This document shows, one piece after another, positions 1 to 64,000 of a stretch of DNA of 64,000 bases (position 1 is the stretch's first letter; each line of letters starts with the position of its first letter). The notes under the pieces were generated by a model, which ran no database searches, was not told the DNA's origin, and saw only the letters and a list, made by a program, of their open reading frames with translations. The translations under genes were made by a program, and so were the position numbers. Location: the NCBI RefSeq assembly GCF_004297185.1, contig NZ_PGCL01000002.1, forward strand, positions 186,001-250,000, in the 5' to 3' direction. Source of the DNA: Methanofollis fontis (GTDB lineage Archaea > Halobacteriota > Methanomicrobia > Methanomicrobiales > Methanofollaceae).

Positions 1-16
1 AAACCGATCTCTGTAT

Positions 17-469
17 ATGGAACGGCTTCATCTCCTCATCCTTGCGGTCGGCGTCGTCATCGGCGGGGCACTTGCCATCACCGTGGATGTGTTTATGGGA
101 GTGTCGGTGGCCATCATCTTCGGGACGATTGCCATGTCGCTCCACATCATGAACGACACAAAAAATTTGCCTGATATCTCCTGCCGACTCACCGAGGATG
201 CAAAGGCGGTCCAGCTCAAGAACAGCGGCAACGCCCCGGCCGAGGGGATTCATGTCGCCCTCGTACCGTTGAACATCGAGTTCGACGTCCCTGTGCTCGG
301 GGTGGAAGAGGAGTACACCCATGCCCTGCCCGAGATGGTGGAGCGGGTGAAGGTCGTTATCACCTACCGGAACACCGAAGGAGGGGGGTTCAACCGCACC
401 CTCAAGCTCTCATCCATGGATGACGACGACCCGCTCAAACCTGCCTTCCCGATGTTCTCCTGGAAGTAA
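17..469 (+). CDS. Small membrane-anchored protein, function unknown
   Basis: The 150-residue product opens with two hydrophobic helices (about residues 5-22 and 26-43) and continues as a soluble domain of about 100 residues with alternating polar and hydrophobic stretches that suggest beta structure. I do not recognise the family. The gene is convergent with the next one and stands alone at the left edge of the window, so context gives no function. The start ATG lies only 16 nt into the window, so an upstream start cannot be excluded. It is probably a membrane protein with its C-terminal domain exposed on one face. Confidence 0.7.
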   Translation: MERLHLLILAVGVVIGGALAITVDVFMGVSVAIIFGTIAMSLHIMNDTKNLPDISCRLTEDAKAVQLKNSGNAPAEGIHVALVPLNIEFDVPVLGVEEEYTHALPEMVERVKVVITYRNTEGGGFNRTLKLSSMDDDDPLKPAFPMFSWK

Positions 470-519
470 GAAAAATGTTGATGAATACTATGGTGAGGGG
501 TTGAACCCCTGCTGCCGGT

Positions 520-1062
520 TCAGTCGCTCTTCTCTTCTTTTTTTCCGGTGATCAGGTCGAGGGTTCTTCCGAGGGCGGCAACCGTCTCCTCCTCTTCCTT
601 GTAGTACTCTGAGAGCGCCCGGTAGAGCATCAGCATCACCTCGTCGCCATAGATCTCGATGGCATCTGCCGCTGAGAGTGGGCAGGCGTAGGAGTCCACC
701 TCCATCCCCTCGGTGGAGTACATCAGTTCCATGAACTCCCCCTTCTCATTCAGGGTGCAGAACTGGTCGTTCACCCTCTTCTGCGCATCGTCCGGGCGAT
801 AGGGGAGGGGGTCGGTCCGTCCGAGGACGATCATCCGCTCCCGGTAATATTCGGGATTGAAGATCTCCCCCTTTGTGTCCTTCCGCCCCTTCTTCAGGAG
901 GTTCATTCCGATCCGCCCGACAATCGGGGCCGCCATCTCTCCCATCCGCGCCAGGAGTTCTGCCCTCTTCCCGGCGACTTCGGCGGTCATCTGTTCCTTT
1001 TCGGTTTCAGCCTCTTTGATCCGGCGGATCAGGGCGTTATATCCTGCTTCAATCTCGTCCAT
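520..1062 (-). CDS. Conserved hypothetical protein with N-terminal coiled coil
   Basis: This 180-residue soluble protein begins MDEIEAGYN. That ATG is preceded by a GGAG ribosome-binding site about 8 nt upstream; the reading frame stays open further upstream but runs into the methylthiotransferase gene, so the internal start is preferred. Residues about 5-50 are charged and heptad-like, suggesting a coiled coil. The rest is mixed alpha/beta with no catalytic motif I recognise, and the tail is rich in Glu and Lys. It lies 34 nt downstream of the methylthiotransferase gene on the same strand, so the two are probably co-transcribed. Confidence 0.75.
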   Translation of the reverse strand: MDEIEAGYNALIRRIKEAETEKEQMTAEVAGKRAELLARMGEMAAPIVGRIGMNLLKKGRKDTKGEIFNPEYYRERMIVLGRTDPLPYRPDDAQKRVNDQFCTLNEKGEFMELMYSTEGMEVDSYACPLSAADAIEIYGDEVMLMLYRALSEYYKEEEETVAALGRTLDLITGKKEEKSD

Positions 1063-1096
1063 CGGTATTCTCCGTATATGGGTATTATCACCACCG

Positions 1097-2320
1097 CTAT
1101 TTTGATGCTGTGGCCCGCCCGGTGAGGTAGACCGTGCGGTTGCCGGTGATCTCCGCACAGAGGCGTTCGCCCGGTCTGAACTCCCCCTGAAGGATCACCT
1201 CCCGGTAGGCATCATCCCGCCCCACCACCGAACCGTTCCGCTTCCGGCAGGTGACCGTCACCTCACAGCGCCGCCCGACGAATTCTGCATTCTGCTCACG
1301 GTAGATCTCCTTTGCGGCGGCATCCAGCAGGCGCGATCGCTCCTTCGCGATCCGCTCGGGCCAGGGTTTCAACGCCGCCGCAGGCGTCCCGGGCCGCGGC
1401 GAGTAGCGGGTGACATTCACCTTTTCCGGGCGCACCCGTCTGAGCAGGTCCAGGCTTGCGGTGAAGTCCTCGTCGCTCTCGGTCGGAAAGCCCGTGATGA
1501 AATCGGTGGAGATGCGGATCCCGGGCACATCCCGGCGGAGGGTGGCGACCAGGGATTCAAACTCCCCCGCCGTATAGCCGCGGTTCATCGCCTCCAGAAC
1601 GGCGTCTGACCCTGACTGCACCGGCAGGTGGACGAAGGCATATACCTTCCCCTCCATGATGGCGCGGGAGAGATCCCCTGCAATCGGTATCGCCGTTGCC
1701 GGGTTCATCATCCCGAGCCTCAGGCGGAAATCACCCGGAACTGCTGAGATTGCATCGATAAGAGAGGGGAGTTCGTCGCCGGTGTCCCGGCCCCATGCGC
1801 TGACGTCCTGCCCGGTCACCTGCACCTCCACCACCCCGCCGGCGACCAGGGCCGTCACCTCCCGGCAGATCTCATCTGCCGCCCTGCTCCAGAGGGGCCC
1901 CCGCGCAAAACGGGTGATGCAGTAGGCGCACGATCCCGTGCACCCGGCGGCGACCTGGACGATCCCGATCCCCTCCCGAACGCCGGTGCAGGCTGCGGTG
2001 CTCCGTCCTCTGATCTCTTCGGGCATGATGAGCACGGCATCGGGCGCAGCGTCATGGATCAGGTGTGCCTGGACCACCGGCATGCACCCGGTGACGAAGA
2101 GGGGGCGGTCTGCATACCTCCGGATCCGCCTGAGCATATGCCGCTCCGTCCACCCGACCACCGTGCAGGTGTTGATGACCACGGCATCGGCCTTTGCCGG
2201 ATCGGCGGTGACGGTGCAGCCCTGCCCCTCCAGGATCCCGATCAACCATCCGGTGTCGGCATGGTTGTAGGTGCACCCGTAGGTCTCGATATATACCCGC
2301 CGATCGCGTAGCCTTTCCAT
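1097..2320 (-). CDS. tRNA t6A37 methylthiotransferase (MtaB/CDKAL1-type radical SAM enzyme)
   Basis: The enzyme adds a methylthio group to N6-threonylcarbamoyladenosine-37 of tRNAs, giving ms2t6A. The 407-residue protein has the full family layout: an N-terminal UPF0004 domain with three cluster cysteines (C16, C52, C79), a radical SAM domain with the CxxxCxxC motif (C127, C131, C134, within GCTGSCAYC), and a C-terminal TRAM RNA-binding domain from about residue 340. Length and motifs match archaeal and eukaryotic MtaB-type proteins rather than bacterial MiaB. It starts 164 nt from the divergent nadX gene, so a promoter should lie between them. Family assignment is secure; exact substrate is by family. 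Confidence 0.93.
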   Translation of the reverse strand: MERLRDRRVYIETYGCTYNHADTGWLIGILEGQGCTVTADPAKADAVVINTCTVVGWTERHMLRRIRRYADRPLFVTGCMPVVQAHLIHDAAPDAVLIMPEEIRGRSTAACTGVREGIGIVQVAAGCTGSCAYCITRFARGPLWSRAADEICREVTALVAGGVVEVQVTGQDVSAWGRDTGDELPSLIDAISAVPGDFRLRLGMMNPATAIPIAGDLSRAIMEGKVYAFVHLPVQSGSDAVLEAMNRGYTAGEFESLVATLRRDVPGIRISTDFITGFPTESDEDFTASLDLLRRVRPEKVNVTRYSPRPGTPAAALKPWPERIAKERSRLLDAAAKEIYREQNAEFVGRRCEVTVTCRKRNGSVVGRDDAYREVILQGEFRPGERLCAEITGNRTVYLTGRATASK

Positions 2321-2484
2321 CAGAGAAGCGTATGTCGCCCTCCCTTATCAGGGGCATGATCGCGCCAGCGCCCTGTCGTCACCTGAGGGCCGGATCTTCG
2401 ATTTATGGATTCAGAAGCCCGGAGAAGAGTAATCACCCTGCGCTCATCACAATGCTTAACCGCCCGTCCGCATATTGTATATGA

Positions 2485-3243
2485 ATGCTCACGATAGGTC
2501 TGCTGGGGTGCGGCAATATCGGGAATATAATTGTTAAAAATCATGTCGGAGTGGAAATTGTCGCCCTTTTCGATCAGATGCCCGGACGCGCCGAGGAACT
2601 GGGTCGCCTCTGCGGAGCCAGGGCGTTTGCCAATATTGAGGAATTTTTCAACCAGGAATTCGATATCGTCGTCGAGGCAGCATCGGTCTCGGCTGCCCAC
2701 CAATATGCCATGGCGGCCCTTGAGCACGGGAAGGACCTGGTGGTCATGAGTGTCGGCGCCTTCGCCGACGAGGGGTTCAGGGAGGACCTCAATGACCTGG
2801 CCAGACGCCTCGGGCGCCGGATCTATGTGCCGAGCGGCGCCATCTTTGGCCTCGACAACCTGAAAATCGGGCAGATCTCCGGGATCAGCAAACTCCTCCT
2901 CCGCTCCACAAAAAACCCCCGCTCCCTCAATATGGAGACCACGGAACGCACCCTCCTCTTCTCCGGGCAGGCGAACGAGTGCATCAGGCACTATCCCAAG
3001 AACACCAATGTTTCGGTCGCACTCGAACTGGCGGCCGGTCGTCCGGTCGAGGTGGAGCTCTGGGCCGATCCGGCCGTGGACCGGAACGTGCACGAGATCA
3101 TCATCGAGGGCGATTTCGGGGAGGCCACCATCACCGTCAGGAACCGGACCAGTCCTGATAACCCGGCGACGAGTTATCTTGCCGCCCTCTCCATCGTCAC
3201 CCTCCTGAAAAACCTTGCCGAACCGATGCGGGTGGGCACATGA
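2485..3243 (+). CDS. nadX: L-aspartate dehydrogenase
   Basis: NadX oxidises L-aspartate to iminoaspartate with NAD(P)+, the first step of de novo NAD synthesis, in place of the flavin-dependent oxidase NadB. The 252-residue protein starts with a Rossmann nucleotide-binding motif (GLLGCGNIG at residues 5-13) and has the C-terminal catalytic half of the DUF108 family. It is followed by nadA with a 4-nt ATGA overlap and then nadC, which fixes its role. No Shine-Dalgarno sequence is visible before the ATG, so the message may be leaderless. An ATG lies 4 nt upstream but is out of frame. Confidence 0.94.
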   Translation: MLTIGLLGCGNIGNIIVKNHVGVEIVALFDQMPGRAEELGRLCGARAFANIEEFFNQEFDIVVEAASVSAAHQYAMAALEHGKDLVVMSVGAFADEGFREDLNDLARRLGRRIYVPSGAIFGLDNLKIGQISGISKLLLRSTKNPRSLNMETTERTLLFSGQANECIRHYPKNTNVSVALELAAGRPVEVELWADPAVDRNVHEIIIEGDFGEATITVRNRTSPDNPATSYLAALSIVTLLKNLAEPMRVGT

Positions 3244-4133
3244 AGGCCGATGAGATCCGGCGCATGGCCGCTGAACAGAATGCGGTGATCCTGGCCCACA
3301 ACTATCAGCGCCCCGAGGTGCAGGACATCGCCGACGTTGTCGGCGATAGCCTCGAACTGGCCATTAAGGCGAAGGAAACAACGGCAGATGTGATCGTCTT
3401 CTGCGGGGTGGATTTCATGGCCGAAACGGCGAAGATCCTCAACCCCGGCAAACGGGTGCTCCTGCCGGTACGGGAGGCCACCTGTCCACTTGCCGAGGCC
3501 CTCACCCCGGAGATGGTGCGCGAGGCGCGCTCCCGCCACCCCGGTGCCGCCGTGGTGCTCTATGTGAACTCGACGGCGGAGTGCAAGGCCGAGGCAGACA
3601 TCACCTGCACCTCGGCAAATGCCGTCGGGGTGGTCCGCTCCCTGGAGGAGGAGGAGATCCTCTTCGGCCCGGACGCAAACCTCGGCTGCTACGTGCAACG
3701 GATGGTCCCGGAAAAGCGGATCATCCCCCTGCCGCCCGGCGGCCACTGCCCGGTCCATCAGCGCTTCAGCCTGGATGATGTGAAACAGGGGCGGGAGCGG
3801 GGTGACGCCGTCGTCTGCCATCCGGAATGTCCTCCCGAGGTGCAACAGGCCTCCGACCTGATCGCATCCACCGGTGGCATGGTGCGGGAGGCCGGAGGAC
3901 ACCCGAGGTGGACGGTGCTGACCGATGCGGCGATGACCTATCGCCTCAGCCGGGAGTTTCCGGGGGGTGTCTTCCACCCGGTGGAGGGCGCCGAGTGTGA
4001 GGATATGAAATTGACGACGATCGACGACGTCCTCCATGCCCTCCGCACCGGCGAATATAATGTGGAGGTCGACGCCGATATCGCCGCGCGGGCCCGCCGC
4101 GCAATCGAGCGGATGATCGCCATACGGAGGTGA
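3240..4133 (+). CDS. nadA: Quinolinate synthase A
   Basis: NadA condenses iminoaspartate with dihydroxyacetone phosphate to quinolinate using a [4Fe-4S] cluster. The protein has 297 residues, normal for the compact archaeal form. Likely cluster ligands are C82 (TCPLAEA), C170 (GHCPVH) and C253 (AECEDMKLTT), with spacing very close to that of characterised enzymes. The N-terminal HNYQRPEVQDIAD segment is typical of the family. The start codon overlaps the nadX stop, so translation is probably coupled. Confidence 0.95.
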   Translation: MKADEIRRMAAEQNAVILAHNYQRPEVQDIADVVGDSLELAIKAKETTADVIVFCGVDFMAETAKILNPGKRVLLPVREATCPLAEALTPEMVREARSRHPGAAVVLYVNSTAECKAEADITCTSANAVGVVRSLEEEEILFGPDANLGCYVQRMVPEKRIIPLPPGGHCPVHQRFSLDDVKQGRERGDAVVCHPECPPEVQQASDLIASTGGMVREAGGHPRWTVLTDAAMTYRLSREFPGGVFHPVEGAECEDMKLTTIDDVLHALRTGEYNVEVDADIAARARRAIERMIAIRR

Positions 4134-4140
4134 AAAACCC

Positions 4141-4980
4141 GTGATCGACCGTGCGCACCTGATCGCATTTCTCGAAGAGGACGCTCCCTATGGTGATATC
4201 ACCTCCGAATCGGTGATACCGGTTAACACTACGGCGGAGGCGGTTGTCGTCGTCAGGGAGCGGGCAGTTGTTGCCGGTCTTGAGGAGGCCTCGTTTCTCT
4301 TCCGTCACCTCGGCGCCGTTGTGGCCGAAGGTGCCGCCGACGGCGACGATGTGGAGGGCGGTGCCGTGCTGCTCAGGATCTCGGGGTCGGCACGGGCGAT
4401 CCTGTATGCCGAACGGACGGCCCTGAACCTGATCGGGAGGATGAGCGGCATCGCCACCGCCACGCGGGCGGCGGTGCGGGTGGTGGAGGCGGCGGCGCCC
4501 GGGGTGCGGGTGGCCTCTACCCGCAAGACCTGCCCTGGTCTCCGTCTCCTCGACAAAAAGGCCGTGGTCCTCGGTGGAGGCGTGGCACACCGCTCCTGTC
4601 TCTCCGATATGGTGCTGATCAAGGACAACCACCTCGCCATCGTCGGGCTGGAGGATGCGATCCGCCGGGCGCGGCAGGGCTGCCCCTACCACCGGATCGA
4701 GGCCGAGGTGGAGTGCCCCGGAGATGCGGTGCGTGCGGCCCGCGCCGGCGCCGACATCGTGCTCCTGGACAATATGTCCCCTGAGGAGGTGCAGGAGAGC
4801 GTGGCGGCGCTTCATACCGACGGACTGCGCGAGCGGGTGCTGCTGGAGATCTCGGGCGGTGTAACCTCCGATACCCTGAACGCCTATGCCGCATCGGGTG
4901 CGGACCTGATCAGCATGGGCATGCTGACGCACTCGGTCCGAAACGTCGATGTCAGTCTTGATATCGTCCGGACCGGGTAG
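4141..4980 (+). CDS. nadC: Nicotinate-nucleotide pyrophosphorylase (carboxylating)
   Basis: NadC converts quinolinate and PRPP to nicotinate mononucleotide, releasing CO2. The 279-residue product has the family motifs ERTALNLIGRMSGIAT and STRKTCPGLRLLDKKAV, with the active-site Lys and Arg residues of type II phosphoribosyltransferases, and a C-terminal half-barrel. It starts with GTG. A strong GGAGGTGA ribosome-binding site overlaps the end of nadA about 9 nt upstream, which supports the GTG. It closes the nadX-nadA-nadC operon and is followed by a T-run at 4988-4994. Confidence 0.95.
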   Translation: MIDRAHLIAFLEEDAPYGDITSESVIPVNTTAEAVVVVRERAVVAGLEEASFLFRHLGAVVAEGAADGDDVEGGAVLLRISGSARAILYAERTALNLIGRMSGIATATRAAVRVVEAAAPGVRVASTRKTCPGLRLLDKKAVVLGGGVAHRSCLSDMVLIKDNHLAIVGLEDAIRRARQGCPYHRIEAEVECPGDAVRAARAGADIVLLDNMSPEEVQESVAALHTDGLRERVLLEISGGVTSDTLNAYAASGADLISMGMLTHSVRNVDVSLDIVRTG

Positions 4981-4987
4981 ATTATCC

Positions 4988-4994
4988 TTTTTTT
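4988..4994 (+). terminator. T-run terminator after nadC
   Basis: Seven consecutive T residues lie 8 nt after the nadC stop codon. Short T-runs after the last gene of an operon are the usual intrinsic termination signal in Euryarchaeota. No hairpin is needed or seen. Confidence 0.5.
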
Positions 4995-5070
4995 CTCCGT
5001 CTTCGGCAGGAGGCGGTAAGGTTCTTATGGTCTCACGCCGTATTGTTTCGTTCATCTCAGGTTCGTCACC

Positions 5071-6066
5071 ATGTCCGCAGATACTGACCAGTGTAGCCGA
5101 TCGCTCTCCGAGGAGGAGGAATCTCTGGAGGGAGAGATCAGTGAGTTCATCCGTTCTCTCGGGGATGCGAGCCTGTCTGCCCGCTGGGAGGCGATTTCCT
5201 CCCTTGTGGATGCCGGAGCGCCGGCCGTGGTGGCGCTCCATGCCGCCCTGAAGGATCCGAATAAATATGTCCGCTGGGGTGCCGCCGAGGCCCTCGGCCG
5301 GATCGGTGATCCCCGGTCGGTCGCTCCCCTGATTGCGGCGCTGAAGGACCATGACAAGGACGTGCGCTGGAAGGCGGCAATCAGTCTCGGTGGCATGGGG
5401 GCGGGAGAGGCGGTCTGCCCCCTCATCGTTGCCCTGGATGACGACGACCCGGACGTCCGCTGGGGGGCTGCAACGGCCCTCGGTGAGATTGGCGATGAGC
5501 GGGCAGTCGAATACCTGATCACCGCCCTGCAGGAGAAAAAGGGGCCGGACGGTCGAGACGGGATCATCATCGCCCTCGGTGAACTGCGGGACCGGCGGGC
5601 TGTTGCCCCGCTGGTTGCGGCGCTCGAGGATCGCAACTATGAGATCCGGTTCGAGGCGGTCAAGGCGCTTGGCAAGATCGGGGATCCGGCAGCCCTCGAT
5701 GCCCTGATCTGCTGCATAAAAGATGAGAACTGGGAGGTCAGACTCGTCGCCGCCGAGGCGATCGTGCGGTCCGGCGGATCCGCAGACCTCGAACCCCTCT
5801 TCAACCTCCTCACCGACGAATCCTCAGACGTGCGACGGACCGCCGCCGGCATCCTGGGCGATATCGGCGATTCCGGTGCGGTGGACGCCCTCATCGCCGT
5901 GCTCAGGCACGACGAGGAATGCCGGTATGAGGCCGCCGAGGCGCTCGGTCGGATCGGTGACCCGTGCGCCAGCGCTCCCCTCACGCAGATCTATGACTCC
6001 TGCGACCCCTGTGTGCGGGTGGCGATCGTGAACGCCCTTGCACAGATCGCCGCAAAAAATCGATAA
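5071..6066 (+). CDS. HEAT-repeat (PBS lyase-type) scaffold protein
   Basis: The 331-residue acidic protein is almost entirely about nine helical repeats of about 31 residues, with the recurring pattern VRWGAAEALGRIGD followed by APLIAAL. These are HEAT-like repeats of the PBS-lyase type, which form a curved protein-binding solenoid. No catalytic domain is attached, so it is probably an adaptor. The repeats are regular from residue about 50 to the end; residues 1-40 are acidic and unlike the repeats. It sits between the nad operon and a convergent stress-protein gene, and context does not identify a partner. Confidence 0.88.
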   Translation: MSADTDQCSRSLSEEEESLEGEISEFIRSLGDASLSARWEAISSLVDAGAPAVVALHAALKDPNKYVRWGAAEALGRIGDPRSVAPLIAALKDHDKDVRWKAAISLGGMGAGEAVCPLIVALDDDDPDVRWGAATALGEIGDERAVEYLITALQEKKGPDGRDGIIIALGELRDRRAVAPLVAALEDRNYEIRFEAVKALGKIGDPAALDALICCIKDENWEVRLVAAEAIVRSGGSADLEPLFNLLTDESSDVRRTAAGILGDIGDSGAVDALIAVLRHDEECRYEAAEALGRIGDPCASAPLTQIYDSCDPCVRVAIVNALAQIAAKNR

Positions 6067-6084
6067 ACTCCGATTCTCTTTCCT

Positions 6085-6534
6085 TCACCGGACAATCAGT
6101 GCCGGTACATCGATATCGCCGCAGATCTCACCGAGGCAGCTGCCGATCTGGGCCTTCCCACTCCGCCCGTAGGCGCCCATCACCACCAGCCCGTAACCGC
6201 CCTCCCGGATCTCGCGGACGATCTCGTCCCGCCGGTCGCCCTCGGTGATCTTTGTGGTGCAGCGGCACCCCTCGCGGCTGCAGAACCCCTGGATTGAGTC
6301 CAGCTCGGTCTGTATGTTCTTCTGCATATCCTGCCAGATGTTCTGCTCATAGGTGCCGATGATCTCGCACTGATCGCTCTGCGTGCAGTAGTTGAAGGCC
6401 ATCGTCCGCGCCTCGCGCCGGTCGAGCACTGAAAAGAGCACTACATCTGCCCCTTTCTTCTTTCCGATTGCGGTGGCGTGCAGTGCACCCTTGTGGCTCC
6501 ACTTTGATCCGTCGATTAATGCCAGTATTTTCAT
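6085..6534 (-). CDS. Universal stress protein A family protein
   Basis: This 149-residue single-domain protein has the UspA fold signatures: an N-terminal strand MKILALIDGS, a central helix, and the C-terminal nucleotide-binding loop GAYGRSGKAQIGSCLGEI near residues 123-140, followed by the strand DVPALIVR. The G-x2-G-x(n)-G-S spacing suggests an ATP-binding Usp. It carries six cysteines (QSDQCEI, GFCSREGCRC and others), many for this family and possibly redox-related. It lies downstream of a transporter gene and a broken copy of it; a second Usp-like gene lies on the other side of that transporter. Confidence 0.9.
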   Translation of the reverse strand: MKILALIDGSKWSHKGALHATAIGKKKGADVVLFSVLDRREARTMAFNYCTQSDQCEIIGTYEQNIWQDMQKNIQTELDSIQGFCSREGCRCTTKITEGDRRDEIVREIREGGYGLVVMGAYGRSGKAQIGSCLGEICGDIDVPALIVR

Positions 6535-6538
6535 CTCA

Positions 6539-6820
6539 TCACCATATGAAGCGTACCCAGAGTATGCCGAGGCCGATCGCCACGCTGACGACGAGAACGA
6601 CCATTCCTATCGTAAGGAAGTCAACAAATCTGATATTTATGCCTTCCCGCTCGGTGATTCCTATGACGATCAGGTTCGCCGGGGCACCGATGGCGGTGCT
6701 GTTTTCCGCCCAGGCCTGCCCCCCCGGGGAGAGCGCCCACCAGAGTGGGTAGATGTCCATTGTGGTCCCCATATCCTTGATTAGCGGGATGAGGGAGGCG
6801 GTGAGCGAGGGGTGCCCTCA
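6539..6820 (-). pseudogene. C-terminal remnant of a second ArsB/NhaD-type transporter gene
   Basis: On the minus strand this stretch encodes a partial protein that aligns with the last ~90 residues of the intact transporter immediately upstream: both contain GTTMDIYPLWWALS and a tail ending in VAIGLGIL. The match begins just after the intact gene's stop codon (roughly LTASLIPLIKDMG against LTATLIPLIKDMG) and runs to a stop at 6539. The two copies have diverged (for example PGGQAWAENS against LGACMGGNG), so this is not a recent duplication. The remaining frame of 77 codons from an internal ATG at 6772 would encode only one or two membrane helices. It is best read as the residue of a tandem paralogue whose 5' three-quarters was deleted. 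Confidence 0.8.
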
Positions 6821-8092
6821 TCAGGTATAGAACAGCAGCAGGATGCCGAGACCAATGGCGACGGTCACCACCAGGATGAGCATGCCCATCTTCAGAAATT
6901 CGATGAAACTGATGGAAATGCCCTCACGCTCGGCGATCCCCACCACGACGACATTGGCGGATGCGGCAATGGCGGTGCCGTTCCCGCCCATGCATGCCCC
7001 CAGGGAGAGCGCCCACCAGAGCGGGTAGATGTCCATCGTGGTCCCCATATCCTTGATCAGCGGGATGAGGGTGGCGGTGAGCGGGATGTTGTCCACGATC
7101 GCCGAGGCAAACGCCGCGAACCAGGCGATGATGATCATCGCCTCGCCGGTCGAGGAGACATGTTCGGTGACGAACTCTGCGATCTGCGTGATCAGTCCGG
7201 TCTCGACCAGTGCGCCGACGATGATGAAGAGTCCGCCGAAGAAGAAGAGGGCGGGCCATTCGATCCGCTCGAAGATCTCCTCGGGCGGCGCCCTGCTCCA
7301 GAACAGGATGATTGCGGCGCCGGTCATGGCGATGATCGCCGGTTCCAGCCCGAGTTGACTGTGGACGAAGAAGAGCACGACCACGAGCAGGATCGTGATC
7401 ACCGACTTGTTGAAGAGGGAGCGGTCCAGGATCGCCGCCCGTTCGTCGAGTGCGTCGATTGTCTTCACGATCTTCGCCTGCTCCTCAGGGCGCACCCGCA
7501 GTGTCTTGCCATAGATCAGGTAGAGCATGCCGAGCATGATCACCATGTCCACGATCACGACCGGTCCCATATTGATCAGGAACTCGTTGAAGGAGAGACC
7601 CGCGGCCGACGCGATCATGATGTTGGGGGGGTCGCCGATGAGGGTCGCCGCTCCGCCGACATTGGATGCGAAGATTTCGGAGAGGAGGAATGGGACGGGA
7701 TTGAGTTTCATCAGTTTGGCGATATAGAGGAGCATCGGTGTGAGGAGGAGGACGGTCGTCACGTTGTCCAGGAATGCGGAGACGACCGCTGTCACGATGG
7801 AGAAGAGGATCAGCACCCCCATCGGTGATCCCTTTGCGAGTTTTGCCGTCCTGATGGCGATGTACTCGAAGAGTCCGCTGTTGCGTGCGGTGTTGACGAT
7901 GATCATCATGCCCATCAGCAGGAAGATGGTGCCGAGATCGAGGTACTCGGGGATCTTCTCCCAGGGCACGATCTGTGCAAACACGATCACGGAGGCGCCT
8001 GCGAGGGCGGCAACGGCGCGGTGGATGCGTTCGTCGATGATCAGGGCATAGGTAACGATGAATACCCCGATTGCCAGCAGTTCTGCATTCAT
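6821..8092 (-). CDS. ArsB/NhaD-superfamily ion transporter (P-protein-like)
   Basis: The 423-residue integral membrane protein has about 11 predicted helices arranged as two related halves, as in the ion-transporter superfamily. Marker motifs are LDNVTTVLLLTP (residues ~108-119), NVGGAATLIGDPPN (144-157) and in the second half VDNIPLTATLIP and GGNGTAIAASANVVVVG. The GDPPN loop and paired DN motifs match the ArsB/NhaD/OCA2 branch, which includes arsenite and Na+/H+ carriers; the substrate cannot be read from sequence. It lies 8 nt after a Usp-like gene, is followed by a broken paralogue and then by a UspA gene, suggesting stress-responsive ion transport. Confidence 0.88.
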   Translation of the reverse strand: MNAELLAIGVFIVTYALIIDERIHRAVAALAGASVIVFAQIVPWEKIPEYLDLGTIFLLMGMMIIVNTARNSGLFEYIAIRTAKLAKGSPMGVLILFSIVTAVVSAFLDNVTTVLLLTPMLLYIAKLMKLNPVPFLLSEIFASNVGGAATLIGDPPNIMIASAAGLSFNEFLINMGPVVIVDMVIMLGMLYLIYGKTLRVRPEEQAKIVKTIDALDERAAILDRSLFNKSVITILLVVVLFFVHSQLGLEPAIIAMTGAAIILFWSRAPPEEIFERIEWPALFFFGGLFIIVGALVETGLITQIAEFVTEHVSSTGEAMIIIAWFAAFASAIVDNIPLTATLIPLIKDMGTTMDIYPLWWALSLGACMGGNGTAIAASANVVVVGIAEREGISISFIEFLKMGMLILVVTVAIGLGILLLFYT

Positions 8093-8100
8093 GAATATCC

Positions 8101-8646
8101 TCAGTAGACGATCATCGGTGTCGTCACCATCTGTGCCAGCTTCATTGTGACCGGGCTGACCGGGGCGACATCAGTCATTGTGGCGGCAAAACGCTTTGAA
8201 ACGGCGATCAGGTCATGATCGCCGGCGAGCTGGATGACATGGTCGAACTTCTTTCCGGAGAACATGCGGCTCTTCACCGTGAGGCCGGCGGTCTCCAGGG
8301 CTTCGGTCGCCCGGTCCAGGATATCGTTGCCATATGCCTCTCTTTTCCGCCTGAACTCGGCGATCGCCGCCTCGTCGAGTGTGTCCTCGACGATACGGAT
8401 CACCTCCATATCGATGATATAGACGACCGATACCGTCGCTCCCTCGTATGCGGAGAGGATGTCAAAGAGTGCCGGCGGGATCTCCTGGACGAAATAGTCC
8501 AGGGGCATCAGGATGCTGTGAATCTCGGGGAGCATCATCTCCTCCTCGGTGAGCAGGAACTCCCTGTACTCCTTCACCACTGTTTCATAGCGTTTCCCGG
8601 CTACGTCCTTGAACTTCCTCTGCAGCAATGAAGTAAAATACCCCAT
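8101..8646 (-). CDS. Universal-stress-protein-like protein in operon with transporter
   Basis: The 181-residue soluble protein has an alpha/beta pattern resembling UspA: strands ILMPLDYF and TVSVVYIID, a helical middle with charged residues, then DLIAVSKRF and a terminal strand TTPMIVY. The classical GxxG nucleotide loop is not evident, so it is probably a non-ATP-binding Usp relative. An N-terminal basic extension (residues 1-40) precedes the domain. It is the first gene of a unit with the ArsB/NhaD-type transporter, 8 nt apart. A TTAATAAAA element about 35 nt before the start is a plausible TATA box. The Usp link is an inference from pattern. Confidence 0.7.
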   Translation of the reverse strand: MGYFTSLLQRKFKDVAGKRYETVVKEYREFLLTEEEMMLPEIHSILMPLDYFVQEIPPALFDILSAYEGATVSVVYIIDMEVIRIVEDTLDEAAIAEFRRKREAYGNDILDRATEALETAGLTVKSRMFSGKKFDHVIQLAGDHDLIAVSKRFAATMTDVAPVSPVTMKLAQMVTTPMIVY

Positions 8647-8753
8647 CGTAATCCACAGTGATATCGGCAGGATTTTATTAACCTTTTTCGTGGTATCGCT
8701 GCAACTCTGAAGGGTTTTCCCGGACGGAAGGGATGGATGCCCGCTCCGCCCGA

Positions 8754-9287
8754 TCAGGTGGAGTGTTTACCAAGGCGTCGCCGGCAGTCCGGGCAGAGCG
8801 CCATTTTCTTCCGGTCGAGTTCGGCCAGGGTGGCAGGCTTGAACATCACGCACTCCCGGTCCGTGCAGTGCTCGAGCCCGAAGAGATGCCCCAGTTCATG
8901 ACTGCCCTCCTTTGCCGCCCGGTCCGCCAGGTCGTTGAAGTCTTCCGGTCTCCCGTAGAAACGGTTGTCGAGTCGTGCGGTCGAGATGACGGCGCACCCG
9001 GTCTGCGGGCGGGCAAGTCCGAAGACGAAGTCGCATCCGCCGACGAAGAGGTCGTGGGTGACGATCAGAAGGACCGGGCCGGTGCATCCTGCCCGATTCT
9101 TCATCAGCAGCACACGCTCCAGGATGGCGGCCGCATCATACTGACTCCGTTCAGGGTGGTAGCCGTTGATCAGGGCAGCGGCATCGGCATTGCTGACCGG
9201 CATACCGAGGATCATCTCGACGCGCCGGGCGACCGGGAGGCGGAGTCCGACCGGCACCTGATGATCCCAAATAATCGTAATGCCCAT
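8754..9287 (-). CDS. amzA: Archaemetzincin, zinc metalloprotease
   Basis: The 177-residue protein carries the extended metzincin zinc site HELGHLFGLEHC, followed by a second metal site made of CTDREC, a Met and a final CPDC. This closely matches the archaemetzincin pattern HExxHxxGxxxCx4CxM...CxxC, so the protein should bind a catalytic and a structural zinc. The frame is open far upstream but that part is antisense to the UPF0146 gene; MGITIIWDHQ is the sensible start and gives the usual family length. Its substrate is unknown in archaea. Only 15 nt separate its start from that of the divergent UPF0146 gene. Confidence 0.92.
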   Translation of the reverse strand: MGITIIWDHQVPVGLRLPVARRVEMILGMPVSNADAAALINGYHPERSQYDAAAILERVLLMKNRAGCTGPVLLIVTHDLFVGGCDFVFGLARPQTGCAVISTARLDNRFYGRPEDFNDLADRAAKEGSHELGHLFGLEHCTDRECVMFKPATLAELDRKKMALCPDCRRRLGKHST

Positions 9288-9302
9288 TGTACTCAGATCT
9301 TC

Positions 9303-9704
9303 GTGTCGGTCGCGTATAAACATATTGAAGCCTGTTTCGGCGAGTATATCGCCAGAAACTATCACAACGTCATCGAGATCGGCGTCGGGCAGAACGCCGC
9401 AGTTGCCGAACGCTGTGTCCGTGCCGGTCTGCGGGTCCGGGCGACAGACATCAGGGAACCACCCCTGATACCCGGCGTGGAGGTGCGGCGCGACGATGTC
9501 TTCACCCCGGAGCATTCCTGGTATGCAGGCGCCGACCTGATCTATGCGGTGCGGCCCGGCGTGGAGATGATCCCCCCCCTCATCGATCTCGCCCGCTCCC
9601 TCCGCTGCGACCTGATCGTCTACCACCTCGGGAACGAGGTGTATCTCGACGGCGGCGAGGTGATCGAGTGCGGGATCGTCCTCCACCGCTATGTCCGGTC
9701 TTAG
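9303..9704 (+). CDS. UPF0146 family protein
   Basis: The product of 133 residues begins at GTG. It contains [17 protein letters not shown], a glycine-rich loop like that of Rossmann-type methyltransferases, followed by RATDI and [22 protein letters not shown]. This matches the archaeal UPF0146 family, which looks like a reduced SAM-binding fold without a known reaction. No in-frame ATG exists near the start, and an upstream extension would run antisense through amzA, so GTG 9303 is chosen. The gene overlaps the end of the convergent RFC large-subunit gene by 4 nt. Confidence 0.82.
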
Positions 9705-11080
9705 AACGAATCGAAAAGGGTTGCCTGATTCAGCGTCGGTTGCCGTTCCTCTTTTTTCGGGGGGTCGGCGGCAGGCGGTTCCTCGGGTTCAGGGACGGTT
9801 TCCTCCTTTTTCTTCAGTCCCTTCTGGAGCGCCTTCATCTCCTTGATCACTGAGCGGGCCCGCTGTTTGTCGTGGAGGAAAAAGTTCAGTTCGTCGGCAT
9901 CGAGATCGAGGTTGCGAGCGAAGGCGAGGGGGTGATCCTCGATGAGCAGGGTGAGCAGGGTGAGGTACTCCTCCCTGATGGTGTGCTGGGGCAGGTCCAT
10001 CGCCCGGGAGAGTTTCTGCATCACCGACGCCCGCACCGCCTTCTGTTTGCGTGCGGCGCCCATCCGCCGCCAGCGGGAGGGCGGCATGATCCGTTGGCGG
10101 ATCCCGGCGCCGCCTGCCGCCGCCTTGACGCCGAGGAGCATCGTCGCATTGGCATAGCGCCAGAGGGTATAGTACTGCCGCCGGTAGGTGAGCCCGATCC
10201 ATTCGTCAGCCCGCGAGACAGCGGCATATGCCTTTGCTGCTGCTGTCGGGTCGGTGAGTGCGTGGAGGTTCCCCTCGATCCATTGCACGACGGTGTCGGG
10301 TGTGTCATCGACGGCCCTGTTGAGGTTCAGGAGGTCGACGTCCGGTTTTCCGGCGAAGGTGGCCGCAATCAGGTCGAAGATCGTCGCACGCTGGTCCTTG
10401 CTCGATGATTGGACGTCCTCCTCATCGACCTCCTGCCGCCCGATCGCCGATGCCTGGAGCATGTTCACGGCCGACCGCACGTCCCCTCCGGCGTTTTCTG
10501 CGATCTTTGTCAGCGCCGCCGGGCTGCAGGCGATTTCCTCCTCCCGGCAGATATCACGGAGTCGGGGCACGATTGAGCGGGCCTGGATCGCCCGAAACTG
10601 CACCGGTTCTCCAATGGCCTTGAGCTCCTTTGCAAGCCCGTAGAGGTCGTTTGCGATAAGCACTATCGGCTGTCTGGACGTCCTGATGATTTCGATGATC
10701 GCCCGGGCGCCGCCCCGATCGGCCGTGCCGTGGAGGTTGTCGGCCTCATCGAGGATGATCAGTTTGCGTTCTGCTCCGCTGAGGCTCCGTGTGGCGCTCG
10801 ATGTCCCGGCGATCCGCTCGATCACCGCCTTCGTCCGCTGGTCACTGGCGTTGAGCTCCACGATCTCCCACTCCATGTCATGTGCGAGGGCATGGGCGGC
10901 CGAAGTCTTGCCGATACCGGGTTTTCCGTGGAGAATGAGAGGCGGACTCCCGACCTTCCATGACCGCGCCCAGTCGACGAGCTCCCGGACGGCAGGGCCG
11001 TTGCCGACGAGATCGGTCAGGCTGTGTGGGCGGTACTTCTCAGTCCAGTCCTGTGCGGTGATTTCAGAGGCCACGGTCAC
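9701..11080 (-). CDS. rfcL: Replication factor C large subunit
   Basis: RfcL with RfcS forms the clamp loader that opens PCNA onto primed DNA. The 459-residue protein has an AAA+ domain with Walker [10 protein letters not shown] (residues 52-60), Walker B LIILDEAD (107-114), then the clamp-loader lid and collar, a charged linker rich in Glu, Lys and Pro, and the C-terminal PCNA-interacting peptide QATLFDSF as its last eight residues. GTG 11080 is the chosen start because AGGAG lies 5 nt before it; a second GTG two codons later is possible. The gene is divergent from the methanogen marker pair. PCNA and primase large subunit are encoded about 41 kb away. Confidence 0.95.
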
Positions 11081-11260
11081 GGATGCTCCTGAATGAGTAC
11101 TTGGCCGGGATGTTATTTGATGGTTGGGAGGGGCAGAACCATTCAGAAAATACCGGACCTCCCGGCAATCCATGACCGACGGTGCTTTCAGCAATCAATC
11201 ACATACATTATCTTTGATGAAACAGAACACCATACAAGCTTACAGGATGTTGGTGTTATC

Positions 11261-12268
11261 GTGACAGAGAAGTGTTCCCCCGATTCAGTCGCCAGATCGG
11301 TTAGAGAATACGAGGGGGTGACGAGAAAACGCGACATTGGCGAATTGATCGAATGCCTGCGAATTCAGGACCAGCCAAACGTCGTCGCCTCGTTCGGTGA
11401 GGATGCAGCGGTGATCCGGCAGGACGGTAATGCCCTCCTGCTCGCTGCCGACGGGATCTGGAGCAAACTGATGGAGGCCGATCCCTTCTGGGCAGGCTAT
11501 TGCGCCGTTCTTGTGAATGTCCATGACATCGCCGCCATGGGCGGAACCCCTCTTGCCATGGTCGATGTGCTCTCTTTTACCAGCAGCACCATCCGGAGCG
11601 AGGTCACCAGGGGGATGCAGACGGCATCGGCCCAGTTCGGCGTGCCGATCGTCGGTGGACACCTTCATCCTGATACTCCCTATTCGGTCATCGATGTGGC
11701 AATCCTCGGCACCGTACGGGTGGACGATGTGATCTATTCCAGCGGCGCCCGGCCCGGCGACCGGGTGATCGCCGCCATTGATCTCGATGGGCGCGTCCAT
11801 CCCTCCTGCATCCTGAACTGGGACTCGGTGACGATGAAGTCCGCCGAGGAGGTCAGGGAACAGATCGGTGTGATGCAGGAACTCGCCCGCCGCCATCTCG
11901 TCACCGCCGGCAAGGACATCTCGAACCCCGGCGTGATCGGAACCCTCGGGATGCTCCTTGAGGTCTCGAAGCGGGGTGCGGTGATCGAACTCGATGCCAT
12001 CCCCCGTCCCGACCTGCGCACGAACAACATCACCTTCGAGCACTGGGTGCGGATGTACCCGGGCATGGGTTTCATCCTCACCTGCAGGGACGAGCATACC
12101 GACGAGGTCTGCCGTCTCTTCCGTGAGGCAGGGATGAATGCGGCGGCGATTGGCTGGATCGACGATACCGATACCCTCTCTGTCTCCTATGAAGGGGTCA
12201 CCACCTCTGTCTTTGACCTGAAGCAGGAAGGGATCATGCGGATCCTGGACAACGCACGCCTGGTATGA
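11261..12268 (+). CDS. Methanogenesis marker protein 2 (AIR synthase-related)
   Basis: The protein belongs to the PurM/AIR-synthase-like ATP-binding superfamily: FGEDAAVIRQDG and DIAAMGGTPLAMVDVL in the N-terminal half and GISNPG-like KDISNPGVIGTLGMLLE in the C-terminal half. This arrangement matches the methanogen-restricted Mmp2 family, whose reaction is not established. GTG 11261 gives 335 residues, close to the usual length; the frame remains open to 11093 but that part looks non-coding and overlaps the rfcL promoter region. Its stop overlaps the start of mtxX by 4 nt. Start choice is uncertain because no clear ribosome-binding site is visible. Confidence 0.85.
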   Translation: MTEKCSPDSVARSVREYEGVTRKRDIGELIECLRIQDQPNVVASFGEDAAVIRQDGNALLLAADGIWSKLMEADPFWAGYCAVLVNVHDIAAMGGTPLAMVDVLSFTSSTIRSEVTRGMQTASAQFGVPIVGGHLHPDTPYSVIDVAILGTVRVDDVIYSSGARPGDRVIAAIDLDGRVHPSCILNWDSVTMKSAEEVREQIGVMQELARRHLVTAGKDISNPGVIGTLGMLLEVSKRGAVIELDAIPRPDLRTNNITFEHWVRMYPGMGFILTCRDEHTDEVCRLFREAGMNAAAIGWIDDTDTLSVSYEGVTTSVFDLKQEGIMRILDNARLV

Positions 12269-13029
12269 TCGTCGGCATCGGTGCGGGGGTTGAACCCGCA
12301 AAGGTAAGGCGGACGGTGGAGCGGATGGCCGAACGAAAGGGCGATGATCTGCGTATCGTCCCCTATTGCTTCCCCGGTGCCATGGAGGGGGAATGCCGGG
12401 AGAGCGATCTCCCCTGGGAGGCGCTGGTGGCGGATCTGGCGGCCGGACGGATCGACGCGGCGGTCAGGGGTAGTCTCCCGGCGAACGAGACACTGAAATG
12501 CCTGAAACAGGCATGCGGCGTCGACCGCCTCGAGCGGATCGCCCTGCTGGAAACGGCGGATGGTGTTCGATTTCTGCTGGCGCCGGTCGGTGTTGATGAG
12601 GGGTGGAGCATTTCTGACCGTCTCTCCCTTGCCGGCAAGGCACAGGCGATCGCCGCCGGACTCGGACTGCCCGAAGATGTCGCAGTGCTCTCCGGGGGTC
12701 GTCTCGGCGATCTCGGGCGTCATCCTGTTGTGGACCGCTCCATGGCCGATGCAGAACTGGTGGCACGGATCGGGGGGTATGAGCATGGAGAGATCCTGAT
12801 CGAGGATGCCGTGGGGCGGTGTGGGGTGATCATTGCCCCTGACGGCATCTCCGGTAACCTCATCTTCAGAACACTCGCCTTACTTGGAAAGGGAACGGGG
12901 CATGGGGCACCGGTAGTGAATATCGACAGGATATTCGTAGATACGTCGCGCGCCTCTCCAGATTACACCGGTGCCGTTGAACTCGCCGCATCGATGATTC
13001 GTCCCAAAAATCCTGAAATTAAGGGTTAA
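12265..13029 (+). CDS. mtxX: Methanogen marker protein 4, MtxX
   Basis: The 254-residue protein resembles the phosphate acetyl/butyryl-transferase fold and fits the methanogen-specific MtxX family (methanogenesis marker 4). Visible features are the N-terminal VGIGAGVEPAKV, the central RGSLPANETL, and the C-terminal SGNLIFRTLALLGKGTGHGAPV, which corresponds to the phosphate-binding region of phosphotransacetylases. The name implies a methyltransferase role but none is proven. It overlaps the marker-2 gene by 4 nt, so the two are translationally coupled and probably act in one methanogen-specific process. Confidence 0.85.
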   Translation: MIVGIGAGVEPAKVRRTVERMAERKGDDLRIVPYCFPGAMEGECRESDLPWEALVADLAAGRIDAAVRGSLPANETLKCLKQACGVDRLERIALLETADGVRFLLAPVGVDEGWSISDRLSLAGKAQAIAAGLGLPEDVAVLSGGRLGDLGRHPVVDRSMADAELVARIGGYEHGEILIEDAVGRCGVIIAPDGISGNLIFRTLALLGKGTGHGAPVVNIDRIFVDTSRASPDYTGAVELAASMIRPKNPEIKG

Positions 13030-13158
13030 ATTTTAAAATAGCCCTCTTAAAATTAATCTGCACTTTTCCTTAAGATATGTCATCTGATCCGCATCTCCAC
13101 GATGAATCCATCTCCGATACGGTATCCGGCGCCATTTTGGCGGCCACAATCAGAAAGG

Positions 13159-13166
13159 TTTAAATA
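13159..13166 (+). promoter_or_regulatory. TATA box of the histone gene
   Basis: A perfect TTTAAATA lies 36-43 nt before the histone ATG, preceded by the purine-rich AGAAAGG (BRE-like). A start site about 25 nt downstream would leave a short leader of roughly 15-20 nt containing GAGGT as ribosome-binding site. Confidence 0.75.
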
Positions 13167-13201
13167 CTCTTCGGGAAACTGTTAATTTAGAGGTAATTGG
13201 C

Positions 13202-13408
13202 ATGGCAGACTTACCTATCGCAGCGGTTGTTCGGATCGCCAAGAAGAATGGTGCTGAGAGAGTAGGCAGCGATGCAGCTGCGGCCCTTGTCGCAAAGGCC
13301 GAAGTATACATCGCCAGCCTGACCAAGGAGGCAAACCGCCTCGCCCAGCACGCGGGCCGCAAGACGATCAAGGAAGAAGATGTTGAACTCGCGGCAAAGT
13401 CCGCCTGA
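13202..13408 (+). CDS. Archaeal histone
   Basis: This 68-residue protein is a single histone fold, similar to HMfA/HMfB, that dimerises and wraps DNA. The N-terminal helix begins LPIAAVVRIAKKNGAERVGSD, the long central helix AAAALVAKAEVYIASLTKEANRLAQHAGR follows, and RKTIKEEDVELAAKSA forms the last loop and helix. The RKTI motif and Lys/Arg contacts for DNA are present. It is monocistronic, with its own strong TATA box and a GAGGT ribosome-binding site. T-rich sequence directly after the stop is a likely terminator. Confidence 0.97.
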   Translation: MADLPIAAVVRIAKKNGAERVGSDAAAALVAKAEVYIASLTKEANRLAQHAGRKTIKEEDVELAAKSA

Positions 13409-13724
13409 GTTCACCTTTTCTTTTCATCTATCTGTTCTCTCTGTTTCTTCTGTACCGTATCCAAGATGTGGATGGCGGGCAGTTCAGCATTCTGCACAGG
13501 TTCCAGGTCCTGTATTCACCATGAATCCTCTCGTTTTCGCGCTGAGATTGTGTGCAGGAACGGTCCCTGAACGGAACGTTGTTGCTGAACCGTCCCGGCC
13601 ATATCGCAATGAGAGGGAGTCGGAGGTGAACACCCCCGTCTCCGAAAATTCAGGTTCAATCGGTCCTGCCATTATCACGGGGTGCCCCTGAACCAGCCCC
13701 CCACAAAAAAGAGTATTCGTAGGT
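13409..13724 (-). other. Intergenic region between histone and hisB
   Basis: About 316 nt hold no convincing gene. A pyrimidine-rich stretch (13411-13450) follows the histone gene and a T6 run on the minus strand (13705-13710) follows hisB, consistent with convergent termination. Open frames of about 100 codons here lack a ribosome-binding site and protein-like composition. Confidence 0.5.
13705..13710 (-). terminator. T-run terminator after the his genes
   Basis: A run of six T on the minus strand lies about 15 nt after the hisB stop codon, at the end of the hisG-hisA-hisB unit. Confidence 0.4.
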
Positions 13725-14306
13725 TCAGAACGTGCCCTTGGTGCTTGGCACGCCGCTTTTCGCCGGATCGATCGCCGCCGCCCGCCCGAGGGCGATCCCG
13801 AACGCCTTGAAGATCGCCTCGGCCATATGATGGTCGTTCCTGCCATAGTAGCGGATATGGGCGGTGATGCCGCCACGGCCGCAGAGACCCTCAAAGAAGT
13901 GCCGGAAGAGGGTGGTGTCAATGCCGCCGACGGTATTGCCGTTGAACTCGCCGTTCCAGACGAGATAACTCCTTCCGCCGATATCCAGCACGACCTCGGC
14001 GAGCGCCTCGTCCATGGGGACGGCGGCGTGCGCAAAGCGAACGATCCCCTTCCCTTCGCCGATCGCCTCGCGGATCGCCGCCCCCATGACGATCCCCAGG
14101 TCCTCGACCAGGTGGTGGGCATCCACATCGAGGTCGCCCTCTGCCGCCACCCTGAGGGCAAAGCCGCCGTGGTGGGCGCATGCCGTGAGCATGTGGTCCA
14201 TGAAGGGGATCCCGGTCTCGATCGCCGGTTCACCTCTGTTGTCCAGCCCGATCGATAGGCTGATATCGGTCTCCTTTGTCCGTCGAATAATCTCTTTCTC
14301 TCTCAT
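13725..14306 (-). CDS. hisB: Imidazoleglycerol-phosphate dehydratase
   Basis: HisB dehydrates imidazole glycerol phosphate to imidazole acetol phosphate in histidine synthesis. The 193-residue monofunctional enzyme has the paired manganese-binding motifs [11 protein letters not shown] and [16 protein letters not shown] and the start [13 protein letters not shown] typical of the family. No phosphatase domain is fused. Its ATG overlaps the hisA stop by 4 nt, so it is the last gene of hisG-hisA-hisB. All catalytic His and Glu residues expected from the motifs are visible. Confidence 0.96.
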
Positions 14307-15013
14307 CGTGCCGCCTCCAGTGCCTCCTCAAGCATGATCTTCCCGCTGTAGAGGGCTGATCCAAGCACCGCCCCCGCAACGCCGAGATCCCGCAATGTCC
14401 GGACGTCTGCGGTGCTCGAGATCCCGCCCGCCACCACCACCGGCAGATGGGTCCTGCCCAGAAGCGCCGCCACCGGCGCCGTATCGATGCCCTGGCAGAG
14501 CCCTTCCACGCTCACGTTGGTGTAGAGGAGCGATCCGGCCCCGAGCAGTTCAAAGCGTTCGGCCCAAGAGAGGAAGTCGCCGGCCTCTTCCTCCCAGCCC
14601 TCGATCACGACCCGTCCTTCGCGGGCGTCCACCCCGGCCATCACCTGCTCCGGGCCGTACTCCAGGGAGAGGTCGCGGACGATTTCAGGTTCCCTGACGG
14701 CGATCGTTCCCAGGATCACCCGCCCGACGCCGATATCGAGCCAGGAACGGGCGTCCTCCATGCTGCGTATGCCGCCGCCGAGCTCCACGAACACGCCGGT
14801 CTCCTGGATCAGGTCCCGGATCACGGCGGCATTCGCGCCGGCACTCCCGAAGGCGCCGTCCAGGTTGATCACATGAAGGGCGTCGGCGCCTGCATCCAGC
14901 CAGCGTCGTGCGTTTTCCAGGGGTGTGCCGTAGGCCGTGGCAGACTCCCGCCGCCCCTGCACGAGCTGCACGCACTGACCGCCCAGGATGTCAACCGCAG
15001 GAAAGATCATCAT
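14303..15013 (-). CDS. hisA: Phosphoribosylformimino-5-aminoimidazole carboxamide ribotide isomerase
   Basis: HisA converts ProFAR to PRFAR by an Amadori rearrangement. The 236-residue product is a single beta/alpha barrel beginning [20 protein letters not shown], with the first catalytic Asp at residue 8 and the second in [10 protein letters not shown]. Phosphate-binding loops VELGGGIRS and VVAGGISS are present on each half-barrel. Two adjacent ATG codons could serve as start. It lies 6 nt after hisG and overlaps hisB. Confidence 0.95.
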
Positions 15014-15019
15014 GGGGCA

Positions 15020-15892
15020 TCAGGGGATCATCCGCTCGATCGACATCACCAGGATGTCCCTGGCCCCCGCCTGTTTCAGGCGGGTGATCAGCTGGTAGAC
15101 GCGCTCCTCCGCCACCACGGCATGCACCGCCACCAGTCCGTCATGCGAGGCGACGTCCATCACCGTCGGCCCGCCGAGTCCGGGGAGGAGTTCCTCGATC
15201 TCCGGGAGAACGTCACGGGAGGCGTTCATCATGATATAGCACTGCCCCTTCGCCCGCACCACGCTCTCAAGGGCCAGGAGCACCTCGTCGATCTTCTGCC
15301 GCTTCTGCTGGAGGGAGTCGGGGTTTGCGATCACCCAGGTCGTCGTCGTCAGCACCTCGCCCAGGATGCGCATCCGCATCGCCTGGAGGGTGGTGCCGGT
15401 GCTGGTGAGGTCGACGATGGCGTCGGCAATGCCGAGGTGCGGGGTTGCCTCGCAGGCGCCCCCCACCGGGACGATCGTGACCCCCACCCCGAAGCGCTCG
15501 AAATAGGCGCGGGTGATGTTCGGGAACTCGGTCGCCACCTTTGCGCCTGCAAGATCGGCGACGGCGTTCACCTCCGCCTCCTCCGGGACGGCGACCACCA
15601 GTCGTGCCCGCCCCATCCGCAGGTCGAGCAGTTCATTGACCACAGAACCGCGCTCCATCACCATATCGTGGCCGGTGACGCCGATATCGGCGGCGCCGTT
15701 CGCCACATATTCGGGGATGTCGATGGGCCGGGCGAACAGCACCTCGATCCCGGGGTCCACGGTCTTGGCGATGAGGTTGCGCCCTCCGGTCTCAACCAGA
15801 TGGATCCCGCTCTTTTCCACGATCTCTCTGATGGGCTGTGCGATCCGTCCCTTGTTCGGGATGGCAAGGCGTATCCGGGTTGTCTCGGTCAT
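15020..15892 (-). CDS. hisG: ATP phosphoribosyltransferase, long form
   Basis: HisG joins ATP and PRPP in the first, feedback-controlled step of histidine synthesis. At 290 residues it is the long hexameric form: two catalytic lobes (RLAIPNKGRIAQPIREI at the N-terminus, DLTSTGTTLQ as PRPP loop) and the C-terminal HisG_C regulatory domain ending in DILVMSIERMIP, which binds histidine. No hisZ is therefore needed. It is the first gene of hisG-hisA-hisB; other his genes are not in the window. Confidence 0.95.
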   Translation of the reverse strand: MTETTRIRLAIPNKGRIAQPIREIVEKSGIHLVETGGRNLIAKTVDPGIEVLFARPIDIPEYVANGAADIGVTGHDMVMERGSVVNELLDLRMGRARLVVAVPEEAEVNAVADLAGAKVATEFPNITRAYFERFGVGVTIVPVGGACEATPHLGIADAIVDLTSTGTTLQAMRMRILGEVLTTTTWVIANPDSLQQKRQKIDEVLLALESVVRAKGQCYIMMNASRDVLPEIEELLPGLGGPTVMDVASHDGLVAVHAVVAEERVYQLITRLKQAGARDILVMSIERMIP

Positions 15893-15946
15893 GTCTCTCT
15901 CACTGCTGGAATGGGTGCTTATCGGTAAAAAGGGTGTGTGCGGGTT

Positions 15947-17152
15947 TCAGAAGGTCTTCAGTTCCCCTCTGATCACCCGCTCGGTGACCGAGGCGATATC
16001 TGCAAGACCGGTGTCGATGACCGCCTCTACGCCGGGCATAATCTTTGACATATCATATCCCGGTTTCGGGATCACCTGTGCGCTCGCCACCAGGGGCTGG
16101 TCGATGGGGTGACCGATCTGGGAGAGGAGGCGGATATAGATCTCCTCGATGCCCTCCACCTCGGCGACGCAGGTGTTTGCGACCTCGGTGGCGAGCAGGT
16201 TGTAGATCTTGCCGATGTGGTTGATCGGGTTCTTGCCGCTCGTTGCCTCCATGCTCATCGGCCTGCCGGGGGTGATCAGCCCGTTGCAGCGGTTGCCGCG
16301 GCCCACCGATCCGTCGTCGCCCATCTCGGCCGAGGTGCCGTTCACGGTCAGGAAGACGCTGCCGGCGGTGATGTCGTCGGCGGTGTTCACGTCTACGTGC
16401 ACCTTCCTGCTGGTGAACTGCGGTGCGATCTCCTCGATCGACTCCCGCAGGCGGTTCACCGTCTCGACGTACTCCCCGATATCGGTGAGGTAGCGGTCGA
16501 CCATCGCCACGGCCAGGGTGAGGGTGATGGCGTCGGTGTCACGCAGCCCCATCACCTTGACGTCGGTGCCGATCGCCGGGTTGCGGGGCCGGTAGACATC
16601 GTCGATATAGTCGGAGACGCCCTTGACCAGACTCTCGGTCTCACTGAAGGGGGCGTGCCCGATGCCGAACGAGGTGTCGTTCGCCCGCATCATCGCCGAT
16701 CCGCCGCAGGCCTTGAAGACGTCCCGCAGGTCGGTCGAGCCCGATCCCATGCGGCAGTCCACGATGATGTCGCCCTCCATGTTCATGATCGGGATGATGC
16801 CCCTGACATAGGCGCGTGCCGCCTCGACGGCGATAGTGTCTGCCGGGATATTGATGCCATCAAAGGATTTCGTCGCCCTTCCGGTCAGGAGGGCGTATAT
16901 CGGCCGTACGACCCGACCGCCCCCGAAGTGGGGGATCGATTCGCCGGCCACGATCTCGCCCTGGTCGGTGTTGTGGTGCAGGTAGACGCCGCACTCCTCG
17001 ATATAAGCCTTGCAGAGGGCTCGGGATATCGCCTCTGCGATGCCGTCGGCGATGCTGTCCGGGTGGCCGATGCCCTTGCGCTCGACCAGTTCGATCTGCT
17101 GCTGTTCGATGGGTGTCTGTTCGATCTGTTCAACCCTGATATTTCTGCTCAT
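15947..17152 (-). CDS. mat: S-adenosylmethionine synthetase, archaeal type
   Basis: The enzyme makes S-adenosylmethionine from ATP and methionine. The 401-residue protein is the archaeal MAT, distinct in sequence from bacterial MetK. Characteristic segments are VERKGIGHPDSIADGIAE near the N-terminus, HHNTDQGEIVAG, DCRMGSGSTDL, GRGNRCNGLITPGRPMSMEATSGKNP and HIGKIYNLLA. The start MSRNIRVEQ is chosen because GAGGG lies 5 nt upstream of it; an in-frame ATG 4 codons earlier lacks this. A TATA-like element (AATATAGT on the minus strand near 17208-17215) lies roughly 55-65 nt upstream. Confidence 0.96.
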   Translation of the reverse strand: MSRNIRVEQIEQTPIEQQQIELVERKGIGHPDSIADGIAEAISRALCKAYIEECGVYLHHNTDQGEIVAGESIPHFGGGRVVRPIYALLTGRATKSFDGINIPADTIAVEAARAYVRGIIPIMNMEGDIIVDCRMGSGSTDLRDVFKACGGSAMMRANDTSFGIGHAPFSETESLVKGVSDYIDDVYRPRNPAIGTDVKVMGLRDTDAITLTLAVAMVDRYLTDIGEYVETVNRLRESIEEIAPQFTSRKVHVDVNTADDITAGSVFLTVNGTSAEMGDDGSVGRGNRCNGLITPGRPMSMEATSGKNPINHIGKIYNLLATEVANTCVAEVEGIEEIYIRLLSQIGHPIDQPLVASAQVIPKPGYDMSKIMPGVEAVIDTGLADIASVTERVIRGELKTF

Positions 17153-17483
17153 TTCATCCCTCAATATCGTAGAATAATAGTAAGACGATTGGGCATCATT
17201 TAACGTTTACTATATTTCAACGTGGTTGCTGGCGCCGTTTCTGAAAAGGGCTCATGATTCTTGGAGAAATCTGCCGGTATTTCTCCCGGGAAAGGGATGA
17301 GATGCTTGTTATGTTTGTGGGTAATATGATCGGGGGGTGATGGTCTCTGTCGATGCCGCGCTGGGGGGTTCGTTCTATTCGGGGATGATGAGGGTTGTTT
17401 CGGTCGTTTTCACTCATTCCTGCCTTTTTTGTGCCCCTGCGTGGAGGGGGTGGGAGCCCCCAATCCAGAAAAAATGGTAGCAA
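17153..17483. other. Intergenic region between mat and the secreted-protein operon
   Basis: About 330 nt hold the probable mat promoter at the left and the 3' end signal of the surface-protein gene at the right, where a T6 run on the minus strand lies near 17471-17476. Open frames of 88-101 codons here have no ribosome-binding site and unusual composition. I see no gene or RNA in it. Confidence 0.45.
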
Positions 17484-20400
17484 TTATTCTATCAACGAAA
17501 ACCAGGCATCTCGCAGCCCCACATTATATTGGGCGATGAACAGGGCGTCGCCCACCTCGATCACGCCGTTTGCGTGGACGTCGGTCCTGGTAAATGCGTC
17601 TGATCCTGCCGTAGGCTTCACGGCGAGGCCGACCACCTGCCGCAGAACCCGCAGGGTGTCGGCCTGGTTCACCGTTTCGTCACCGTTTGCGTCGCCATAG
17701 AGCACCGGCGTGACGGTGATGTATGCGGTGTGTGTGCAGGTGTCCGCGCCCCCGTTCACCGAGAGGGAGACGGTGTAATTGCCGGCGGCGGTGTAGGTGT
17801 GGATGGGGTGTTGTGCGGTGGAGGCGGCGCCGTCCCCGAAGGACCATTCCCATGAGGTCGGGGCGCCGTCTGAGGTGTCGGTGAACTGCACCGTCAGGGG
17901 TGCAACACCCGAGGTCTGATCGGCGACAAATGAGACGTTGCCCGGCAGGACGGGGGCAGTGAACCGGATCGCCGCCTGTGCATACGGGACGCCGTCGAGG
18001 TCTGCGAGCGCCTTCGGCTGCGGGGCGGCGTAGAGGGTATAGGTGCCCTCCTGGAGCGCCCCTCCCAACACGGAGGCGGTGTCCCAGCAGTAGTCCCAGG
18101 TCTCGTCGATCTTTACGGCGACAATGGTGAAGGTCGACGGATCGTCGCTCTCTACCGCTGCCGAGAGGTTCACGAGGTTGACCCCGGACGCCGGCAGCCC
18201 CGGCCCGGTGAGGAAGAGATAGGTCATCACACTGTCGGTGTTCACGCCCGAGAGCGTGATTTCGTCACCGATCTCTGCGTCGCCCGGCGCTGTGATGCTG
18301 ACCTCCCCCTTCTCGACCTGCACCTGCACCTCAGCGGCGTTCTGACCGTTCTCACCGTCAACGACCCGGATGGTGAACGTCTGATCCGCCGTCAGTGTCG
18401 AGGTCTCGAACTGCACCGTGCGGTTGCCGCCGCTGTCGGTGGTCACATAGGCCCTGGTGCGGCTGAAATTCGCCGCTCCCTCGGGGAGGGGGACATCGTC
18501 GCCGCTCTGGACGCCGGTCTGCCCGGCGGCGATCAGCGGGTAGTCGTCCTCGATGGAAAGACCGGCGTCGGCGACCGAGAGGATGTACTGCCTGGCGTTG
18601 TCGCCGCTGACGGTAACACTGAAGGGATGGCTCCTGACCACGCTCCCGGTGCTCGCTTCGAGTGTGAGCGGGCGGTCGAGGATCTCGACGGTGACGGTGT
18701 TCGAATCATAGCCCTTCCCTGCGAAATCACTCGACGATGGCCAGACGGGGCGCAGGGTGTAGGTGCCGGCAGCGGTGCCGTTCAGGTCGATCCCGGTGAG
18801 GTCGATTGTGGAGGTGTTGACCGGGATCTCTCTCAGGTCCAGCCCGCCGAAGGTGGCGACCTTCTCACCTGCGGGAGTTGTGACCTCGATCGTGAGGACG
18901 GCCGCGGCCGGGGAGGTGTAGAGTCCGTCCAGGTTGTTCTCCAGCCTGATGGCGAGATCGGCGGTGCGGGTGACAGAGGTGGTGTTGACAGAATTGGTCG
19001 TGCCGTTCAGGACGATGCCGAGTTCGACCGCCGGTTCACGGATCTCTACCCAGGGCTCACCGCTGATCGGGGCGTCGGCGCCCCATGCGTAGTAGCGTCC
19101 CGGTACGAAATTGCCGTCATAGACGGCATCGAAGGAGGAGGGTTCGGGGACGTCGAGGCCGACCGATGGGGTGCTGATGTGCACCAGTTGCCGAACGTCG
19201 CCGAGGGCCGTCAGGTTCAGCCCCTCTTCCCCGAGGTAGATGGTGTTCCCGCTCCGGATGCCCTTGTAGAGGCCGTTGAGGTAATAGCGGGAGGGGTCGG
19301 CGGTAACTGGATAGAGCACCTCGAATGTGCCCGGCACCGGGACGGCGGCAAAAGCAAGGTCGGTGCCGGCGGTGTTTTCCAGGTTTTTGACACTGATCTC
19401 CAGCGGACTGGTGCCGCCCGGTTCGCCGGTGGCATTGAGCACGACGGTGCAGACATGGATATCGCCGCTCAGACCATAGACATCTACGAAGCTGATGCGG
19501 GTGATGCCGTTCTCATTGTCGATATTTGATCCGAAGTTGTCCAATGTCGAACTGACCGAATCCACCGTGACCACGGCGGGATCATAGGTGAGGTTGAGGC
19601 CCACCGCACCGATGGCGGTGGCGTTGCTGATGGTCAGGTTTGCGGTCGTGACCTCGCCCTTCGCCGCCTTTGCATGCCCGAGAGTGATGTGCATTGGGTT
19701 GAGGACGGTGATCAGGTGCTGCTGCGAGCAGGTGTCAGAATTGCCGGCAGTGCTCACTGTAAGGTTCACAGTGTAGGTGCCCGCCGCCGTGTAGGTGTGG
19801 GTCGGGTGCTGCTCGGTCGAGGTGTTCCCGTCGCCGAAGGTCCATAACCAGTTTGTTGGGTTTCCAGTCGAGGTATCGGTGAACTGCACCGTCAGGGGGG
19901 CGGTGCCGGCGGTGATGTTGGCGGTGAAATTCGCCTCAATTGTCGGGAGGTCCTCCACGCAGAGACGGGCGTCTGTGGTCTCCGGGGAATATCTGCCGGC
20001 GAGATCGTCGTCGATCTTGGTGGCGGTGATGCTCAGGTTCGTGGCGCCGCAGGCGTCACCGCGGAGGGTCAGGGTGCAGAGGGTGAGGTTCGTGGCACCG
20101 CTGCCCACCGAATCCATGAGGTCAACTGCCTGGGCATACGCCACGTCGGCGGGGAGAGTGCTGTTCACCGGCAGGATCGCCCATGGGGGATAGGAGACCC
20201 CGACGATTTCACCGATGGAAGGATCTGTCAGGGTGACGCTGATATTGAACCCGGAGAGTCCGGCCGGAGCGGTATCCATTACAACGGCGTAATAGGCCAT
20301 CTCACCGGGAACGATCGTCGCATCAACAGGGCTGAACGAGAGCCCTGTTCCAGGGATCGGGGTTGGTGTTGGGGTCGGAATATTCCCGACCGTGATGGCG

Positions 20401-20867
20401 GTGGGGACAGCGGTCGGTGCGTAACGCCCGGCAACATCGTCGTCGATCTTGGTGGCGGTGATCGTCAGGTTCGTGGTGCCGGGGGCATCACCGCGGAGGG
20501 TCAGGGTGCAGAGGGTGAGGTTCGTGGCACCGCTGCCCACCGAACCCATGAGGTCGACCGCCTGGGCATACACCGCGTCGGCCGGGAGACTGCCGTTTAC
20601 CGGCATGATCGCCCATGAGGGATAGGATACCCCGACAATTTCGGCGACAGACGGGTCTGTCAGGGTGACGGTGATGTTATACCCGGAGAGTCCGGTCGGG
20701 AGAGCGTCCACCACCACTGCCACGGTGGTGGACTCACCCACATCCAGGGTGGCGTCAGCGGCGTCGAGGGTGATGGTGGGCTCAACCGCGGCAACGACGC
20801 CCGTTGCCAGCAGTGATAGGACCAGGAGAAAGAGAAGGGATCGTCGGTATGGCAGTGACATGATCAT
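17484..20867 (-). CDS. Large secreted protein with cohesin-like, PKD and dockerin modules
   Basis: The 1127-residue product has a signal peptide (residues 1-27), two closely related cohesin-like modules (about 28-160 and 175-305) joined by a TPTPTPIPG linker, a PKD domain (about 308-390), a third cohesin-type module (about 392-520), a region with IYLGEEGLNL resembling a methanogen surface domain (DUF3821-like), Ig-like stretches, a second PKD (about 972-1054) and a C-terminal dockerin (1057-1127) with two calcium loops, DANGDETVNQAD and DVHANGVIEVGD. Many N-x-S/T sequons suggest N-glycosylation. There is no C-terminal membrane anchor, so attachment would be through the dockerin. Its start overlaps the preceding cohesin-anchor gene by 4 nt. 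Confidence 0.88.
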   Translation of the reverse strand: MIMSLPYRRSLLFLLVLSLLATGVVAAVEPTITLDAADATLDVGESTTVAVVVDALPTGLSGYNITVTLTDPSVAEIVGVSYPSWAIMPVNGSLPADAVYAQAVDLMGSVGSGATNLTLCTLTLRGDAPGTTNLTITATKIDDDVAGRYAPTAVPTAITVGNIPTPTPTPIPGTGLSFSPVDATIVPGEMAYYAVVMDTAPAGLSGFNISVTLTDPSIGEIVGVSYPPWAILPVNSTLPADVAYAQAVDLMDSVGSGATNLTLCTLTLRGDACGATNLSITATKIDDDLAGRYSPETTDARLCVEDLPTIEANFTANITAGTAPLTVQFTDTSTGNPTNWLWTFGDGNTSTEQHPTHTYTAAGTYTVNLTVSTAGNSDTCSQQHLITVLNPMHITLGHAKAAKGEVTTANLTISNATAIGAVGLNLTYDPAVVTVDSVSSTLDNFGSNIDNENGITRISFVDVYGLSGDIHVCTVVLNATGEPGGTSPLEISVKNLENTAGTDLAFAAVPVPGTFEVLYPVTADPSRYYLNGLYKGIRSGNTIYLGEEGLNLTALGDVRQLVHISTPSVGLDVPEPSSFDAVYDGNFVPGRYYAWGADAPISGEPWVEIREPAVELGIVLNGTTNSVNTTSVTRTADLAIRLENNLDGLYTSPAAAVLTIEVTTPAGEKVATFGGLDLREIPVNTSTIDLTGIDLNGTAAGTYTLRPVWPSSSDFAGKGYDSNTVTVEILDRPLTLEASTGSVVRSHPFSVTVSGDNARQYILSVADAGLSIEDDYPLIAAGQTGVQSGDDVPLPEGAANFSRTRAYVTTDSGGNRTVQFETSTLTADQTFTIRVVDGENGQNAAEVQVQVEKGEVSITAPGDAEIGDEITLSGVNTDSVMTYLFLTGPGLPASGVNLVNLSAAVESDDPSTFTIVAVKIDETWDYCWDTASVLGGALQEGTYTLYAAPQPKALADLDGVPYAQAAIRFTAPVLPGNVSFVADQTSGVAPLTVQFTDTSDGAPTSWEWSFGDGAASTAQHPIHTYTAAGNYTVSLSVNGGADTCTHTAYITVTPVLYGDANGDETVNQADTLRVLRQVVGLAVKPTAGSDAFTRTDVHANGVIEVGDALFIAQYNVGLRDAWFSLIE
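20056..20122 (-). repeat. Cohesin-module DNA repeat, copy 1
   Basis: This segment is nearly identical to 20488-20554, 432 nt (144 codons) away in the same frame of the same gene; the first ~57 nt match without a difference. It marks internal duplication or gene conversion of the first two cohesin-like modules. Confidence 0.8.
20488..20554 (-). repeat. Cohesin-module DNA repeat, copy 2
   Basis: This is the partner of the copy at 20056-20122. A third, more diverged version lies in the cohesin module of the 492-residue protein near 21960-22030. Confidence 0.8.
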
Positions 20868-21619
20868 TCACCTCGTTTCAGTTTCAGCAGAAGGAGTGCG
20901 CACAGCACCAGCCCGGCAAGGCAGGAGGTGCCCCGGTCAAATCCGGGCGCCGCCTCTGGAGGAGTGGTGGTCTGTTCATCGGCAGGGACTGCCGGGGAGG
21001 GAGAGGGAGATGTGGTTATGATCTCCGTCGTTTCGGAGATGTCGGGTGCGGCAGGAGAATGTGGTGTCGCCGTCATACGCGGGCCCTCGACTGAGGATGG
21101 CGCCTCATCCTCTGTCGGACCGTCCCCCGTCTCGAAAGTCTCCGCAGTTCCCGCCCCGACCTGCACCGCTACCCACAGGGGATCGAGGGTGTAGCGCCCG
21201 CCCTGGTCGTCATCGACGACGACCGGCGTCACCGTCATCGTGACCCGACCGTCGGCGATCCCCCGGATGGTGATGGTGGCCAGGACGGTCGGGTCTTTTC
21301 CGGGCTCTGCCCCCATCTCCAGGTCGACGGCCTGGATCCAGGTGTTCGGTGCCGGGATGCTGCCGTTCATCGGCATATTTGCCCAGGTGGGATACCCGAC
21401 CGCCACGATCTCGGCGATGCCGGTGGGGTTCAGGGCAAGGCTCAGGTTATAGCCTGAGAGTCCTGCCTCGGCACCGTCCAGAGTGATCGTCAGGTCTGCT
21501 GTGCTCCCCCCTGCCGGCAGGGAGAGGAGGTCCGGCCCCCCCAGCGCCGGCGATGCCAGGGCCGGAACGGCGAGGGAGGCGAGGGCGACGACGCAGAGGA
21601 TGGCTGCACACGTCCGCAT
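20864..21619 (-). CDS. Membrane-anchored cohesin-like protein
   Basis: The 251-residue protein has a signal peptide (1-23), one cohesin-like module (about 28-155) with GLSGYNLSLAL and GYPTWANMPMNGSI as in its neighbours, a Thr/Pro/Ser/Glu-rich spacer (about 156-226) and a C-terminal membrane helix GLVLCALLLL followed by the basic end KLKRGE. This is the layout of a surface receptor: a cohesin held away from the membrane on a flexible stalk. The two flanking genes encode dockerins, so it is a plausible docking site for them. It lies 6 nt after one and overlaps the other by 4 nt. Confidence 0.85.
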   Translation of the reverse strand: MRTCAAILCVVALASLAVPALASPALGGPDLLSLPAGGSTADLTITLDGAEAGLSGYNLSLALNPTGIAEIVAVGYPTWANMPMNGSIPAPNTWIQAVDLEMGAEPGKDPTVLATITIRGIADGRVTMTVTPVVVDDDQGGRYTLDPLWVAVQVGAGTAETFETGDGPTEDEAPSSVEGPRMTATPHSPAAPDISETTEIITTSPSPSPAVPADEQTTTPPEAAPGFDRGTSCLAGLVLCALLLLKLKRGE

Positions 21620-21625
21620 GCTCCG

Positions 21626-23104
21626 TTACACCATCCGGTAGAGTATGACCACGTCGTTGAAACCGACAAACCCGCTTCCATCGTAGTCGAAGGCCGCAAG
21701 CGGCTGTTTCGACTCGATGAAGTTCATGTTCTGGTAGTAGATCACCACATCGTTGAACCCGATGAAGCCGTTGCCGTCGAGGTCTTCGTAGAGACCGTCA
21801 CCGTCCGGGTCGGTCGGCGGCGGGAAATAGCCGCCGGCAGGGTTCGGGAAGGGCAGGATGTTCTGGACGGTCAGGGTTGCATCCGTGACGGTCACTTCGT
21901 AGCGCCCGCCGATGGTGTCGTCCACCTTAGTGGCGGTGATCGTCAGGTTCGTGGTGCCGGGGGCGTCGCCTCTCACCGTCAGGGTGCAGAGGGCAACGTC
22001 TGTGGCGCCCGACCCGACCGAACCCCCGAGGTCGACCGCCTGCACATAGACGGCGTCGGTCGGCAGATTGCTGTTCATCGGCATGTTTGCCCACGTCGGG
22101 TAGCATATGCCGACGATCTCGCCGACCGATGGGTCACTCAGAGCGACGGTGATGTTGTAGCCGGCAAGCCCGTCCGGCACGCTGCTGAGGACGACGGTGA
22201 TGTTGGATGTGGCCCCGATGGCGACTTCTGAGATTGCAGGATCGAATGACAGGGTGTTCTCTGCGGGTGATGCGGTTACCGTGATATAGCCGCTCTTTGT
22301 TTCGGTGTCGTTGCCTGCGGCGTTTGTGGCGGTGAGGTCGACGGTGTAGGTGCCCGGGGCGGTGTAGGTGTGCGCCGGGTGCTGCGCCGTGGATGTGGTG
22401 TTGTCCCCGAAGGTCCATGACCAGTTTGTCGGATTCCCGCTGGAGGTGTCGGTGAACTGCACGGTGAGGGGAACGGTTCCACTGGTGGTGCTGGCGGTGA
22501 AATTCGCCACCGGTGCGCTCGGTGCCGGGGGTTCGATGATCCCGGGATCGGAGAGCGTCTCTGTTGCCGAGACATCGTGGTTCGAGATGAAGAAGGTCGT
22601 GATGGGAATATGCGGGGTCGTGATCGTCGTCCCGGTGAGCGTGATGTTCACCCTGGTGTCGTCGTCTGCGACAAACACGTTTGTTCGTGTGATTTTCGTC
22701 GTGGCGATACTGGTTGTGGTGAGCGTGATGTTCACCCTGGTGTCGTCGTCTGCGACGAAGACGTTTGTTCTGTTGATCTTCGTCGTGGCGATACTGGTCG
22801 TGGTGAGCGTGATGTCCGCCCTTGCGTCATCATCTGCGACGAAGACGTTTGTTCTGTTGATCTTCGTCGTGGTGATCCCGGTGGCGGTGAGCGTGATGTC
22901 CGCCCTTGCGTCATCATCTGCGACGAAGACGTTGGTGCGCGCCTCGGCGGTGGTCGGGATGCTGAAACTCGCCAGCGTCCCCTCCGAAAAGGTGTCGGTG
23001 CCGTTGACGGTGATCCCGCCGGCGGTGACATTGAGCGCTCCGACTGCCGGGATCAGGAGGAGTGCGATGAGGACCCAACCGATCAAAAAACGGGGGAGGG
23101 GCAT
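21626..23104 (-). CDS. Secreted repeat protein with PKD, cohesin-like and dockerin modules
   Basis: The 492-residue protein has a signal peptide (1-23), four tandem 28-residue repeats starting TNVFVADDD (residues 57, 85, 113, 141) plus a degenerate fifth (about 169-190), a PKD domain (about 198-278), a cohesin-like module (about 284-415), a proline-rich spacer and a C-terminal dockerin (about 430-492) with calcium loops DPDGDGLYED, DLDGNGFIGFND and DYDGSGFVGFND. Having both cohesin and dockerin, it could link partners. It follows the first gene of the operon by 11 nt and precedes the anchor gene by 6 nt. Confidence 0.87.
   Translation of the reverse strand: MPLPRFLIGWVLIALLLIPAVGALNVTAGGITVNGTDTFSEGTLASFSIPTTAEARTNVFVADDDARADITLTATGITTTKINRTNVFVADDDARADITLTTTSIATTKINRTNVFVADDDTRVNITLTTTSIATTKITRTNVFVADDDTRVNITLTGTTITTPHIPITTFFISNHDVSATETLSDPGIIEPPAPSAPVANFTASTTSGTVPLTVQFTDTSSGNPTNWSWTFGDNTTSTAQHPAHTYTAPGTYTVDLTATNAAGNDTETKSGYITVTASPAENTLSFDPAISEVAIGATSNITVVLSSVPDGLAGYNITVALSDPSVGEIVGICYPTWANMPMNSNLPTDAVYVQAVDLGGSVGSGATDVALCTLTVRGDAPGTTNLTITATKVDDTIGGRYEVTVTDATLTVQNILPFPNPAGGYFPPPTDPDGDGLYEDLDGNGFIGFNDVVIYYQNMNFIESKQPLAAFDYDGSGFVGFNDVVILYRMV
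22601..22936 (-). repeat. Four tandem 84-bp repeats coding for a 28-residue unit
   Basis: Four in-frame units of 84 bp encode TNVFVADDDxRxxITLTxT followed by a threonine-rich end. Unit ends differ slightly (DARADI in two, DTRVNI in two), and a fifth degenerate unit lies just downstream. The pattern shows growth by tandem duplication and implies possible copy-number variation between strains. Confidence 0.92.
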
Positions 23105-23115
23105 GTCCGACCCCC

Positions 23116-24090
23116 CTACTGGAGAATGACGAATGCGAACCCGACACCCGCATAATTATTACCGTTATCGTCCCCCCCCCAGACCTTTACCGTATGCGGG
23201 GTGTCTGGGGCGAAGGTGTCAGCATCGAGGGCGATGCGCCAGGCGATACCCGAGGAGAGGATATCCCTGTTGAGGGTGAGCACGTCGTCAATATAGAGTT
23301 TAGCGTCATTATCATTATCATCAGAGTATGAACGACCGTTGTAAATCGCGAACGCATAACTCGACTCAAAGGTGGTCGGCGTGGTGTTGCTCGGGGCATA
23401 GTAATGCACGAGCTCTGTTCCGCCTTCCGGGACGCGGTTCACAAAGAGCATCATCGTGGTCGCATCCGGGTACTCGAAGTCATAGTACTGGACGGTGTCC
23501 ATCAGTTCCAGCACCCTGATATCGTTATCGACGACCTCGGAGAGCACCGTCTTGATGCCGGCATGGAATGCCGAGTCGGTGATCTGCGGGTTGGTTGCGT
23601 CCATGCCGGTCCAGTTGACGAATGCGCTTGCCGGATACCCGCTGTTCGTGTACTTGTTGTAGCGGGGGGCGTATGCGACGACGTTCCCGCTCGTATCGGC
23701 GTAGATCTTATAGTCGAGGTATGAGGAGGTGTAGTTCCCGATCACATAGTTGTCGCCGACCTCCTCGAGACCGGTACACACCGATGCCGCATTCGAGAGA
23801 TCGATGGGGGTGCCGGTGGAGACATATGCGCTGATGCCCGCCCGATCCGCGGGGAAGGCGGTGCCGGCATCTGCCGTTAAGGGTGCCAGTTCTGCGGACG
23901 CATACCCGATGACGGAGATGAAGGGGGGCGGCAGCAATGCCACGGTGCTCCGTGATGACGTTCCATCAACCGCTCCGGACTCCACCGTCCCCGGAACACC
24001 CGGGAGGAGGGCGGAGACGATCAGGACCGATGCGACAATACAGATGCCTGCCAGACAGGCGCGAAGAGTAAAATGACCATATTTTTCCAT
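23116..24090 (-). CDS. Secreted protein of unknown function, first gene of surface operon
   Basis: The 324-residue product begins MEKYGHF and has an N-terminal membrane/signal segment (about 15-33, CIVASVLIVSALLPG). The exported part has no family I recognise. It is rich in Tyr, Asp, Asn and Thr, with aromatic stretches (YYDFEYPD) and the acidic patch SYSDDNDNDAKLYIDD, which could bind calcium; the end, HTVKVWGGDDNGNNYAGVGFAFVILQ in part, looks like a beta-sandwich. ATG 24090 is preferred; a GTG three codons upstream is possible. It heads the cohesin/dockerin operon, so it is probably part of the same surface structure. Confidence 0.75.
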   Translation of the reverse strand: MEKYGHFTLRACLAGICIVASVLIVSALLPGVPGTVESGAVDGTSSRSTVALLPPPFISVIGYASAELAPLTADAGTAFPADRAGISAYVSTGTPIDLSNAASVCTGLEEVGDNYVIGNYTSSYLDYKIYADTSGNVVAYAPRYNKYTNSGYPASAFVNWTGMDATNPQITDSAFHAGIKTVLSEVVDNDIRVLELMDTVQYYDFEYPDATTMMLFVNRVPEGGTELVHYYAPSNTTPTTFESSYAFAIYNGRSYSDDNDNDAKLYIDDVLTLNRDILSSGIAWRIALDADTFAPDTPHTVKVWGGDDNGNNYAGVGFAFVILQ

Positions 24091-24113
24091 GCTGTACACA
24101 CCCTGGACATGCG

Positions 24114-24135
24114 GGGCGCCAGATCTGCGGCGCCC
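24114..24135 (-). promoter_or_regulatory. Hairpin in the leader of the surface-protein operon
   Basis: GGGCGCC and GGCGCCC form a perfect 7-bp stem with an 8-nt loop, placed about 24 nt before the start codon and downstream of the TATA box. It could affect translation or message stability. Confidence 0.5.
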
Positions 24136-24203
24136 TCATAAATGTGAATTGAAGAGGTGGACAGATAGTCATTCCACGCTTGTGTTTCGATCGTCAGAAA
24201 ATA

Positions 24204-24212
24204 TTATATATA
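24204..24212 (-). promoter_or_regulatory. TATA box of the surface-protein operon
   Basis: On the minus strand AAAAGG followed by TATATATAA is an excellent BRE/TATA pair in an AT-rich island. Transcription would start near 24180, giving an untranslated leader of about 90 nt that contains the 24114-24135 hairpin. Confidence 0.65.
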
Positions 24213-24308
24213 CCTTTTGGAATCATCACGATATATTTTGTATATGTTGACGGTTTTTTCTCATGCCGGACGGTGAACCGGTGCATCTGCCGATATATTC
24301 CTCCTGGT

Positions 24309-25595
24309 TCACTCTGCCGGGAGAGGGGTGTGCGCTTCCGGCACCTCCCCTCCGTCTTCAGGCGTATCTGGCGCCTTTAATTCAGAATTTTCGTGTTCAA
24401 ATGCCTTTGAGAGGATATATTCCTGCATGGGTATGGAATGCCGTTTATAATACTCAAACAACCGTTCTCCCCATGCATGTGCCTCCGGCGACGAACACAC
24501 CAGACCGTTCTGTGTGTCGAACACCATCTCATCCCGTAAAAAGAGTTTTGAAGATAAGCACCGCTCCGTGACCGTCAGGCCCATCGGGAGGGGGAGTTCA
24601 GTGACACGGAACTGCAGGTTCCTGAACCGGTAAAGGGAGGCGACTTTCTCCTGGTACGGTTCCTGGTGGAGGTGGTACGCGAGGTCAGGGGATACGACGA
24701 TCTCCACCGGCACCCCTGCCATCACCCTCGCCCCGATGGCATCGGCGAAACCGGGGTTTGCCATGCTTGTAAATCCATGGATATAGTCTGCATCTGCGAG
24801 CAGGTCCAGATAACGCTCATAGTTCAGGAAAAAGGATGTCGGTTCATCGGAGATGATCTCGGCCTCAACGAGGTCCCCGATCGTATGCAGGGCAAATCCG
24901 GGGAATCGCTCAAGGGAGTGGGTATTCCAGAAATCCCCGTGGCGGGTTGCCGTCGCAAAGGTGACGACGAACTCCTCCATCGTCGCCGCCACGCCGCTCC
25001 CCGTCTGCGTCAACCTGTACGTGTGCCGCCTCTCGGTCACCCACCCCATGCGCTCCAGCCACCTGATACGGGGGGTGAGGGCGTTTGATGTACACCCGGA
25101 GACCCTGTGGAGTCGAGGACGGTTTTTCTGCCCTTCGTTCAGTTCGAGCAGGATGCCGGCAACGATACCTGACCGAAATACTGTCCGGATTGCCTTCTGA
25201 TTTTCTATGAATCGATCAATCAGGTGCTGAGAGGATTTTTTTTCAAGGGTCTCACGTCCCGTTCCCGGGACATGGTTCTCCTCAGATCGGACCGCTGCGA
25301 TCACATCGATCAGATGGGGGGTGATGATCCTTGCGGCATTGCTCAGGGCATACTGATCCTGACACCTCTCGATCAGCCCTTCGTTCACGAATATATTGAG
25401 TTTCGAGACGACGGCCGGCATGGTGTTGCCTGCTGCGGTGCAGAGGCGGTGCGGACTCAGTGGACCGTCCCTGAGGAGGAGCAGAATTTTTATGCCGAGG
25501 GTGGAGCGGAAAAATGATTGAATGCCTGGATGGCATCTTTTGAAGAGCCTGAGGTGTGGTGTCCCGTATTCTCGAACGGTGTTATTTGAAGCCAT
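24309..25595 (-). CDS. Winged-helix transcriptional regulator with DUF1724-type effector domain
   Basis: The protein of about 428 residues contains two winged-helix modules (STLGIKILLLLRDGPLS near the N-terminus, and a second around RIRWLERMGWVTERRHTYRLTQTG) followed by a C-terminal domain typical of methanogen regulators (SMANPGFADAIGARVMAGVPVEIVVSPDL). This is the FilR1/DUF1724-type layout common in Methanomicrobia. The start is uncertain: MASNNTV (25595) or an ATG eleven codons upstream, neither with a ribosome-binding site. It ends about 220 nt from the surface-protein operon on the same strand and could regulate it, but that is inference. Confidence 0.82.
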   Translation of the reverse strand: MASNNTVREYGTPHLRLFKRCHPGIQSFFRSTLGIKILLLLRDGPLSPHRLCTAAGNTMPAVVSKLNIFVNEGLIERCQDQYALSNAARIITPHLIDVIAAVRSEENHVPGTGRETLEKKSSQHLIDRFIENQKAIRTVFRSGIVAGILLELNEGQKNRPRLHRVSGCTSNALTPRIRWLERMGWVTERRHTYRLTQTGSGVAATMEEFVVTFATATRHGDFWNTHSLERFPGFALHTIGDLVEAEIISDEPTSFFLNYERYLDLLADADYIHGFTSMANPGFADAIGARVMAGVPVEIVVSPDLAYHLHQEPYQEKVASLYRFRNLQFRVTELPLPMGLTVTERCLSSKLFLRDEMVFDTQNGLVCSSPEAHAWGERLFEYYKRHSIPMQEYILSKAFEHENSELKAPDTPEDGGEVPEAHTPLPAE

Positions 25596-25628
25596 GGGCC
25601 AGTATCTCTGGATTGTCCAGAAGATCAT

Positions 25629-26026
25629 GAAAATGGTGATCTATCCTGGAATGGTGGGGAGTGCGTCTGCCGGTGGGGTGGATGAGGGGTACAGTCCGTC
25701 TCTGCAACGCCGGATCGGGTTGTGATATCCGGTCAGACAGTAATTTTCCTGATTTTCTGTTGAAAAGGGAGTAATGAGCCATTACCTGTTGAAAACACTC
25801 AATCATATCAATTAAATTAACATACTTGCCATCAATATTTATATTTTTTTAATTAATTCTGATATGTTGGTTGATTTGAAAAATGTTTGTCCATCAATCC
25901 TGTATCCTGAAATCAGGAAGATTTTGAGGAAATTAAATATCCCCACCTGAGAGATGAGATGGATTCCGGAGATCCTGTTGTGAGGAAAGGGGAAGCGTGT
26001 TTTTACGGTTCTCGCTGAAAAAAAGG
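25629..26026. other. AT-rich intergenic region
   Basis: About 400 nt between the regulator and dacZ are markedly AT-rich (25780-25960) compared with the surrounding genes. It contains several TATA-like stretches, the palindrome TCCTGAAATCAGGA at 25905-25918, and a 28-codon open frame at 25864-25950. No longer convincing gene is present. It probably holds the regulator's promoter. Confidence 0.5.
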
Positions 26027-26824
26027 TTATCCGGTGATCCTGATATCAGACCGGATCGTGATCGTGCACGCCCCGTCACGGAACACCCGCACCAGCCCGC
26101 CGCTCTCTGAGATGGTCACCCCCACCGCCGGCACCAGGTGGGTGATCGCCGCCGTGGCCAGGTGGCGACCGCCCAGTCCGCCCGGGAGCTGCAGGTCTTT
26201 CGCGCTCACGTCCAGGTATCGTCCGGCCGCACAGATCATCCCCTGGCGGTCGACGACGAAGACGCCGTCGAGCTGGGCGAACTCCTTGACGCTCTCCCAG
26301 TTCTCGTGGTTCTTGATGTCGCGGAACGCCCGGTCGTGCCCGAGATAGGGGTTGAGGATCGCCTGGTGGGAGTGGCGGTCGATCTGGCCCGCATCGCCGA
26401 TGACAAAGGCGGTGCCGATCTTCCTTCCCTCACGCCCCTCGACGGCGATCTCCATCGCCAGTTTGAGCACGGCATACATCACGTCCCGCGGCACCAGGTC
26501 CTCGTAGTCCCGGACGTCCACGAAGTTCTTCGCCTTCTCCAGGTCATAGACCAGGATCGCATAGGGGAAGACAGCGACGACGACCCCCTCCTCGAAGCGG
26601 TGTGAGAGATAGATCTGGATGGCGGCGTCGAGCATATGGTGCTCGCAGGTCGAGACGATCTCCGACATCGAGAGGTCCTTGAGGATATCGAGCTGGAGGT
26701 CCTGCACCCAGATCAGGGGCACCTTCGCCTGGCAGGTGCATGGGCGGGTGAAGGAGACGATTGCCTTCGCCCCCACCTCATCGGCGATCTCCACCGCCGC
26801 ACCCATCAGGACTTCGTCATTCAT
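26027..26824 (-). CDS. dacZ: Diadenylate cyclase DacZ
   Basis: DacZ makes cyclic di-AMP from two ATP. The 265-residue protein has the archaeal layout: an N-terminal alpha/beta domain (residues ~1-125) followed by a DisA_N cyclase domain (~126-265). The DGA-equivalent motif is DGVFVVDRQG (186-195) and the RHR-equivalent is GLGGRHLATAA (216-226); both deviate slightly from the bacterial consensus, as in other archaeal enzymes. Its ATG overlaps the sucD stop by 4 nt, making it the last gene of the fum-kor-suc operon. The gene is presumed essential or osmotically important by analogy with haloarchaea. Confidence 0.88.
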   Translation of the reverse strand: MNDEVLMGAAVEIADEVGAKAIVSFTRPCTCQAKVPLIWVQDLQLDILKDLSMSEIVSTCEHHMLDAAIQIYLSHRFEEGVVVAVFPYAILVYDLEKAKNFVDVRDYEDLVPRDVMYAVLKLAMEIAVEGREGRKIGTAFVIGDAGQIDRHSHQAILNPYLGHDRAFRDIKNHENWESVKEFAQLDGVFVVDRQGMICAAGRYLDVSAKDLQLPGGLGGRHLATAAITHLVPAVGVTISESGGLVRVFRDGACTITIRSDIRITG

Positions 26825-27687
26825 AGCAGCTCACGGACAAATTCCGGGATCTCGGACGGCCGCGAGGCGACCGGGACCCCCAGGTCTTTCAGGCGCCGGA
26901 TCTTCGACCCGGCGTCGCCCTCCCCGCCCTCGATGATGGCGCCCGCATGCCCCATCCGCTTGTTCGGGGGCGCCGTCACCCCGGCGATATAGGCGACGAG
27001 GGGGAGGTCGGTCGAACGCACGCCCTCCTCCTCCAGGTTTCCGCCGACCTCGCCGATGACGACCACCGCATCGGTTTCCGGGTCCTCCTCGAAGCGGGCG
27101 AGCACATCGGAAAAGGTCTGACCGATCACCGGGTCGCCGCCGATCCCGACGACCGTCGACTGCCCGATCCCGGCCCGCGTCAGTTCGTCGACGACCTCAT
27201 AGGTGAGGGTGCCGCTCCTGGAGATCACACCGACCCTGCCGCGGCTCGCCAGGTGTGCCGGCATGATCCCGAGCTTCTGCTCGCCGGGAGAGAGGAGGCC
27301 CGGGCAGTTCGGGCCGATCACCGCACACCCGCAGTAGTGGGCATAGGCGATCGCCCGCATGGCGTCGTGCACCGGGATATGCTCGGTGATGGCCACCACC
27401 AGCTCAAGACCGGCGCTGGCCGCCTCCATGATCGAGTCGCCTGCCGCCCGGGCCGGGACAAAGAGCACGCTTGCCGAGGCGTCGTGCTCGGCCAGCGCCT
27501 CCTTCACGGTGTTGTAGACCGGCACGCCCTGCACCTCCTGTCCGCCCCGCCCCGGTGTGACGCCGGCCACCACGCCGCGGCCCCCGACGCTCCGTGCGTA
27601 CTCGTTCATCAGGTTGATGTGGAACGAACCCTGCCTGCCGGTCGCCCCCTGCACGATGACGCCGGTGTTTTTATCGCCGTAGATCAT
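26821..27687 (-). CDS. sucD: Succinyl-CoA synthetase, alpha subunit
   Basis: SucD carries the CoA-binding Rossmann domain and the phosphohistidine of the ATP-dependent ligase that interconverts succinate and succinyl-CoA. The 288-residue protein shows the CoA loop GATGRQGSFH (residues 14-23), IGPNCPGLLSPGE, the YIAGVTAPPNKRMGHAGAI segment with the active His at residue 247, and GGEGDA. It overlaps sucC and dacZ by 4 nt each. In a methanogen it should work in the reductive direction towards 2-oxoglutarate. Confidence 0.96.
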   Translation of the reverse strand: MIYGDKNTGVIVQGATGRQGSFHINLMNEYARSVGGRGVVAGVTPGRGGQEVQGVPVYNTVKEALAEHDASASVLFVPARAAGDSIMEAASAGLELVVAITEHIPVHDAMRAIAYAHYCGCAVIGPNCPGLLSPGEQKLGIMPAHLASRGRVGVISRSGTLTYEVVDELTRAGIGQSTVVGIGGDPVIGQTFSDVLARFEEDPETDAVVVIGEVGGNLEEEGVRSTDLPLVAYIAGVTAPPNKRMGHAGAIIEGGEGDAGSKIRRLKDLGVPVASRPSEIPEFVRELL

Positions 27688-28769
27688 TCTGTCGCCTCCA
27701 CCGCAGCCCTGACGGCCTCATCCATGCTCCCGAGCATCCGGTAGCCGCGCTCAGCGAGCAGGCGTTTGCCCTCCTCCTCGTTCGTGCCCGCCATGCGCAC
27801 GATCACCGGTTGCGGGATATCGGCGGCGATGATCCCCCGCGCCACTTCGTCGCAGCGGGTGATGCCGCCGAGCAGGTTGACGATCACCACTTCCACCGCC
27901 GGCATTCCGGCCACAAGGCGGACGGCATGGCAGACCCGCTCCTGATCGGCCCCGCCGCCCACGTCCAGGAAGTTCGCCGCCCGCCCCCTGAAGTGGTCGA
28001 TGAGGTCGAGCGTTGCCATCGTCAGACCGGCGCCGTTCCCGATGACGCCGATGGTGCCGTCGAGCTCCACATAGGAGAAGCCGTGTTTTTCTGCCTCCTT
28101 CTCCCGCTCGGTCAGGTCGCGGTTGACCGTGATCCCCTGCCGTGCAAGGCTGTTGTCGTCGATGATCAGCTTCGCATCGGCGGCATACACGCCCTGCGGG
28201 GTGGTGACCAGGGGGTTGATCTCGGCCAGGAGAGCGTCTTTTGCGCAGAATACATGATAAAGGCGGTTGACCGCATCGCGCACCTCCGCTGGAGCACTCC
28301 CGCAGAGTTCACGTTGCAGGAATCCGGGGATATCGGGGAGGAGGGGGCAGATACCCACCGAGCGGATTGCATCCGGGTTCGTGCGGGCCGTCTCCTCGAT
28401 GTCCACGCCGCCGGTATCGGCGAAGAGGATGACCGTCTCCTTCTTCGAGCGGTCGATGGTGATGCTCACGTAATATTCATGCTCGATGGGGAGGCGCTCC
28501 TCGATGAGCACCTTTAAGACCGGGACGCCCTTGATCTCGGCCGAAAGCAGGTTTCGTGCGGTCTCCCCGAGGGTGCCGGCATCGGCCATCAGCACCCCGC
28601 CGGCCTTGCCGCGGCCGCCGACGTCCACCTGCGCCTTGACGACGACCGAATCGCCAATTGTATCGGTCACTGGGGGGAGGGAATCGTCCCTGCCGACCAG
28701 GACGCCTCGGGGCACCCTGATCCCTTCCTCTGAAAAAATCTGTTTTGCTTCGTATTCAAGCAGTTTCAT
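27684..28769 (-). CDS. sucC: Succinyl-CoA synthetase, beta subunit
   Basis: SucC has an ATP-grasp domain that binds the nucleotide and magnesium and pairs with SucD. The 361-residue protein begins MKLLEYEAKQIFSEEGI, has KAQVDVGGRGKAGGV in the nucleotide site, LAEINPLVTTPQG, and NFLDVGGGADQERV with the C-terminal subunit contact region NLLGGITRCDEVARG. It overlaps korC by 14 nt and sucD by 4 nt. Confidence 0.96.
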   Translation of the reverse strand: MKLLEYEAKQIFSEEGIRVPRGVLVGRDDSLPPVTDTIGDSVVVKAQVDVGGRGKAGGVLMADAGTLGETARNLLSAEIKGVPVLKVLIEERLPIEHEYYVSITIDRSKKETVILFADTGGVDIEETARTNPDAIRSVGICPLLPDIPGFLQRELCGSAPAEVRDAVNRLYHVFCAKDALLAEINPLVTTPQGVYAADAKLIIDDNSLARQGITVNRDLTEREKEAEKHGFSYVELDGTIGVIGNGAGLTMATLDLIDHFRGRAANFLDVGGGADQERVCHAVRLVAGMPAVEVVIVNLLGGITRCDEVARGIIAADIPQPVIVRMAGTNEEEGKRLLAERGYRMLGSMDEAVRAAVEATE

Positions 28770-29304
28770 TCTCTTTGCTCCTTTTTCCGAGATCGAACCC
28801 GAGGTTCAGCGCCCTGATATTGAGGTCCTCGGTGCCCTTCGGGACCGAGTCGAGCACGGCCCGCTCGATCGCCTCCTCCGAGACGATGCCCGTCGTGGCG
28901 ATGAGCGCCCCGAGCATCACGATATTTGCGACGATCACCTTTTTCAGGGTGTTTTTCGCCTCATAGGTCGCCGGTATGGGGTAAAAGGTGCACCCGGGTC
29001 GGTCCTGGACGAGTTCAGAGTCCAGGAGCATGACGGCGTCCTCGGGTGCGCCGGCACCGTACTTCAGGAAGCCCTCCTGCGACATGATCACATAGATGTC
29101 CGGGTGCGTCACCTCCGGGTAGAGGATGGGTTCGTCATCGATGATCACGGCGCTCATCGAGGCGCCGCCCCGCGCCTCCGGACCATAGACCTGGGTCTGG
29201 ACGGCATATTTGCCGTCGTGGATGGCGGCCGCCCGTCCCAGGATCACCGCCGAGAGGATGATTCCCTGCCCGCCGAAACCGGAGAACCTGACTTCATGCC
29301 TCAT
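28756..29304 (-). CDS. korC: 2-oxoglutarate:ferredoxin oxidoreductase, gamma subunit
   Basis: The gamma subunit is part of the KorABCD complex that interconverts succinyl-CoA, CO2 and reduced ferredoxin with 2-oxoglutarate. The 182-residue protein begins MRHEVRFSGFGGQGIILSAVILGRAA and contains TQVYGPEARGGASMSAVI, both hallmarks of the family. The frame is open upstream but antisense-like; the ATG at 29304 overlaps the korB stop by 4 nt. It ends inside the first codons of sucC (14-nt overlap). Confidence 0.95.
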   Translation of the reverse strand: MRHEVRFSGFGGQGIILSAVILGRAAAIHDGKYAVQTQVYGPEARGGASMSAVIIDDEPILYPEVTHPDIYVIMSQEGFLKYGAGAPEDAVMLLDSELVQDRPGCTFYPIPATYEAKNTLKKVIVANIVMLGALIATTGIVSEEAIERAVLDSVPKGTEDLNIRALNLGFDLGKRSKENETA

Positions 29305-30104
29305 TTCGGCACCCCCATGGCCGGTCGGCTGCGCCGCACGAACTCGCCCACCGGGAAGCGGTCGGGCGGGAGGGGCGTGCCCTCCTCCTCCATCCGCCGC
29401 CATTTCTTGATGAGGACGGCATGGTCCCGCATCCAGTCGACCATCGCCTGCGCCTCCCTGAGTTTGTTCTTCCGGCCATAGCCGGTGGGGCACTGCACCA
29501 CCGCCTCGATCAGGGAAAAGCCCGGCGTCTCCAGACCGTCCTGCACCGCCCGCGTCAGTTCGCGCACATGATAGGAGGTCCAGCGGGCGACATGGTTCGC
29601 ACCCGCCGCCACCGCAAGCTCCGAGAGGTCAAAGGGGGGTTCGCTGCAGCCGTAGGGCGTCGTCGTGGAGACCGAACCCAGGGGGGTGCACGGGCTCCCC
29701 TGTCCGCCGGTCATGCCGTAGATATAGTTGTTCATGCAGACCACCGTCAGGTCGATGTTCCGGCGGCAGGCGTGGATGAAGTGGTTGCCCCCGATGGCGG
29801 CGAGGTCGCCGTCGCCGGTGAAGACCACCACATGCAGGTCGGGGCGGGAGAGTTTCACACCTGTGGCAAATGGTATCGCCCGCCCGTGGGTGGTATGGAG
29901 GGAGTCGGTGACGATATACCCGGGTGCACGGGAGGAGCACCCGATCCCTGAGATGAAGACGGTGTCCTCTGGTGTCCAGCCCATGCTGTCCACCGCCTTG
30001 AGGGTACAATTGATCACCGTGCCGTTCCCGCACCCCGTGCAGTAGATATGCGGCAGGCGGTCCTGCCTGAACCAGTCCTGGAAACTTCCGGGATTTCCGC
30101 TCAC
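29301..30104 (-). CDS. korB: 2-oxoglutarate:ferredoxin oxidoreductase, beta subunit
   Basis: KorB binds thiamine pyrophosphate and part of the iron-sulfur cluster. The 267-residue protein has YCTGCGNGTV with C22 and C25, the TPP motif FTGDGDLAAIGGNHFIHA with the downstream VVCMNN, and GMTGGQGSPCTP. The length and motifs match KorB rather than pyruvate or indolepyruvate oxidoreductases, supported by the neighbours korA, korC, korD and sucCD. Confidence 0.95.
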   Translation of the reverse strand: MSGNPGSFQDWFRQDRLPHIYCTGCGNGTVINCTLKAVDSMGWTPEDTVFISGIGCSSRAPGYIVTDSLHTTHGRAIPFATGVKLSRPDLHVVVFTGDGDLAAIGGNHFIHACRRNIDLTVVCMNNYIYGMTGGQGSPCTPLGSVSTTTPYGCSEPPFDLSELAVAAGANHVARWTSYHVRELTRAVQDGLETPGFSLIEAVVQCPTGYGRKNKLREAQAMVDWMRDHAVLIKKWRRMEEEGTPLPPDRFPVGEFVRRSRPAMGVPK

Positions 30105-31201
30105 AGGTATCCCTCCGCCATCTCGATCAGCCGTTCGGGCATATGGAGTTCGCCCCCGATCTCCGGTATCGGCACCACCGGTACATTGGTCCGGGCCGCC
30201 GCCTCGAGGGCGATCTGGCCCAGGTTCAACTCCGGCACCAGGAAGACGCGGGCGGACGTGAAGATCTCCAGCGCAAACTCCGGGAAGGGCCAGACCACCC
30301 GCAGGCGGAGGTGGCCCACCCGTTCATCGTCCATGTCGCGGATCACCTGCGCCACCGAGCGTGCGGGGGCGCCGTAGGAGATGAACACCACCTCGGCGTC
30401 CGGGTGCACCGCCTCGAAGTCCGCCATCTCGCGGCGGGCGCCCTCCACTTTCTCCACCAGCCTGCGGACGAGGGCCTCGTGCACATGGGGATCGGTGGTG
30501 GAGGGGTATCCCCGCTCGTCGTGGGTGAGGCCGGTGACATGCACCCCGTGCCCATGACCGAACGCCGGGAAACCTGGCACACCGTCCTCTCCAGCGGCGA
30601 AGGGGAGCGTCCCCTTCTCCAGGGGGCGGCGGGGCGTGATATCCACACTCTCCGGTATATCGATCCGCTCGCGCATGTGCCCGATGATCTCGTCGGTCAT
30701 CACAAAGGTCGGCACCCGGTAGCGGTCTGCCAGGTTAAAGGCCTTGGCCGTGAGTTCGTACATCTCCTGCACCGAGGCCGGCGAGACGGCGATGATGCTG
30801 ATATCGCCGTGCGACCCGAAGCGGCACTGCATCATATCGCCCTGCGAGGCGCGGGTCGGTTGACCGGTGCTCGGTCCGCCCCGCTGCACATCCACGACCA
30901 CGCAGGGGGTCTCGGTCATGATCGCATACCCGATGTTCTCCATCATCAGCGAGAATCCGGGCCCGGATGTGGCAGTCATCGAGCGCATGCCTGCCCAGGA
31001 GGCGCCGATTATGGAGGCCATGCTGGCGAGTTCGTCCTCCATCTGGACGAACACGCCGTCCACCTTCGGCATCCTCCGGGCCATGTGCTCAGCGATCTCG
31101 GTCGAGGGGGTGATGGGGTAGCCCCCGAAGAAACGGCACCCTGCCGCAAGCGCCCCCTCGGCGCAGGCGGTGTTTCCCTGCCAGAATTCATGGCGTGTCA
31201 A
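30101..31201 (-). CDS. korA: 2-oxoglutarate:ferredoxin oxidoreductase, alpha subunit
   Basis: KorA forms the substrate-binding part of the complex. The 366-residue protein has GCRFFGGYPITPSTEIAEHMA near the N-terminus (written here in part), TSGPGFSLMMENIGYA, VDVQRGGPSTGQPT, and the C-terminal receptor-like domain ending in MAEGYL. The GGPSTG and YPITPS motifs are diagnostic of the alpha subunit. It overlaps korD and korB by 4 nt each, so the four kor genes are translationally coupled in the order D-A-B-C. Confidence 0.95.
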   Translation of the reverse strand: MTRHEFWQGNTACAEGALAAGCRFFGGYPITPSTEIAEHMARRMPKVDGVFVQMEDELASMASIIGASWAGMRSMTATSGPGFSLMMENIGYAIMTETPCVVVDVQRGGPSTGQPTRASQGDMMQCRFGSHGDISIIAVSPASVQEMYELTAKAFNLADRYRVPTFVMTDEIIGHMRERIDIPESVDITPRRPLEKGTLPFAAGEDGVPGFPAFGHGHGVHVTGLTHDERGYPSTTDPHVHEALVRRLVEKVEGARREMADFEAVHPDAEVVFISYGAPARSVAQVIRDMDDERVGHLRLRVVWPFPEFALEIFTSARVFLVPELNLGQIALEAAARTNVPVVPIPEIGGELHMPERLIEMAEGYL

Positions 31202-31470
31202 TACTCAATCACCACCTTCTGCGGTTCGTAGGGTTTCTCGTCCACCCAGCGGATCGCCTGGTCCGGACAGATCATCTGGCAGACACCACAGAGCACCCGC
31301 CCGTAGAGTTTCTGCAGGCGGCAGTTGGTGCAGCGCTCGGGACGGTCAAGGACCGGCACCACGACGCCCCTCCTGTTCGGTGTCGTGCCCTCCTGAAAGA
31401 TTGAATATGGGCAGACCAGCGTGCAGAGGTTGCAGCCCTTGCACCTGGTCTCGTCGATGATGAGCTTCAT
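31198..31470 (-). CDS. korD: 2-oxoglutarate:ferredoxin oxidoreductase, delta (ferredoxin) subunit
   Basis: The 90-residue protein is a two-cluster ferredoxin. The first set of cysteines is C10, C13, C16 and C20; the second comes from C47/C50 and CGVCQMICP (C61, C64, C68), with about 25 residues inserted between the halves. It passes electrons between KorAB and free ferredoxin. It follows fumB by 12 nt and overlaps korA by 4 nt. Confidence 0.93.
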   Translation of the reverse strand: MKLIIDETRCKGCNLCTLVCPYSIFQEGTTPNRRGVVVPVLDRPERCTNCRLQKLYGRVLCGVCQMICPDQAIRWVDEKPYEPQKVVIEY

Positions 31471-31482
31471 ATTTTCTGTCCT

Positions 31483-32025
31483 TTATTTATTGAACCGGCG
31501 TTCAAATTGTAGTTTCGCCTCGCGGCCGACCCGCTCGAAGAGGTCGCCGCCGTGGGCGTCGATCCCCACGATCAGGGGGAGACGGTCGAGTTCGATCTCC
31601 CAGACCGCCTCGGCCATGCCCAGGTCTGCGTAGTGGACCCCGAGCAGCTGCATCCGTGCCGCCGCCAGGGCGGCGCACCCGCCGGTGAAGGCGAGATAGA
31701 CGCCGCGGCCGCGGAGCGCCTCCCGAACCCCGGCGTCCATGCCGCCCTTGCCGATGAGGGCTCTGACCCCGGCGTCGAGGAGGAACCCGGAGAGGGCGTT
31801 CATCCGCGCCGATGTTGTCGGCCCGGCGGCGATCACCCGGTCATCCATGATCACCGGACCGCAGTGGTAGACCGCCGCCCCGCGGGGATCGAAGGGGATC
31901 CCCTCCTCCATCATCCGTAGATGCGCCTCGTCCCGCGCCGTATATACCGTCCCCGAGAGGGTGAGGCTGTCGCCGGCCCGCAGGTCCAGCACCTCCGCCC
32001 CCAGGGGTATCGTCAGGTCGATCAT
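31483..32025 (-). CDS. fumB: Fumarate hydratase class I, beta subunit
   Basis: This 180-residue protein is the C-terminal half of class I fumarase, a separate subunit in archaea. It has YTARDEAHLRMMEEG, HCGPVI, AAGPTTSARMN and IGKGGM, which form the substrate pocket, and ends after GIDAHGGDLFERV. ATG 32025 is preceded by GGAGG and overlaps the fumA stop by 4 nt; an upstream in-frame ATG falls inside fumA. Together with FumA it interconverts malate and fumarate. Confidence 0.94.
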   Translation of the reverse strand: MIDLTIPLGAEVLDLRAGDSLTLSGTVYTARDEAHLRMMEEGIPFDPRGAAVYHCGPVIMDDRVIAAGPTTSARMNALSGFLLDAGVRALIGKGGMDAGVREALRGRGVYLAFTGGCAALAAARMQLLGVHYADLGMAEAVWEIELDRLPLIVGIDAHGGDLFERVGREAKLQFERRFNK

Positions 32026-32855
32026 AGGCTGATCCTCCGTGTTGCCCGGCGGTGTGCCCAGCACTGGACGTTCACCGCCACCGGCAGAGATGCGGTATGG
32101 CAGTGCCCGGTCCGCACCTTCACCGCCAGGGCCGTCGTGGCACCGCCAAGACCCATCGGCCCGATGCCCAGGGCATTGATCCCGTCACAGATCTCCTGCT
32201 CGTAGGGTGTCATATAATCGATCGGTTCGAGCAGCGCCTCCTTTGCAAGCGCCGCCGCACCGTCGAAGGTCGATCCGATGCCGATGCCGATCACCACCGG
32301 GGGGCAGGGTTTTCCGCCGGCCTTCAACACCGTCTCGGCAGCAAAACGCGCCACATCGCCGGTCCGGGAGGGGAGGAGCATGGCGATTGCCGAGCAGTTC
32401 TCGGCCCCGGCGCCCTTCGGGAGGACGGTAATGCTGAACTCATCTCCTCTCCGCAGGTGAATCGCCGGCATGCCGCCGCCGGTGTTGTCCCCGGTGTTCT
32501 GGCGGCTGAGGGGATCGACCACATTCGGTCTGAGCGGCACCTCCCTGGTGGCCCGGCGCACCCCTTCCGCAACCGCCTCCTCGATGCCGGCGGTGAGGGG
32601 GACGGTGGGGGGAATGCTGAGATACACGACCGGCACCCCGGTATCCTGACACAGGGGCAGGGCATGCTCCCCGGCGTACCTGACATTCTCCAGGATGTTT
32701 TCGAGCTGGTTTCTGGCAACGGCGCCCGTCTCGCGCTCAAGCGCAGATTCAAGCGCCTGTAGCACGTCCGGTGGCAGCGTCGTCTCGGCCTGGCGGAGCG
32801 TCTCCGCGGTTGCCGATGCGACCGCCTCCAGAAACCCGTTTGCCGTGCTCTCCAT
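32022..32855 (-). CDS. fumA: Fumarate hydratase class I, alpha subunit
   Basis: The 277-residue alpha subunit carries the [4Fe-4S] cluster of class I fumarase. Visible cysteine motifs are ALPLCQDTG, AENCSAIAML and GKPCPPVVIGIGIGSTFD. The segment RQNTGDNTGGGMPAIH is characteristic. It is the first gene of the nine-gene operon fumA-fumB-korDABC-sucCD-dacZ. An ATATTTTTTA element (32881-32890, minus strand) about 30 nt upstream should be its TATA box, giving a very short leader. Confidence 0.95.
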   Translation of the reverse strand: MESTANGFLEAVASATAETLRQAETTLPPDVLQALESALERETGAVARNQLENILENVRYAGEHALPLCQDTGVPVVYLSIPPTVPLTAGIEEAVAEGVRRATREVPLRPNVVDPLSRQNTGDNTGGGMPAIHLRRGDEFSITVLPKGAGAENCSAIAMLLPSRTGDVARFAAETVLKAGGKPCPPVVIGIGIGSTFDGAAALAKEALLEPIDYMTPYEQEICDGINALGIGPMGLGGATTALAVKVRTGHCHTASLPVAVNVQCWAHRRATRRISL

Positions 32856-32880
32856 TATCGGTTATAATGGGTGGATGTGC

Positions 32881-32890
32881 TAAAAAATAT
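32881..32890 (-). promoter_or_regulatory. TATA box of the fum-kor-suc-dacZ operon
   Basis: The minus strand reads ATATTTTTTA, centred about 30 nt before the fumA ATG, so transcription should begin within a few nt of the start codon. A perfect 8-bp inverted repeat lies directly upstream. Confidence 0.55.
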
Positions 32891-32895
32891 GCTGT

Positions 32896-32915
32896 CTCCT
32901 CCCGGGGGGGAGGAG
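32896..32915. promoter_or_regulatory. Inverted repeat abutting the fumA TATA box
   Basis: CTCCTCCC and GGGAGGAG form a perfect 8-bp inverted repeat around GGGG. It lies between the end of the L10e gene and the fumA TATA box. It may be an operator for the operon or part of L10e termination. Confidence 0.45.
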
Positions 32916-32919
32916 GAAG

Positions 32920-32926
32920 AAAAAAA
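32920..32926 (-). terminator. T-run terminator after the L10e gene
   Basis: Seven T on the minus strand directly follow the L10e stop codon. Confidence 0.5.
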
Positions 32927-33439
32927 TCAGTTCAGTTCTTTATCCTCGATGACCACGCGCGTCGGGGACGGGAGCTTGTAGCCGCCGTGCCTGAGGGCGT
33001 CCTTCGCCTTCTCGATGTACTGAGGCGAGGTATAAATGGTAAAGATCTTCTGATCGGGGTGGACGCGTGCGGCCGTCCCGACGGCCTTGCCGAATGCCAT
33101 CCGCATCCCTTCAGAAACACGGTCTGCACCGGCGCCGGTCGCCTGCTTGTTCTCACGCAGCACATGATGGGGGTAGGTGCGGAGCTTGAGGTGATAGTTC
33201 ATACGCCCGATTTCCTTCATCAGGCGCCTGTTGATGTTCACACGCGCCGCTTCAAAGGCGGTGTGACGGATCTGACAGGCTTCAAGCACCAAAAGGCTTG
33301 CCTCCACCGGGAATTCAGCGCTGGTGTTTCCCATATCGAACTGGACGATCTTGCTGCCTGGGATACCGCCCATGTATTCTCGCCGCGTATATGCTTTCTT
33401 AGCGAGATTCCTGTACATTACTCCTGGTTTTCTGACCAT
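32927..33439 (-). CDS. rpl10e: 50S ribosomal protein L10e (uL16)
   Basis: The 170-residue protein is the archaeal homologue of bacterial L16 and eukaryotic L10, placed near the A site of the large subunit. It starts [20 protein letters not shown] and contains the conserved [23 protein letters not shown] and [16 protein letters not shown]. It is monocistronic: a TATA element (33470-33478) lies 31-39 nt before the start, GTGAGG precedes the ATG, and a T-run follows the stop. Confidence 0.97.
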
Positions 33440-33469
33440 ACCTCACAACGCCTCGCCGTAAGTTAGTGC

Positions 33470-33478
33470 TTTATAACA
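33470..33478 (-). promoter_or_regulatory. TATA box of rpl10e
   Basis: The minus strand reads GTTATAAAG, 31-39 nt before the L10e ATG. It lies in the short gap between the ABC-transporter ATPase gene and L10e and implies separate transcription of the ribosomal gene. Confidence 0.55.
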
Positions 33479-33500
33479 TGGAGATTTTGCATAATAAAGG

Positions 33501-34262
33501 TTACTGGGAGGATTCCTCCCGCCTCTGGATCAGGGCGAGCACATCCCGCCTGATCTCCGCGAACTCCACACTCGTCCGGTCACGCGGCCGGGGGAGGGGA
33601 ACCTCGATGATCTCCTGTATCCGCGACGGACGGGTCGAGAGCACGAAGATCCGATCAGAAAGAAAGACCGCCTCGTCCACTGAATGGGTCACGAATATCA
33701 CCATTTTGCGGGTCTTCTCCCAGATCTCCAGCAGCTCGGTCTGCATGGTGTTGCGCGTCTGGGCGTCGAGGGCGCCGAAGGGTTCGTCCATCAGCAGCAC
33801 CTCTGGCTCGACGCAGAGGGCGCGCGCCACGGCGACCCGCTGGCGCATCCCTCCCGAGAGCTCGTAGGGGTAGGAGGTCTCGAACTCGTCGAGCCCGACG
33901 AGATGGAGGTACCGACGCGCCGCTTCCATCCGCTCCTCCTTCCCGACACCCTGCACCTCAAGCCCGAAGGCGATGTTGTCGATGACCGTCCGCCAGGGAT
34001 AGAGCGAGTACTCCTGGAAGATCATCGCCATCCGCGGCGACGGTCCGGTGATCACCCTGCCGTCGAGTTCGGCCCGTCCACCCGAGGGGGTGTCCAGACC
34101 GGCGATGATGCGCAGGAGCGTCGTCTTGCCGCAGCCCGAGGGGCCGACGATACAGATGAACTCCTTGTCCCTGACCGTGAACGAGATGTCGCCGAGGGCG
34201 GTGACCTGCTCGCCCTTGTCGGTGACAAAGGACTTGCTCAGATTGCTGACCTTCATCTCCAT
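33501..34262 (-). CDS. ABC transporter ATPase, SsuB/TauB type
   Basis: The 253-residue ATPase powers a TauT/NitT-family importer. It has Walker A GPSGCGKTT, the Q-loop FQEYSLYPW, signature LSGGMRQRVAVARAL, Walker B VLLMDEPFGALD and the H-loop VTHSVDEAVFLSD. It is the last gene of the three-gene unit binding protein-permease-ATPase, 13 nt after the permease. The subfamily transports sulfonates, nitrate, thiamine precursors or similar anions and small organics; the substrate here is unknown. Confidence 0.93.
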   Translation of the reverse strand: MEMKVSNLSKSFVTDKGEQVTALGDISFTVRDKEFICIVGPSGCGKTTLLRIIAGLDTPSGGRAELDGRVITGPSPRMAMIFQEYSLYPWRTVIDNIAFGLEVQGVGKEERMEAARRYLHLVGLDEFETSYPYELSGGMRQRVAVARALCVEPEVLLMDEPFGALDAQTRNTMQTELLEIWEKTRKMVIFVTHSVDEAVFLSDRIFVLSTRPSRIQEIIEVPLPRPRDRTSVEFAEIRRDVLALIQRREESSQ

Positions 34263-34275
34263 ATCTGTCTCCTCC

Positions 34276-35037
34276 TCAATGGGCCCGCCCCTGCCACCTG
34301 AACTGCCGCTGCTCGACCACCCTGAACAGGCTGTCCAGGGCGAGGGCGATGAGACCGATGACGATCATGCCCGCGATGATCACCTGCATCTGGCCGAGGT
34401 TGTAGGCGGCCATGATCATATAGCCAAGCCCTGATGTGGTGCCGGGGAGCATCTCGGCGGCCACCACGCACTGCCATGCGATGCCCAGACCGACCCGCAG
34501 TCCGGTCCAGATGGTGGGTGCGGCGGCCGGCAGCACGACCTTTGCCATGATCTGCCCTTCGCTCGCCCCGTAAACGGTCGCTGTCTCGAGCCAGGTCCGG
34601 TTCACGCTCTTTACGCCCGCAATGGTGTTGAGCAGGATCGGGAAGAAGGCCCCGATGAAGATGATGAAGACGATCGAGGTGAGCCCGATCTTGAACCATG
34701 CAAGGGCGATCGGCAGCCATGCCAGTGGGGGGATGGGACGGAGGAGCTGGATGACCGGGTCGGTCAGGTCCTGGACGATGCTGTATCGCCCCATCACAAT
34801 GCCGAGCGGTATGGCGACGGCCGATGCGACCAGGAAGCCGAGGAGCACACGGAAAAGACTGCGCTCCGCCCCCTCGAGCAGGCTTCCGCTCCCCAGGATG
34901 TTCTTTGTGGGTTCGAGCAGGACAGCGAGCACGTCCTCAATGGGCGGCAGGATAAACGGGTTGTTCAGGGCAATGGCGACTGCTTCCCATCCAAAAAGAA
35001 TGATGATGGGAAGGATGATTTTCAGGTAATTTCTCAT
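34276..35037 (-). CDS. ABC transporter permease, SsuC/TauC type
   Basis: The 253-residue membrane protein has about six helices and the binding-protein-dependent permease loop in GASEGQIMAKVVLPAAAPTIWTGLR, shortened here to its EAA-like core GASEG...P. The order helix-loop and length agree with SsuC. Its ATG overlaps the stop of the substrate-binding gene by 4 nt, which shows that the unusual end of that gene is a real stop used in translation coupling. Confidence 0.92.
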   Translation of the reverse strand: MRNYLKIILPIIILFGWEAVAIALNNPFILPPIEDVLAVLLEPTKNILGSGSLLEGAERSLFRVLLGFLVASAVAIPLGIVMGRYSIVQDLTDPVIQLLRPIPPLAWLPIALAWFKIGLTSIVFIIFIGAFFPILLNTIAGVKSVNRTWLETATVYGASEGQIMAKVVLPAAAPTIWTGLRVGLGIAWQCVVAAEMLPGTTSGLGYMIMAAYNLGQMQVIIAGMIVIGLIALALDSLFRVVEQRQFRWQGRAH

Positions 35038-36245
35038 TGAGCTTCTTTCACCACCACATTGCTGTCACCGAGTGCGGCACGGAGCTGCACGTCCTGGATC
35101 GAGCCCTTGGGCGGCGATGCAATCTTCAATGGTTTACCCTCAGCCGCACGCTGCTCCGCCCATGCAATAAAGCTCTGCCAGTCGTCTGCAGGTGCATCGG
35201 CTGAAACAACAAGACCCGATCCTTCCGTCTGTAATGGGTGGAGAATCTTTATAGGTGTTCCTTTGTCGATAGCGGTGATCGCCGGCGGTGTTCCGACCAG
35301 GGCGATCTGGAGGGTGTCCTGTGCGGCAAGCGTCATCAGCTGCGATCCGCCCTCGCCCTTCACGAGTTTGACATTGGCCACCTTGACGCCGTTGACGAAC
35401 AGTTCGGCGTTGTCGACGGCGCCGCTGCCTTCAGAGGCGGGCTTCAGGGCGATGCCATAGGTCTTCTCGAAGTACTCCCACTCCTTGATCGCCACGAACA
35501 GGGGTGCATGGTGGTCTGAGGGCAGGTAGCCGACGGTGATGGTGCCGGCATCGGCGGGTGTTGCGATGGTGCCGTTTGCGATCATCGCCTTCGCCTGTTC
35601 ATACGGGCCGAAGTCGAAGAGTTTGCTGTTCACCTCCGCATCGTCGGCGTCCTTCAGCGAACCGGTGATATACCCGAGGTCGCGGAGGGCCACGACGAAG
35701 TTGTCGTTGCTCGTGATCCATGCCTCCGAGGGTTCGGTGGTGAACTTCAGCGTCGGGATCGACTCCTTCAGCACCTCCACCGAGGAGACGGTGACATCCC
35801 CGAAGGTCATGTCGTCGCCGCCGTAGAGCCAGTCGGCGCTGATCTCTGCGGCACGGTCCGGGTTCTCGATGATGTAGTCGTCAGCGGCGATCATCAGTGC
35901 CGAGAAGGCGTTGACCAGGTCGGCGTTCTCCTGGATCTGGTCCTCGCGGGCGGTAAGGGCGCAGCAGGTGTGGTCGGTCCACATCCCTGCCGGCGGCAGG
36001 TCCTGCGAGTAGGAGACCACCTTGCCGATGCCGCTCACCGTGGCGACGGCGACAAAGGGCTGCCAGGCCATATATCCGTCGATCTGATCGGTGGAGAGGA
36101 GCATCGGCATCGGTCCGGTCGCCGAGTAGATCACCTCGACCTCTGTCTCTCCGCCCGTTGAGGGCTGTTCGCCGGTGCATCCGGCAACGCACAGGACTGC
36201 CACGATCGCAATAACGAGCGCAATGGCTGTCTTCGTATGGGTCAT
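35034..36245 (-). CDS. Substrate-binding lipoprotein with apparently permuted lobes
   Basis: The 403-residue protein has a lipoprotein signal with lipobox ending in C23. The rest resembles TauA/SsuA-type binding proteins but in the wrong order. Residues ~36-219 match the canonical C-terminal part (STDQIDGYMAWQPF, HTCCALTARE, LFDFGPYEQA), while residues ~235-403 match the canonical N-terminal part (TITVGYLPSDHHAPLFVA, ALVGTPPAI, PPKGSIQDVQLRAAL). The protein ends VVVKEAQ, exactly where a normal family member would continue into the segment found here near residue 40. It heads the transporter operon, behind a TATA box at 36266-36275. It should bind ligand if the fold tolerates the permutation. 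Confidence 0.88.
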   Translation of the reverse strand: MTHTKTAIALVIAIVAVLCVAGCTGEQPSTGGETEVEVIYSATGPMPMLLSTDQIDGYMAWQPFVAVATVSGIGKVVSYSQDLPPAGMWTDHTCCALTAREDQIQENADLVNAFSALMIAADDYIIENPDRAAEISADWLYGGDDMTFGDVTVSSVEVLKESIPTLKFTTEPSEAWITSNDNFVVALRDLGYITGSLKDADDAEVNSKLFDFGPYEQAKAMIANGTIATPADAGTITVGYLPSDHHAPLFVAIKEWEYFEKTYGIALKPASEGSGAVDNAELFVNGVKVANVKLVKGEGGSQLMTLAAQDTLQIALVGTPPAITAIDKGTPIKILHPLQTEGSGLVVSADAPADDWQSFIAWAEQRAAEGKPLKIASPPKGSIQDVQLRAALGDSNVVVKEAQ

Positions 36246-36265
36246 GGGGTACTGGTCTCAGCGGT

Positions 36266-36275
36266 GATATATATA
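36266..36275 (-). promoter_or_regulatory. TATA box of the ABC-transporter operon
   Basis: An alternating TATATATATC on the minus strand lies 21-30 nt before the binding-protein ATG, so the transcript should start at or close to the start codon. The divergent XRE regulator begins about 190 nt away and may act here. Confidence 0.6.
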
Positions 36276-36432
36276 GGTCGTTATCCTGCCGATCTTTTCT
36301 GTCGGTATGGGAATATTTTGAGAATAATTTGTCGCATTGTGTCTCTATATCTTCTTTCTGTCCTTGACTTCCCACTATAGACTCTGGACAGATGGGATGT
36401 TATTATCTCCTATTTTTCCCAATGGTGGAGAT

Positions 36433-36966
36433 ATGATGCAGGCAGAACCGGTTGACCGCCTCCTCAGGGCCGCCCTTGTCTCGGACGAGGAGTTCACCGC
36501 CCTCCTCAATCATATCCTGAAGGCGGAACTGCGGGTGGGTGTGCGTGAACTCTCGGAGCGGAGCGGGATCGCACAGAGCACCCTTTATAAAGTGCTCAAC
36601 GGGCAGCGCTCTCCGACGCTCTCCACGTTGCGGCAGATCCTCAATGCCGTACGATCGTTTTCGAGGTCGCCGGAAGAGGCGTTTATCGGACTGATCGCCG
36701 CCCGGTATGTCCTGGAGTCCATCCAGGAACGTATGGTCGTCATCGACGGTCAGCAGTTCAGGGTGCGGGAGTACCCGGTCCATACCTTCGAGGACACTAT
36801 CGTTGCCGCTGTGCGCGCCGAGCGGGAGGGGGCGATCGCTATCGTTTGCGCCCCGATCGCCTCCTCCACCATCGAGCAGGTGATCCGCATACCGGTGACC
36901 ACGATCGTCCCGAGGGACAGCGTCCAGCGCGCCATCGAGGCGGCGGCCCGCAAGGCCTGGATGTAA
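36433..36966 (+). CDS. XRE-family transcriptional regulator
   Basis: The 177-residue protein has a Cro/CI helix-turn-helix at residues ~25-75 (VGVRELSERSGIAQSTLYKVLNGQRSPTLSTL in outline: SGIAQSTLYKVLNGQ) and a C-terminal effector domain with AIVCAPIASSTIEQVIRIPV and a basic end. It resembles archaeal regulators of the COG1709 type. Two adjacent ATG codons follow GGTGGAG; the first is chosen. It is transcribed divergently from the ABC-transporter operon and is a natural candidate for its regulator. The ligand is unknown. Confidence 0.85.
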   Translation: MMQAEPVDRLLRAALVSDEEFTALLNHILKAELRVGVRELSERSGIAQSTLYKVLNGQRSPTLSTLRQILNAVRSFSRSPEEAFIGLIAARYVLESIQERMVVIDGQQFRVREYPVHTFEDTIVAAVRAEREGAIAIVCAPIASSTIEQVIRIPVTTIVPRDSVQRAIEAAARKAWM

Positions 36967-37089
36967 ATTGGGGGATTGTCCGGTCGGGGTGTCACATGCA
37001 CATCCGTCAGGACAATGCAATGCCCTCTTCTCCTCTCTCGGACCCGCCCCCACAGACTCATATTATCTGAAACCGCAACAGTACACTCG

Positions 37090-38574
37090 ATGCAACGCGA
37101 TCTGGTGCGGCGGGGCAGGCTGAGTGACGACCGCACGGGCGAGGTGGCGCACTTCCTCTCCTCGATGGCGGCCGATCACCGGATTGCCGATATGGATGTG
37201 CTGGTTGATATGGCCCATCTCCTGATGCTGGAGCGACAGGGGATCATGGTGACCGATGCGGCACAGGCGATTATGGGAGCGCTGCTCGGGTTCCACCGGG
37301 ACGGCGTCCCGCCCGAGGCCTATGACGAAGAGTTCGAGGACATCCACGCCGGAAAAGAGGCGGCGCTCATCGCCCGCGTCGGCGAGGAGTTCGGGGGCCG
37401 CCTCCACATGGGGCGCTCGCGCAACGACGAGGTGGCGACCTGCATCAGGATGCGGCTGAGGGACGACCTCATCGCCCTGATGGAGGAGACGAACGACCTC
37501 AGGGGGGTGCTGCTCGCGCTCGCCGGTGAACACCGGGAGACGATCATGCCCGGTTTCACCCATCTCCAGCATGCCCAGCCCACCACCCTGGCCCACCACC
37601 TCCTGGCCTATGAGGCGGCGTTCGGGCGGGACGTCGGGCGGCTGAGAGACGCCCTGGTGCGGCTGAACGAGTGCCCCCTCGGGGCCGCCGCCTTCGCCTC
37701 CACCGGCTATCCGATCGACCGGGAGATGACCGCATCCCTCCTGGGGTTCGACCGCCCGATGGGCAACTCGATGGACGCCGTTTCCACGCGTGATTTCGCC
37801 CTCGAGGCGTTATCGGCCTGTGCTGTCGAGATGGCAACGCTGAGCCGGTTCTGCGAGGAGATCATCCTCTGGAGCAGTGCATTCGTCCGCTTTGTCACGC
37901 TCTCCGACGGCTACTCCTCCACGAGTTCGATCATGCCCCAGAAGAAGAACCCGGACACCGCCGAGATCAGCCGTGCGAAGGCCGGCACCGTAGCAGGGGC
38001 GTTCACCGCCGCCCTGACGATCACGCGGGGGCTGCCGATGAGTTACAACCGCGACCTGCAGGAGCTCACCCCCCACCTCTGGCAGGGCGTGACCGCCGCA
38101 CGGGAGAGTGTTGCGGTGTTTGCCGGGCTGCTCAGGACGGCCGCGTTCCACCCGGAACCGATGGCCGAAGAGGCGGCCGTCGGCTTCTCGACGGCGACCG
38201 AACTGGCGGACGTGCTGGTGCGCGAGTTCGGCCTCCCCTTCAGGACGGCGCATTCGGTCGTCGGCCGCGCCGTCAGGAAGGGGGCGCTTGATCTCGATAC
38301 AGTCGAGGCGTCGGCGGTCGAGGTGGCGGGCATATCGCTCTGCGACCGTGGACTGACGGCGGAACGGCTGGCTTCGGCGCTCGATCCGGCGGTCTCCGTC
38401 GCCTCCCGCGGCATCTGCGGCGGTCCTGCCCCTGCAGAGACTGCCCGGGCGATCACCGAACGGGAAGATGCGCTCAAGGACGACCGGCAGTGGGTCGCCG
38501 GACGAAGAGAGGCGGTGGCGGCGGCGATCGGCCGCCTTGTCACCGAATGTGAGAGGTTGTGTGTGCATGAGTGA
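37090..38574 (+). CDS. argH: Argininosuccinate lyase
   Basis: ArgH splits argininosuccinate into arginine and fumarate. The 494-residue protein has the superfamily motifs HMGRSRNDEVAT, THLQHAQP (with the catalytic His near residue 161) and the flexible signature loop SSIMPQKKN at 279-287. The start MQRDLVRRGRLSD agrees with the archaeal family; the frame is open upstream but without similarity. It overlaps gatD by 8 nt, so arginine synthesis and amidotransferase genes are co-transcribed. Fumarate released here would feed the fumarase of the TCA operon. Confidence 0.95.
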   Translation: MQRDLVRRGRLSDDRTGEVAHFLSSMAADHRIADMDVLVDMAHLLMLERQGIMVTDAAQAIMGALLGFHRDGVPPEAYDEEFEDIHAGKEAALIARVGEEFGGRLHMGRSRNDEVATCIRMRLRDDLIALMEETNDLRGVLLALAGEHRETIMPGFTHLQHAQPTTLAHHLLAYEAAFGRDVGRLRDALVRLNECPLGAAAFASTGYPIDREMTASLLGFDRPMGNSMDAVSTRDFALEALSACAVEMATLSRFCEEIILWSSAFVRFVTLSDGYSSTSSIMPQKKNPDTAEISRAKAGTVAGAFTAALTITRGLPMSYNRDLQELTPHLWQGVTAARESVAVFAGLLRTAAFHPEPMAEEAAVGFSTATELADVLVREFGLPFRTAHSVVGRAVRKGALDLDTVEASAVEVAGISLCDRGLTAERLASALDPAVSVASRGICGGPAPAETARAITEREDALKDDRQWVAGRREAVAAAIGRLVTECERLCVHE

Positions 38575-39808
38575 AGGCTATTCCACCGGCGACATCGTCG
38601 CCGCCTCCTGCCGGGGCCACCCGGTGGAGGGTATCTATATTACGAACCGCGACGGCATGGCGGTCATCAAACTGGGCAGCGGCTACAATATCGGGGTGGA
38701 CCCGGACTCCTGCACCCTGGTGCGTGCGGCGCCGCCCGCCGCCCCCGCGGGGGAGTTCTCGGTCACGCAGGACGACTCCCTCCCCGACCTTGCGATCATC
38801 TCCACCGGTGGGACGATCGCCTCGAAGATCGACTACCGCACCGGTGCGGTGACCAGCCGATTCACGGCCGACGACATCCTGCGGGCGATCCCCGGTCTCT
38901 CCACCATCGGCCGCTACCGCTCCGAGGTGCTGGCGACGATCCTCTCCGAGAACATGACGCCCGCCACCTGGCAGGCGCTTGCCCGCTCGGTCCATGACGC
39001 CGTCGGGGACGGTGCGGCCGGGGTGATCGTCACCCACGGCACCGACACCATGGCCTATTCGGCCTCGGCACTTGCATATATGCTCAAAACGCCGGTTCCG
39101 GTCGTCTTCGTCGGTTCCCAGCGTTCGGCCGACCGCCCGAGCTCGGACAATATCATGAACGCCATGTGCGCTGCCTCTGCCGCCACCTCCGACCTCGGCG
39201 AGGTCGCCGTGGTGATGCATGCCACCACCAGCGACGACCATTGCGCCGTCCACCGGGGGACGCGGGTGCGCAAGATGCACACCTCCCGGCGCGACGCCTT
39301 TGTGAGCCACGACATGGCGCCGATCGGTACGGTCGACTACCCCTCACTGGAGGTCCGCCTCTCGGATGATGCGGTGCGGCGCGGCCATGCCGACCTCGCC
39401 CTCCATGACCGCCTTGAGGAGCGCTGCGGGCTGCTGTACTTCTATCCCGGCATGCCCGAGGCAGTTGTGCGTGCCCATGAGGGATGCCGCGGCCTCGTGA
39501 TCGCCGGCACCGGCCTCGGCCACATCTCGACCGCCTGCATCGGGGCGGTGCGGGACCTGATCGACGCCGGAACGGCCGTCGTGATGACCTCCCAGTGCCT
39601 CCACGGCCGCGTCTGCGACCGGGTCTATGACACGGGCCGCGACCTGCTCGCCGCCGGCGTCGTCGAGGGCGAGGACATGCTCCCTGAGGCGGCGCTCACC
39701 AAGCTGATGTGGGTGCTCGGCAACGAGTCCGACCCGGAACGGGTGCGGGAGATGATGGTAACCGATCTTGCCGGCGAGATCAGGAGGAGGTCTGATCATG
39801 GACTATGA
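38567..39808 (+). CDS. gatD: Glutamyl-tRNA(Gln) amidotransferase subunit D
   Basis: GatD is the glutaminase of the archaeal GatDE complex, which amidates Glu-tRNA(Gln). The 413-residue protein has an N-terminal beta-barrel (residues ~1-55) and two asparaginase-like domains with the catalytic threonine motifs STGGTIAS (79-86) and VTHGTDTMAYSA (~154-165). Its start lies inside the last codons of argH, and its own end overlaps gatE by 11 nt. All asparaginase-type catalytic residues expected are visible. Confidence 0.96.
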   Translation: MSEGYSTGDIVAASCRGHPVEGIYITNRDGMAVIKLGSGYNIGVDPDSCTLVRAAPPAAPAGEFSVTQDDSLPDLAIISTGGTIASKIDYRTGAVTSRFTADDILRAIPGLSTIGRYRSEVLATILSENMTPATWQALARSVHDAVGDGAAGVIVTHGTDTMAYSASALAYMLKTPVPVVFVGSQRSADRPSSDNIMNAMCAASAATSDLGEVAVVMHATTSDDHCAVHRGTRVRKMHTSRRDAFVSHDMAPIGTVDYPSLEVRLSDDAVRRGHADLALHDRLEERCGLLYFYPGMPEAVVRAHEGCRGLVIAGTGLGHISTACIGAVRDLIDAGTAVVMTSQCLHGRVCDRVYDTGRDLLAAGVVEGEDMLPEAALTKLMWVLGNESDPERVREMMVTDLAGEIRRRSDHGL

Positions 39809-41627
39809 TGAGATCGGCCTCAAGGCCGGGATCGAGATCCACCAGCAGCTCGACACCGCCGAGAAGCTCTTCTGCCGCTGCCCGACGCGGCTGCGGCAGA
39901 CCGAGGAGCACACCGGCGAGTTCTTCCGCTACCTGCACGCCACGGTCTCCGAGATGGGCGAGATCGACCGTGCGGCGGCCGAGGAGATGATGGACCGCCG
40001 CCAGTTCAGGTATTTCACCTATGACACCACCTGTCTGATAGAGAACGACGAGGAACCGCCGGCGCCGATGAACCAGGAGGCGCTCGGGATCGCCCTGCAG
40101 ATCGCGCGGACTTTCTCGATGCACCCGGTCGAGCAGGTGCACACCATGCGTAAACTCGTCATCGACGGCTCGAACACCAGCGGTTTCCAGCGGACGGCAC
40201 TGGTGGCCATGGGGGGCGTGCTGCCGGGCGGCGGCGGGGTCGAAACGATCTGCCTGGAAGAAGAGGCGGCGCAGCGGGTGGAGGGGAGCACCTTCTCCCT
40301 GGACCGCCTGGGCATTCCTCTCGTGGAGATCACCACGGCGCCGTGTATGCACACTCCTGAGGAGGTGCAGAGCACGGCCGAATACATCGGGATGGTGCTC
40401 CGCTCCACCGGGCGGGTGAAGCGCGGTCTCGGCACCATCAGGCAGGACATCAATGTCTCGATCCGCGACGGCGCCCGGGTGGAGATCAAGGGGGTGCAGG
40501 AGCTCGACCTCATCGCCGAGGTGGTCGCCAGGGAGGCCCTCCGGCAGACGAACCTGCTCGCCATCAGGGATGAGCTCCGGGCCCGGAACGCCACGGTCGA
40601 CGACGAAACCCATGACGTCACCGCCCTGTTTGCGGAGACGAGATCCGCCATCCTGAAGCGTGCGAAGGTGGTGCTGGCCGTTATTCTCCCGGGCTATGCG
40701 GGGCTCGTCGGACGGGAGATCCAGCCCGGCCGACGGCTTGGCTCGGAGATCTCGGACTATGTCAAGAAGTGCGGCCTCGGCGGTATCTTCCACACCGACG
40801 AACTCCCGGCCTATGGCGTGACCGCAGATGAGGTGGCAGGCCTCCGCGCTCACCTCGGCGTGGCCGATGAGGATGCCGTGCTGCTCATTGCCGGGAGCCG
40901 CGAGCGCTGCGAGTGCGGGGCGCGTCAGTCGCGGCTGCGCGCCCGCCTCGCCCTGGAGGGAGTGCCCGAGGAGACGAGAAAGATGCTCGAGGGCGGGAGT
41001 ACGGCCTATATGCGCCCCCTCCCCGGCGCCGCCCGCATGTACCCGGAGACCGATGTCTTCCCGGTGACGATCACCGATGCCGACTGGACGGCGGTGACGG
41101 TGCCCGAACTGCTCTCCGACCTCGCCGTGCGCTTCGAAGAGGAACTCGGGCTCGACCCCGGTCTTGCCCGGCAGGTCGCCTATTCCGAGCGTCTCCCCCT
41201 CTTCAGGTCGGCGGTGGACGCCGGGATCGGGGCGACCCTTGCGGCCAGGACCGTTCTTGCCACCCTGAAGGAACTCGGACGTGAGGGTGTCGCCGTGGAG
41301 CGGATCGCCGCTATGGACCTGGTGCTGGTGCTCCGGGCCGCCGAGGAGGGGCGGGTTGCCAGGGAGGCGGTGCCCGATATTCTCGGCGCCATCGCTGGCG
41401 GGGCCGTTGCCGGCGACGCCGTGGAGGCGCATGCGGGCGGGATGGGTGATGAGGAACTCTCCGCTCTTGTGCGCCGGATCGTCGAAGAGCGTGCGGCATT
41501 TGTACAGGAGAAGGGGATGCGTGCACTCGGCCCACTGATGGGCGTCGTCATGGAGGAGGCCCGCGGCAAGGTCGACGGCAGGAAGGTAAGTGAGGTGCTC
41601 AGGCGGGAGATCTCCCGGCTGGCCTGA
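39798..41627 (+). CDS. gatE: Glutamyl-tRNA(Gln) amidotransferase subunit E
   Basis: GatE phosphorylates and transfers ammonia to Glu-tRNA(Gln). The 609-residue protein has the GatB-like cradle domain (KAGIEIHQQLDT, LFCRCPTRLR), the GatE-specific AspRS-like insertion in the middle (about residues 260-400) and the tRNA-binding YqeY-like tail. ATG 39798 follows AGGAGG at optimal distance. The presence of GatDE implies no glutaminyl-tRNA synthetase is needed. A T/A-rich promoter for the next gene begins right after its stop. Confidence 0.96.
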   Translation: MDYDEIGLKAGIEIHQQLDTAEKLFCRCPTRLRQTEEHTGEFFRYLHATVSEMGEIDRAAAEEMMDRRQFRYFTYDTTCLIENDEEPPAPMNQEALGIALQIARTFSMHPVEQVHTMRKLVIDGSNTSGFQRTALVAMGGVLPGGGGVETICLEEEAAQRVEGSTFSLDRLGIPLVEITTAPCMHTPEEVQSTAEYIGMVLRSTGRVKRGLGTIRQDINVSIRDGARVEIKGVQELDLIAEVVAREALRQTNLLAIRDELRARNATVDDETHDVTALFAETRSAILKRAKVVLAVILPGYAGLVGREIQPGRRLGSEISDYVKKCGLGGIFHTDELPAYGVTADEVAGLRAHLGVADEDAVLLIAGSRERCECGARQSRLRARLALEGVPEETRKMLEGGSTAYMRPLPGAARMYPETDVFPVTITDADWTAVTVPELLSDLAVRFEEELGLDPGLARQVAYSERLPLFRSAVDAGIGATLAARTVLATLKELGREGVAVERIAAMDLVLVLRAAEEGRVAREAVPDILGAIAGGAVAGDAVEAHAGGMGDEELSALVRRIVEERAAFVQEKGMRALGPLMGVVMEEARGKVDGRKVSEVLRREISRLA

Positions 41628-41635
41628 GCAACATC

Positions 41636-41641
41636 TTTAAA
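41636..41641 (+). promoter_or_regulatory. TATA box of the small basic-protein gene
   Basis: TTTAAA lies 35-40 nt before the ATG of the DUF5350-type gene. A start about 25 nt later leaves a leader of about 12-15 nt that holds AAGGAG. Confidence 0.55.
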
Positions 41642-41675
41642 CCTCCTCCTGAGTAAATATATAAGGAGTCTGATT

Positions 41676-41987
41676 ATGGGCAAAACAGGAACCACCACCT
41701 GGGCACAGGTGAAAAATGTCGCAGGCAAGATCCGCCTGGTGAGAGCACAGGAGTCGAACACGAAGAAGCCCGGTCCGAACCAGCGCTTCAAGGCATCGTC
41801 GACCCTGAAGAAGATCGCCGCTGAAGCCGAGCGCCAGCAGGGCCGCGGCGGCAGGAACCAGCGCGGTGGCCGCGGCGGTCGCGGCGGCCGCGGTCGCGGC
41901 GGTCAGCAGATGAACGACCCCAGGATCCGCCGGCGCATGCCGCGGTCCAAGACCACCGCCCTTGGCGTGAAGGCAAAGTCCCGGTAA
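41676..41987 (+). CDS. Small basic RGG-rich protein (DUF5350-like)
   Basis: The 103-residue, strongly basic protein begins MGKTGTTTWAQVKNVAGKIRL and contains KKPGPNQRFKASSTLKKIA, a pattern I associate with the archaeal DUF5350 family of unknown function. Its centre (about residues 55-77) is a run of RGG and GRGG units, as found in RNA-binding RGG boxes. It has its own TATA box and an AAGGAG ribosome-binding site, suggesting strong expression. A role at the ribosome or on RNA is inferred from composition only. Confidence 0.82.
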   Translation: MGKTGTTTWAQVKNVAGKIRLVRAQESNTKKPGPNQRFKASSTLKKIAAEAERQQGRGGRNQRGGRGGRGGRGRGGQQMNDPRIRRRMPRSKTTALGVKAKSR

Positions 41988-42122
41988 GGGGAATATAACA
42001 GAAAACCGTCTCTGTGCAGACAGACCGGTTTTCAGATATTTTTTCCGGAGTGGGCGCTCCATACCCCTTGTTCTGTCTTTCCTGCCGATAGATTCTCTTT
42101 CTGGCGTCGTTTCCCCGGTATC

Positions 42123-42130
42123 TTTTATAT
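42123..42130 (+). promoter_or_regulatory. TATA box of the 42150 gene
   Basis: TTTTATAT lies 20-27 nt before ATG 42150. The spacing predicts a leaderless transcript beginning at that ATG and argues against the in-frame ATG at 42129, which overlaps the box. Confidence 0.55.
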
Positions 42131-42149
42131 GCCGGTGTCCATTCTATGT

Positions 42150-42506
42150 ATGGATCCAAAGACTGCTGTCCTGCAGTATCAGTACGGTGAAAAAGCAAAA
42201 TCCGAGCTGATCCTGGCCTCCAGGCTTATAGCCGGTCTGACCGGTTTTTCTGATGCAGACAAGGTCGGCGGCAGGAAGATGCTGCTGCTCCTGCTCGAGG
42301 GGATTCGTTCGGAACTTGAGTTCGCCAGCAAGAGCACGGAGAACCCCTCGTTCGGGAAATCCATCGAGGCACTGAACGGCGCCATCTCGATGGTCGAGGG
42401 CTCGAACGATGACGAGGCGATTCCAAAGGTTGCGGAAGCCGTTTCCGCCGCCACGACCGTGGCCCAGGAGTCGTGGGAGGCGCTCGTCAGCCATGGACTT
42501 CTCTGA
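42150..42506 (+). CDS. Small helical conserved hypothetical protein
   Basis: This 118-residue acidic protein starts MDPKTAVLQYQYGEKAKSE and looks entirely helical, with no cysteines and no motif I recognise. Its end overlaps the start of the nitroreductase gene by 14 nt, so the two are coupled. The start is fixed by the TATA box 20-27 nt upstream. The helical bundle pattern may mean a protein-protein adaptor, but no function is claimed. Confidence 0.75.
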   Translation: MDPKTAVLQYQYGEKAKSELILASRLIAGLTGFSDADKVGGRKMLLLLLEGIRSELEFASKSTENPSFGKSIEALNGAISMVEGSNDDEAIPKVAEAVSAATTVAQESWEALVSHGLL

Positions 42507-43020
42507 ATTCCTGTCATTCCTCGAGGCCCGTCAGTCGGTCCGGGAATATATCGACGGGGATCTCCGGGACGATGAGGTCGACGCCATCCTGCGGGCGGTG
42601 TCCTCCGCCCCTTCTGCAGGCAACCGTGAGGCCTGGGATGTGGTCCTGGTCCGCTCCGAGGACCAGCGCGAGGCGCTTGCAGAAGCGGCATTTGATCAGG
42701 AGCACATCTCACGGGCCCCGATGATCTTCGTTGTCTGTGCGAACTATGTCCGTTCGATGTCCCGCTATGGTGAGCGGGGCATCCTTTATGCCCTCCAGGA
42801 CGCAACCATTGCCTGCACCTATATGATGCTCGCCGCCCACGCCCTCCGCCTCCATGCCTGCTGGACAGGCGCATTTGACGAAGACGGCGTCAGGGAGGTG
42901 CTCGATATTCCGGCACACGTCCGTCCGGTGGCCCTGCTTGCGGTGGGGCGGGGTGTCGTGCCAACGGCACGCACCGACCGGATGCCGGTCGGCGAGCATG
43001 TCCACCGCGAGACCTGGTAA
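42493..43020 (+). CDS. Nitroreductase-family flavoprotein
   Basis: The 175-residue protein has the nitroreductase fold: the FMN phosphate contact RQSVREY near the N-terminus, [17 protein letters not shown], then a helical dimer core and [30 protein letters not shown] (in outline ending in ALLAVGRG), followed by the short C-terminal arm. Such enzymes use NAD(P)H or F420-like donors with FMN. The natural substrate cannot be read from sequence. It overlaps the upstream gene by 14 nt and precedes a UPF0212 gene by 17 nt. Confidence 0.9.
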
Positions 43021-43037
43021 CCAGATGTGAGCGTTCC

Positions 43038-43376
43038 ATGACCGATTACTGTGTAACTCTGGAGTCCGCATGGATCGTCAAGGATGTCAAGTCCCTCGAC
43101 GATGCCATCGGCATTGCGATAAGCGAGGCTGGAAAACGCCTCAACCCCTCTGCAAAGTTTGTGGAGATTGAGAACGGGTATATCCAGTGCCCGTTCTGCG
43201 AAAACGATCTGAACTGCGCCCTTGTGGTCGCCAACACTGCCCTTGTCGGGCTCTCGCTTGCCATGAAGGTCTTCAATGCCGAGAGCCCGGAGCATGCCCG
43301 GCGGATCGCCAAGTCCGTCGTTGGCAGGGCGCTCGGGAATATACCGCTCAGCGTCACGGATGTGCAGGAGATATGA
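43038..43376 (+). CDS. UPF0212/DUF555 family protein
   Basis: The 112-residue protein begins [19 protein letters not shown] and contains [22 protein letters not shown], shortened here to its CPFC...C core, which could hold a metal ion. This matches the archaeal UPF0212 (DUF555) family, of unknown role. Its stop overlaps the start of the PfkB kinase gene by 4 nt. Confidence 0.88.
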
Positions 43377-44257
43377 TCAGCATCGTCGGGCACACCGCCG
43401 TCGACCATATATGCAGGGTGCCGTTCTTTCCCGAACGGCACACCTCGGTCTACACCCTTGACCACCGGATCTTCTTCGGTGGCGGGGCGGCGAACATCGC
43501 CGCAGGCATCGCCACCCTGGGGGAATGCTGCGAGCTGGTGAGTGCGGTCGGTTCCGACTTTCCCGGCGGTGCGTACGAACGCCATATGGCGGACCTTGGC
43601 ATCGTGCCCAGGTTCTTCCAGGTGGACGACCGTCCCACGGCGACGGCGTTCATGTTCAACGACGCCGAAGGGGACCAGATCACCTTCTTTGACTGGGGGG
43701 CCTCCGCGGTCTTTGCCGATGCCGAGGCACCGTCCCTCCCCTTCGTTCATATGGCCACGGCTGATCCCTCCTTCAATGTCAGGGTGGCGGAACGGAGCGA
43801 ATTTGCCTCCTTTGACCCCGGTCAGGACATCCTGAAATACGACCGGGAGCAGTTCGAGGCGATCCTGGAGCATATATCCATCCTGTTCGCAAACCGCCAT
43901 GAGGCCGCCAGGATGGCCGAGGTGCTCGGGATCTCGATGGACGAACTGGCAGACCGCGTGGAGATCGCCGTCTTCACGATGGACTCCGCGGGGTGCATGC
44001 TCTGCACCGGCGGAGAGCGGCGGACAATCCCGGCGGTCAGGGTGGAGGCAGAAGATCCCACCGGTGCCGGTGACGCCTTCCGTGCCGGTTTCCTGACCGC
44101 CTATCTGCGTGGTCTTCCGCCGGTGCGCTGCTGCACCATCGGGACGGTGACCGCCTCGTTTGCGGTCGAGCGGATGGGCTGCCAGACCAACCTCCCGACA
44201 TGGGAGCGGATGGCAGAGCGGCACCGCCAGCACTTCGGACCGATCACGGAGGCATGA
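43373..44257 (+). CDS. PfkB-family carbohydrate or nucleoside kinase
   Basis: The 294-residue kinase belongs to the ribokinase superfamily. The N-terminal sugar-binding region contains [17 protein letters not shown] and the C-terminal signature is [13 protein letters not shown] with the catalytic Asp. The N-terminal [16 protein letters not shown] resembles archaeal PfkB proteins that act as nucleoside kinases or ribokinases; specificity is open. ATG 43373 overlaps the UPF0212 stop. The upstream in-frame extension is not protein-like. Confidence 0.9.
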
Positions 44258-44281
44258 GAGAATGGCGGGCAGAGGGTGCCG

Positions 44282-46024
44282 ATGAGTGATCAGGGTAGCG
44301 ACGTGAAGATGGCCGGACTGTCGCGCTATATCTTCACCGCCCCCTCCTGGCCGCGCTCGTGTGCGATTATTATCTTCCTGGGCCTGCTCATCGACGCCAC
44401 CAGCAGCCGTTCGGGCATTATCGCGCCGTTCTTCGGCACGCTTGCCTTCTCCGTTCCCGGGCTTCTCGCCACCCTCCTGACAAAGCCCCTGATCCGGAGC
44501 CGCAGGAAGGTGATCACCTGGAAGCGTTCGGCGCTCCTTGCCGCAGCGGGCACGGTGATCGCGGTGATCGTCAGTGTGCTGCCCCTCGTCTTTCTGATGG
44601 TGGAGCCCTTCCCCCTCTACTTTGCGATCGGGATGGGGCTCGTCTTCGGGATCAGGATGCTGGTCATCGCCGCCATCGCCGACTACCGCCTCTCCCATGT
44701 GGTGCTGCCCGCCCTGCCGCAGAGCGCCTTCGGCGTGGTGATCGCCTCGTACTTCTTTGGGCCGGGCTTTCTCGCCCTCGGTGCGGTGCTCCACCTGGTG
44801 TTCGGGTTCGGGTGCCTGCTCTTCGTCTGGTATATCGAGCGGCCGCTGAACAAGGCGTTCAATATCAGTGCTCTCAACTTCATCAATACCTTCATCGAGC
44901 ACATGACCGACGGCTCCAAGAGCATGGAGGACTTTTTCCGGGAGATCGGTGAGGAGGTGACGCTGCCGCAGGCGGTCATCGGCTTCAGGCGACAGGGACG
45001 GCGGACGGTGATCTTTACCGTCCCGAACGTGCATCCGGGTCCGATGGGGGAGATCGGCGGGGGCAACCTGACGAAAAACCTCCACGACGCCTTTTCCGAA
45101 GAGGTCTTCACCGCCCACGGTTGTTCGACCCATGACTTCAACCTGGTCTCGGAGAGCGAGGCGGAGAAGATCGTGGGGGCGATTGCAGCCTCCCTGCAGA
45201 ACCCCGCCTATGGGGGGGTCGCCGGCAAATCGCGGCGGGTGCGGCGTGGATCTGTCGAGATCCTCTGCCAGCCGATCGGCGACGCCCTCCTGATGGTCGC
45301 CACCCGCTGGCCCGGCAAGACCGAGGACCTGGACTTCGGGATCGGGACGACTATCATGGCCGAAGCCCACTGCCATTTCCGGGAGTGCGCATTCGTCGAT
45401 GCCCACAACTGCATGGCCGATGTGGCATCGCCGGTCCACCTCGGGTCGGCGGAGGCAAACGAGTACCTCGAGGCGGCGATGGAGGGGATCCGCTCCTGCG
45501 CCGGGGGGGCGACCCTGCCCTTCCGGGTCGGCGCCGCCCACCTGCCGCTCCCCTTCAGCCGGGAGGAGGGGATCGGGGATATCGGGGTGCAGGCACTGGT
45601 CATCGAAACCGGTGGGCAGAGGACGGGCTATGTGCTCTTCGATGGCAACAACATGGACCGGGCCCTCCGTCCGGCCATCATTGAAGCGCTCAACGGCCTT
45701 GTGGACGAGTGCGAGGTGATGACCTCTGATTCCCATGTGGTCAATACGATCAGCGGAAAAAATCCTGTCGGCCTCAAGGTGCCGCCGGAAAAAATCGTTC
45801 CCCATGCGGTCGAAGCGGTGAAGGCGGCGATCGCCGACCTTGCACCGGCGGAGGCGGCCTCGGCCACGGCATGCTGCAGGAACATCATGGTCTTTGGATC
45901 GAACCGGATATCTGAACTGGCGAGCACCGTGAATGCAATGCTCGTCTTCATCCCGGTGATATCGCTCGGCATCCTGCTGCTGGCGATGTTCCTCTCGGTG
46001 GTGGCATACCTGGTGATCGGATAG
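44282..46024 (+). CDS. DUF2070-family membrane protein
   Basis: The 580-residue protein has about six hydrophobic helices in the first ~190 residues, a large soluble domain (about 200-550) with conserved NVHPGPMGEIGGGNLTKNL and TSDSHVVNTISGKNPVG, and one or two C-terminal helices (VFIPVISLGILLLAMFLSVVAYLVIG in outline). This is the layout of the archaeal DUF2070 family. The soluble part has His- and Asp-rich loops that could bind metal. ATG 44282 is chosen; a GTG two codons earlier is possible. No function is established. Confidence 0.88.
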   Translation: MSDQGSDVKMAGLSRYIFTAPSWPRSCAIIIFLGLLIDATSSRSGIIAPFFGTLAFSVPGLLATLLTKPLIRSRRKVITWKRSALLAAAGTVIAVIVSVLPLVFLMVEPFPLYFAIGMGLVFGIRMLVIAAIADYRLSHVVLPALPQSAFGVVIASYFFGPGFLALGAVLHLVFGFGCLLFVWYIERPLNKAFNISALNFINTFIEHMTDGSKSMEDFFREIGEEVTLPQAVIGFRRQGRRTVIFTVPNVHPGPMGEIGGGNLTKNLHDAFSEEVFTAHGCSTHDFNLVSESEAEKIVGAIAASLQNPAYGGVAGKSRRVRRGSVEILCQPIGDALLMVATRWPGKTEDLDFGIGTTIMAEAHCHFRECAFVDAHNCMADVASPVHLGSAEANEYLEAAMEGIRSCAGGATLPFRVGAAHLPLPFSREEGIGDIGVQALVIETGGQRTGYVLFDGNNMDRALRPAIIEALNGLVDECEVMTSDSHVVNTISGKNPVGLKVPPEKIVPHAVEAVKAAIADLAPAEAASATACCRNIMVFGSNRISELASTVNAMLVFIPVISLGILLLAMFLSVVAYLVIG

Positions 46025-46030
46025 GTTCTG

Positions 46031-46609
46031 TCACCGCCCCTCTTCTCTCCCCTCTCCGACCAGTGCCGCAAATCCCGTGATGAGCCACTCGTTTCGCACT
46101 TCCGGGTGGAAGAGCACGCCATAGATCTCTTTTTCCGGGTGCTGTATCGCCTGCACCCCGCCGTCAGAGACCGCGCAGACGATAAAATCCTCTGGGGGGC
46201 GCACCGAGGAGGAGTGGAGTTCGTAGGCGTTAAAGCGCTCCCGCCCCCCGAGAAGTCCACCGGAGCGGACAGGACGGACCTCTGTCATCCCGATGGCAGT
46301 GCCGGGGACGATCGATCCCCCGAAGACGGCGGCGATCACCTGCATGCCGGCACAGATGCCGAGCACCGGGACAGTGCATTCCCGGATCCACCCGAACCGC
46401 TCGATATCTGCTGAAAATCCGTTGTCTGCCATGGCAGTGCCGCAGAGGATCACGCCCCGGACACTCGCAGGAATGGCGCCGTCAAACTGTGTATAATGGA
46501 GTGTATGCACCTTTATCCCGGCGTCCAGCAGCACGCGCCGGATCGGGTGGACGAACTCATAGGTGCTGAGCGAGTCCTCCTTCCAGCAGAGATCGACGAG
46601 CAGGATCAT
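46031..46609 (-). CDS. Stand-alone class I glutamine amidotransferase
   Basis: The 192-residue protein is a GATase1 domain with the nucleophile elbow LGICAGMQ (C86) and the partner residues in FHPE (H168 and E170), so it should hydrolyse glutamine to ammonia. It has no synthetase domain of its own. Its ATG overlaps the stop of the PP-loop ATPase gene by 4 nt, an arrangement that recalls archaeal split GMP synthase, in which GATase and PP-loop ATPase are separate subunits. The coupled ATPase is, however, a diphthine-ammonia-ligase type. The acceptor is unknown. Confidence 0.88.
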   Translation of the reverse strand: MILLVDLCWKEDSLSTYEFVHPIRRVLLDAGIKVHTLHYTQFDGAIPASVRGVILCGTAMADNGFSADIERFGWIRECTVPVLGICAGMQVIAAVFGGSIVPGTAIGMTEVRPVRSGGLLGGRERFNAYELHSSSVRPPEDFIVCAVSDGGVQAIQHPEKEIYGVLFHPEVRNEWLITGFAALVGEGREEGR

Positions 46610-47286
46610 TTCGGCACCACCGCCGCCCTGACGACCCGGTAGGTGCCATGATGGTTTTTGTAGGTGCGCTCTGCCTCCAGGATCTCGATCCGTCTCGAGA
46701 AGAAGGGTGCATCGGTCACAAAGGTCTCGATCTCCCCTCCCTCGCCGGTGAGAGTGATCCGGTACTGTGCCGCCATACGGCGCAGTTGATCGAGGGCGGT
46801 CCGATCGAGCTCCCGTCCAAGCCACGATTCGTCGAAGGGAGCGGAATAGACGCCGATCACCCATACCCTGAAACCGGCATCGATCAGTTCCTGCATATAT
46901 GCCTCCTGATCGATGTGCCAGAGCGGGTTGAAGCACCAGAGCCCGAGGTCATGGCAGATCCGCTGCACCCGTGTCGCCTGATACACCGATAGGATGGCGC
47001 CAGTGACGATCCCCTCGATGGCGTGCTCCTCAACGGCGATCTGGATCGCCCTTCGCAGGTCCTCCAGTTCCTCTTCCTTCTCTCCTGCCGTCTCCACCTC
47101 CACCAGCGGCAGTCCGGTGGCCGCGGCCTGGAGCGCCGCCAGACGGACGTTCGGGGTGTGGAACATATAACTCTCCGGGTTCTGTGAGACGATCGTGATT
47201 AGGCAGGTCACCTCCTCCTTCTGCATCGCCCGCCAGCATGCAAAGATGGAGTCCTTCCCTCCGGAACAGAGTACGCCGAGTTTCAT
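46606..47286 (-). CDS. Diphthine-ammonia ligase-type PP-loop ATPase
   Basis: The 226-residue protein has the PP-loop SGGKDS at residues 8-13 and the ATP_bind_4 family pattern ESYMFHTPNVRLAALQAAATGLP and EGIVTGAILSVYQATRVQRIC (in outline GAILSVYQATRV). Dph6-type enzymes amidate diphthine on translation elongation factor 2 with ATP and ammonia, completing diphthamide. The start MKLGVLCSGGKDS is clear, although the frame is open upstream. It is followed by a coupled glutamine amidotransferase gene. Confidence 0.88.
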   Translation of the reverse strand: MKLGVLCSGGKDSIFACWRAMQKEEVTCLITIVSQNPESYMFHTPNVRLAALQAAATGLPLVEVETAGEKEEELEDLRRAIQIAVEEHAIEGIVTGAILSVYQATRVQRICHDLGLWCFNPLWHIDQEAYMQELIDAGFRVWVIGVYSAPFDESWLGRELDRTALDQLRRMAAQYRITLTGEGGEIETFVTDAPFFSRRIEILEAERTYKNHHGTYRVVRAAVVPK

Positions 47287-47438
47287 GGATGATGGCACCG
47301 TATGTCGGTACTCCTTTGACCTCCGGGCATAAAAGGGCGGCCGACAGACGCCCCCTCCCGTGCGCCGGGTTCTTTTTATATCTGTCTGACAATCTTCACC
47401 TGCCATGGCCCGATGGCGATCGGGGGGGTTGTCCGGCC

Positions 47439-47768
47439 ATGCAGGGGTTCACGCGTTCTTTCAGATACCGGAGGAGCATCGCACTACTTGCCCTGCTGCT
47501 TGTCGCTGATCTGGCGACGACCCGCCTGGTGCTCGCAACTGGCGGTGTCGAACTCAATCCCTTCACCGCTCCCCATACGGCAACGCTCGCCGGGCATCTC
47601 CTCTATCTGGCCCCTTTGTGGGGGGCGCTGTTTGTGGCTGCCACCGGGGCGGCGGCATGGTGCGATACGCGGATTCCTGATTCCGGTCTGCTGGTCTGGG
47701 TGCCGATCTGCATATTGTATGCCGTGCCGGTGGTGCATAACCTGCTGGTGATCTGGGGGCTCTTCTGA
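47439..47768 (+). CDS. DUF5658-like small membrane protein
   Basis: The 109-residue protein has about three membrane helices. The motif DLATTRLVLATGGVELNPF (residues ~25-43, given here in short as VELNPF) is typical of DUF5658-type membrane proteins, whose role is unknown. ATG 47439 was chosen because upstream sequence in frame is not protein-like and is antisense to the PP-loop gene start. It stands alone between two divergent or convergent units. Confidence 0.78.
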   Translation: MQGFTRSFRYRRSIALLALLLVADLATTRLVLATGGVELNPFTAPHTATLAGHLLYLAPLWGALFVAATGAAAWCDTRIPDSGLLVWVPICILYAVPVVHNLLVIWGLF

Positions 47769-47896
47769 GGGGGATTTTCATGCTGATCAGGAATTGCAGG
47801 GGAATGTGGGCCGTTGTAATGAATACACGGTTGTGCAATCGCATGGTCTGAAAGAACTGGATCGAAAAATGAGGGGTTTGCGAAACCCCGTATGCA

Positions 47897-47968
47897 CGCC
47901 CCGGCCGGGACTTGAACCCGGGTCAAAAGCTCCGCAGGCTTCTAGGATATCCACTACCCTACCGGGAC
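47897..47968 (-). tRNA. tRNA-Arg (anticodon GCG)
   Basis: Read on the minus strand, the 72-nt sequence folds as a cloverleaf: acceptor GTCCCGG with CCGGGGC (one G-U pair), a D-arm with AGTGGATA in the loop, an anticodon stem GAAGC/GCTTT around the loop CTGCGGA, and the T-arm CCGGG-TTCAAGT-CCCGG. The anticodon GCG reads CGC/CGU arginine codons. The 3' CCA is not encoded and no intron is seen. A TATA-like AATATAAGG lies about 40 nt upstream. Confidence 0.92.
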
Positions 47969-48035
47969 ACAAAGGCTGTGCCTAAAAGAATTGGTATTCA
48001 TTCCTTATATTCATTCCTCTCGTCGCAGCGAGGAA

Positions 48036-48695
48036 TCAGACCGCAACCTCCGGTAATCCATCGATCGAACCGACCCTGACGGTGAGGTCGACCGCTGCAG
48101 CCACGCCATGGATGTCCACCTGATAGGTGCCTCCCCTGAGGACGATCAGTTCTTTTTCGGTCCCGCGGTCGTACTTGCCGGTGGAACTGAAGCCGTCCTG
48201 TGTCACGATTTCGCCGTTTTCATCGTAGACGGTCACTTCAACGAAACTGTTGTCATCATATCTGGTGCGGGTCGTGACAACCAGATCCTTGTCCCCATAG
48301 CTGCTGTAATAGGCGTCTTCAAATGTCACCGTCTTCGGCGTCACCACATATTCCACGACCATCGGTGGATGGGTGGCATTGATTGTCCAGGCGCGCGGCC
48401 CTTCGGTAAAATCGATCCGGTCGATGAGCACGATCGGGTAATCTGGTGAGAGCTGCTGTTCCGGAATCTCGCGGGCCTGTGCCGGGGGGGTGCCTGTCTC
48501 AACCGTGCGGGGCGTGGCCGGGCTGACATATTCGCTCAGGGTGGTGGGCGCCGCCGTCGGTTCAGAGGGCTGGGTGGTTTCTTTCGCCCAGAATGGCGCC
48601 GAAGAGGTGCTGTCGCCTGGTGCCGCCTCGGTGCACCCGGCCGCGCACAGGGCAACAATGACGAACATAATGAGCGCCGTCTGAAAAACCTTCAT
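48036..48695 (-). CDS. Secreted lipoprotein, function unknown
   Basis: The 219-residue protein has a signal peptide with lipobox LCAAGC (Cys 21), a Thr/Pro/Ser/Glu-rich spacer (about residues 25-80) and a C-terminal beta-rich domain (about 85-219) with YYSSYGDKDLVVTTRTRYDD and GGTYQVDIHG. I do not recognise the domain; it may be an immunoglobulin-like or cupredoxin-sized sandwich. It is probably anchored to the outer face of the membrane. Neighbours (tRNA-Arg and a peptidase gene) give no clue to function. Confidence 0.78.
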   Translation of the reverse strand: MKVFQTALIMFVIVALCAAGCTEAAPGDSTSSAPFWAKETTQPSEPTAAPTTLSEYVSPATPRTVETGTPPAQAREIPEQQLSPDYPIVLIDRIDFTEGPRAWTINATHPPMVVEYVVTPKTVTFEDAYYSSYGDKDLVVTTRTRYDDNSFVEVTVYDENGEIVTQDGFSSTGKYDRGTEKELIVLRGGTYQVDIHGVAAAVDLTVRVGSIDGLPEVAV

Positions 48696-48805
48696 CTGAT
48701 ACCAATATACTGTCCCGATATTTATCCCTTTATGGGGCGATAGAAGCGGCAGGTTTATTCGTAGATCGGCGTATCAAAATTTTTCCCATTAATAGATATT
48801 GAATC

Positions 48806-49987
48806 CTATTCTGGTTTTACCGGGGCGTACGATTGAATCAGCTTGCAATATGTCCGTTCCGCCTGTCGCAACGACTCCAGGCTCACCCGTTCGTCGATGC
48901 CATGGATGCTGGTCACCTCCCCGGGGCCGTATTCCACGGTCGGAAATCCGGCAGAACGGAGGTGCCGTGCATCGCTCGCCGCCCACTGGAAGATCGGAAG
49001 GGGTTCCCTCGCATGGACCTCCCTGATCCCCTCGCAGATCCGGCGGGTGATGGTCGCCGAATGCGGAGTGCAGGAGGGATCGGAGGCGGCAGTGACCCGC
49101 ATCTCCGCCGATGGTGCCCGTGATGCGATCTCGGAGACGATCTCACCGGACGTACACCCCCACGGGATCCTGAGGTCGAGGTCGAGGTCACAGCGTTCGG
49201 CAACAATATTCGCCTTCTCCCCTCCCCGGATCACGCCGGGGTTGAACATCACCCGGCGCAGCACATGATCGAGTCCGGAGATCCCGAAGACCGATTCAAG
49301 GACGGCGGACGACTGCTCGATCATTGCCTCCATCTCCCCATCGACCGGGTAATGGCGCCCGTGCACCTCCTGCAGGAACGAGATGAGGTCGAATGCCTCC
49401 ATGATCGCACTCTTCCCGATCGCAGGGTAGAGGGAACTGTGCCCCGGTTCGCCGGAAAATGAGAACGATATCCGCGCCAGTCCCTTCTGACCGATGCAGG
49501 GTGAGAGCGGCGGGGTCGGTTCGGCGATCAGGGTGTCGCAGGGCCGGAGCACCTTCTTGGCAAGCAGATACTCCATACCGTAGCACCCGCCCGTCTCCTC
49601 ATCGCACACAAACACCATCGAGACCGGGGCTTCGATGCCTGCATCGATCGAGGCCTCCATCGCCGTGATCAGGGCGGCGCACCCCCCCTTCATATCCGCA
49701 CTCCCCCGTCCCCAGATATACCCGTCCGCCTCATCGGCTGCATAGGGATGATGCGTCCAGCCCTCCGGGATCGCCGGAACGACGTCGAGGTGCCCGCAGA
49801 GGAGGAGGGCCGGGTTGGCGTGGCGAACGATCAGGTTGCAGCGGTGCCCGTCCCTGGACACCGCCACACTGTCGATCCCGATCCCTGCAAGGCGGCACTG
49901 GATCGCCTCGGCGACCTCCCGGGTGTCGCCGGGCGGATTTTCGCTCCTGATCCGCACCAGGTCCCTGCAGAGTTCGGCGACGTCCAT
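48806..49987 (-). CDS. M20-family metallopeptidase (ArgE/DapE/ACY1 type)
   Basis: The 393-residue zinc hydrolase removes acyl groups or cleaves small peptides. Metal-site motifs are LLCGHLDVVP, WGRGSADMKGG with the bridging Asp, and CDEETGG with the catalytic Glu. The dimerisation domain (PGHSSLYPAIGKSA region, about 185-300) and final AEP/HG metal ligands are in place (HGIDERV near residue 365). The family includes succinyl-diaminopimelate desuccinylase and acetylornithine deacetylase; sequence alone does not decide. dapA and dapB lie 6 kb away but in a separate unit. Confidence 0.9.
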   Translation of the reverse strand: MDVAELCRDLVRIRSENPPGDTREVAEAIQCRLAGIGIDSVAVSRDGHRCNLIVRHANPALLLCGHLDVVPAIPEGWTHHPYAADEADGYIWGRGSADMKGGCAALITAMEASIDAGIEAPVSMVFVCDEETGGCYGMEYLLAKKVLRPCDTLIAEPTPPLSPCIGQKGLARISFSFSGEPGHSSLYPAIGKSAIMEAFDLISFLQEVHGRHYPVDGEMEAMIEQSSAVLESVFGISGLDHVLRRVMFNPGVIRGGEKANIVAERCDLDLDLRIPWGCTSGEIVSEIASRAPSAEMRVTAASDPSCTPHSATITRRICEGIREVHAREPLPIFQWAASDARHLRSAGFPTVEYGPGEVTSIHGIDERVSLESLRQAERTYCKLIQSYAPVKPE

Positions 49988-49998
49988 CCGCGCCCCCT

Positions 49999-50559
49999 TC
50001 AGGCGATGCTCTGTTTGTATTCTTCAAAGAGCGTCGCAAGGGATGCCCCGTTATACATGCTCTTGAGCAGGGCCGGAGCAAAGAACTCCTCGACGGCGTC
50101 CCGGAAAAAGGGGGCCGGAATCGGGCGCATGCTGGATGGGTCCAGGGCGATCCTGAACGAGCGGTAGCTCGCCACGTTCTCCTCGTCGTGGATGAGGCGC
50201 CAGAGCATGGGGAGGGACTCGAACTTCTCCGGCTTCTCCTTCTTGAGCCAGTTGATGAACCCGGGGAAGAGCGGTCTCTCGTCCTTCTTCTCCTCATCCA
50301 GGCGGTAGCGCATGTACTCCCTGCTCATCATATTCTTCGGCGACTGGTAGTTGAAGGCGAAGGTGTTGAGGGTATACTCGAGGTGGGCCAGGGCGTCCAT
50401 GTAGTGGAACCAGAGCACCGGCTGAAAATCGCTTGGATCCTCGAGGATGAGGGACTTTTCATAATACCGTATCAGTACGCGGAAATACTCGTCTTCGAGA
50501 AGCGCATTCATATAATCGGGTATACGCCTGAACCCTTTAATAGCATCTGATTCAGGCAC
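49999..50559 (-). CDS. Conserved hypothetical protein
   Basis: The 186-residue soluble protein is rich in aromatic and charged residues (DYMNALLEDEYFRVLIRYYEKS, shown as YMNALLEDEYF) and mostly helical by pattern. No motif or family is recognised. It starts MPESDAIKGF and sits 12 nt after moaA and 11 nt before the M20 peptidase gene, so the genes moaA, this one and the peptidase gene may form one transcript. Confidence 0.72.
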   Translation of the reverse strand: MPESDAIKGFRRIPDYMNALLEDEYFRVLIRYYEKSLILEDPSDFQPVLWFHYMDALAHLEYTLNTFAFNYQSPKNMMSREYMRYRLDEEKKDERPLFPGFINWLKKEKPEKFESLPMLWRLIHDEENVASYRSFRIALDPSSMRPIPAPFFRDAVEEFFAPALLKSMYNGASLATLFEEYKQSIA

Positions 50560-50571
50560 AAAAAGAATGAA

Positions 50572-51450
50572 TTATTTAAAGAAGGGTTCCCGGCACTTCA
50601 CGGCCTTCTCAAACAGGGCCTCAAGTTCGGCGCCGTGTTTGCCCCTGATATCGATGTGGTTGTCGGTGCGCAGGAGGCAGGGCTTGAGTTTGCCGTCCGA
50701 TGTGACCCGGAGACGGTTGCAATAGGCGCAGAACTCGGTATTGTGGAGGGGCCTGACCACCTCCACCTCGGCGCCGTCCAGGCAGTATTTCTTGCGGTGG
50801 TGCATCCGGCGGGTGATGATCTCCTTTGATTGCTCCGCAATCTCGTGTTCCAGGCGGTCGACATCCCCGTGCATCGAGCACTCGTTGAACTCCATCAGCT
50901 CGATCACCTGGAGGATCAGGTGCCTGTTGTCCCTGACCAGGGCGAGGAAATCCTCGATCTCGTCCTCGTTGATCCCCTTGAGCAGCACCATATTCAGCTT
51001 CACCGGTGTCAGACCGGCATCGACGGCGGCGTGGATCCCCTCAAGCACCTGCGGCAGCAGGTCCCGTCCGGCAATCCGGCGGTAGCGCTCCGGGTTCAGG
51101 GTGTCCAGGCTGATATTCACCCGCGCCAGTCCCGCCTCCCTGAGATCGCCTGCAATCGGGGCGAGGAGGGTGCCGTTGGTCGTCAGCGAGGACTCGATCC
51201 CCTCGGGAACGGCGCGGACAATCTCAACGATATCCTTTCTGAGCAGGGGTTCCCCGCCGGTGAACTTCACGCTCCTGATCCCGATCTTCTTTGCGATATT
51301 CAGGATCTCCGTGATCTCCTCGAGGCTCATCTCGCCTTCCGGCTCTTTCTCGCCCTCCGCATGGCAGTAGATGCACCTGAGGTTGCAGTGGGGGGTGAGG
51401 CTGATGCGCAGGTTCGTCACCGGGCGGCCGTAATCGTCATAGAGCACCAT
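50572..51450 (-). CDS. moaA: GTP 3',8-cyclase (molybdenum cofactor)
   Basis: MoaA converts GTP to 3',8-cyclo-GTP, first step of molybdopterin synthesis, needed for molybdenum or tungsten formate and formylmethanofuran dehydrogenases. The 292-residue protein has the radical SAM motif CNLRCIYC (C22, C26, C29) and the C-terminal cluster cysteines C241, C244 and C258 in FCAYCNRLRVT and KPC. It ends EPFFK without the Gly-Gly tail seen in many bacterial homologues. ATG 51450 lies inside the end of rlmE (14-nt overlap). Confidence 0.94.
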   Translation of the reverse strand: MVLYDDYGRPVTNLRISLTPHCNLRCIYCHAEGEKEPEGEMSLEEITEILNIAKKIGIRSVKFTGGEPLLRKDIVEIVRAVPEGIESSLTTNGTLLAPIAGDLREAGLARVNISLDTLNPERYRRIAGRDLLPQVLEGIHAAVDAGLTPVKLNMVLLKGINEDEIEDFLALVRDNRHLILQVIELMEFNECSMHGDVDRLEHEIAEQSKEIITRRMHHRKKYCLDGAEVEVVRPLHNTEFCAYCNRLRVTSDGKLKPCLLRTDNHIDIRGKHGAELEALFEKAVKCREPFFK

Positions 51451-52039
51451 TCTTCTCTCTCCTGAAATTCTTGGCAATGATGTATACCTCTCTGCTCCCC
51501 CGACGCGAGGCGGACGGACGGTAGGTCTTCACCGCCAGAAAATGCCGTTTCACCTCTGCATACAGCTCGGGGAAATCTTCACCCTGGAAGGATTTGCAGA
51601 TGAAATTTCCCCCTTCCTTGAGCACGTTCACCGCAAAGGCGAGGGCCTCCTCCCCGAGGGCGATCGCCCGCGCCTGATCGTAACTGGTCGCCCCCGAGAG
51701 TTTGGGGGAGGCGTCGCAGGTCACCACCGAGACCGGTCCGCCGGCGAGTTCACGCACACGCTCCTGGACCAGGGGATCGGTGAAGTCCCCCATGATGGTC
51801 GTCACCCCCTCCAGGGGTGCGATCGGGTTGAGGTCAACACCGATGATCGTTCCCTTCGAGAGCGTCCGCAGCACCTGGAGCCAGCTCCCCGGGGCAGCCC
51901 CCAGGTCGACGACCGTATCGTCCTCCCTGATCACCGGGTGCCGTCGCTGGATGTCGAGGAGTTTATAGGCGGCCCGGGCCCTGAACCCCTCCTTCATCGC
52001 CTTCGTATAGTATTTATCTCGTGTCCATTGTGATGTCAT
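51437..52039 (-). CDS. rlmE: 23S rRNA (uridine-2'-O-) methyltransferase RlmE/FtsJ
   Basis: RlmE methylates the 2'-OH of a uridine in the A-loop of 23S rRNA. The 200-residue protein has the SAM-binding motif VVDLGAAPGSW, then the K-D-K-E catalytic residues in the expected places (YYTKAMKEGFRARAAYK start, VVTCDASPKLSG, GGNFICKSFQGED, REVYIIA). ATG 52039 is chosen; an upstream in-frame TTG is weaker. It shares a 14-nt overlap with moaA. About 100 nt separate it from the divergent PCNA gene. Confidence 0.94.
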   Translation of the reverse strand: MTSQWTRDKYYTKAMKEGFRARAAYKLLDIQRRHPVIREDDTVVDLGAAPGSWLQVLRTLSKGTIIGVDLNPIAPLEGVTTIMGDFTDPLVQERVRELAGGPVSVVTCDASPKLSGATSYDQARAIALGEEALAFAVNVLKEGGNFICKSFQGEDFPELYAEVKRHFLAVKTYRPSASRRGSREVYIIAKNFRREKNGAL

Positions 52040-52140
52040 GTCTTTTTTCCCGTTCAACCCGGCAGTATTCTGTGCACATACCAGATAGAATAAAAAATAT
52101 CATGATATAATGTATAATAGAGTCTATTAAGGGGTTTGTA

Positions 52141-52884
52141 ATGTTAAAAGCAACGATTGATGCAGAAACCTTCAGGGAGATGATCGATGCCGTGTCCGCA
52201 CTGGTGACCGAATGCCGTCTCCACGTCGATGGCAACGGGCTGAAGGCCCGCGCCGTCGATACCGCAAATGTGGCCATGGTGTCCCTTGAGCTGAATAAGG
52301 ATGCGTTCGAGACGTATGAGGCAACCCCTGAAGAGCTCGGGATCGACATCGCCAAGATGAAGAACATCATCGGTATGATGGGACGCGGGGATATGCTCTC
52401 CCTGGTGCTTCCCGAGGGCAGTCAGAAGCTGGAGGTTTCCTTCGGAAGCTACCGCTACTCGGTCACCCTCCTGGATGTCAATACCATCAGGAAGGACCCG
52501 AGCCCGCCCAACATCGAGCTCCCTGGCCGTATCGAGATCGCCGGCAGTGCACTCTCGTCGGCGATCAAGGCGGCCGACGTGGTCTCCGACAAGATCGCCC
52601 TCGGGATCGACCCGGCGGCGGACCTGTTCTATATGGTCGCAGAGGGCGACACCGATCACATCAGGCTCGAACTCGGCAGCGACCAGCTCATCTCCCTCAC
52701 GTCTGCCGACGCCCGCTCGCTCTTCTCCCTCGACTACCTCAAGGACATGGGGAAGGTGATGGGCCGCGCCGAGAAGGTGGTGATCGCCCTGGGCATCGAT
52801 CATCCCGTGAAGTTCATCTTCGCCCTTTCCGAAGGCAAGGGCAGCGTCGAATATCTGCTTGCCCCGAGGATCGAAGCCGACTGA
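52141..52884 (+). CDS. pcn: DNA polymerase sliding clamp (PCNA)
   Basis: PCNA forms the trimeric ring that holds replication enzymes on DNA. The 247-residue protein starts MLKATIDAETFREMIDAVSALV and shows the two-domain repeat typical of the clamp, with the interdomain loop around DVNTIRKDPSPP and the C-terminal EYLLAPRIEAD. The RFC large subunit in this window ends in a matching PCNA-interacting peptide. It is followed 2 nt later by priL, so clamp and primase are co-expressed. The promoter is AT-rich (52085-52125). Confidence 0.96.
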   Translation: MLKATIDAETFREMIDAVSALVTECRLHVDGNGLKARAVDTANVAMVSLELNKDAFETYEATPEELGIDIAKMKNIIGMMGRGDMLSLVLPEGSQKLEVSFGSYRYSVTLLDVNTIRKDPSPPNIELPGRIEIAGSALSSAIKAADVVSDKIALGIDPAADLFYMVAEGDTDHIRLELGSDQLISLTSADARSLFSLDYLKDMGKVMGRAEKVVIALGIDHPVKFIFALSEGKGSVEYLLAPRIEAD

Positions 52885-52886
52885 AT

Positions 52887-53885
52887 ATGGTCGATATTCA
52901 GGACCTCGCAAAATACCCTTTTTTGGAAGAGGCGCAGATTTACCTTCGAAGCGCCGATGTATCCCTTGAACTCGTCCTGAAGTCGGAAAAAAAGGCCTCT
53001 CTGCTGGAAGCGGCAGTCCGGCGCGTAACAGATGCACTGATGCAGAAAAAACCCCCGGAAATGACCTTTTATGGGCGGGACGCACGGGAGGACCTCATCA
53101 CCTATGTGCTCGCCCGCATGCTCGTCTCCTGCCTTGGCGACCGCCTGCTCATCGATCGTCTTGTCCAGTATGAGAGTCGGCGCTCCCATGCCCGGTATGT
53201 GGTCGAGGAGGAGGAGACCGCCGCACTCGTCGGGCGGGCCCTCGGCATCGACCCGGACGGCGGCAGCCTCCCGGTCATCGCCTACGTTGAACTGGTCGGC
53301 CAGCTCCGCGACGACCGCTGGCGCCTGGTGAACCGTTGCGTGGTGAACGGGCAGGTCTCCCTCCTGCGCGGCGAGGTCCAGGAACTCGTGGCCGAGAGGA
53401 TGCGGCTGATCATGAAGGAGCGTCTCCCGCTCCCTGTGCCCGAATCACAGTGCCGATTGTTCTCGACCTATACCGACACGATAGCGGCGGCGCTCCAGCA
53501 ACGGGCGCTTGAGGAGTTTGGCGAGGTGGACGAGTCGTCCTTCCCCCCCTGCATCGCCGCCCTCATCGGCGCCGTCACCGCCGGCACCAATCTCCCCCAT
53601 GTCGGCAGGTTCGCCCTGACCGCATTCCTGCACAATATCGGTCTAACGACTGACCAGATCGTCGAGGTCTTCCAGCGCGCACCCGATTTCGATGTCGGCA
53701 TGACCCTTTACCAGGTCGAGCACATCTCGGGAAGTTCGGGCACCGAATATACCGCGCCGATGTGCGGGACGATGCGGACGCATGGTCTCTGTGTCAACCG
53801 CGACGCCCTCTGCGAACGGGTGAACCACCCGCTCTCCTATTATAAGCGAAAAAAATGGCTGGCCGAGAAAAAAGGGCTCAGGTAA
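52887..53885 (+). CDS. priL: DNA primase large subunit PriL
   Basis: PriL with PriS makes RNA primers for replication. The 332-residue protein has four likely [4Fe-4S] ligands C222 (FPPCI), C293 (PMCGTM), C302 (HGLC) and C309 (ALCERVNHP), the pattern of archaeal and eukaryotic primase large subunits. The N-terminal half is the helical PriS-binding region. It lies 2 nt after pcn. Its end overlaps the convergent small membrane-protein gene by 8 nt. Confidence 0.95.
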   Translation: MVDIQDLAKYPFLEEAQIYLRSADVSLELVLKSEKKASLLEAAVRRVTDALMQKKPPEMTFYGRDAREDLITYVLARMLVSCLGDRLLIDRLVQYESRRSHARYVVEEEETAALVGRALGIDPDGGSLPVIAYVELVGQLRDDRWRLVNRCVVNGQVSLLRGEVQELVAERMRLIMKERLPLPVPESQCRLFSTYTDTIAAALQQRALEEFGEVDESSFPPCIAALIGAVTAGTNLPHVGRFALTAFLHNIGLTTDQIVEVFQRAPDFDVGMTLYQVEHISGSSGTEYTAPMCGTMRTHGLCVNRDALCERVNHPLSYYKRKKWLAEKKGLR

Positions 53886-54060
53886 TCTTATCGTTGATGA
53901 TATACCCTGCGCCGCTCATCAGGACCATGAAGATGATGAGGGCAAGGATATAGGCGATGCCGAGGCTGCCCGGGATCATCGACGGCAGCACGATGAGCAT
54001 GGCGATGAAGACAAGCAGGCTTCCAACACCGGTGATCACATCAAGAAGACGGGGATCCAT
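53878..54060 (-). CDS. Small two-helix membrane protein
   Basis: The 60-residue protein starting MDPRLLDVITGVGS has two hydrophobic segments (about 10-28 and 32-52) and a short polar end. No family is recognised. The frame is open a further 34 codons upstream, but that part is antisense to the HD-domain gene and polar, so the internal ATG is preferred. It overlaps priL convergently by 8 nt. Confidence 0.65.
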   Translation of the reverse strand: MDPRLLDVITGVGSLLVFIAMLIVLPSMIPGSLGIAYILALIIFMVLMSGAGYIINDKIT

Positions 54061-54143
54061 ATACCCATCTGTTTCTTCGCTCTCCCTATATCTCTTCTCC
54101 CATGAACCGCCAGCCTTTTCTGGACGGGCGGGATCTCTGTTGT

Positions 54144-54692
54144 ATGGACCGGAAAGGAGCACTGGATCTCCTCGACCGCTATGTCTCCTCCCCCTCGCTC
54201 AGGAACCATTGCATCGCCACGGCAGCGGTGATGCGCGCTCTGGCCGACCGTCTGGACGAGGACGCCGACCTCTGGGAGACGATCGGCATTCTCCATGACA
54301 TCGATTACGAGGTCGTCGACGGCGACATGGAGCGGCATGGCCCTGAGGGCGCGGCGATCCTCGGGCGGGAGGGGATCGACGAAAAGATCTGTTCCGCCGT
54401 GGAACGGCACAACCACCTCCTCCACGCCCCCTACACATCGCGACTGGACCTCTGCCTCCAGACCGCCGATAGTATCAGCGGACTTGTGATCGCCTGCGCC
54501 CTGGTGAAGGGTGGTGCGGTGGAGGAGGTCAGCCCGAGGAGCGTCCGGAAGAAACTGAAGGACCGTTCGTTTGCGGCCGGATGCGACCGGGACCGGATTG
54601 CGGCGGCCACCGCCTTCATCGACGCCGATGACCTCTATGCCATTGCCATTGCCTCAGTCGTCTCGGTGAAGACGGAACTCGGGCTGCGGTAG
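54144..54692 (+). CDS. HD-domain phosphohydrolase-like protein
   Basis: The 182-residue protein carries the HD metal-binding set: H22 in RNHCIATAAV, H51-D52 in GILHDIDYE, and later His residues in ERHNHLLHAPY. This is the HDIG/TIGR00277 type of small HD protein, which often acts on nucleotides or phosphate esters. A promoter-like CCTATATC lies about 60 nt before ATG 54144; the in-frame ATG at 54102 would sit too near it. The substrate is unknown. It is followed by thiN 32 nt later. Confidence 0.82.
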   Translation: MDRKGALDLLDRYVSSPSLRNHCIATAAVMRALADRLDEDADLWETIGILHDIDYEVVDGDMERHGPEGAAILGREGIDEKICSAVERHNHLLHAPYTSRLDLCLQTADSISGLVIACALVKGGAVEEVSPRSVRKKLKDRSFAAGCDRDRIAAATAFIDADDLYAIAIASVVSVKTELGLR

Positions 54693-54724
54693 GATTATCC
54701 GTCCCCCGGACGAGTGGATCTCCC

Positions 54725-55297
54725 ATGAGCGATGAAGAGCGGGACAGGGTGGTCGGGCGCCTCGCCGCGGCCCTCGACCTCATCCGCACCGGCATGGACC
54801 CCTGCCTCATCCCGGAGGTCGGAACGAACATCGCCTATGCCCTCGAGGGTGCCAGGGAACCGGATGAGGTGGCGGCGGTCCAGGGGCGGATCGTCCGTCT
54901 CGGGGGTGCGGTCCATCCGGTCGGTGAGATCGCCTTCGGTGCGAGCGACCATGTGGCACGGATCGTGCTGACGGCAATGCGTTTCGATCCCAGGGTGCGT
55001 GCGGCGGCAAACATCAGGTTCGCCGAACCGATCCTCCATGAACTCGAGGAGATGATGCTTGACATCAGGTACTTCGACCGCGCGCAGGAACCCCCCGGCA
55101 TCAGGACGATGGACTGGGGTGTCGCCTCCTGCTGCAAGACGGGGGTGCCTGATATCATCTATGACCGGGGCGCCGTCGGCAAGGAGCCGATGATCCGGAT
55201 TCTGGCCGAAGATCCGGTGGAGATAGCACATAATATTCTTAAAGTGTCAGGTCGCATTAAAAATACAAATTCGTGGGATAGGTGCGAATGGGAATAA
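54725..55297 (+). CDS. thiN: ThiN-family thiamine-phosphate synthase
   Basis: The 190-residue protein matches the ThiN domain: VGTNIAYALEGA near the N-terminus, AAVQGRIV, IAFGASDHVARIVL, RAAANIRF and the C-terminal PDIIYDRGAVGKEPMIRIL, with the PGxGKEPM motif. ThiN joins hydroxymethylpyrimidine diphosphate and thiazole phosphate in archaea that lack ThiE. It is a stand-alone domain, not fused to ThiD and without a helix-turn-helix, so an enzyme is more likely than a regulator. It overlaps the S17e gene by 10 nt. Confidence 0.88.
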   Translation: MSDEERDRVVGRLAAALDLIRTGMDPCLIPEVGTNIAYALEGAREPDEVAAVQGRIVRLGGAVHPVGEIAFGASDHVARIVLTAMRFDPRVRAAANIRFAEPILHELEEMMLDIRYFDRAQEPPGIRTMDWGVASCCKTGVPDIIYDRGAVGKEPMIRILAEDPVEIAHNILKVSGRIKNTNSWDRCEWE

Positions 55298-55482
55298 AGC
55301 CGACATATATCAAGAGTCTTGGTGAGGAACTGATGGCGAAGAACGCCGGCCGGTTCACCGGAGACTTCACCGAGAACAAGCAGGTCGTCGCCGAGGTTGC
55401 GATCATCGATTCGAAGCGCGTACTGAACAGAGTCGCTGGCTACATCACACGAAAGCAAAATACTAAAAAGCCCTCTGTGTAA
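55288..55482 (+). CDS. rps17e: 30S ribosomal protein S17e
   Basis: The 64-residue protein begins MGIKPTYIKSLGEEL and continues with TEDFTENK-like FTGDFTENKQVVAEVA and SKRVLNRVAGYITRK, as expected for eukaryotic-type S17e. ATG 55288 lies inside the last codons of thiN and follows AGGTG; ATG two codons earlier is not supported. It leads into dapA with 9 nt between them. A TATA-like CTTAAA within the end of thiN may give it a separate promoter. Confidence 0.95.
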   Translation: MGIKPTYIKSLGEELMAKNAGRFTGDFTENKQVVAEVAIIDSKRVLNRVAGYITRKQNTKKPSV

Positions 55483-55491
55483 CTCGTCTAC

Positions 55492-56367
55492 ATGTTTGAG
55501 GGAGTGTACCCAGCGATCATTACTCCTTTTTTGCGGGATCCGGAACGAGGCCTTGATCTCGACGGACTCCGCATAAATATCGAGTATCTCATCTCTGCCG
55601 GAGTCCACGGGATCGTACCCTGCGGCTCCACCGGCGAGTCTGCGACCCTGACATTTGAGGAGCATGAATTGGTGATCGGTGCGGCGGTGGACGCCGCCCG
55701 AGGGCGGGTGCCGGTGCTTGCCGGCACGGGTTCGAACAATACCGCCGAGGCGATCCGGTTTACGAAGGCGGCACGCGATATCGGTGCCGACGGTGCCCTG
55801 GTCATCAGTCCGTACTACAACAAGCCGAACCGCTCCGGGCTGGTGAAGCATTTTTCCGCCCTTGCCGACCTTGAAATCCCGATCGTGCTCTACAATGTAC
55901 CGGGTAGGACCGGACAGAACCTGACGCCAGATCTCGTCATCGAACTGGCCGATCATCCGGGAATCGCCGGGATCAAGGAAGCGAGCGGGAACCTCGAGCA
56001 GGTTTCCAGGATCATCGAAGGAACGAGGGACAAGGATTTCTCCGTTCTCTCCGGTGACGATGCCCTCACCCTGCCCATGCTCGCCCTCGGTGCGCACGGT
56101 GTGATATCGGTGGCGGCAAATATCGAGCCCGCAAGAATGGTGGCGCTCTTTGAGGCGTTTGTGCGCGGTGACCTGCCGGCAGCCCGGCATATCCACTACG
56201 AACTCGCCCCGCTCTTCAGGGCGATGTTCATCGAGACCAATCCGATCCCGGTGAAGAGGGCGGCGGGTCTCCGCGGCATGGCGGCCGGTCCGGTCCGCCT
56301 CCCGCTGGACGAACTGGAAGATGAGAAGGTGCGCGTGCTCGAAGAGGTGCTGAGGCAGTATGAGTAA
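55492..56367 (+). CDS. dapA: 4-hydroxy-tetrahydrodipicolinate synthase
   Basis: DapA condenses pyruvate and aspartate semialdehyde, the first committed step to diaminopimelate and lysine. The 291-residue barrel has GSTGES with the catalytic Thr (T47), YNVPGRTG with the tyrosine of the triad (Y134) and the Schiff-base lysine K162 in GIKEASGN. Residues for DapA rather than other aldolases of the family are in place. It overlaps dapB by 8 nt. Confidence 0.96.
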   Translation: MFEGVYPAIITPFLRDPERGLDLDGLRINIEYLISAGVHGIVPCGSTGESATLTFEEHELVIGAAVDAARGRVPVLAGTGSNNTAEAIRFTKAARDIGADGALVISPYYNKPNRSGLVKHFSALADLEIPIVLYNVPGRTGQNLTPDLVIELADHPGIAGIKEASGNLEQVSRIIEGTRDKDFSVLSGDDALTLPMLALGAHGVISVAANIEPARMVALFEAFVRGDLPAARHIHYELAPLFRAMFIETNPIPVKRAAGLRGMAAGPVRLPLDELEDEKVRVLEEVLRQYE

Positions 56368-57124
56368 GGTGGTTGTCTGCGGCGCACTCGGCCGCATGGG
56401 TATGGTCATCGGCGGGATCGTCTCCGAATCCCCGGACATGGACCTCGTCGGTGGTGTGGATGTGAAGGAGGGTTCGTTCTATGGCGTGCCGGTAGCGGCG
56501 GCGGAACGGATGGGTGCGTTCCTCGATGATGTCCGGCCGGACGTGATCATCGATTTCACGATCGCCGCCGCTGCCGTCGGGAACATCAGGGCGGCGTCGG
56601 AGCGGGGGATCGCCCTGGTGGTCGGAACGACTGGTTTTTCACCCGACCAGCAGGAGGAGATCCGGACCGCCGTTGAGGGGCATGTGCCGGCCGTTATCTC
56701 CAGCAACTTCAGTGTCGGGGTCAACCTCTTCTGGGCGCTGATCCGTGAGGCCGCACGGCGGGTGCCGCCCGACTATGACATCGAGGTGACCGAGGCCCAT
56801 CACCGCTACAAGCAGGATGCGCCGAGTGGGACGGCAACGACGATCCTGGATATCCTGGACGCCGAACGCGGCCCGCACACCCGCGTCTACGGACGGGAGG
56901 GGATCGCCCCGAGAGGGGACGAGATCGGTGTGCATGTGGTCCGCGGCGGGGACATCGTCGGCGACCATACGGTGATGTTTGCGGGCAACCACGAGGTGCT
57001 CGAGCTCTCGCACCGCGCCTATGACCGCGCCGTCTTTGCACGCGGGGCGGTGCGGGCAGCGGGATGGGTGGTCGGGAAAGAACCCGGCATCTATTCGATG
57101 AACGATGTTCTCGGTCTCCAGTGA
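56360..57124 (+). CDS. dapB: 4-hydroxy-tetrahydrodipicolinate reductase
   Basis: DapB reduces the DapA product with NAD(P)H. The 254-residue protein has the nucleotide loop CGALGRMGMVI and the catalytic EAHHRYKQDAPSGTA with its His and Lys, and VGTTGFSPDQ and ISSNFSVGVN around the active site. It overlaps dapA by 8 nt. With dapA and asd in the same window, lysine synthesis by the diaminopimelate route is clear; T8 at 57153-57160 follows. Confidence 0.96.
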   Translation: MSKVVVCGALGRMGMVIGGIVSESPDMDLVGGVDVKEGSFYGVPVAAAERMGAFLDDVRPDVIIDFTIAAAAVGNIRAASERGIALVVGTTGFSPDQQEEIRTAVEGHVPAVISSNFSVGVNLFWALIREAARRVPPDYDIEVTEAHHRYKQDAPSGTATTILDILDAERGPHTRVYGREGIAPRGDEIGVHVVRGGDIVGDHTVMFAGNHEVLELSHRAYDRAVFARGAVRAAGWVVGKEPGIYSMNDVLGLQ

Positions 57125-57152
57125 AGAGCGGTAGTATCGAAACCTATTTCCC

Positions 57153-57160
57153 TTTTTTTT
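57153..57160 (+). terminator. T-run terminator after dapB
   Basis: Eight consecutive T lie 28 nt after the dapB stop, before the ribosome-binding site of the ferredoxin gene. Confidence 0.5.
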
Positions 57161-57185
57161 GAGAACATGATGGGAGGAGAATATC

Positions 57186-57359
57186 ATGGTTGCAATTGTT
57201 GACGCTGATCTCTGTGTTGGATGCGAGAGCTGTGTGGACGAGTGCCCGTCTGAGGCCATCACCATGGAGGACGGCATCGCCATCATTGACAATGACAAGT
57301 GCGTGGACTGCGGCACCTGTGTCGACGTCTGCCCCTCCGGCGCAATCCACATGGAATAA
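57186..57359 (+). CDS. Two-[4Fe-4S] ferredoxin
   Basis: This 57-residue ferredoxin is short but unmistakable: CVGCESCVDECP and CVDCGTCVDVCP each supply the ligands of one [4Fe-4S] cluster, in the bacterial-type arrangement of clostridial ferredoxin. GGGAGGAG precedes the ATG by about 8 nt. It probably serves as a general electron carrier between hydrogenases, formylmethanofuran dehydrogenase, and enzymes such as the 2-oxoglutarate oxidoreductase encoded at 28.8-31.5 kb. It stands alone after the dap genes, beyond a T-run. Confidence 0.95.
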   Translation: MVAIVDADLCVGCESCVDECPSEAITMEDGIAIIDNDKCVDCGTCVDVCPSGAIHME

Positions 57360-57760
57360 GAGTTTCTCGACCGGGGCAATCGGGCCACATGCCCTGCCCC
57401 GTCTTTTATCCCGGAGCTGTTTTTCCCATCCTGTATGGCTTTATTTTAAGGTTTTTGTTCCTTTGCTGCCCTGTCTCCCGGGCAGAGAACGTGCGATTGG
57501 ACCTGAGTCCTGGTCATGACTCGTGTGTCTTCCCCCTGATCAAGGTATTCTCCGGTGTTTTCTATCCCGAAGTTTAACTGGACTTTTGCGCAGATTAAAC
57601 GTTTATATGTGGATTATTTGGATATTAAATCATTAATTTCTATTATATGTCACATCTGGCCATCTCAATGGCTCAAATTGTGATTTTTCAATCCTGAATC
57701 TTTCCGGCTTTCCAAAAAAACGAACCTTTTAATAAACCTTTGGCTATAGGTATGTTATCT
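57360..57760. other. AT-rich intergenic region before asd
   Basis: About 400 nt are free of a convincing gene. The right half (57590-57740) is AT-rich and holds the asd promoter; the left half contains a pyrimidine-rich ferredoxin trailer. Short open frames lack ribosome-binding sites. Confidence 0.5.
57727..57736 (+). promoter_or_regulatory. TATA box of asd
   Basis: TTTTAATAAA lies 25-34 nt before ATG 57761, with CGAACC just upstream as BRE. Start at about 57758 predicts a leaderless or near-leaderless transcript and favours ATG 57761 over the ATG at 57752. Confidence 0.6.
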
Positions 57761-58777
57761 ATGATTAACGTTGGAATTCTTGGTGCTACCGGGGCCGTAG
57801 GCCAGAGATTCGTTCAGATGTTAGCCGGTCATCCCTGGTTTTCCCTCCAGGTCCTGACCGCTTCAGAGCGCAGCGCCGGGAAGCGTTATGCCGACATCGT
57901 CAACTGGCGCCTTGACGTCCCCTTTCCCGAGGAGATCGGGGACCTGACGGTGTCCCCTACCACGGTCGATGCGGTGAAAGAGTGTGACCTGGTCTTCTCG
58001 GCCCTCCCCGCCGATGTGGCGAGAGGCATTGAGGAGGAGGCGGCCGCCGCCGGTGTCGGTGTCTGCTCGAACGCCAGTTCGCACCGGATGGACCCCGACG
58101 TCCCCCTTGTCATCCCGGAGGTGAACCCCGATCACCTCGGGCTGATCGATCTCCAGCATGAGCGGGGGAGGGACGGTTTTATCGTCACCAATCCGAATTG
58201 CTCGACGATTATGCTCACCCTTGCCCTCGAACCGCTCAGGACGTTCGGGTTTTCATCGGTGCAGGTGGCCACGCTGCAGGCGATCTCGGGTGCCGGTTTC
58301 AGGGGGGTGGCCGGGATGGAGATCTACGACAATGTCGTCCCCTATATCGGCGGCGAGGAGGAGAAGATGGCGACCGAACCACGGAAGATCATGGGCTCGC
58401 TGAACGGTTCGGAGATCGAACCCGCTCCCTTCACGGTCAGCGCCTGTTGCAACCGGGTGCCGGTCATCGACGGTCACACCCTCTCGGTCTGGGTAGACAT
58501 CGACCGCCCTATCGACGAGGTGAAAGAGGCATTTCGCTCTTATGCCGCCCCCTTCTCCGGGCTACCGACCCAGCCAGAGCGGTCTGTCGAATACCTGGAG
58601 CAGCCTGACCGGCCTCAGCCCCGCCTCGATCGAAATCGGGGCAACGGGATGACGGTGTCGGTCGGACGCCTCAGAGAGGGGCTCCGCTTCACCGCCCTCG
58701 GGCACAACACCATCCGCGGGGCGGCGGGTGCATCGGTACTGAACGCTGAATTAATCTATAAGAAGAAGTATCTCTGA
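57761..58777 (+). CDS. asd: Aspartate-semialdehyde dehydrogenase
   Basis: Asd reduces aspartyl phosphate to aspartate semialdehyde, the branch point for lysine, threonine and methionine. The 338-residue protein starts [17 protein letters not shown] with the NADP-binding loop and has the catalytic cysteine C147 in TNPNCSTI. It belongs to the archaeal/fungal-type Asd subfamily. It lies 4 kb from dapAB rather than with them. The gene is followed 25 nt later by albA. Confidence 0.95.
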
Positions 58778-58802
58778 TAGACCATCGGCAGAGAGGTGGA
58801 CA

Positions 58803-59078
58803 ATGTTGAAGGACAACACAGTATTCGTCGGAAACAAGCCGGTCATGAACTACGTTCTCGCAGTGGTTACCCAGTTCAACAACGGCGCAGAGGAAGTGGC
58901 AATCAAGGCACGCGGCAAGGCAATCTCGAGGGCGGTCGATACGGCGGAGATCGCCATCAATCGATTTCTGGAAGGGGTGAACAAGAAGGACATCTATACG
59001 TCCACAGAGATGATCGATACGGACACGGGCAAGACCAACGTATCCAGCATTGAGATCATTCTCTCTCAAATGCGTTGA
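58803..59078 (+). CDS. albA: DNA/RNA-binding protein Alba
   Basis: The 91-residue protein starts [21 protein letters not shown] and contains the conserved GNKPVMNY with the lysine that is acetylated in Sulfolobus Alba, and [16 protein letters not shown]. Alba binds DNA and RNA as a dimer and works alongside the histone found at 13.2 kb. A GAGAGGTGG ribosome-binding site precedes the ATG. Expression is probably joint with asd or from a promoter within its end. Confidence 0.95.
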
Positions 59079-59149
59079 TCGTGCTCCAGAAACCCACTTT
59101 TTTCCCTGACCAGAAAGGCTATATGTCCTTCTTTCCAGACGATTGAGCC

Positions 59150-59596
59150 ATGAAGTACCTGGCGCACCTGTGCGCACTCCTCCTCATCCTCTCTGTAGTT
59201 GTCGCCCCCGCGGCGGCGACGGACGGCAGGTACAGTTATATCACGGTGACATCCGTTGATGTGGCGCTTGAAAACGAGAATGCAACGGTGACCCTCACCT
59301 ACACCATCGACGAGGGCATTCAGATCCTGGTGCATTTCCTTGGAATGAGCGATCTGCGAACAAAAGTGATTGATATCGCCAATTTTAAGAACGCCGAGAT
59401 CCTTGAGATCGACATGGAGCATGCGGTCCTCCTGGTCCCTGGCGCGGGTCTGGATTATGGTGAGGGTGCCTACTGGTTCCCGAAACATGAGTTCGGGGTG
59501 GCGGTGCCCGTCCTGACGGTCACATCGCCGCAGGATTCCAGAACCTTCACAAACACGACGGATTTCCCGAGAGGGATGGGGTATTTCAGGGTGTAA
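59150..59596 (+). CDS. Secreted protein of unknown function
   Basis: The 148-residue product has a clear signal peptide (MKYLAHLCALLLILSVVV, cleavage near residue 24) and a small beta-rich domain with TSVDVALENENATVTLTYT. There is no lipobox, no membrane anchor and no family I recognise. It is convergent with the DUF373 gene, overlapping its end by 11 nt. It may be a soluble or loosely bound extracellular protein. Confidence 0.75.
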   Translation: MKYLAHLCALLLILSVVVAPAAATDGRYSYITVTSVDVALENENATVTLTYTIDEGIQILVHFLGMSDLRTKVIDIANFKNAEILEIDMEHAVLLVPGAGLDYGEGAYWFPKHEFGVAVPVLTVTSPQDSRTFTNTTDFPRGMGYFRV

Positions 59597-60725
59597 CCGC
59601 CCTTTTCTTTGATTTTTCTTCCTCTTTTTCCCGACTCTCGATCCAGCGGTTTACGACCGACTGGAGGTAAACGCCGAAGAAAGCCAGCACCAGACCCCCG
59701 ATCATGGCGAAGACGGCGTACTGGATGCCCAGCATATTCTGGAAGGGGTTGTTCTGGATATTGGCGAGGGAGAGCATGTAGATGCTCACCCCGTAGACGA
59801 TGACCCCTATGGCGCCGATGAAGAACGGGAGCACGATCACCCGCCCGAGGTCGTGGATCTCGTTGAGGTAGATATCGATGATCCGTCCGATGGATGCGAT
59901 CAGACCGGCGGCGGTGAACCAGCCCACGGCGCCATAGGTGAAGGTGAGCAGATAAAAGAGCACGCCTTCGTCACTGTAGAAGACCAGCAGGTTGTAGAGG
60001 CCGACGATGATCCCGACGATCGTGAGCAGGATGGCGGCGATATATGCCACGAAGGTCACCCGTCCCCTCCTGAGTGCCACCTGCAGCGACGTGATGGAAT
60101 AACTGAAGAACTCGTCGAATCCGAGTCCCTTGAGCAGGATATAGAGCCCGAGCGCTCCGACGACGACGAAGGTCGCTGCCTCGGGATACCCGAAGAGGTA
60201 TGCGGTCGCATAGATCAGCATCGCAAGACCGATCGGTATCAGGACCATGCGGGAGATCTTCGGGTCGTCGAGGAGTTTTTTGATGATATAGTAGGTGCCT
60301 TCGAGGTTGGGCATCTGGGTGACGATCACCCGCCGTATGCTGCTGATGGAGAGGCGGGACGCCACGATCGGGAGCACATACTCGTCTTCAGCCCCATCTG
60401 AAATGAGGATGCAGGAGGTTACACCGGTCTTCTCCACGATATAATCGATGTCCGCACCGATCCGCCGGTCCCCCTCGAGCATATGCATATGGTCGCCGGT
60501 CACGAGCGCAACCTCGGCCTCCTCGCCGCGGGCGACGAGTTCGTCATAGGTCTTGACGGCCTGGAAGATTGCGTTGACGTCGGACTCCTCCGGGTCGGCA
60601 AGTGCGAGGGCATTCGCTGCATTGAGACATTCCTGGCGTCCGATCACCGGACTATTCAGTCCTGCCTTGAAGCCGAGATCATCATCACGGTCAATGCAGA
60701 GGATGAGGGTGCTTTCACCGACCAT
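59586..60725 (-). CDS. DUF373-family membrane protein
   Basis: The 379-residue protein has an N-terminal soluble domain (about 1-150) beginning STLILCIDRDDDLGFKAG, in which DRDDD and DGAEDEYVLP suggest a phosphatase-like or metal-binding site, and a membrane domain with about seven helices from residue ~155 to 350. This is the layout of the archaeal DUF373 family of unknown function. A TATA-like AATTATTTAT about 25-35 nt upstream (60751-60760) suggests its own promoter. Confidence 0.88.
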   Translation of the reverse strand: MVGESTLILCIDRDDDLGFKAGLNSPVIGRQECLNAANALALADPEESDVNAIFQAVKTYDELVARGEEAEVALVTGDHMHMLEGDRRIGADIDYIVEKTGVTSCILISDGAEDEYVLPIVASRLSISSIRRVIVTQMPNLEGTYYIIKKLLDDPKISRMVLIPIGLAMLIYATAYLFGYPEAATFVVVGALGLYILLKGLGFDEFFSYSITSLQVALRRGRVTFVAYIAAILLTIVGIIVGLYNLLVFYSDEGVLFYLLTFTYGAVGWFTAAGLIASIGRIIDIYLNEIHDLGRVIVLPFFIGAIGVIVYGVSIYMLSLANIQNNPFQNMLGIQYAVFAMIGGLVLAFFGVYLQSVVNRWIESREKEEEKSKKRAVTP

Positions 60726-60774
60726 CTGTTAGAGAATTATCTTCAAACTAATAAATAATTGCCAGAAGCATTAG

Positions 60775-60780
60775 AAAAAA
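60775..60780 (-). terminator. T-run terminator after the coiled-coil gene
   Basis: Six T on the minus strand begin 3 nt after the stop codon of the coiled-coil protein. Confidence 0.4.
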
Positions 60781-60783
60781 GTA

Positions 60784-61647
60784 TTAGATAAGTTTGGAGC
60801 GCTGCAGGAGGAGGATGTCCTCGGTCGTGAGCTTCTCGCCGCCCTTGAAGAGCTGGAAGATCCGCTCGGCCTCCTGCCTGACCTGCCGCTGCTCCTTGGT
60901 CACCTTGGTCCGCTGCTTCTTCGTCCGCAGTCCGGAGATCACCTTGTCGTAATCGCGCAGCTCCTTCTGGCAGGCAATGAATGCCTTGTGCTCCTCGTCC
61001 GCCGCCTCCTGTGCCTCGACAAAGCTCCTGTGCTCGGCATCGGCTGCCTCACGCGACTGATCGGCCTTGCGATAGAACTCCACCATCAGGTCGTGGTGCT
61101 TCTGGGCGAGTTCTGCGATCTCGGTTACCCTCTCATGGATGTCAGAGGCCTCCTTGCGGAGGTCGCGCGCGGCCTGGAGTTTGGTCTTGAGTTCCTTGTT
61201 CTGCTCAAGTTCGTCCTCCTGGTCCTTGATGGAGGCCTTCAGGTGCTTGATCTTGTCGATGAGCTCGCGCTCTTTCTCGGTGGAGAAGACCTCGGTCTGC
61301 TGCCGGAATTCCATCGACTCGATCTGCCGCTGGAGTTCCTTGATGCTTGAACTCTTGGTGAAGGCCGAATGGTCCTTCTTGAAGGACTCGATCTCTTCAA
61401 AGTATTCGTTTGCCTGGGCGTTGAGTTCGTTGCGCTTCTCCTTGAGATCCTGAACCTCCTTGTTGTACTGGTCGCGGAGCTCCTTGTTCTTCTGGGCCTC
61501 CTCGACAAACTCCCGGGTCTGGCCATTGAGGGTGTTGCGCTCACGGGCGTGGGTGCTGGCTGTGGCGTTCAGCTCGTTACGCCTGTTTTTGTGCTGTTCA
61601 GACTCGGCAAGTGCTTTCTTTCTCTTTTCGATCAGTTCATCCAACAT
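60784..61647 (-). CDS. Long coiled-coil protein (COG1340-like)
   Basis: The 287-residue protein is almost entirely a charged coiled coil of Glu, Lys, Arg, Gln and Asn from residue 1 to about 245 (LDELIEKRKKALAESEQHKNRRNELN, seen in outline as KRKKALAESEQHKN). It fits the archaeal COG1340 group, which is often near cell-division or translation genes. No enzymatic motif. It sits about 360 nt downstream of ftsZ on the same strand, with a T-run between, so it is not clearly part of that operon; a structural or scaffolding role is an inference. Confidence 0.85.
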   Translation of the reverse strand: MLDELIEKRKKALAESEQHKNRRNELNATASTHARERNTLNGQTREFVEEAQKNKELRDQYNKEVQDLKEKRNELNAQANEYFEEIESFKKDHSAFTKSSSIKELQRQIESMEFRQQTEVFSTEKERELIDKIKHLKASIKDQEDELEQNKELKTKLQAARDLRKEASDIHERVTEIAELAQKHHDLMVEFYRKADQSREAADAEHRSFVEAQEAADEEHKAFIACQKELRDYDKVISGLRTKKQRTKVTKEQRQVRQEAERIFQLFKGGEKLTTEDILLLQRSKLI

Positions 61648-62008
61648 GCTCTACCATTCCTCAAATCTCGGTACCAGTGTATAGGCGCCACCGCTGCTGT
61701 GCATGGAAATGCTCGCAGGAATCGGGGTTGAAACAATGAAAATTGACCCAACAAAAGATATCTGACCGGACAGGATGGTGTGTCCCGTTCGTGTGGTCTC
61801 AATGCTGTTCATGGCGTTCAACTCCGATACCCTCCTGCCGCCGCATCCCTGACCGTGGTGGTCCGCGGTGGTTTATACCAGGATTTCTAATTATTTGGGA
61901 TATCCCCATTCTTAATATTTTCGCAGGTGCCGATGCCGAAATGGCTGTCCTGGTGATATTTTCAGGATGAATGTGCCTCCGCGCCTGTGGGCGGGGCAAA
62001 AAAAGGAG
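61648..62008 (-). other. Intergenic region between ftsZ and the coiled-coil gene
   Basis: About 360 nt contain the T-run after ftsZ (61998-62004), an AT-rich patch at 61895-61920 that may be the coiled-coil promoter, and no convincing gene. Confidence 0.45.
61998..62004 (-). terminator. T-run terminator after ftsZ
   Basis: Seven T on the minus strand lie 4 nt after the ftsZ stop codon, followed by GC-rich sequence. Confidence 0.5.
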
Positions 62009-63154
62009 TTAGAGGAAATCGATCAGGTGACCGCTCGGTCGGTCGCCGCTGAAGGACCGCTGCGGTGCGCTCCGGGGTGTGGGCATCGGGGCGCGCTGGG
62101 GAGACGACTGGAATGAGGTGTTGCTACGGCTCAGAATCTGTGCGCTCTGGACGCCGGTCATGATGGCCATGACTCTGACCTTGCCCTCATAATCATTGTT
62201 GATGCGTGCGCCCCAGATCACATCCGCATGGGGGTCGAGTTCATAGGTGAGTGAAGTGGCGATCTCCTCGGCGTCCTTGATGGTGAGGTCGCCGCCTCCG
62301 GTGATGTGGATGAGACTGCCCGTGGCGCCGCGATAATCGATGTCCAGGAGCGGGTGTGAGAGGCACTCGTGGACGACGCTTTCCGCCTTGTTCTGCTGTT
62401 TGCTCTCGCCGACAAGCATGCAGGCGACGCCTCCCTTGCTCATGATGGCCCTGACATCGGCATAGTCGATGTTGATGAGGGAGGGCTGGGTGATCGTCTC
62501 AGAGATGCCCTTCACGGTCTCGGCGATGAGCTGGTCCATCACCGAGAAGGCCTGCCCGAGGGGAAGGTTCGGGACGTAATTGATGAGACGGTTGTTATCG
62601 AGCACGATGACCGAGTCGGCGTTGTTTGAAAACTGCTGAAGTCCCTCTTCAGCGCGGAGAAGTCTGGCCTTTTCGACCTGGAAGGGGTAGCTGACCATTC
62701 CCACGACGATTGCGCCCTGCTCCTTTGCAATCTGAGCGACCACCGGGGCAACGCCGGTGCCGGTTCCGCCGCCCATGCCTGCAGTGATAAAGCAGAGGTC
62801 TGCAGTCTCAAGCAGTTTTTCGAGGGTTGGTCTCGCCATTTCAGCGGCGCGTTTGCCGACATCGGGGAAACCACCTGCACCAAGACCCTTTGTGAGGGAT
62901 TTACCGATAAGAACGCGCTTGTCGGCCTGGATCATGTCCAGGTGCTGTTTGTCGGTGTTCACCGCAATGGTCTCTGCACCCGAGACCTGCATGTGGTGAA
63001 GTCTGTTGATGGTGTTGTTGCCGGCACCGCCACAACCGACAATAACAATCCGGGGCTGGCCGAGGAAATCATCCTCATCTCCAATGATCCCGTCCGTGTT
63101 CCGTACTTTTTCAATTTCGGCATTCCTAATTGCATCGTTGATAAAGGACTGCAT
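62009..63154 (-). CDS. ftsZ: Cell division protein FtsZ
   Basis: FtsZ is the tubulin-like GTPase that forms the division ring. The 381-residue protein has the nucleotide loop [13 protein letters not shown] (residues ~39-51), the tubulin signature GGGTGTG (128-134), [15 protein letters not shown] and [11 protein letters not shown] (the T7 loop with the catalytic Asp). A linker of ~25 residues leads to a conserved C-terminal peptide GHLIDFL, likely a SepF-binding tail. ATG 63154 follows AGGAGG. It lies 10 nt after the ribbon-helix-helix gene, so the two are co-transcribed. Confidence 0.96.
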
Positions 63155-63164
63155 CCATATCCTC

Positions 63165-63341
63165 CTAAACCTTGAAAGACACCTGGTCGCTCTCCCGCAG
63201 AGCTCGATCACCGCGCTTTTCGATAAGCTCCCGTACTGCGTGCCGTACCGCCTCTGACACGGTGGGGAATTCGCCGCCATCGACTAGTCGCTGGAGCATA
63301 TCGACCTGCTGCCTGGGAAGTCTGATCGTGATCCGTTCCAT
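63165..63341 (-). CDS. Ribbon-helix-helix regulator upstream of ftsZ (CdrS-like)
   Basis: The 58-residue protein is a single ribbon-helix-helix DNA-binding domain: [20 protein letters not shown] gives the DNA-contacting strand and first helix, and [20 protein letters not shown] the second helix. ATG 63341 follows GAGGCAGAAG; an upstream in-frame ATG would add 37 residues without this domain. In haloarchaea a short protein of this family (CdrS) is co-transcribed with ftsZ2 and controls division genes. The same gene pair occurs here, so a CdrS-like role is likely but inferred. Confidence 0.85.
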
Positions 63342-63537
63342 CTTCTGCCTCGGGTGTATCTGACATCTGGCAGACAATTGTATGCCTTTTGTCAGACAGA
63401 AAGATGCTTTATGTCTGATCTCTGAACCAGATGAATGAATTAACTCGTCCATGGGATTTAAATGTATCTATTTGTAATTTGGGGGAGGCGTATTCTTATA
63501 TGACATGGAATTGAAATTGTGCGTTATATCGGTGGAT

Positions 63538-64000
63538 ATGTCTCATATTACTCCAGAAAAGGTTATTCACGGCGGGGCCCTCCTCCGGCATCGAAAACGG
63601 ACAGGACGAGATTTCATTGATTTCAGTGCAAGCCTCAATCCTTTTCCTCCCGATGTCCGGATCGAATTTGACCTCGAAGAGGCAGGTGCCTATCCCGACG
63701 ATTGTTACGAGGACCTCAAGGAGGGAATTTCTCGGATTTTTCAGAGGGATACGGCCGAGATCACCGTGGGAAATGGTTCAGTGGAGGTGATACGGTCATA
63801 CTGCGCCTCGGTGCTCTCCCCCGGCGACGGCGTATATATTCCGCAACCGACATTCGGGGAGTATGCGATGTCCGTGCGCCTTGCCGGCGGTGTGCTGCTC
63901 TCCGAAGCCTCCGGCGCCAGGGTGCGGTTTCTCTGCAACCCCAACAACCCGGACGGGGAGCTGACGTCAAAAGATGATATTCTGGCGATTCTTGACGGTC
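63538..64000 (+). CDS. CobD/HisC-type PLP-dependent aminotransferase, cut by window end
   Basis: The open frame runs off the right edge after about 154 codons. The product begins MSHITPEKVIHGGALLRHRK and has DFSASLNPFPPDV, YPDDCYEDL, GNGSVEVI, PTFGEY and FLCNPNNPDGE, which are typical of threonine-phosphate decarboxylase (CobD) and histidinol-phosphate aminotransferases. The HGG and SASLNP motifs favour CobD, which would serve cobamide synthesis. The start is uncertain: ATG 63538, or an in-frame ATG at 63505 11 codons earlier, closer to GGAGG at 63484-63488. The PLP lysine lies beyond the window. Confidence 0.85.
   Translation, partial: MSHITPEKVIHGGALLRHRKRTGRDFIDFSASLNPFPPDVRIEFDLEEAGAYPDDCYEDLKEGISRIFQRDTAEITVGNGSVEVIRSYCASVLSPGDGVYIPQPTFGEYAMSVRLAGGVLLSEASGARVRFLCNPNNPDGELTSKDDILAILDG

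Follow-up and report, generated by a model that had tools for sequence, protein, structure and literature searches.

A circularly permuted TauA/SsuA/NMT1-type substrate-binding protein in Methanomicrobiales, as read from profile comparisons

The window analysed here, a stretch of 64,000 nucleotides from the genome of Methanofollis fontis (2.36 Mb, 22 contigs), contains a gene whose product was confirmed by profile comparisons as a circularly permuted substrate-binding protein of the TauA/SsuA/NMT1 type. The two halves of a canonical NMT1/SsuA-type protein have been swapped without loss of sequence, a short linker connecting the old ends, and the product would be a working binding lipoprotein of an ABC importer of the TauABC/SsuABC type. 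Permuted and canonical versions would share one job, namely to bind, on the outside of the membrane, a small sulfonate that is most likely coenzyme M and to pass it to the permease. One permutation event may have been followed by spread of the gene, along with the permease gene, as operons were exchanged in place between conserved flanks, and the lipid anchor would consequently sit on the opposite lobe compared to the canonical relatives. We consider this explanation as a whole, a naturally permuted and working importer lipoprotein with the role and spread just outlined, to be highly probable. A bolder version is put forward tentatively, with a confidence slightly short of even: a single ancient permutation would have produced a fully functional coenzyme M receptor with its tether on the opposite lobe, which together with its own permease replaced the canonical receptor on repeated occasions at a single conserved locus in methanogens and left close relatives as natural matched pairs. 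The operon and its surroundings contain the following features (coordinates in the window):

35034..36245, minus strand: gene for the permuted substrate-binding protein (403 aa, P0001), from the open reading frame, profile matches and hhalign
36177..36245, minus strand: putative signal peptide, residues 1-23, ending in a lipobox-like VAGC (by inspection)
35589..36149, minus strand: canonical second half placed first, residues 33-219, with the strand VEVIYS, QIDGYMAWQPF and HTCC, up to LFDFGPYEQAK (NCBIfam SsuA profile 128-270; hhalign canonical columns 186-350)
35547..35588, minus strand: linker of about 14 residues from the original C-terminus to the original N-terminus
35037..35546, minus strand: canonical first half placed second, residues 234-403, with ITVGYLPSDH, GTPPAI and KGSIQD, ending in VVVKEAQ (Pfam NMT1_2 profile 7-145; hhalign canonical columns 35-184)
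34276..35037, minus strand: permease (BPD_transp_1, profile match), in the clade of permeases accompanying permuted proteins
33501..34262, minus strand: ABC ATPase of the same operon
32927..33439, minus strand: ribosomal protein L10e/L16 gene, the conserved downstream flank of permuted and canonical operons
36430..36966, plus strand: divergent HTH gene upstream of the operon, a candidate regulator, which also adjoins canonical operons at some of the other methanogen loci
36976..38574, plus strand: argininosuccinate-lyase-like gene, the conserved upstream flank

The stop codon, which an earlier note on this DNA had regarded as genuine, is indeed the end of an open reading frame running from 36245 to 35034 on the minus strand; this TGA and the ATG with which the permease gene begins overlap in the sequence ATGA. 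The Gly-Cys pair at the lipobox-like site is invariant in four aligned relatives. The binding protein of an ABC importer is expected to carry a secretion signal and to be encoded together with a permease and an ATPase, and both were found, the signal by inspection. The HTH protein encoded at 36430-36966 (plus strand) has a conserved C-terminal domain and is 44-46% identical to its counterpart in other methanogens; its gene points away from the transporter in both kinds of locus, canonical as well as permuted, and represents a candidate for a transporter regulator.

The reversed order of the halves was evident from searches with two family profiles. Positions 7-145 of Pfam NMT1_2 matched residues 234-393, and positions 128-270 of the 290 positions of NCBIfam SsuA matched residues 32-186, with whole-protein E-values of 4.6e-27 and 3e-17, respectively; a chance match is therefore excluded. 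The canonical relative L085 matched positions 2-250 of NMT1_2 in one collinear stretch. We then compared the aligned sequences of 56 distinct permuted and 29 canonical proteins with each other by profile-profile comparison (hhalign), which in native order yielded two separate alignments with scores of 160.8 and 146.2 and with the halves crossed. Moving residues 231-403 to the front resulted in one collinear alignment of 296 columns with a score of 297.6 and an E-value of 3.7e-41. The junction, which reads WLKANNVDPD-NDVDIIGMGPG in the canonical and ALGDSNVVVKEAQ-ETEVEVIYSATGP in the rearranged sequence, is continuous after rearrangement, and therefore no sequence is missing. The cut is located in the loop preceding the strand that leads into the QIDG helix.

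These matches, together with the alignments obtained with and without rearrangement, agree with the claim of the earlier note that the halves of a TauA/SsuA-type protein occur in reversed order, and the boundaries given there (residues 36-219 and 235-403, junction near 35543) proved accurate to within a few residues. Its statement on VVVKEAQ holds only in part: this motif does end the permuted protein, but in the normal order it does not stand immediately before STDQIDGYMAW, being separated from it by the strand and helix VEVIYSATGPMPMLL (residues 36-50), which are N-terminal in the permuted protein. The score of 95.9 bits with PF13379 (NMT1_2), compared to a cut-off of 24.7, places the protein in the superfamily, but the N-terminal half, which comes first in NMT1_2- and SsuA-type proteins, comes second here. 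The scores with the NCBIfam equivalog and subfamily models stayed below the cut-offs (62.8 vs. 163.5 bits for SsuA, 26.6 vs. 304 for TauA, 36.4 vs. 300 for SaoX). Order alone would cost a permuted protein score, and this shortfall is at least partly due to the order.

Structure prediction gave models of low confidence, with mean pLDDT values of 50 and 52 for the full-length and the mature protein, respectively (AlphaFold, alignment of four relatives). The better-modelled stretches comprise the helices of the former C-terminus and the former first strands, which form part of one lobe in canonical relatives. Weak structural matches of this low-confidence model were binding proteins with Z-scores of about 5, where values below 8 may mean little; the top three were OpuAC structures (Z 5.1-5.3), which we take as a lead only. 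A Foldseek search with the same low-confidence model returned nothing significant, which is no evidence against the fold, and a sequence search of the PDB gave 21.6 bits with either the rearranged or the native query. The sequence relationship suggests a two-lobe type II fold of the permuted protein.

Genes of the window-like permuted type were present in 100 of 232 Methanomicrobiales genomes (counted by hand from the match list), the great majority of matches extending unbroken over almost the entire query and the few partial ones occurring in fragmented genomes. Many genomes of the phylum have the canonical counterpart, conserved at about 50-63% identity. At E 1e-30 it was detected in 116 of the 232 Methanomicrobiales genomes, and no carrier of the permuted type was among these, bearing in mind that the genomes share ancestry; the remaining 16, mostly incomplete ones, contained neither form. 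Among 393 sampled genomes of the phylum, the only carrier of the window-like type outside Methanomicrobiales was G369. Bacteria were covered by a scan of short peptide patterns and by plasmids, the latter giving only partial matches to binding proteins (23-28% of the query), and a search of viral contigs revealed no further relatives.

At loci with long enough flanks, permuted and canonical operons lie, as a rule, between an argininosuccinate-lyase-like gene, often accompanied by the HTH gene, and the L10e gene. At this same locus, the genomes carry either a permuted or a canonical operon, and never both among those detected. Three genera (g30, g34 and g40) contain both states; in g34, two single-contig genomes (G157 and G158) are in opposite states. 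Comparing a permuted (G225) with a canonical (G223) genome of genus g40, the DNA similarity amounts to about 71% up to the binding-protein gene, is absent over this gene and the permease gene, and resumes inside the ATPase gene to continue through L10e and beyond. This is the pattern that an in-place exchange would leave.

Several loci showed unusual arrangements. Genome G021 contains a tandem pair of permuted binding proteins upstream of a permease (L039:519-3221), and genome G131 a divergent permuted binding protein (L038:2665-3948) for which no window-like permease or ATPase was found within 7 kb around. Two other genomes code for canonical-order binding proteins in large frames: one near the end of a 1170-residue frame after repeats resembling a right-handed beta-helix (L089:4318-7827, G416), the other in an 819-residue frame, where it is followed by a PT-rich linker and then repeat-like domains (L088:5641-8097, G412).

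By profile matches and nearest solved structures, the sequence family is that of receptors for sulfonates, taurine and nitrate. The ssuA and ssuC genes of Methanosarcina acetivorans have been assigned on the basis of transcripts, which are raised on coenzyme M starvation, to a coenzyme M-specific ABC transporter (PMC12068725); the main text of this paper gives no locus tag (PMC12068725). A single-contig genome of 5.75 Mb that is probably M. acetivorans (G536) contains one member of the family, adjoining an HTH gene of the same type, and the canonical relative probably corresponds to the SsuA of that transporter. On the L078 contig of G369, the permuted protein gene follows genes which we take from their sequences to be comA, comB and comDE. 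Coenzyme M or a close sulfonate is the likely ligand of the permuted protein, because the canonical relative is the probable SsuA of the coenzyme M transporter and the L078 neighbourhood is com-like; locus and family point the same way. ComA was not found in the genome of the window, and its organism may possibly use a different route to coenzyme M.

The permuted protein may instead be functional and bind something else, such as taurine, another sulfonate, a nitrate-like anion or a metabolite, in which case the mutual exclusion would reflect shared ancestry of the locus only. The weak matches of the SsuA, TauA and SaoX models, all below their cut-offs, would fit such a ligand, as would the nitrate-transport proteins among the solved structures nearest to the canonical relative and the restriction of coenzyme M genes, among the permuted loci read, to the G369 locus (L067/L078). 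We nevertheless regard this as fairly unlikely, considering that permuted and canonical forms occupy the same locus in mutually exclusive fashion, that putative comA, comB and comDE genes precede the permuted gene in L078, and that the M. acetivorans transporter bears its name in the literature (PMC12068725).

The G369 locus also differs in its operon structure. The permease of permuted type in L078 is 64-66% identical to its relatives, and the ATPase clusters with those from canonical operons of the genus to which G369 belongs. Between these two genes lies a second permease with an apparent frameshift (L078:998-1991). The simplest reading would be that the permuted protein and its permease entered a native operon in G369; as this genome is fragmented, the arrangement might conceivably also reflect a mixed contig.

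A second group of permuted proteins, mostly 30-38% identical and of the same reversed order, was present in 28 genomes (counted by hand from the list). In the seven loci compared, the permease (about 52% identical to that of the window) and the ATPase (about 44%) are particular to this group, and the genes that flank the window operon are all missing. One distant-group protein is split into two matches (G191:C10:44998-46136) and may derive from a broken gene. A quick unrooted tree of the binding proteins, calculated without bootstrap, contains one change between canonical and permuted order, and the permeases accompanying the two permuted groups fall together on one side of a branch supported at 100% (quick unrooted tree without bootstrap). 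The simplest reading would be a single origin of the permutation, because the distant group is permuted as well and the permeases form a single clade. The ATPases of permuted operons stand apart from the canonical ones in the ATPase tree, except that of L078. A scenario for Methanomicrobiales in which binding protein and permease were swapped and the ATPase was kept runs against this tree. Because the ATPases of permuted operons group apart from the canonical ones, it was probably transferred along with the other genes, in the older exchanges at least.

Concerning the event itself, the C-terminal strand of the distant group is similar to the N-terminal one, but in the ranking of places the N-terminal one comes only 4th of 388; a terminal redundancy left as a fossil of tandem duplication with loss of the outer halves, the origin proposed in the earlier note, is only suggestive. 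Halves from two different binding-protein genes might also have been fused in reversed order, and since both belong to one superfamily, fused halves of paralogues would look alike. Such a fusion is improbable, as the de-permuted sequence is collinear over the entire canonical protein with no segment lost, and in the loci read the two halves show similar identity to the same canonical proteins.

A misassembly, frameshift or read error in the window genome, which the earlier note had named as a possible refutation, can be dismissed as virtually inconceivable, given the open frame with its stop overlapping the permease start, relatives of the same order in many independent genomes across Methanomicrobiales, and a dN/dS ratio of about 0.2. 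The same order, which that note had suggested looking for in related genomes, was found in 60 proteins from the loci first fetched, next to 8 canonical ones, and occurs at 43-85% identity in many independent genomes, several of which consist of one contig. Against close relatives, the dN/dS ratio of the window gene ranged from 0.14 to 0.25 and was below 1 in both halves; the permuted gene is therefore under purifying selection.

With about half of the Methanomicrobiales in each state, natural pairs are available for studying how the order of the chain influences folding, lipid anchoring, docking and substrate choice of an ABC importer. Should coenzyme M be the ligand, the protein would also supply the key cofactor of methane formation. 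Scores below the NCBIfam cut-offs make such permuted proteins easily misnamed.

Searches of open-licence literature revealed no description of a permuted binding protein of the NMT1/SsuA family or from a methanogen, in agreement with the earlier note, which knew of no example in the TauA/SsuA family; permutants are known in other binding-protein families (PMC4990184, PMC2395249). Among these, the glycine-betaine binding proteins OpuAC (Bacillus subtilis) and ProX are circular permutants of each other (PMC2395249). OpuAC differs from the window protein in family and ligand; PF04069 (OpuAC) gave no match with the latter, and 18.1 and 11.1 bits, below the cut-off of 21.2, with two distant permuted relatives. 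In Treponema pallidum, TpMglB-2 (Tp0684) represents a permuted binding lipoprotein of type I ("Type Ic / Cluster Bc"), spread over related species, whose authors proposed that membrane tethering may have favoured permutation (PMC4990184). Like the window protein, it is a naturally permuted binding lipoprotein of an ABC importer (PMC4990184), but it has a type I fold and a sugar ligand, and only the first three strands of one lobe are moved, a part that matches poorly in sequence. The nearest solved structures by sequence, TauA/SsuA (6ssy, 2x26, 3uif) and 3un6, are of canonical order, and the best-matching stretch is confined to a portion of one half of the permuted protein. The closest comparison is offered by the canonical SsuA-type proteins of methanogens (the families of L045 and L085, and SsuA of M. 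acetivorans), which belong to the same superfamily, occupy the same locus in Methanomicrobiales with the same neighbours, and share the motifs GYxPSxH, GTxP/GAAP, GxIQD, QIDG and HxCC with the permuted form. They differ from it by the normal order of the halves, an identity of about 31% after rearrangement and a permease that is only about 39% identical. Natural permutants for which sister species offer an unpermuted counterpart at the same locus for comparison are seemingly rare.

Follow-up and report, generated by a model that had tools for sequence, protein, structure and literature searches.

The window, i.e. the whole analysed stretch of 64,000 nucleotides from Methanofollis fontis, carries on its minus strand a pair of genes which overlap by 4 nt. 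The first, dph6 (46606-47286), starts with ATG and codes for a Dph6/DUF71 PP-loop ATPase (diphthine--ammonia ligase) of 226 amino acids; the second (46031-46609), likewise starting with ATG, codes for a stand-alone class I (triad) glutamine amidotransferase subunit of 192 amino acids. An earlier note had described the locus as a Dph6-type PP-loop ATPase gene overlapping by 4 nt with the gene of a class I glutaminase of intact catalytic triad, and this description was borne out in each respect: the profile scores given below identify both genes, the overlap is an ATGA start/stop junction (46606-46609, minus strand), and the codons of the triad could be read directly from the minus strand, namely that of the nucleophile Cys86 in the motif GICAG (46352-46354) and, within the His168-Pro169-Glu170 stretch (46100-46108), those of His168 (46106-46108) and Glu170 (46100-46102). 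Scans of the locus for promoters, terminators and inverted repeats gave nothing of use.

PF01902 is the sole Pfam domain of the window Dph6 (241 bits), and the archaeal model TIGR03679 (Dph6_archaeal) matches it with 280.5 bits, above the cut-off of 197.3. The protein carries the PP-loop SGGKDS (residues 8-13; 47248-47265, minus strand) and the motif EGGEIE (residues 182-187; 46726-46743, minus strand), which fits EGG(D/E)xE and is of the type given as a mark of Dph6 in the available part of PMC3585130. The DUF71-B12 subfamily was ruled out, since EGGEIE stands in place of its ENGE(F/Y)H motif, and a fusion of a class II glutaminase/AsnB with Dph6 was ruled out for the window protein, which has neither GATase_6/7 nor Asn_synthase domains. 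In the whole genome only one DUF71 (PF01902) match was found, the window Dph6 itself. The genes of Dph2 and Dph5 are present in the same genome, and its aEF-2 has the sequence LHEDAIHRG, which we take to be the diphthamide site; thus the pathway is complete and the window Dph6 is the only candidate for the amidation of diphthine.

The second protein matches PF00117 with 78.5 bits (cut-off 22.8), and this fold together with the Cys-His-Glu triad places it in class I. Cys86, His168 and Glu170 are invariant in an alignment of 32 rows (A1), which was picked without Cys-less rows. Subunit A of GMP synthase (GuaAA) was ruled out, since NF001975 gave 83.4 bits against a cut-off of 198 and the genome has its own, separate GuaA-like match (G000:C3:477261-477728). 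Among the best 80 of 427 relatives in a scan with the glutaminase alignment, the nearest named relative of the window locus is that of a Methanofollis sp. (L094, 59% identity). In two glutaminases of genus g2 (L049, L050) the part of the triad with the Cys is separated from that with the His by long inserts of low complexity.

Pairing of the two genes

When 120 genomes of the order of the window were searched with each of the two proteins, a coupled-type Dph6 (within the order, one that matches the window protein with more than 250 bits) was found in 70, and in 68 of these it is followed directly, on the same strand, by the glutaminase gene; the other two are fragments at contig ends. The gap between the matched stretches is -1 to 188 bases across the 68 pairs, and the value of -1, an overlap like that of the window, occurs in 21 of them, the window's pair counted in. 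Of the 120 genomes 43 carry a Dph6 of divergent type, which matches the window protein with 113-159 bits; none of these genomes has the glutaminase, and no genome of the 120 contains both types. No Dph6 match reached the threshold in five genomes, and G065 showed only a low-scoring DUF71 match of the ENGE(F/Y)H type. In the genus of the window (g1) the coupled type occurs in four genomes (G000, G003, G009, G057) and the uncoupled type in seven (G015, G021, G027, G033, G039, G045, G051), G062 showing a Dph6 fragment only. This mixture within one genus of coupled and very different uncoupled Dph6 (about 35-42% identity between the two types of the order) looks like gene replacement.

The same pairing was observed in the scan of the genomes of named species, which covered all phyla: among the best 80 of 427 relatives, partly overlapping with the 120-genome set, a coupled-type Dph6 stands just upstream of the glutaminase in 79 loci, and the remaining one (L170) starts at a contig end. 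Across 392 genomes searched in the phylum, the true members of the glutaminase scored at least 95 bits, and the background resembling GMP synthase subunit A at most 88.6 bits. Dph6 was found upstream in all 26 regions fetched outside the 120-genome set, which belong to the families f9 (presumably Archaeoglobaceae), f22 (presumably Methanotrichaceae) and f30 and to one further genome of the window's order.

In one f9 locus an IS605/TnpB-type gene (Cas12f1-like TNB domain; L216:1666-2826, minus strand) lies between dph6 and the glutaminase gene, and no other clear interruption of the pair was seen; contig breaks and this transposon-type insertion are the exceptions to the adjacency among the examined members above background. 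The glutaminase frame is split in L226. A coupled-type Dph6 (L251:1008-1739, minus strand) has no adjoining glutaminase; its neighbour resembles, as far as we can judge, a gamma-class carbonic anhydrase, and its genome (G248, 84% complete) gave no match in the phylum-wide glutaminase search. Cut, broken, odd or duplicate loci (L081, L082, L156, L170, L083, L049, L050, L226) were left out of at least one alignment or count, as were L001 (same locus as L002), L151 (holds unknown bases) and L159 (holds X). L228, a GuaA-like gene kept as a control, was likewise left out of at least one alignment or count, and L174-L201 (duplicates of known places, except L187 and L194) stand outside the named-locus listing, the residue-coupling analysis and the nucleophile count.

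The survey of co-occurrence and gene order which the earlier note had proposed supports the reading given there, and neither of the two results which the note had named as refuting it was obtained. Homologues of the two genes are neighbours elsewhere (68/70, 79/80 and 26/26) and are even fused in 13 loci, and the closest relatives of the glutaminase do not serve another known synthetase, as the examined members above background adjoin Dph6. Chance adjacency was ruled out by the recurrence of the arrangement in the 68 genomes and 79 named loci. It could still be argued that the genes are neighbours without any functional link, together by chance or shared descent, given that all members were found in or beside one phylum and the trait may have arisen only once; we regard this as extremely improbable in view of the tight pairing over several families at 40-60% protein identity, the at least two separate fusion lineages, and the Dph6 residues which track the presence of the partner.

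Another question is whether the pair amidates a substrate other than diphthine, e.g. a small molecule, as was proposed for the B12-type DUF71 proteins. The large distance between the coupled and uncoupled Dph6 of the order would be compatible with this, and the available part of PMC3541065 describes DUF71 as not monofunctional. Nevertheless a non-diphthine substrate appears quite improbable, since the Dph6 motif EGGExE is present, the window protein is the sole DUF71 of a genome with Dph2, Dph5 and aEF-2, and the coupled type alternates with the uncoupled one (70 versus 43 genomes, none with both). Furthermore, some of the low-scoring DUF71 matches of the order were retrieved (L072-L077), and these six ENGE(F/Y)H-type proteins are different, none of them adjoining this glutaminase.

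Residues specific to the coupled Dph6

The coupled Dph6 proteins have a signature, Gln108 ... Trp117 Cys118 x Asn120 (46927-46965, minus strand, in the window), which was followed through 99 aligned Dph6 and DUF71 sequences, L251 and three B12-type rows standing outside the counts. All 50 coupled proteins have Cys118, which occurs in none of the 34 uncoupled and none of the 11 class-II-fused ones. Asn120 and Trp117 occur in 92% and 88% of the coupled sequences and in none of the uncoupled or class-II-fused ones, and Gln108 in 96% of the coupled, 6% of the uncoupled and none of the class-II-fused. L251 keeps the Gln, Cys and Asn of the signature but not the Trp. In sequence these residues come after Tyr102-Gln103, which in our alignment correspond to the Y103/Q104 placed near the modelled EF2 interface in the available part of PMC3541065; from this position it is suggested that the signature residues may line the ammonia entrance.

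On a Dph6 tree of 99 chosen rows, made by a quick method, 2 changes are enough to explain the coupled state, whereas 33.2 are needed on average after shuffling. Residue coupling between the subunits, analysed on 160 paired rows with an effective number of 86, did not stand out from shuffled controls: the strongest uncorrected value was 4.3 sd, and three shuffled pairings gave 4.0-4.2.

Natural fusions and the proposed function

In 11 Methanothrix-type loci Dph6 and the glutaminase form a single open frame of 437-465 amino acids, and fusions of the same type occur in two genomes of the window's order (464 and 476 amino acids, counted from a Met near the match), where they sit on a tree branch separate from the Methanothrix-type ones; L151, which reads as one frame across unknown bases, was kept outside the fusion count. 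The AlphaFold2 model of one fusion (L120, Methanothrix sp.; model m094901c22973) has a mean pLDDT of 93.5 and a pTM of 0.91, and the linker of 33 residues is partly of low confidence. A pTM of this height despite such a linker implies that the mutual placement of the two domains is well defined in the model. The Dph6 half matches PF0828 and PH1257 (Z 33.7 and 32.2), and the glutaminase half the glutaminases of GMP synthase and anthranilate synthase (Z 23-24). The accompanying structure alignment (A3) has 141 rows from L094-L173, consisting of 11 fusions, 65 Dph6 and 65 glutaminases.

Together the two genes very probably encode a glutamine-dependent diphthamide synthetase, which would have two subunits and in some species one chain. 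In terms of sequence this proposal is based on the pairing, the fusions, the signature present in the coupled proteins only, the intact triad and the replacement by uncoupled Dph6. The Dph6 subunit would adenylate the diphthine carboxylate on elongation factor 2, and the class I glutaminase subunit would hydrolyse glutamine and pass the ammonia to Dph6; we infer a physical complex, ammonia transfer and use of glutamine by the pair in the cell. Since this Dph6 has, in many methanogenic archaea, a dedicated and sometimes fused glutaminase, glutamine rather than free ammonia is probably its source of nitrogen, and a dedicated, glutamine-dependent Dph6 system, which the pair probably represents, is very well supported by the genome evidence. 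The glutaminase is not required for the chemistry as such, because many archaea manage with an uncoupled Dph6.

Where the last step of diphthamide synthesis obtains its ammonia has been an open point since the discovery of Dph6, and the pair offers a concrete two-subunit enzyme for this step, of which the natural one-chain versions are directly purifiable. The residue signature allows the prediction of glutaminase-coupled Dph6 proteins.

Loss of the glutaminase nucleophile

Cys86 is kept in 117 of 144 distinct glutaminases and is replaced by Ser, Gly or Ala in the other 27. The Cys-less ones are all the Methanoculleus-proper sequences examined, the five of the f22 genus g61 (a Methanothrix lineage), L166 and L048. 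Methanoculleus proper has GISSG (12 of 12 from genus g4 in one set and 11 loci in another, the two overlapping), and the five g61 sequences have GISTG or GIATG with His168 changed too. L112 and L116, titled Methanoculleus, keep GICAG, and their sequences group with other genera of the survey. L222 has Tyr in place of His168. Gln90, presumably the usual glutamine-binding position, is changed in 26 of the 27 Cys-less proteins, which is weak evidence alone, because it differs in 17 of the 117 Cys-bearing ones as well. The median dN/dS of the Cys-less genes (0.29 in Methanoculleus, 0.26 in Methanothrix g61) is close to that of three intact sets (0.26, 0.19 and 0.25, from only 7, 10 and 5 usable pairs), so the Cys-less genes are kept under constraint.

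This retention of a constrained gene in the 27 Cys-less cases could mean that the glutaminase subunit is mainly structural or regulatory (EF2 docking, glutamine sensing) and that hydrolysis is not its point. We consider this unlikely: the Cys is present in the other 117, the triad is invariant in A1 (chosen without Cys-less rows), and in other archaea an unrelated class II glutaminase is fused to Dph6, which points to ammonia supply. For the glutamine-dependent synthetase preferred here, the loss means that the dependence cannot hold for every member. In Methanoculleus proper and in the one Methanothrix lineage the partner would now be a non-hydrolysing subunit, and free ammonia is probably used again. 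The glutamine-dependent form of Dph6 predicted by the earlier note is accordingly upheld as a prediction by the pairing and the fusions, but not for the members with a Cys-less partner. The available parts of PMC12776343, PMC5062929 and PMC4919398 present Methanoculleus bourgensis as a methanogen of digesters rich in ammonia; a link between habitat ammonia and the loss of the Cys in Methanoculleus is a suggestion only. Natural active and Cys-less pairs are suited for testing whether the modification of the translation factor tracks glutamine or ammonium supply.

Comparison with known systems

The stand-alone archaeal Dph6 proteins (PH1257, PF0828) share the fold and the PP-loop with the window Dph6 (190 bits; Z 32-34). 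PH1257 is without the coupled signature, having LKVYTPAW where the coupled proteins have LWCFNPLW, and no glutaminase is described for these two in the portions of the publications covered.

Frames of 700-760 amino acids with Dph6 at their C-terminal end occur in family f8 (genera g65, g42, g95, g34) and in f10. Asn_synthase and GATase_7 matches were obtained in all three of these which were scanned (L229, L235, L238), the GATase_7 match of L235 being just under the cut-off, and two of the three have a GATase_6 match too. In one f8 genus, which we take to be Methanohalophilus, the fusions L232, L233 and L235 are without the MC start bearing the class II nucleophile; therefore glutaminase decay may have occurred in class II fusions too.

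Such class II glutaminase/AsnB-Dph6 fusions, from Methanohalophilus and Methanosalsum, were proposed in 2012 to be glutamine-fed, and it was suggested that the ammonia sources of Dph6 vary (PMC3541065, in the part available). With the window pair they share a Dph6 joined to a glutaminase and the proposal of glutamine-derived ammonia. They differ in that a class II glutaminase (N-terminal Cys) and a second PP-loop domain stand N-terminal to Dph6 in one chain of about 700-760 amino acids, in other families, whereas the window-type glutaminase has the class I triad and is encoded downstream of Dph6, mostly as a separate gene. Two unrelated glutaminase classes on one ligase strongly support ammonia delivery. 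The idea that Dph6 takes its nitrogen from glutamine, put forward in the earlier note, is thus supported but is not new in view of the 2012 proposal. The pairing of Dph6 with a class I glutaminase was not found in the open-licence literature, and it is a variant of the already published idea of Dph6 plus an ammonia source.

The nearest known relative of the glutaminase is subunit A of the two-subunit archaeal GMP synthetase (83.4 bits; PDB 1wl8), which shares the split-subunit design with the window pair; the window protein scores far under the cut-off of 198 for that subunit. The yeast Dph6 resembles the pair in having added domains with a proposed role in ammonia supply, but these are YjgF/RidA domains of deaminase type and not a glutaminase (PMC3585130, in the part available). 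A parallel restricted to the Cys-less lineages is offered by human CPS1, which has a Cys-to-Ser change in its retained glutaminase domain and uses free ammonia, as stated in the available part of PMC4655335; CPS1 belongs to another synthetase family, which is not of the PP-loop type. A broader picture can be drawn, to which we assign an even chance: diphthamide synthesis in these archaea would repeatedly have changed its source of nitrogen, glutaminases of class I and of class II having come to Dph6 by independent recruitment, and in lineages whose habitats are rich in ammonia, Methanoculleus among them, the glutaminase once recruited would have been kept as a Cys-less pseudoenzyme subunit gating or stabilising Dph6, an archaeal counterpart of the mammalian CPS1.
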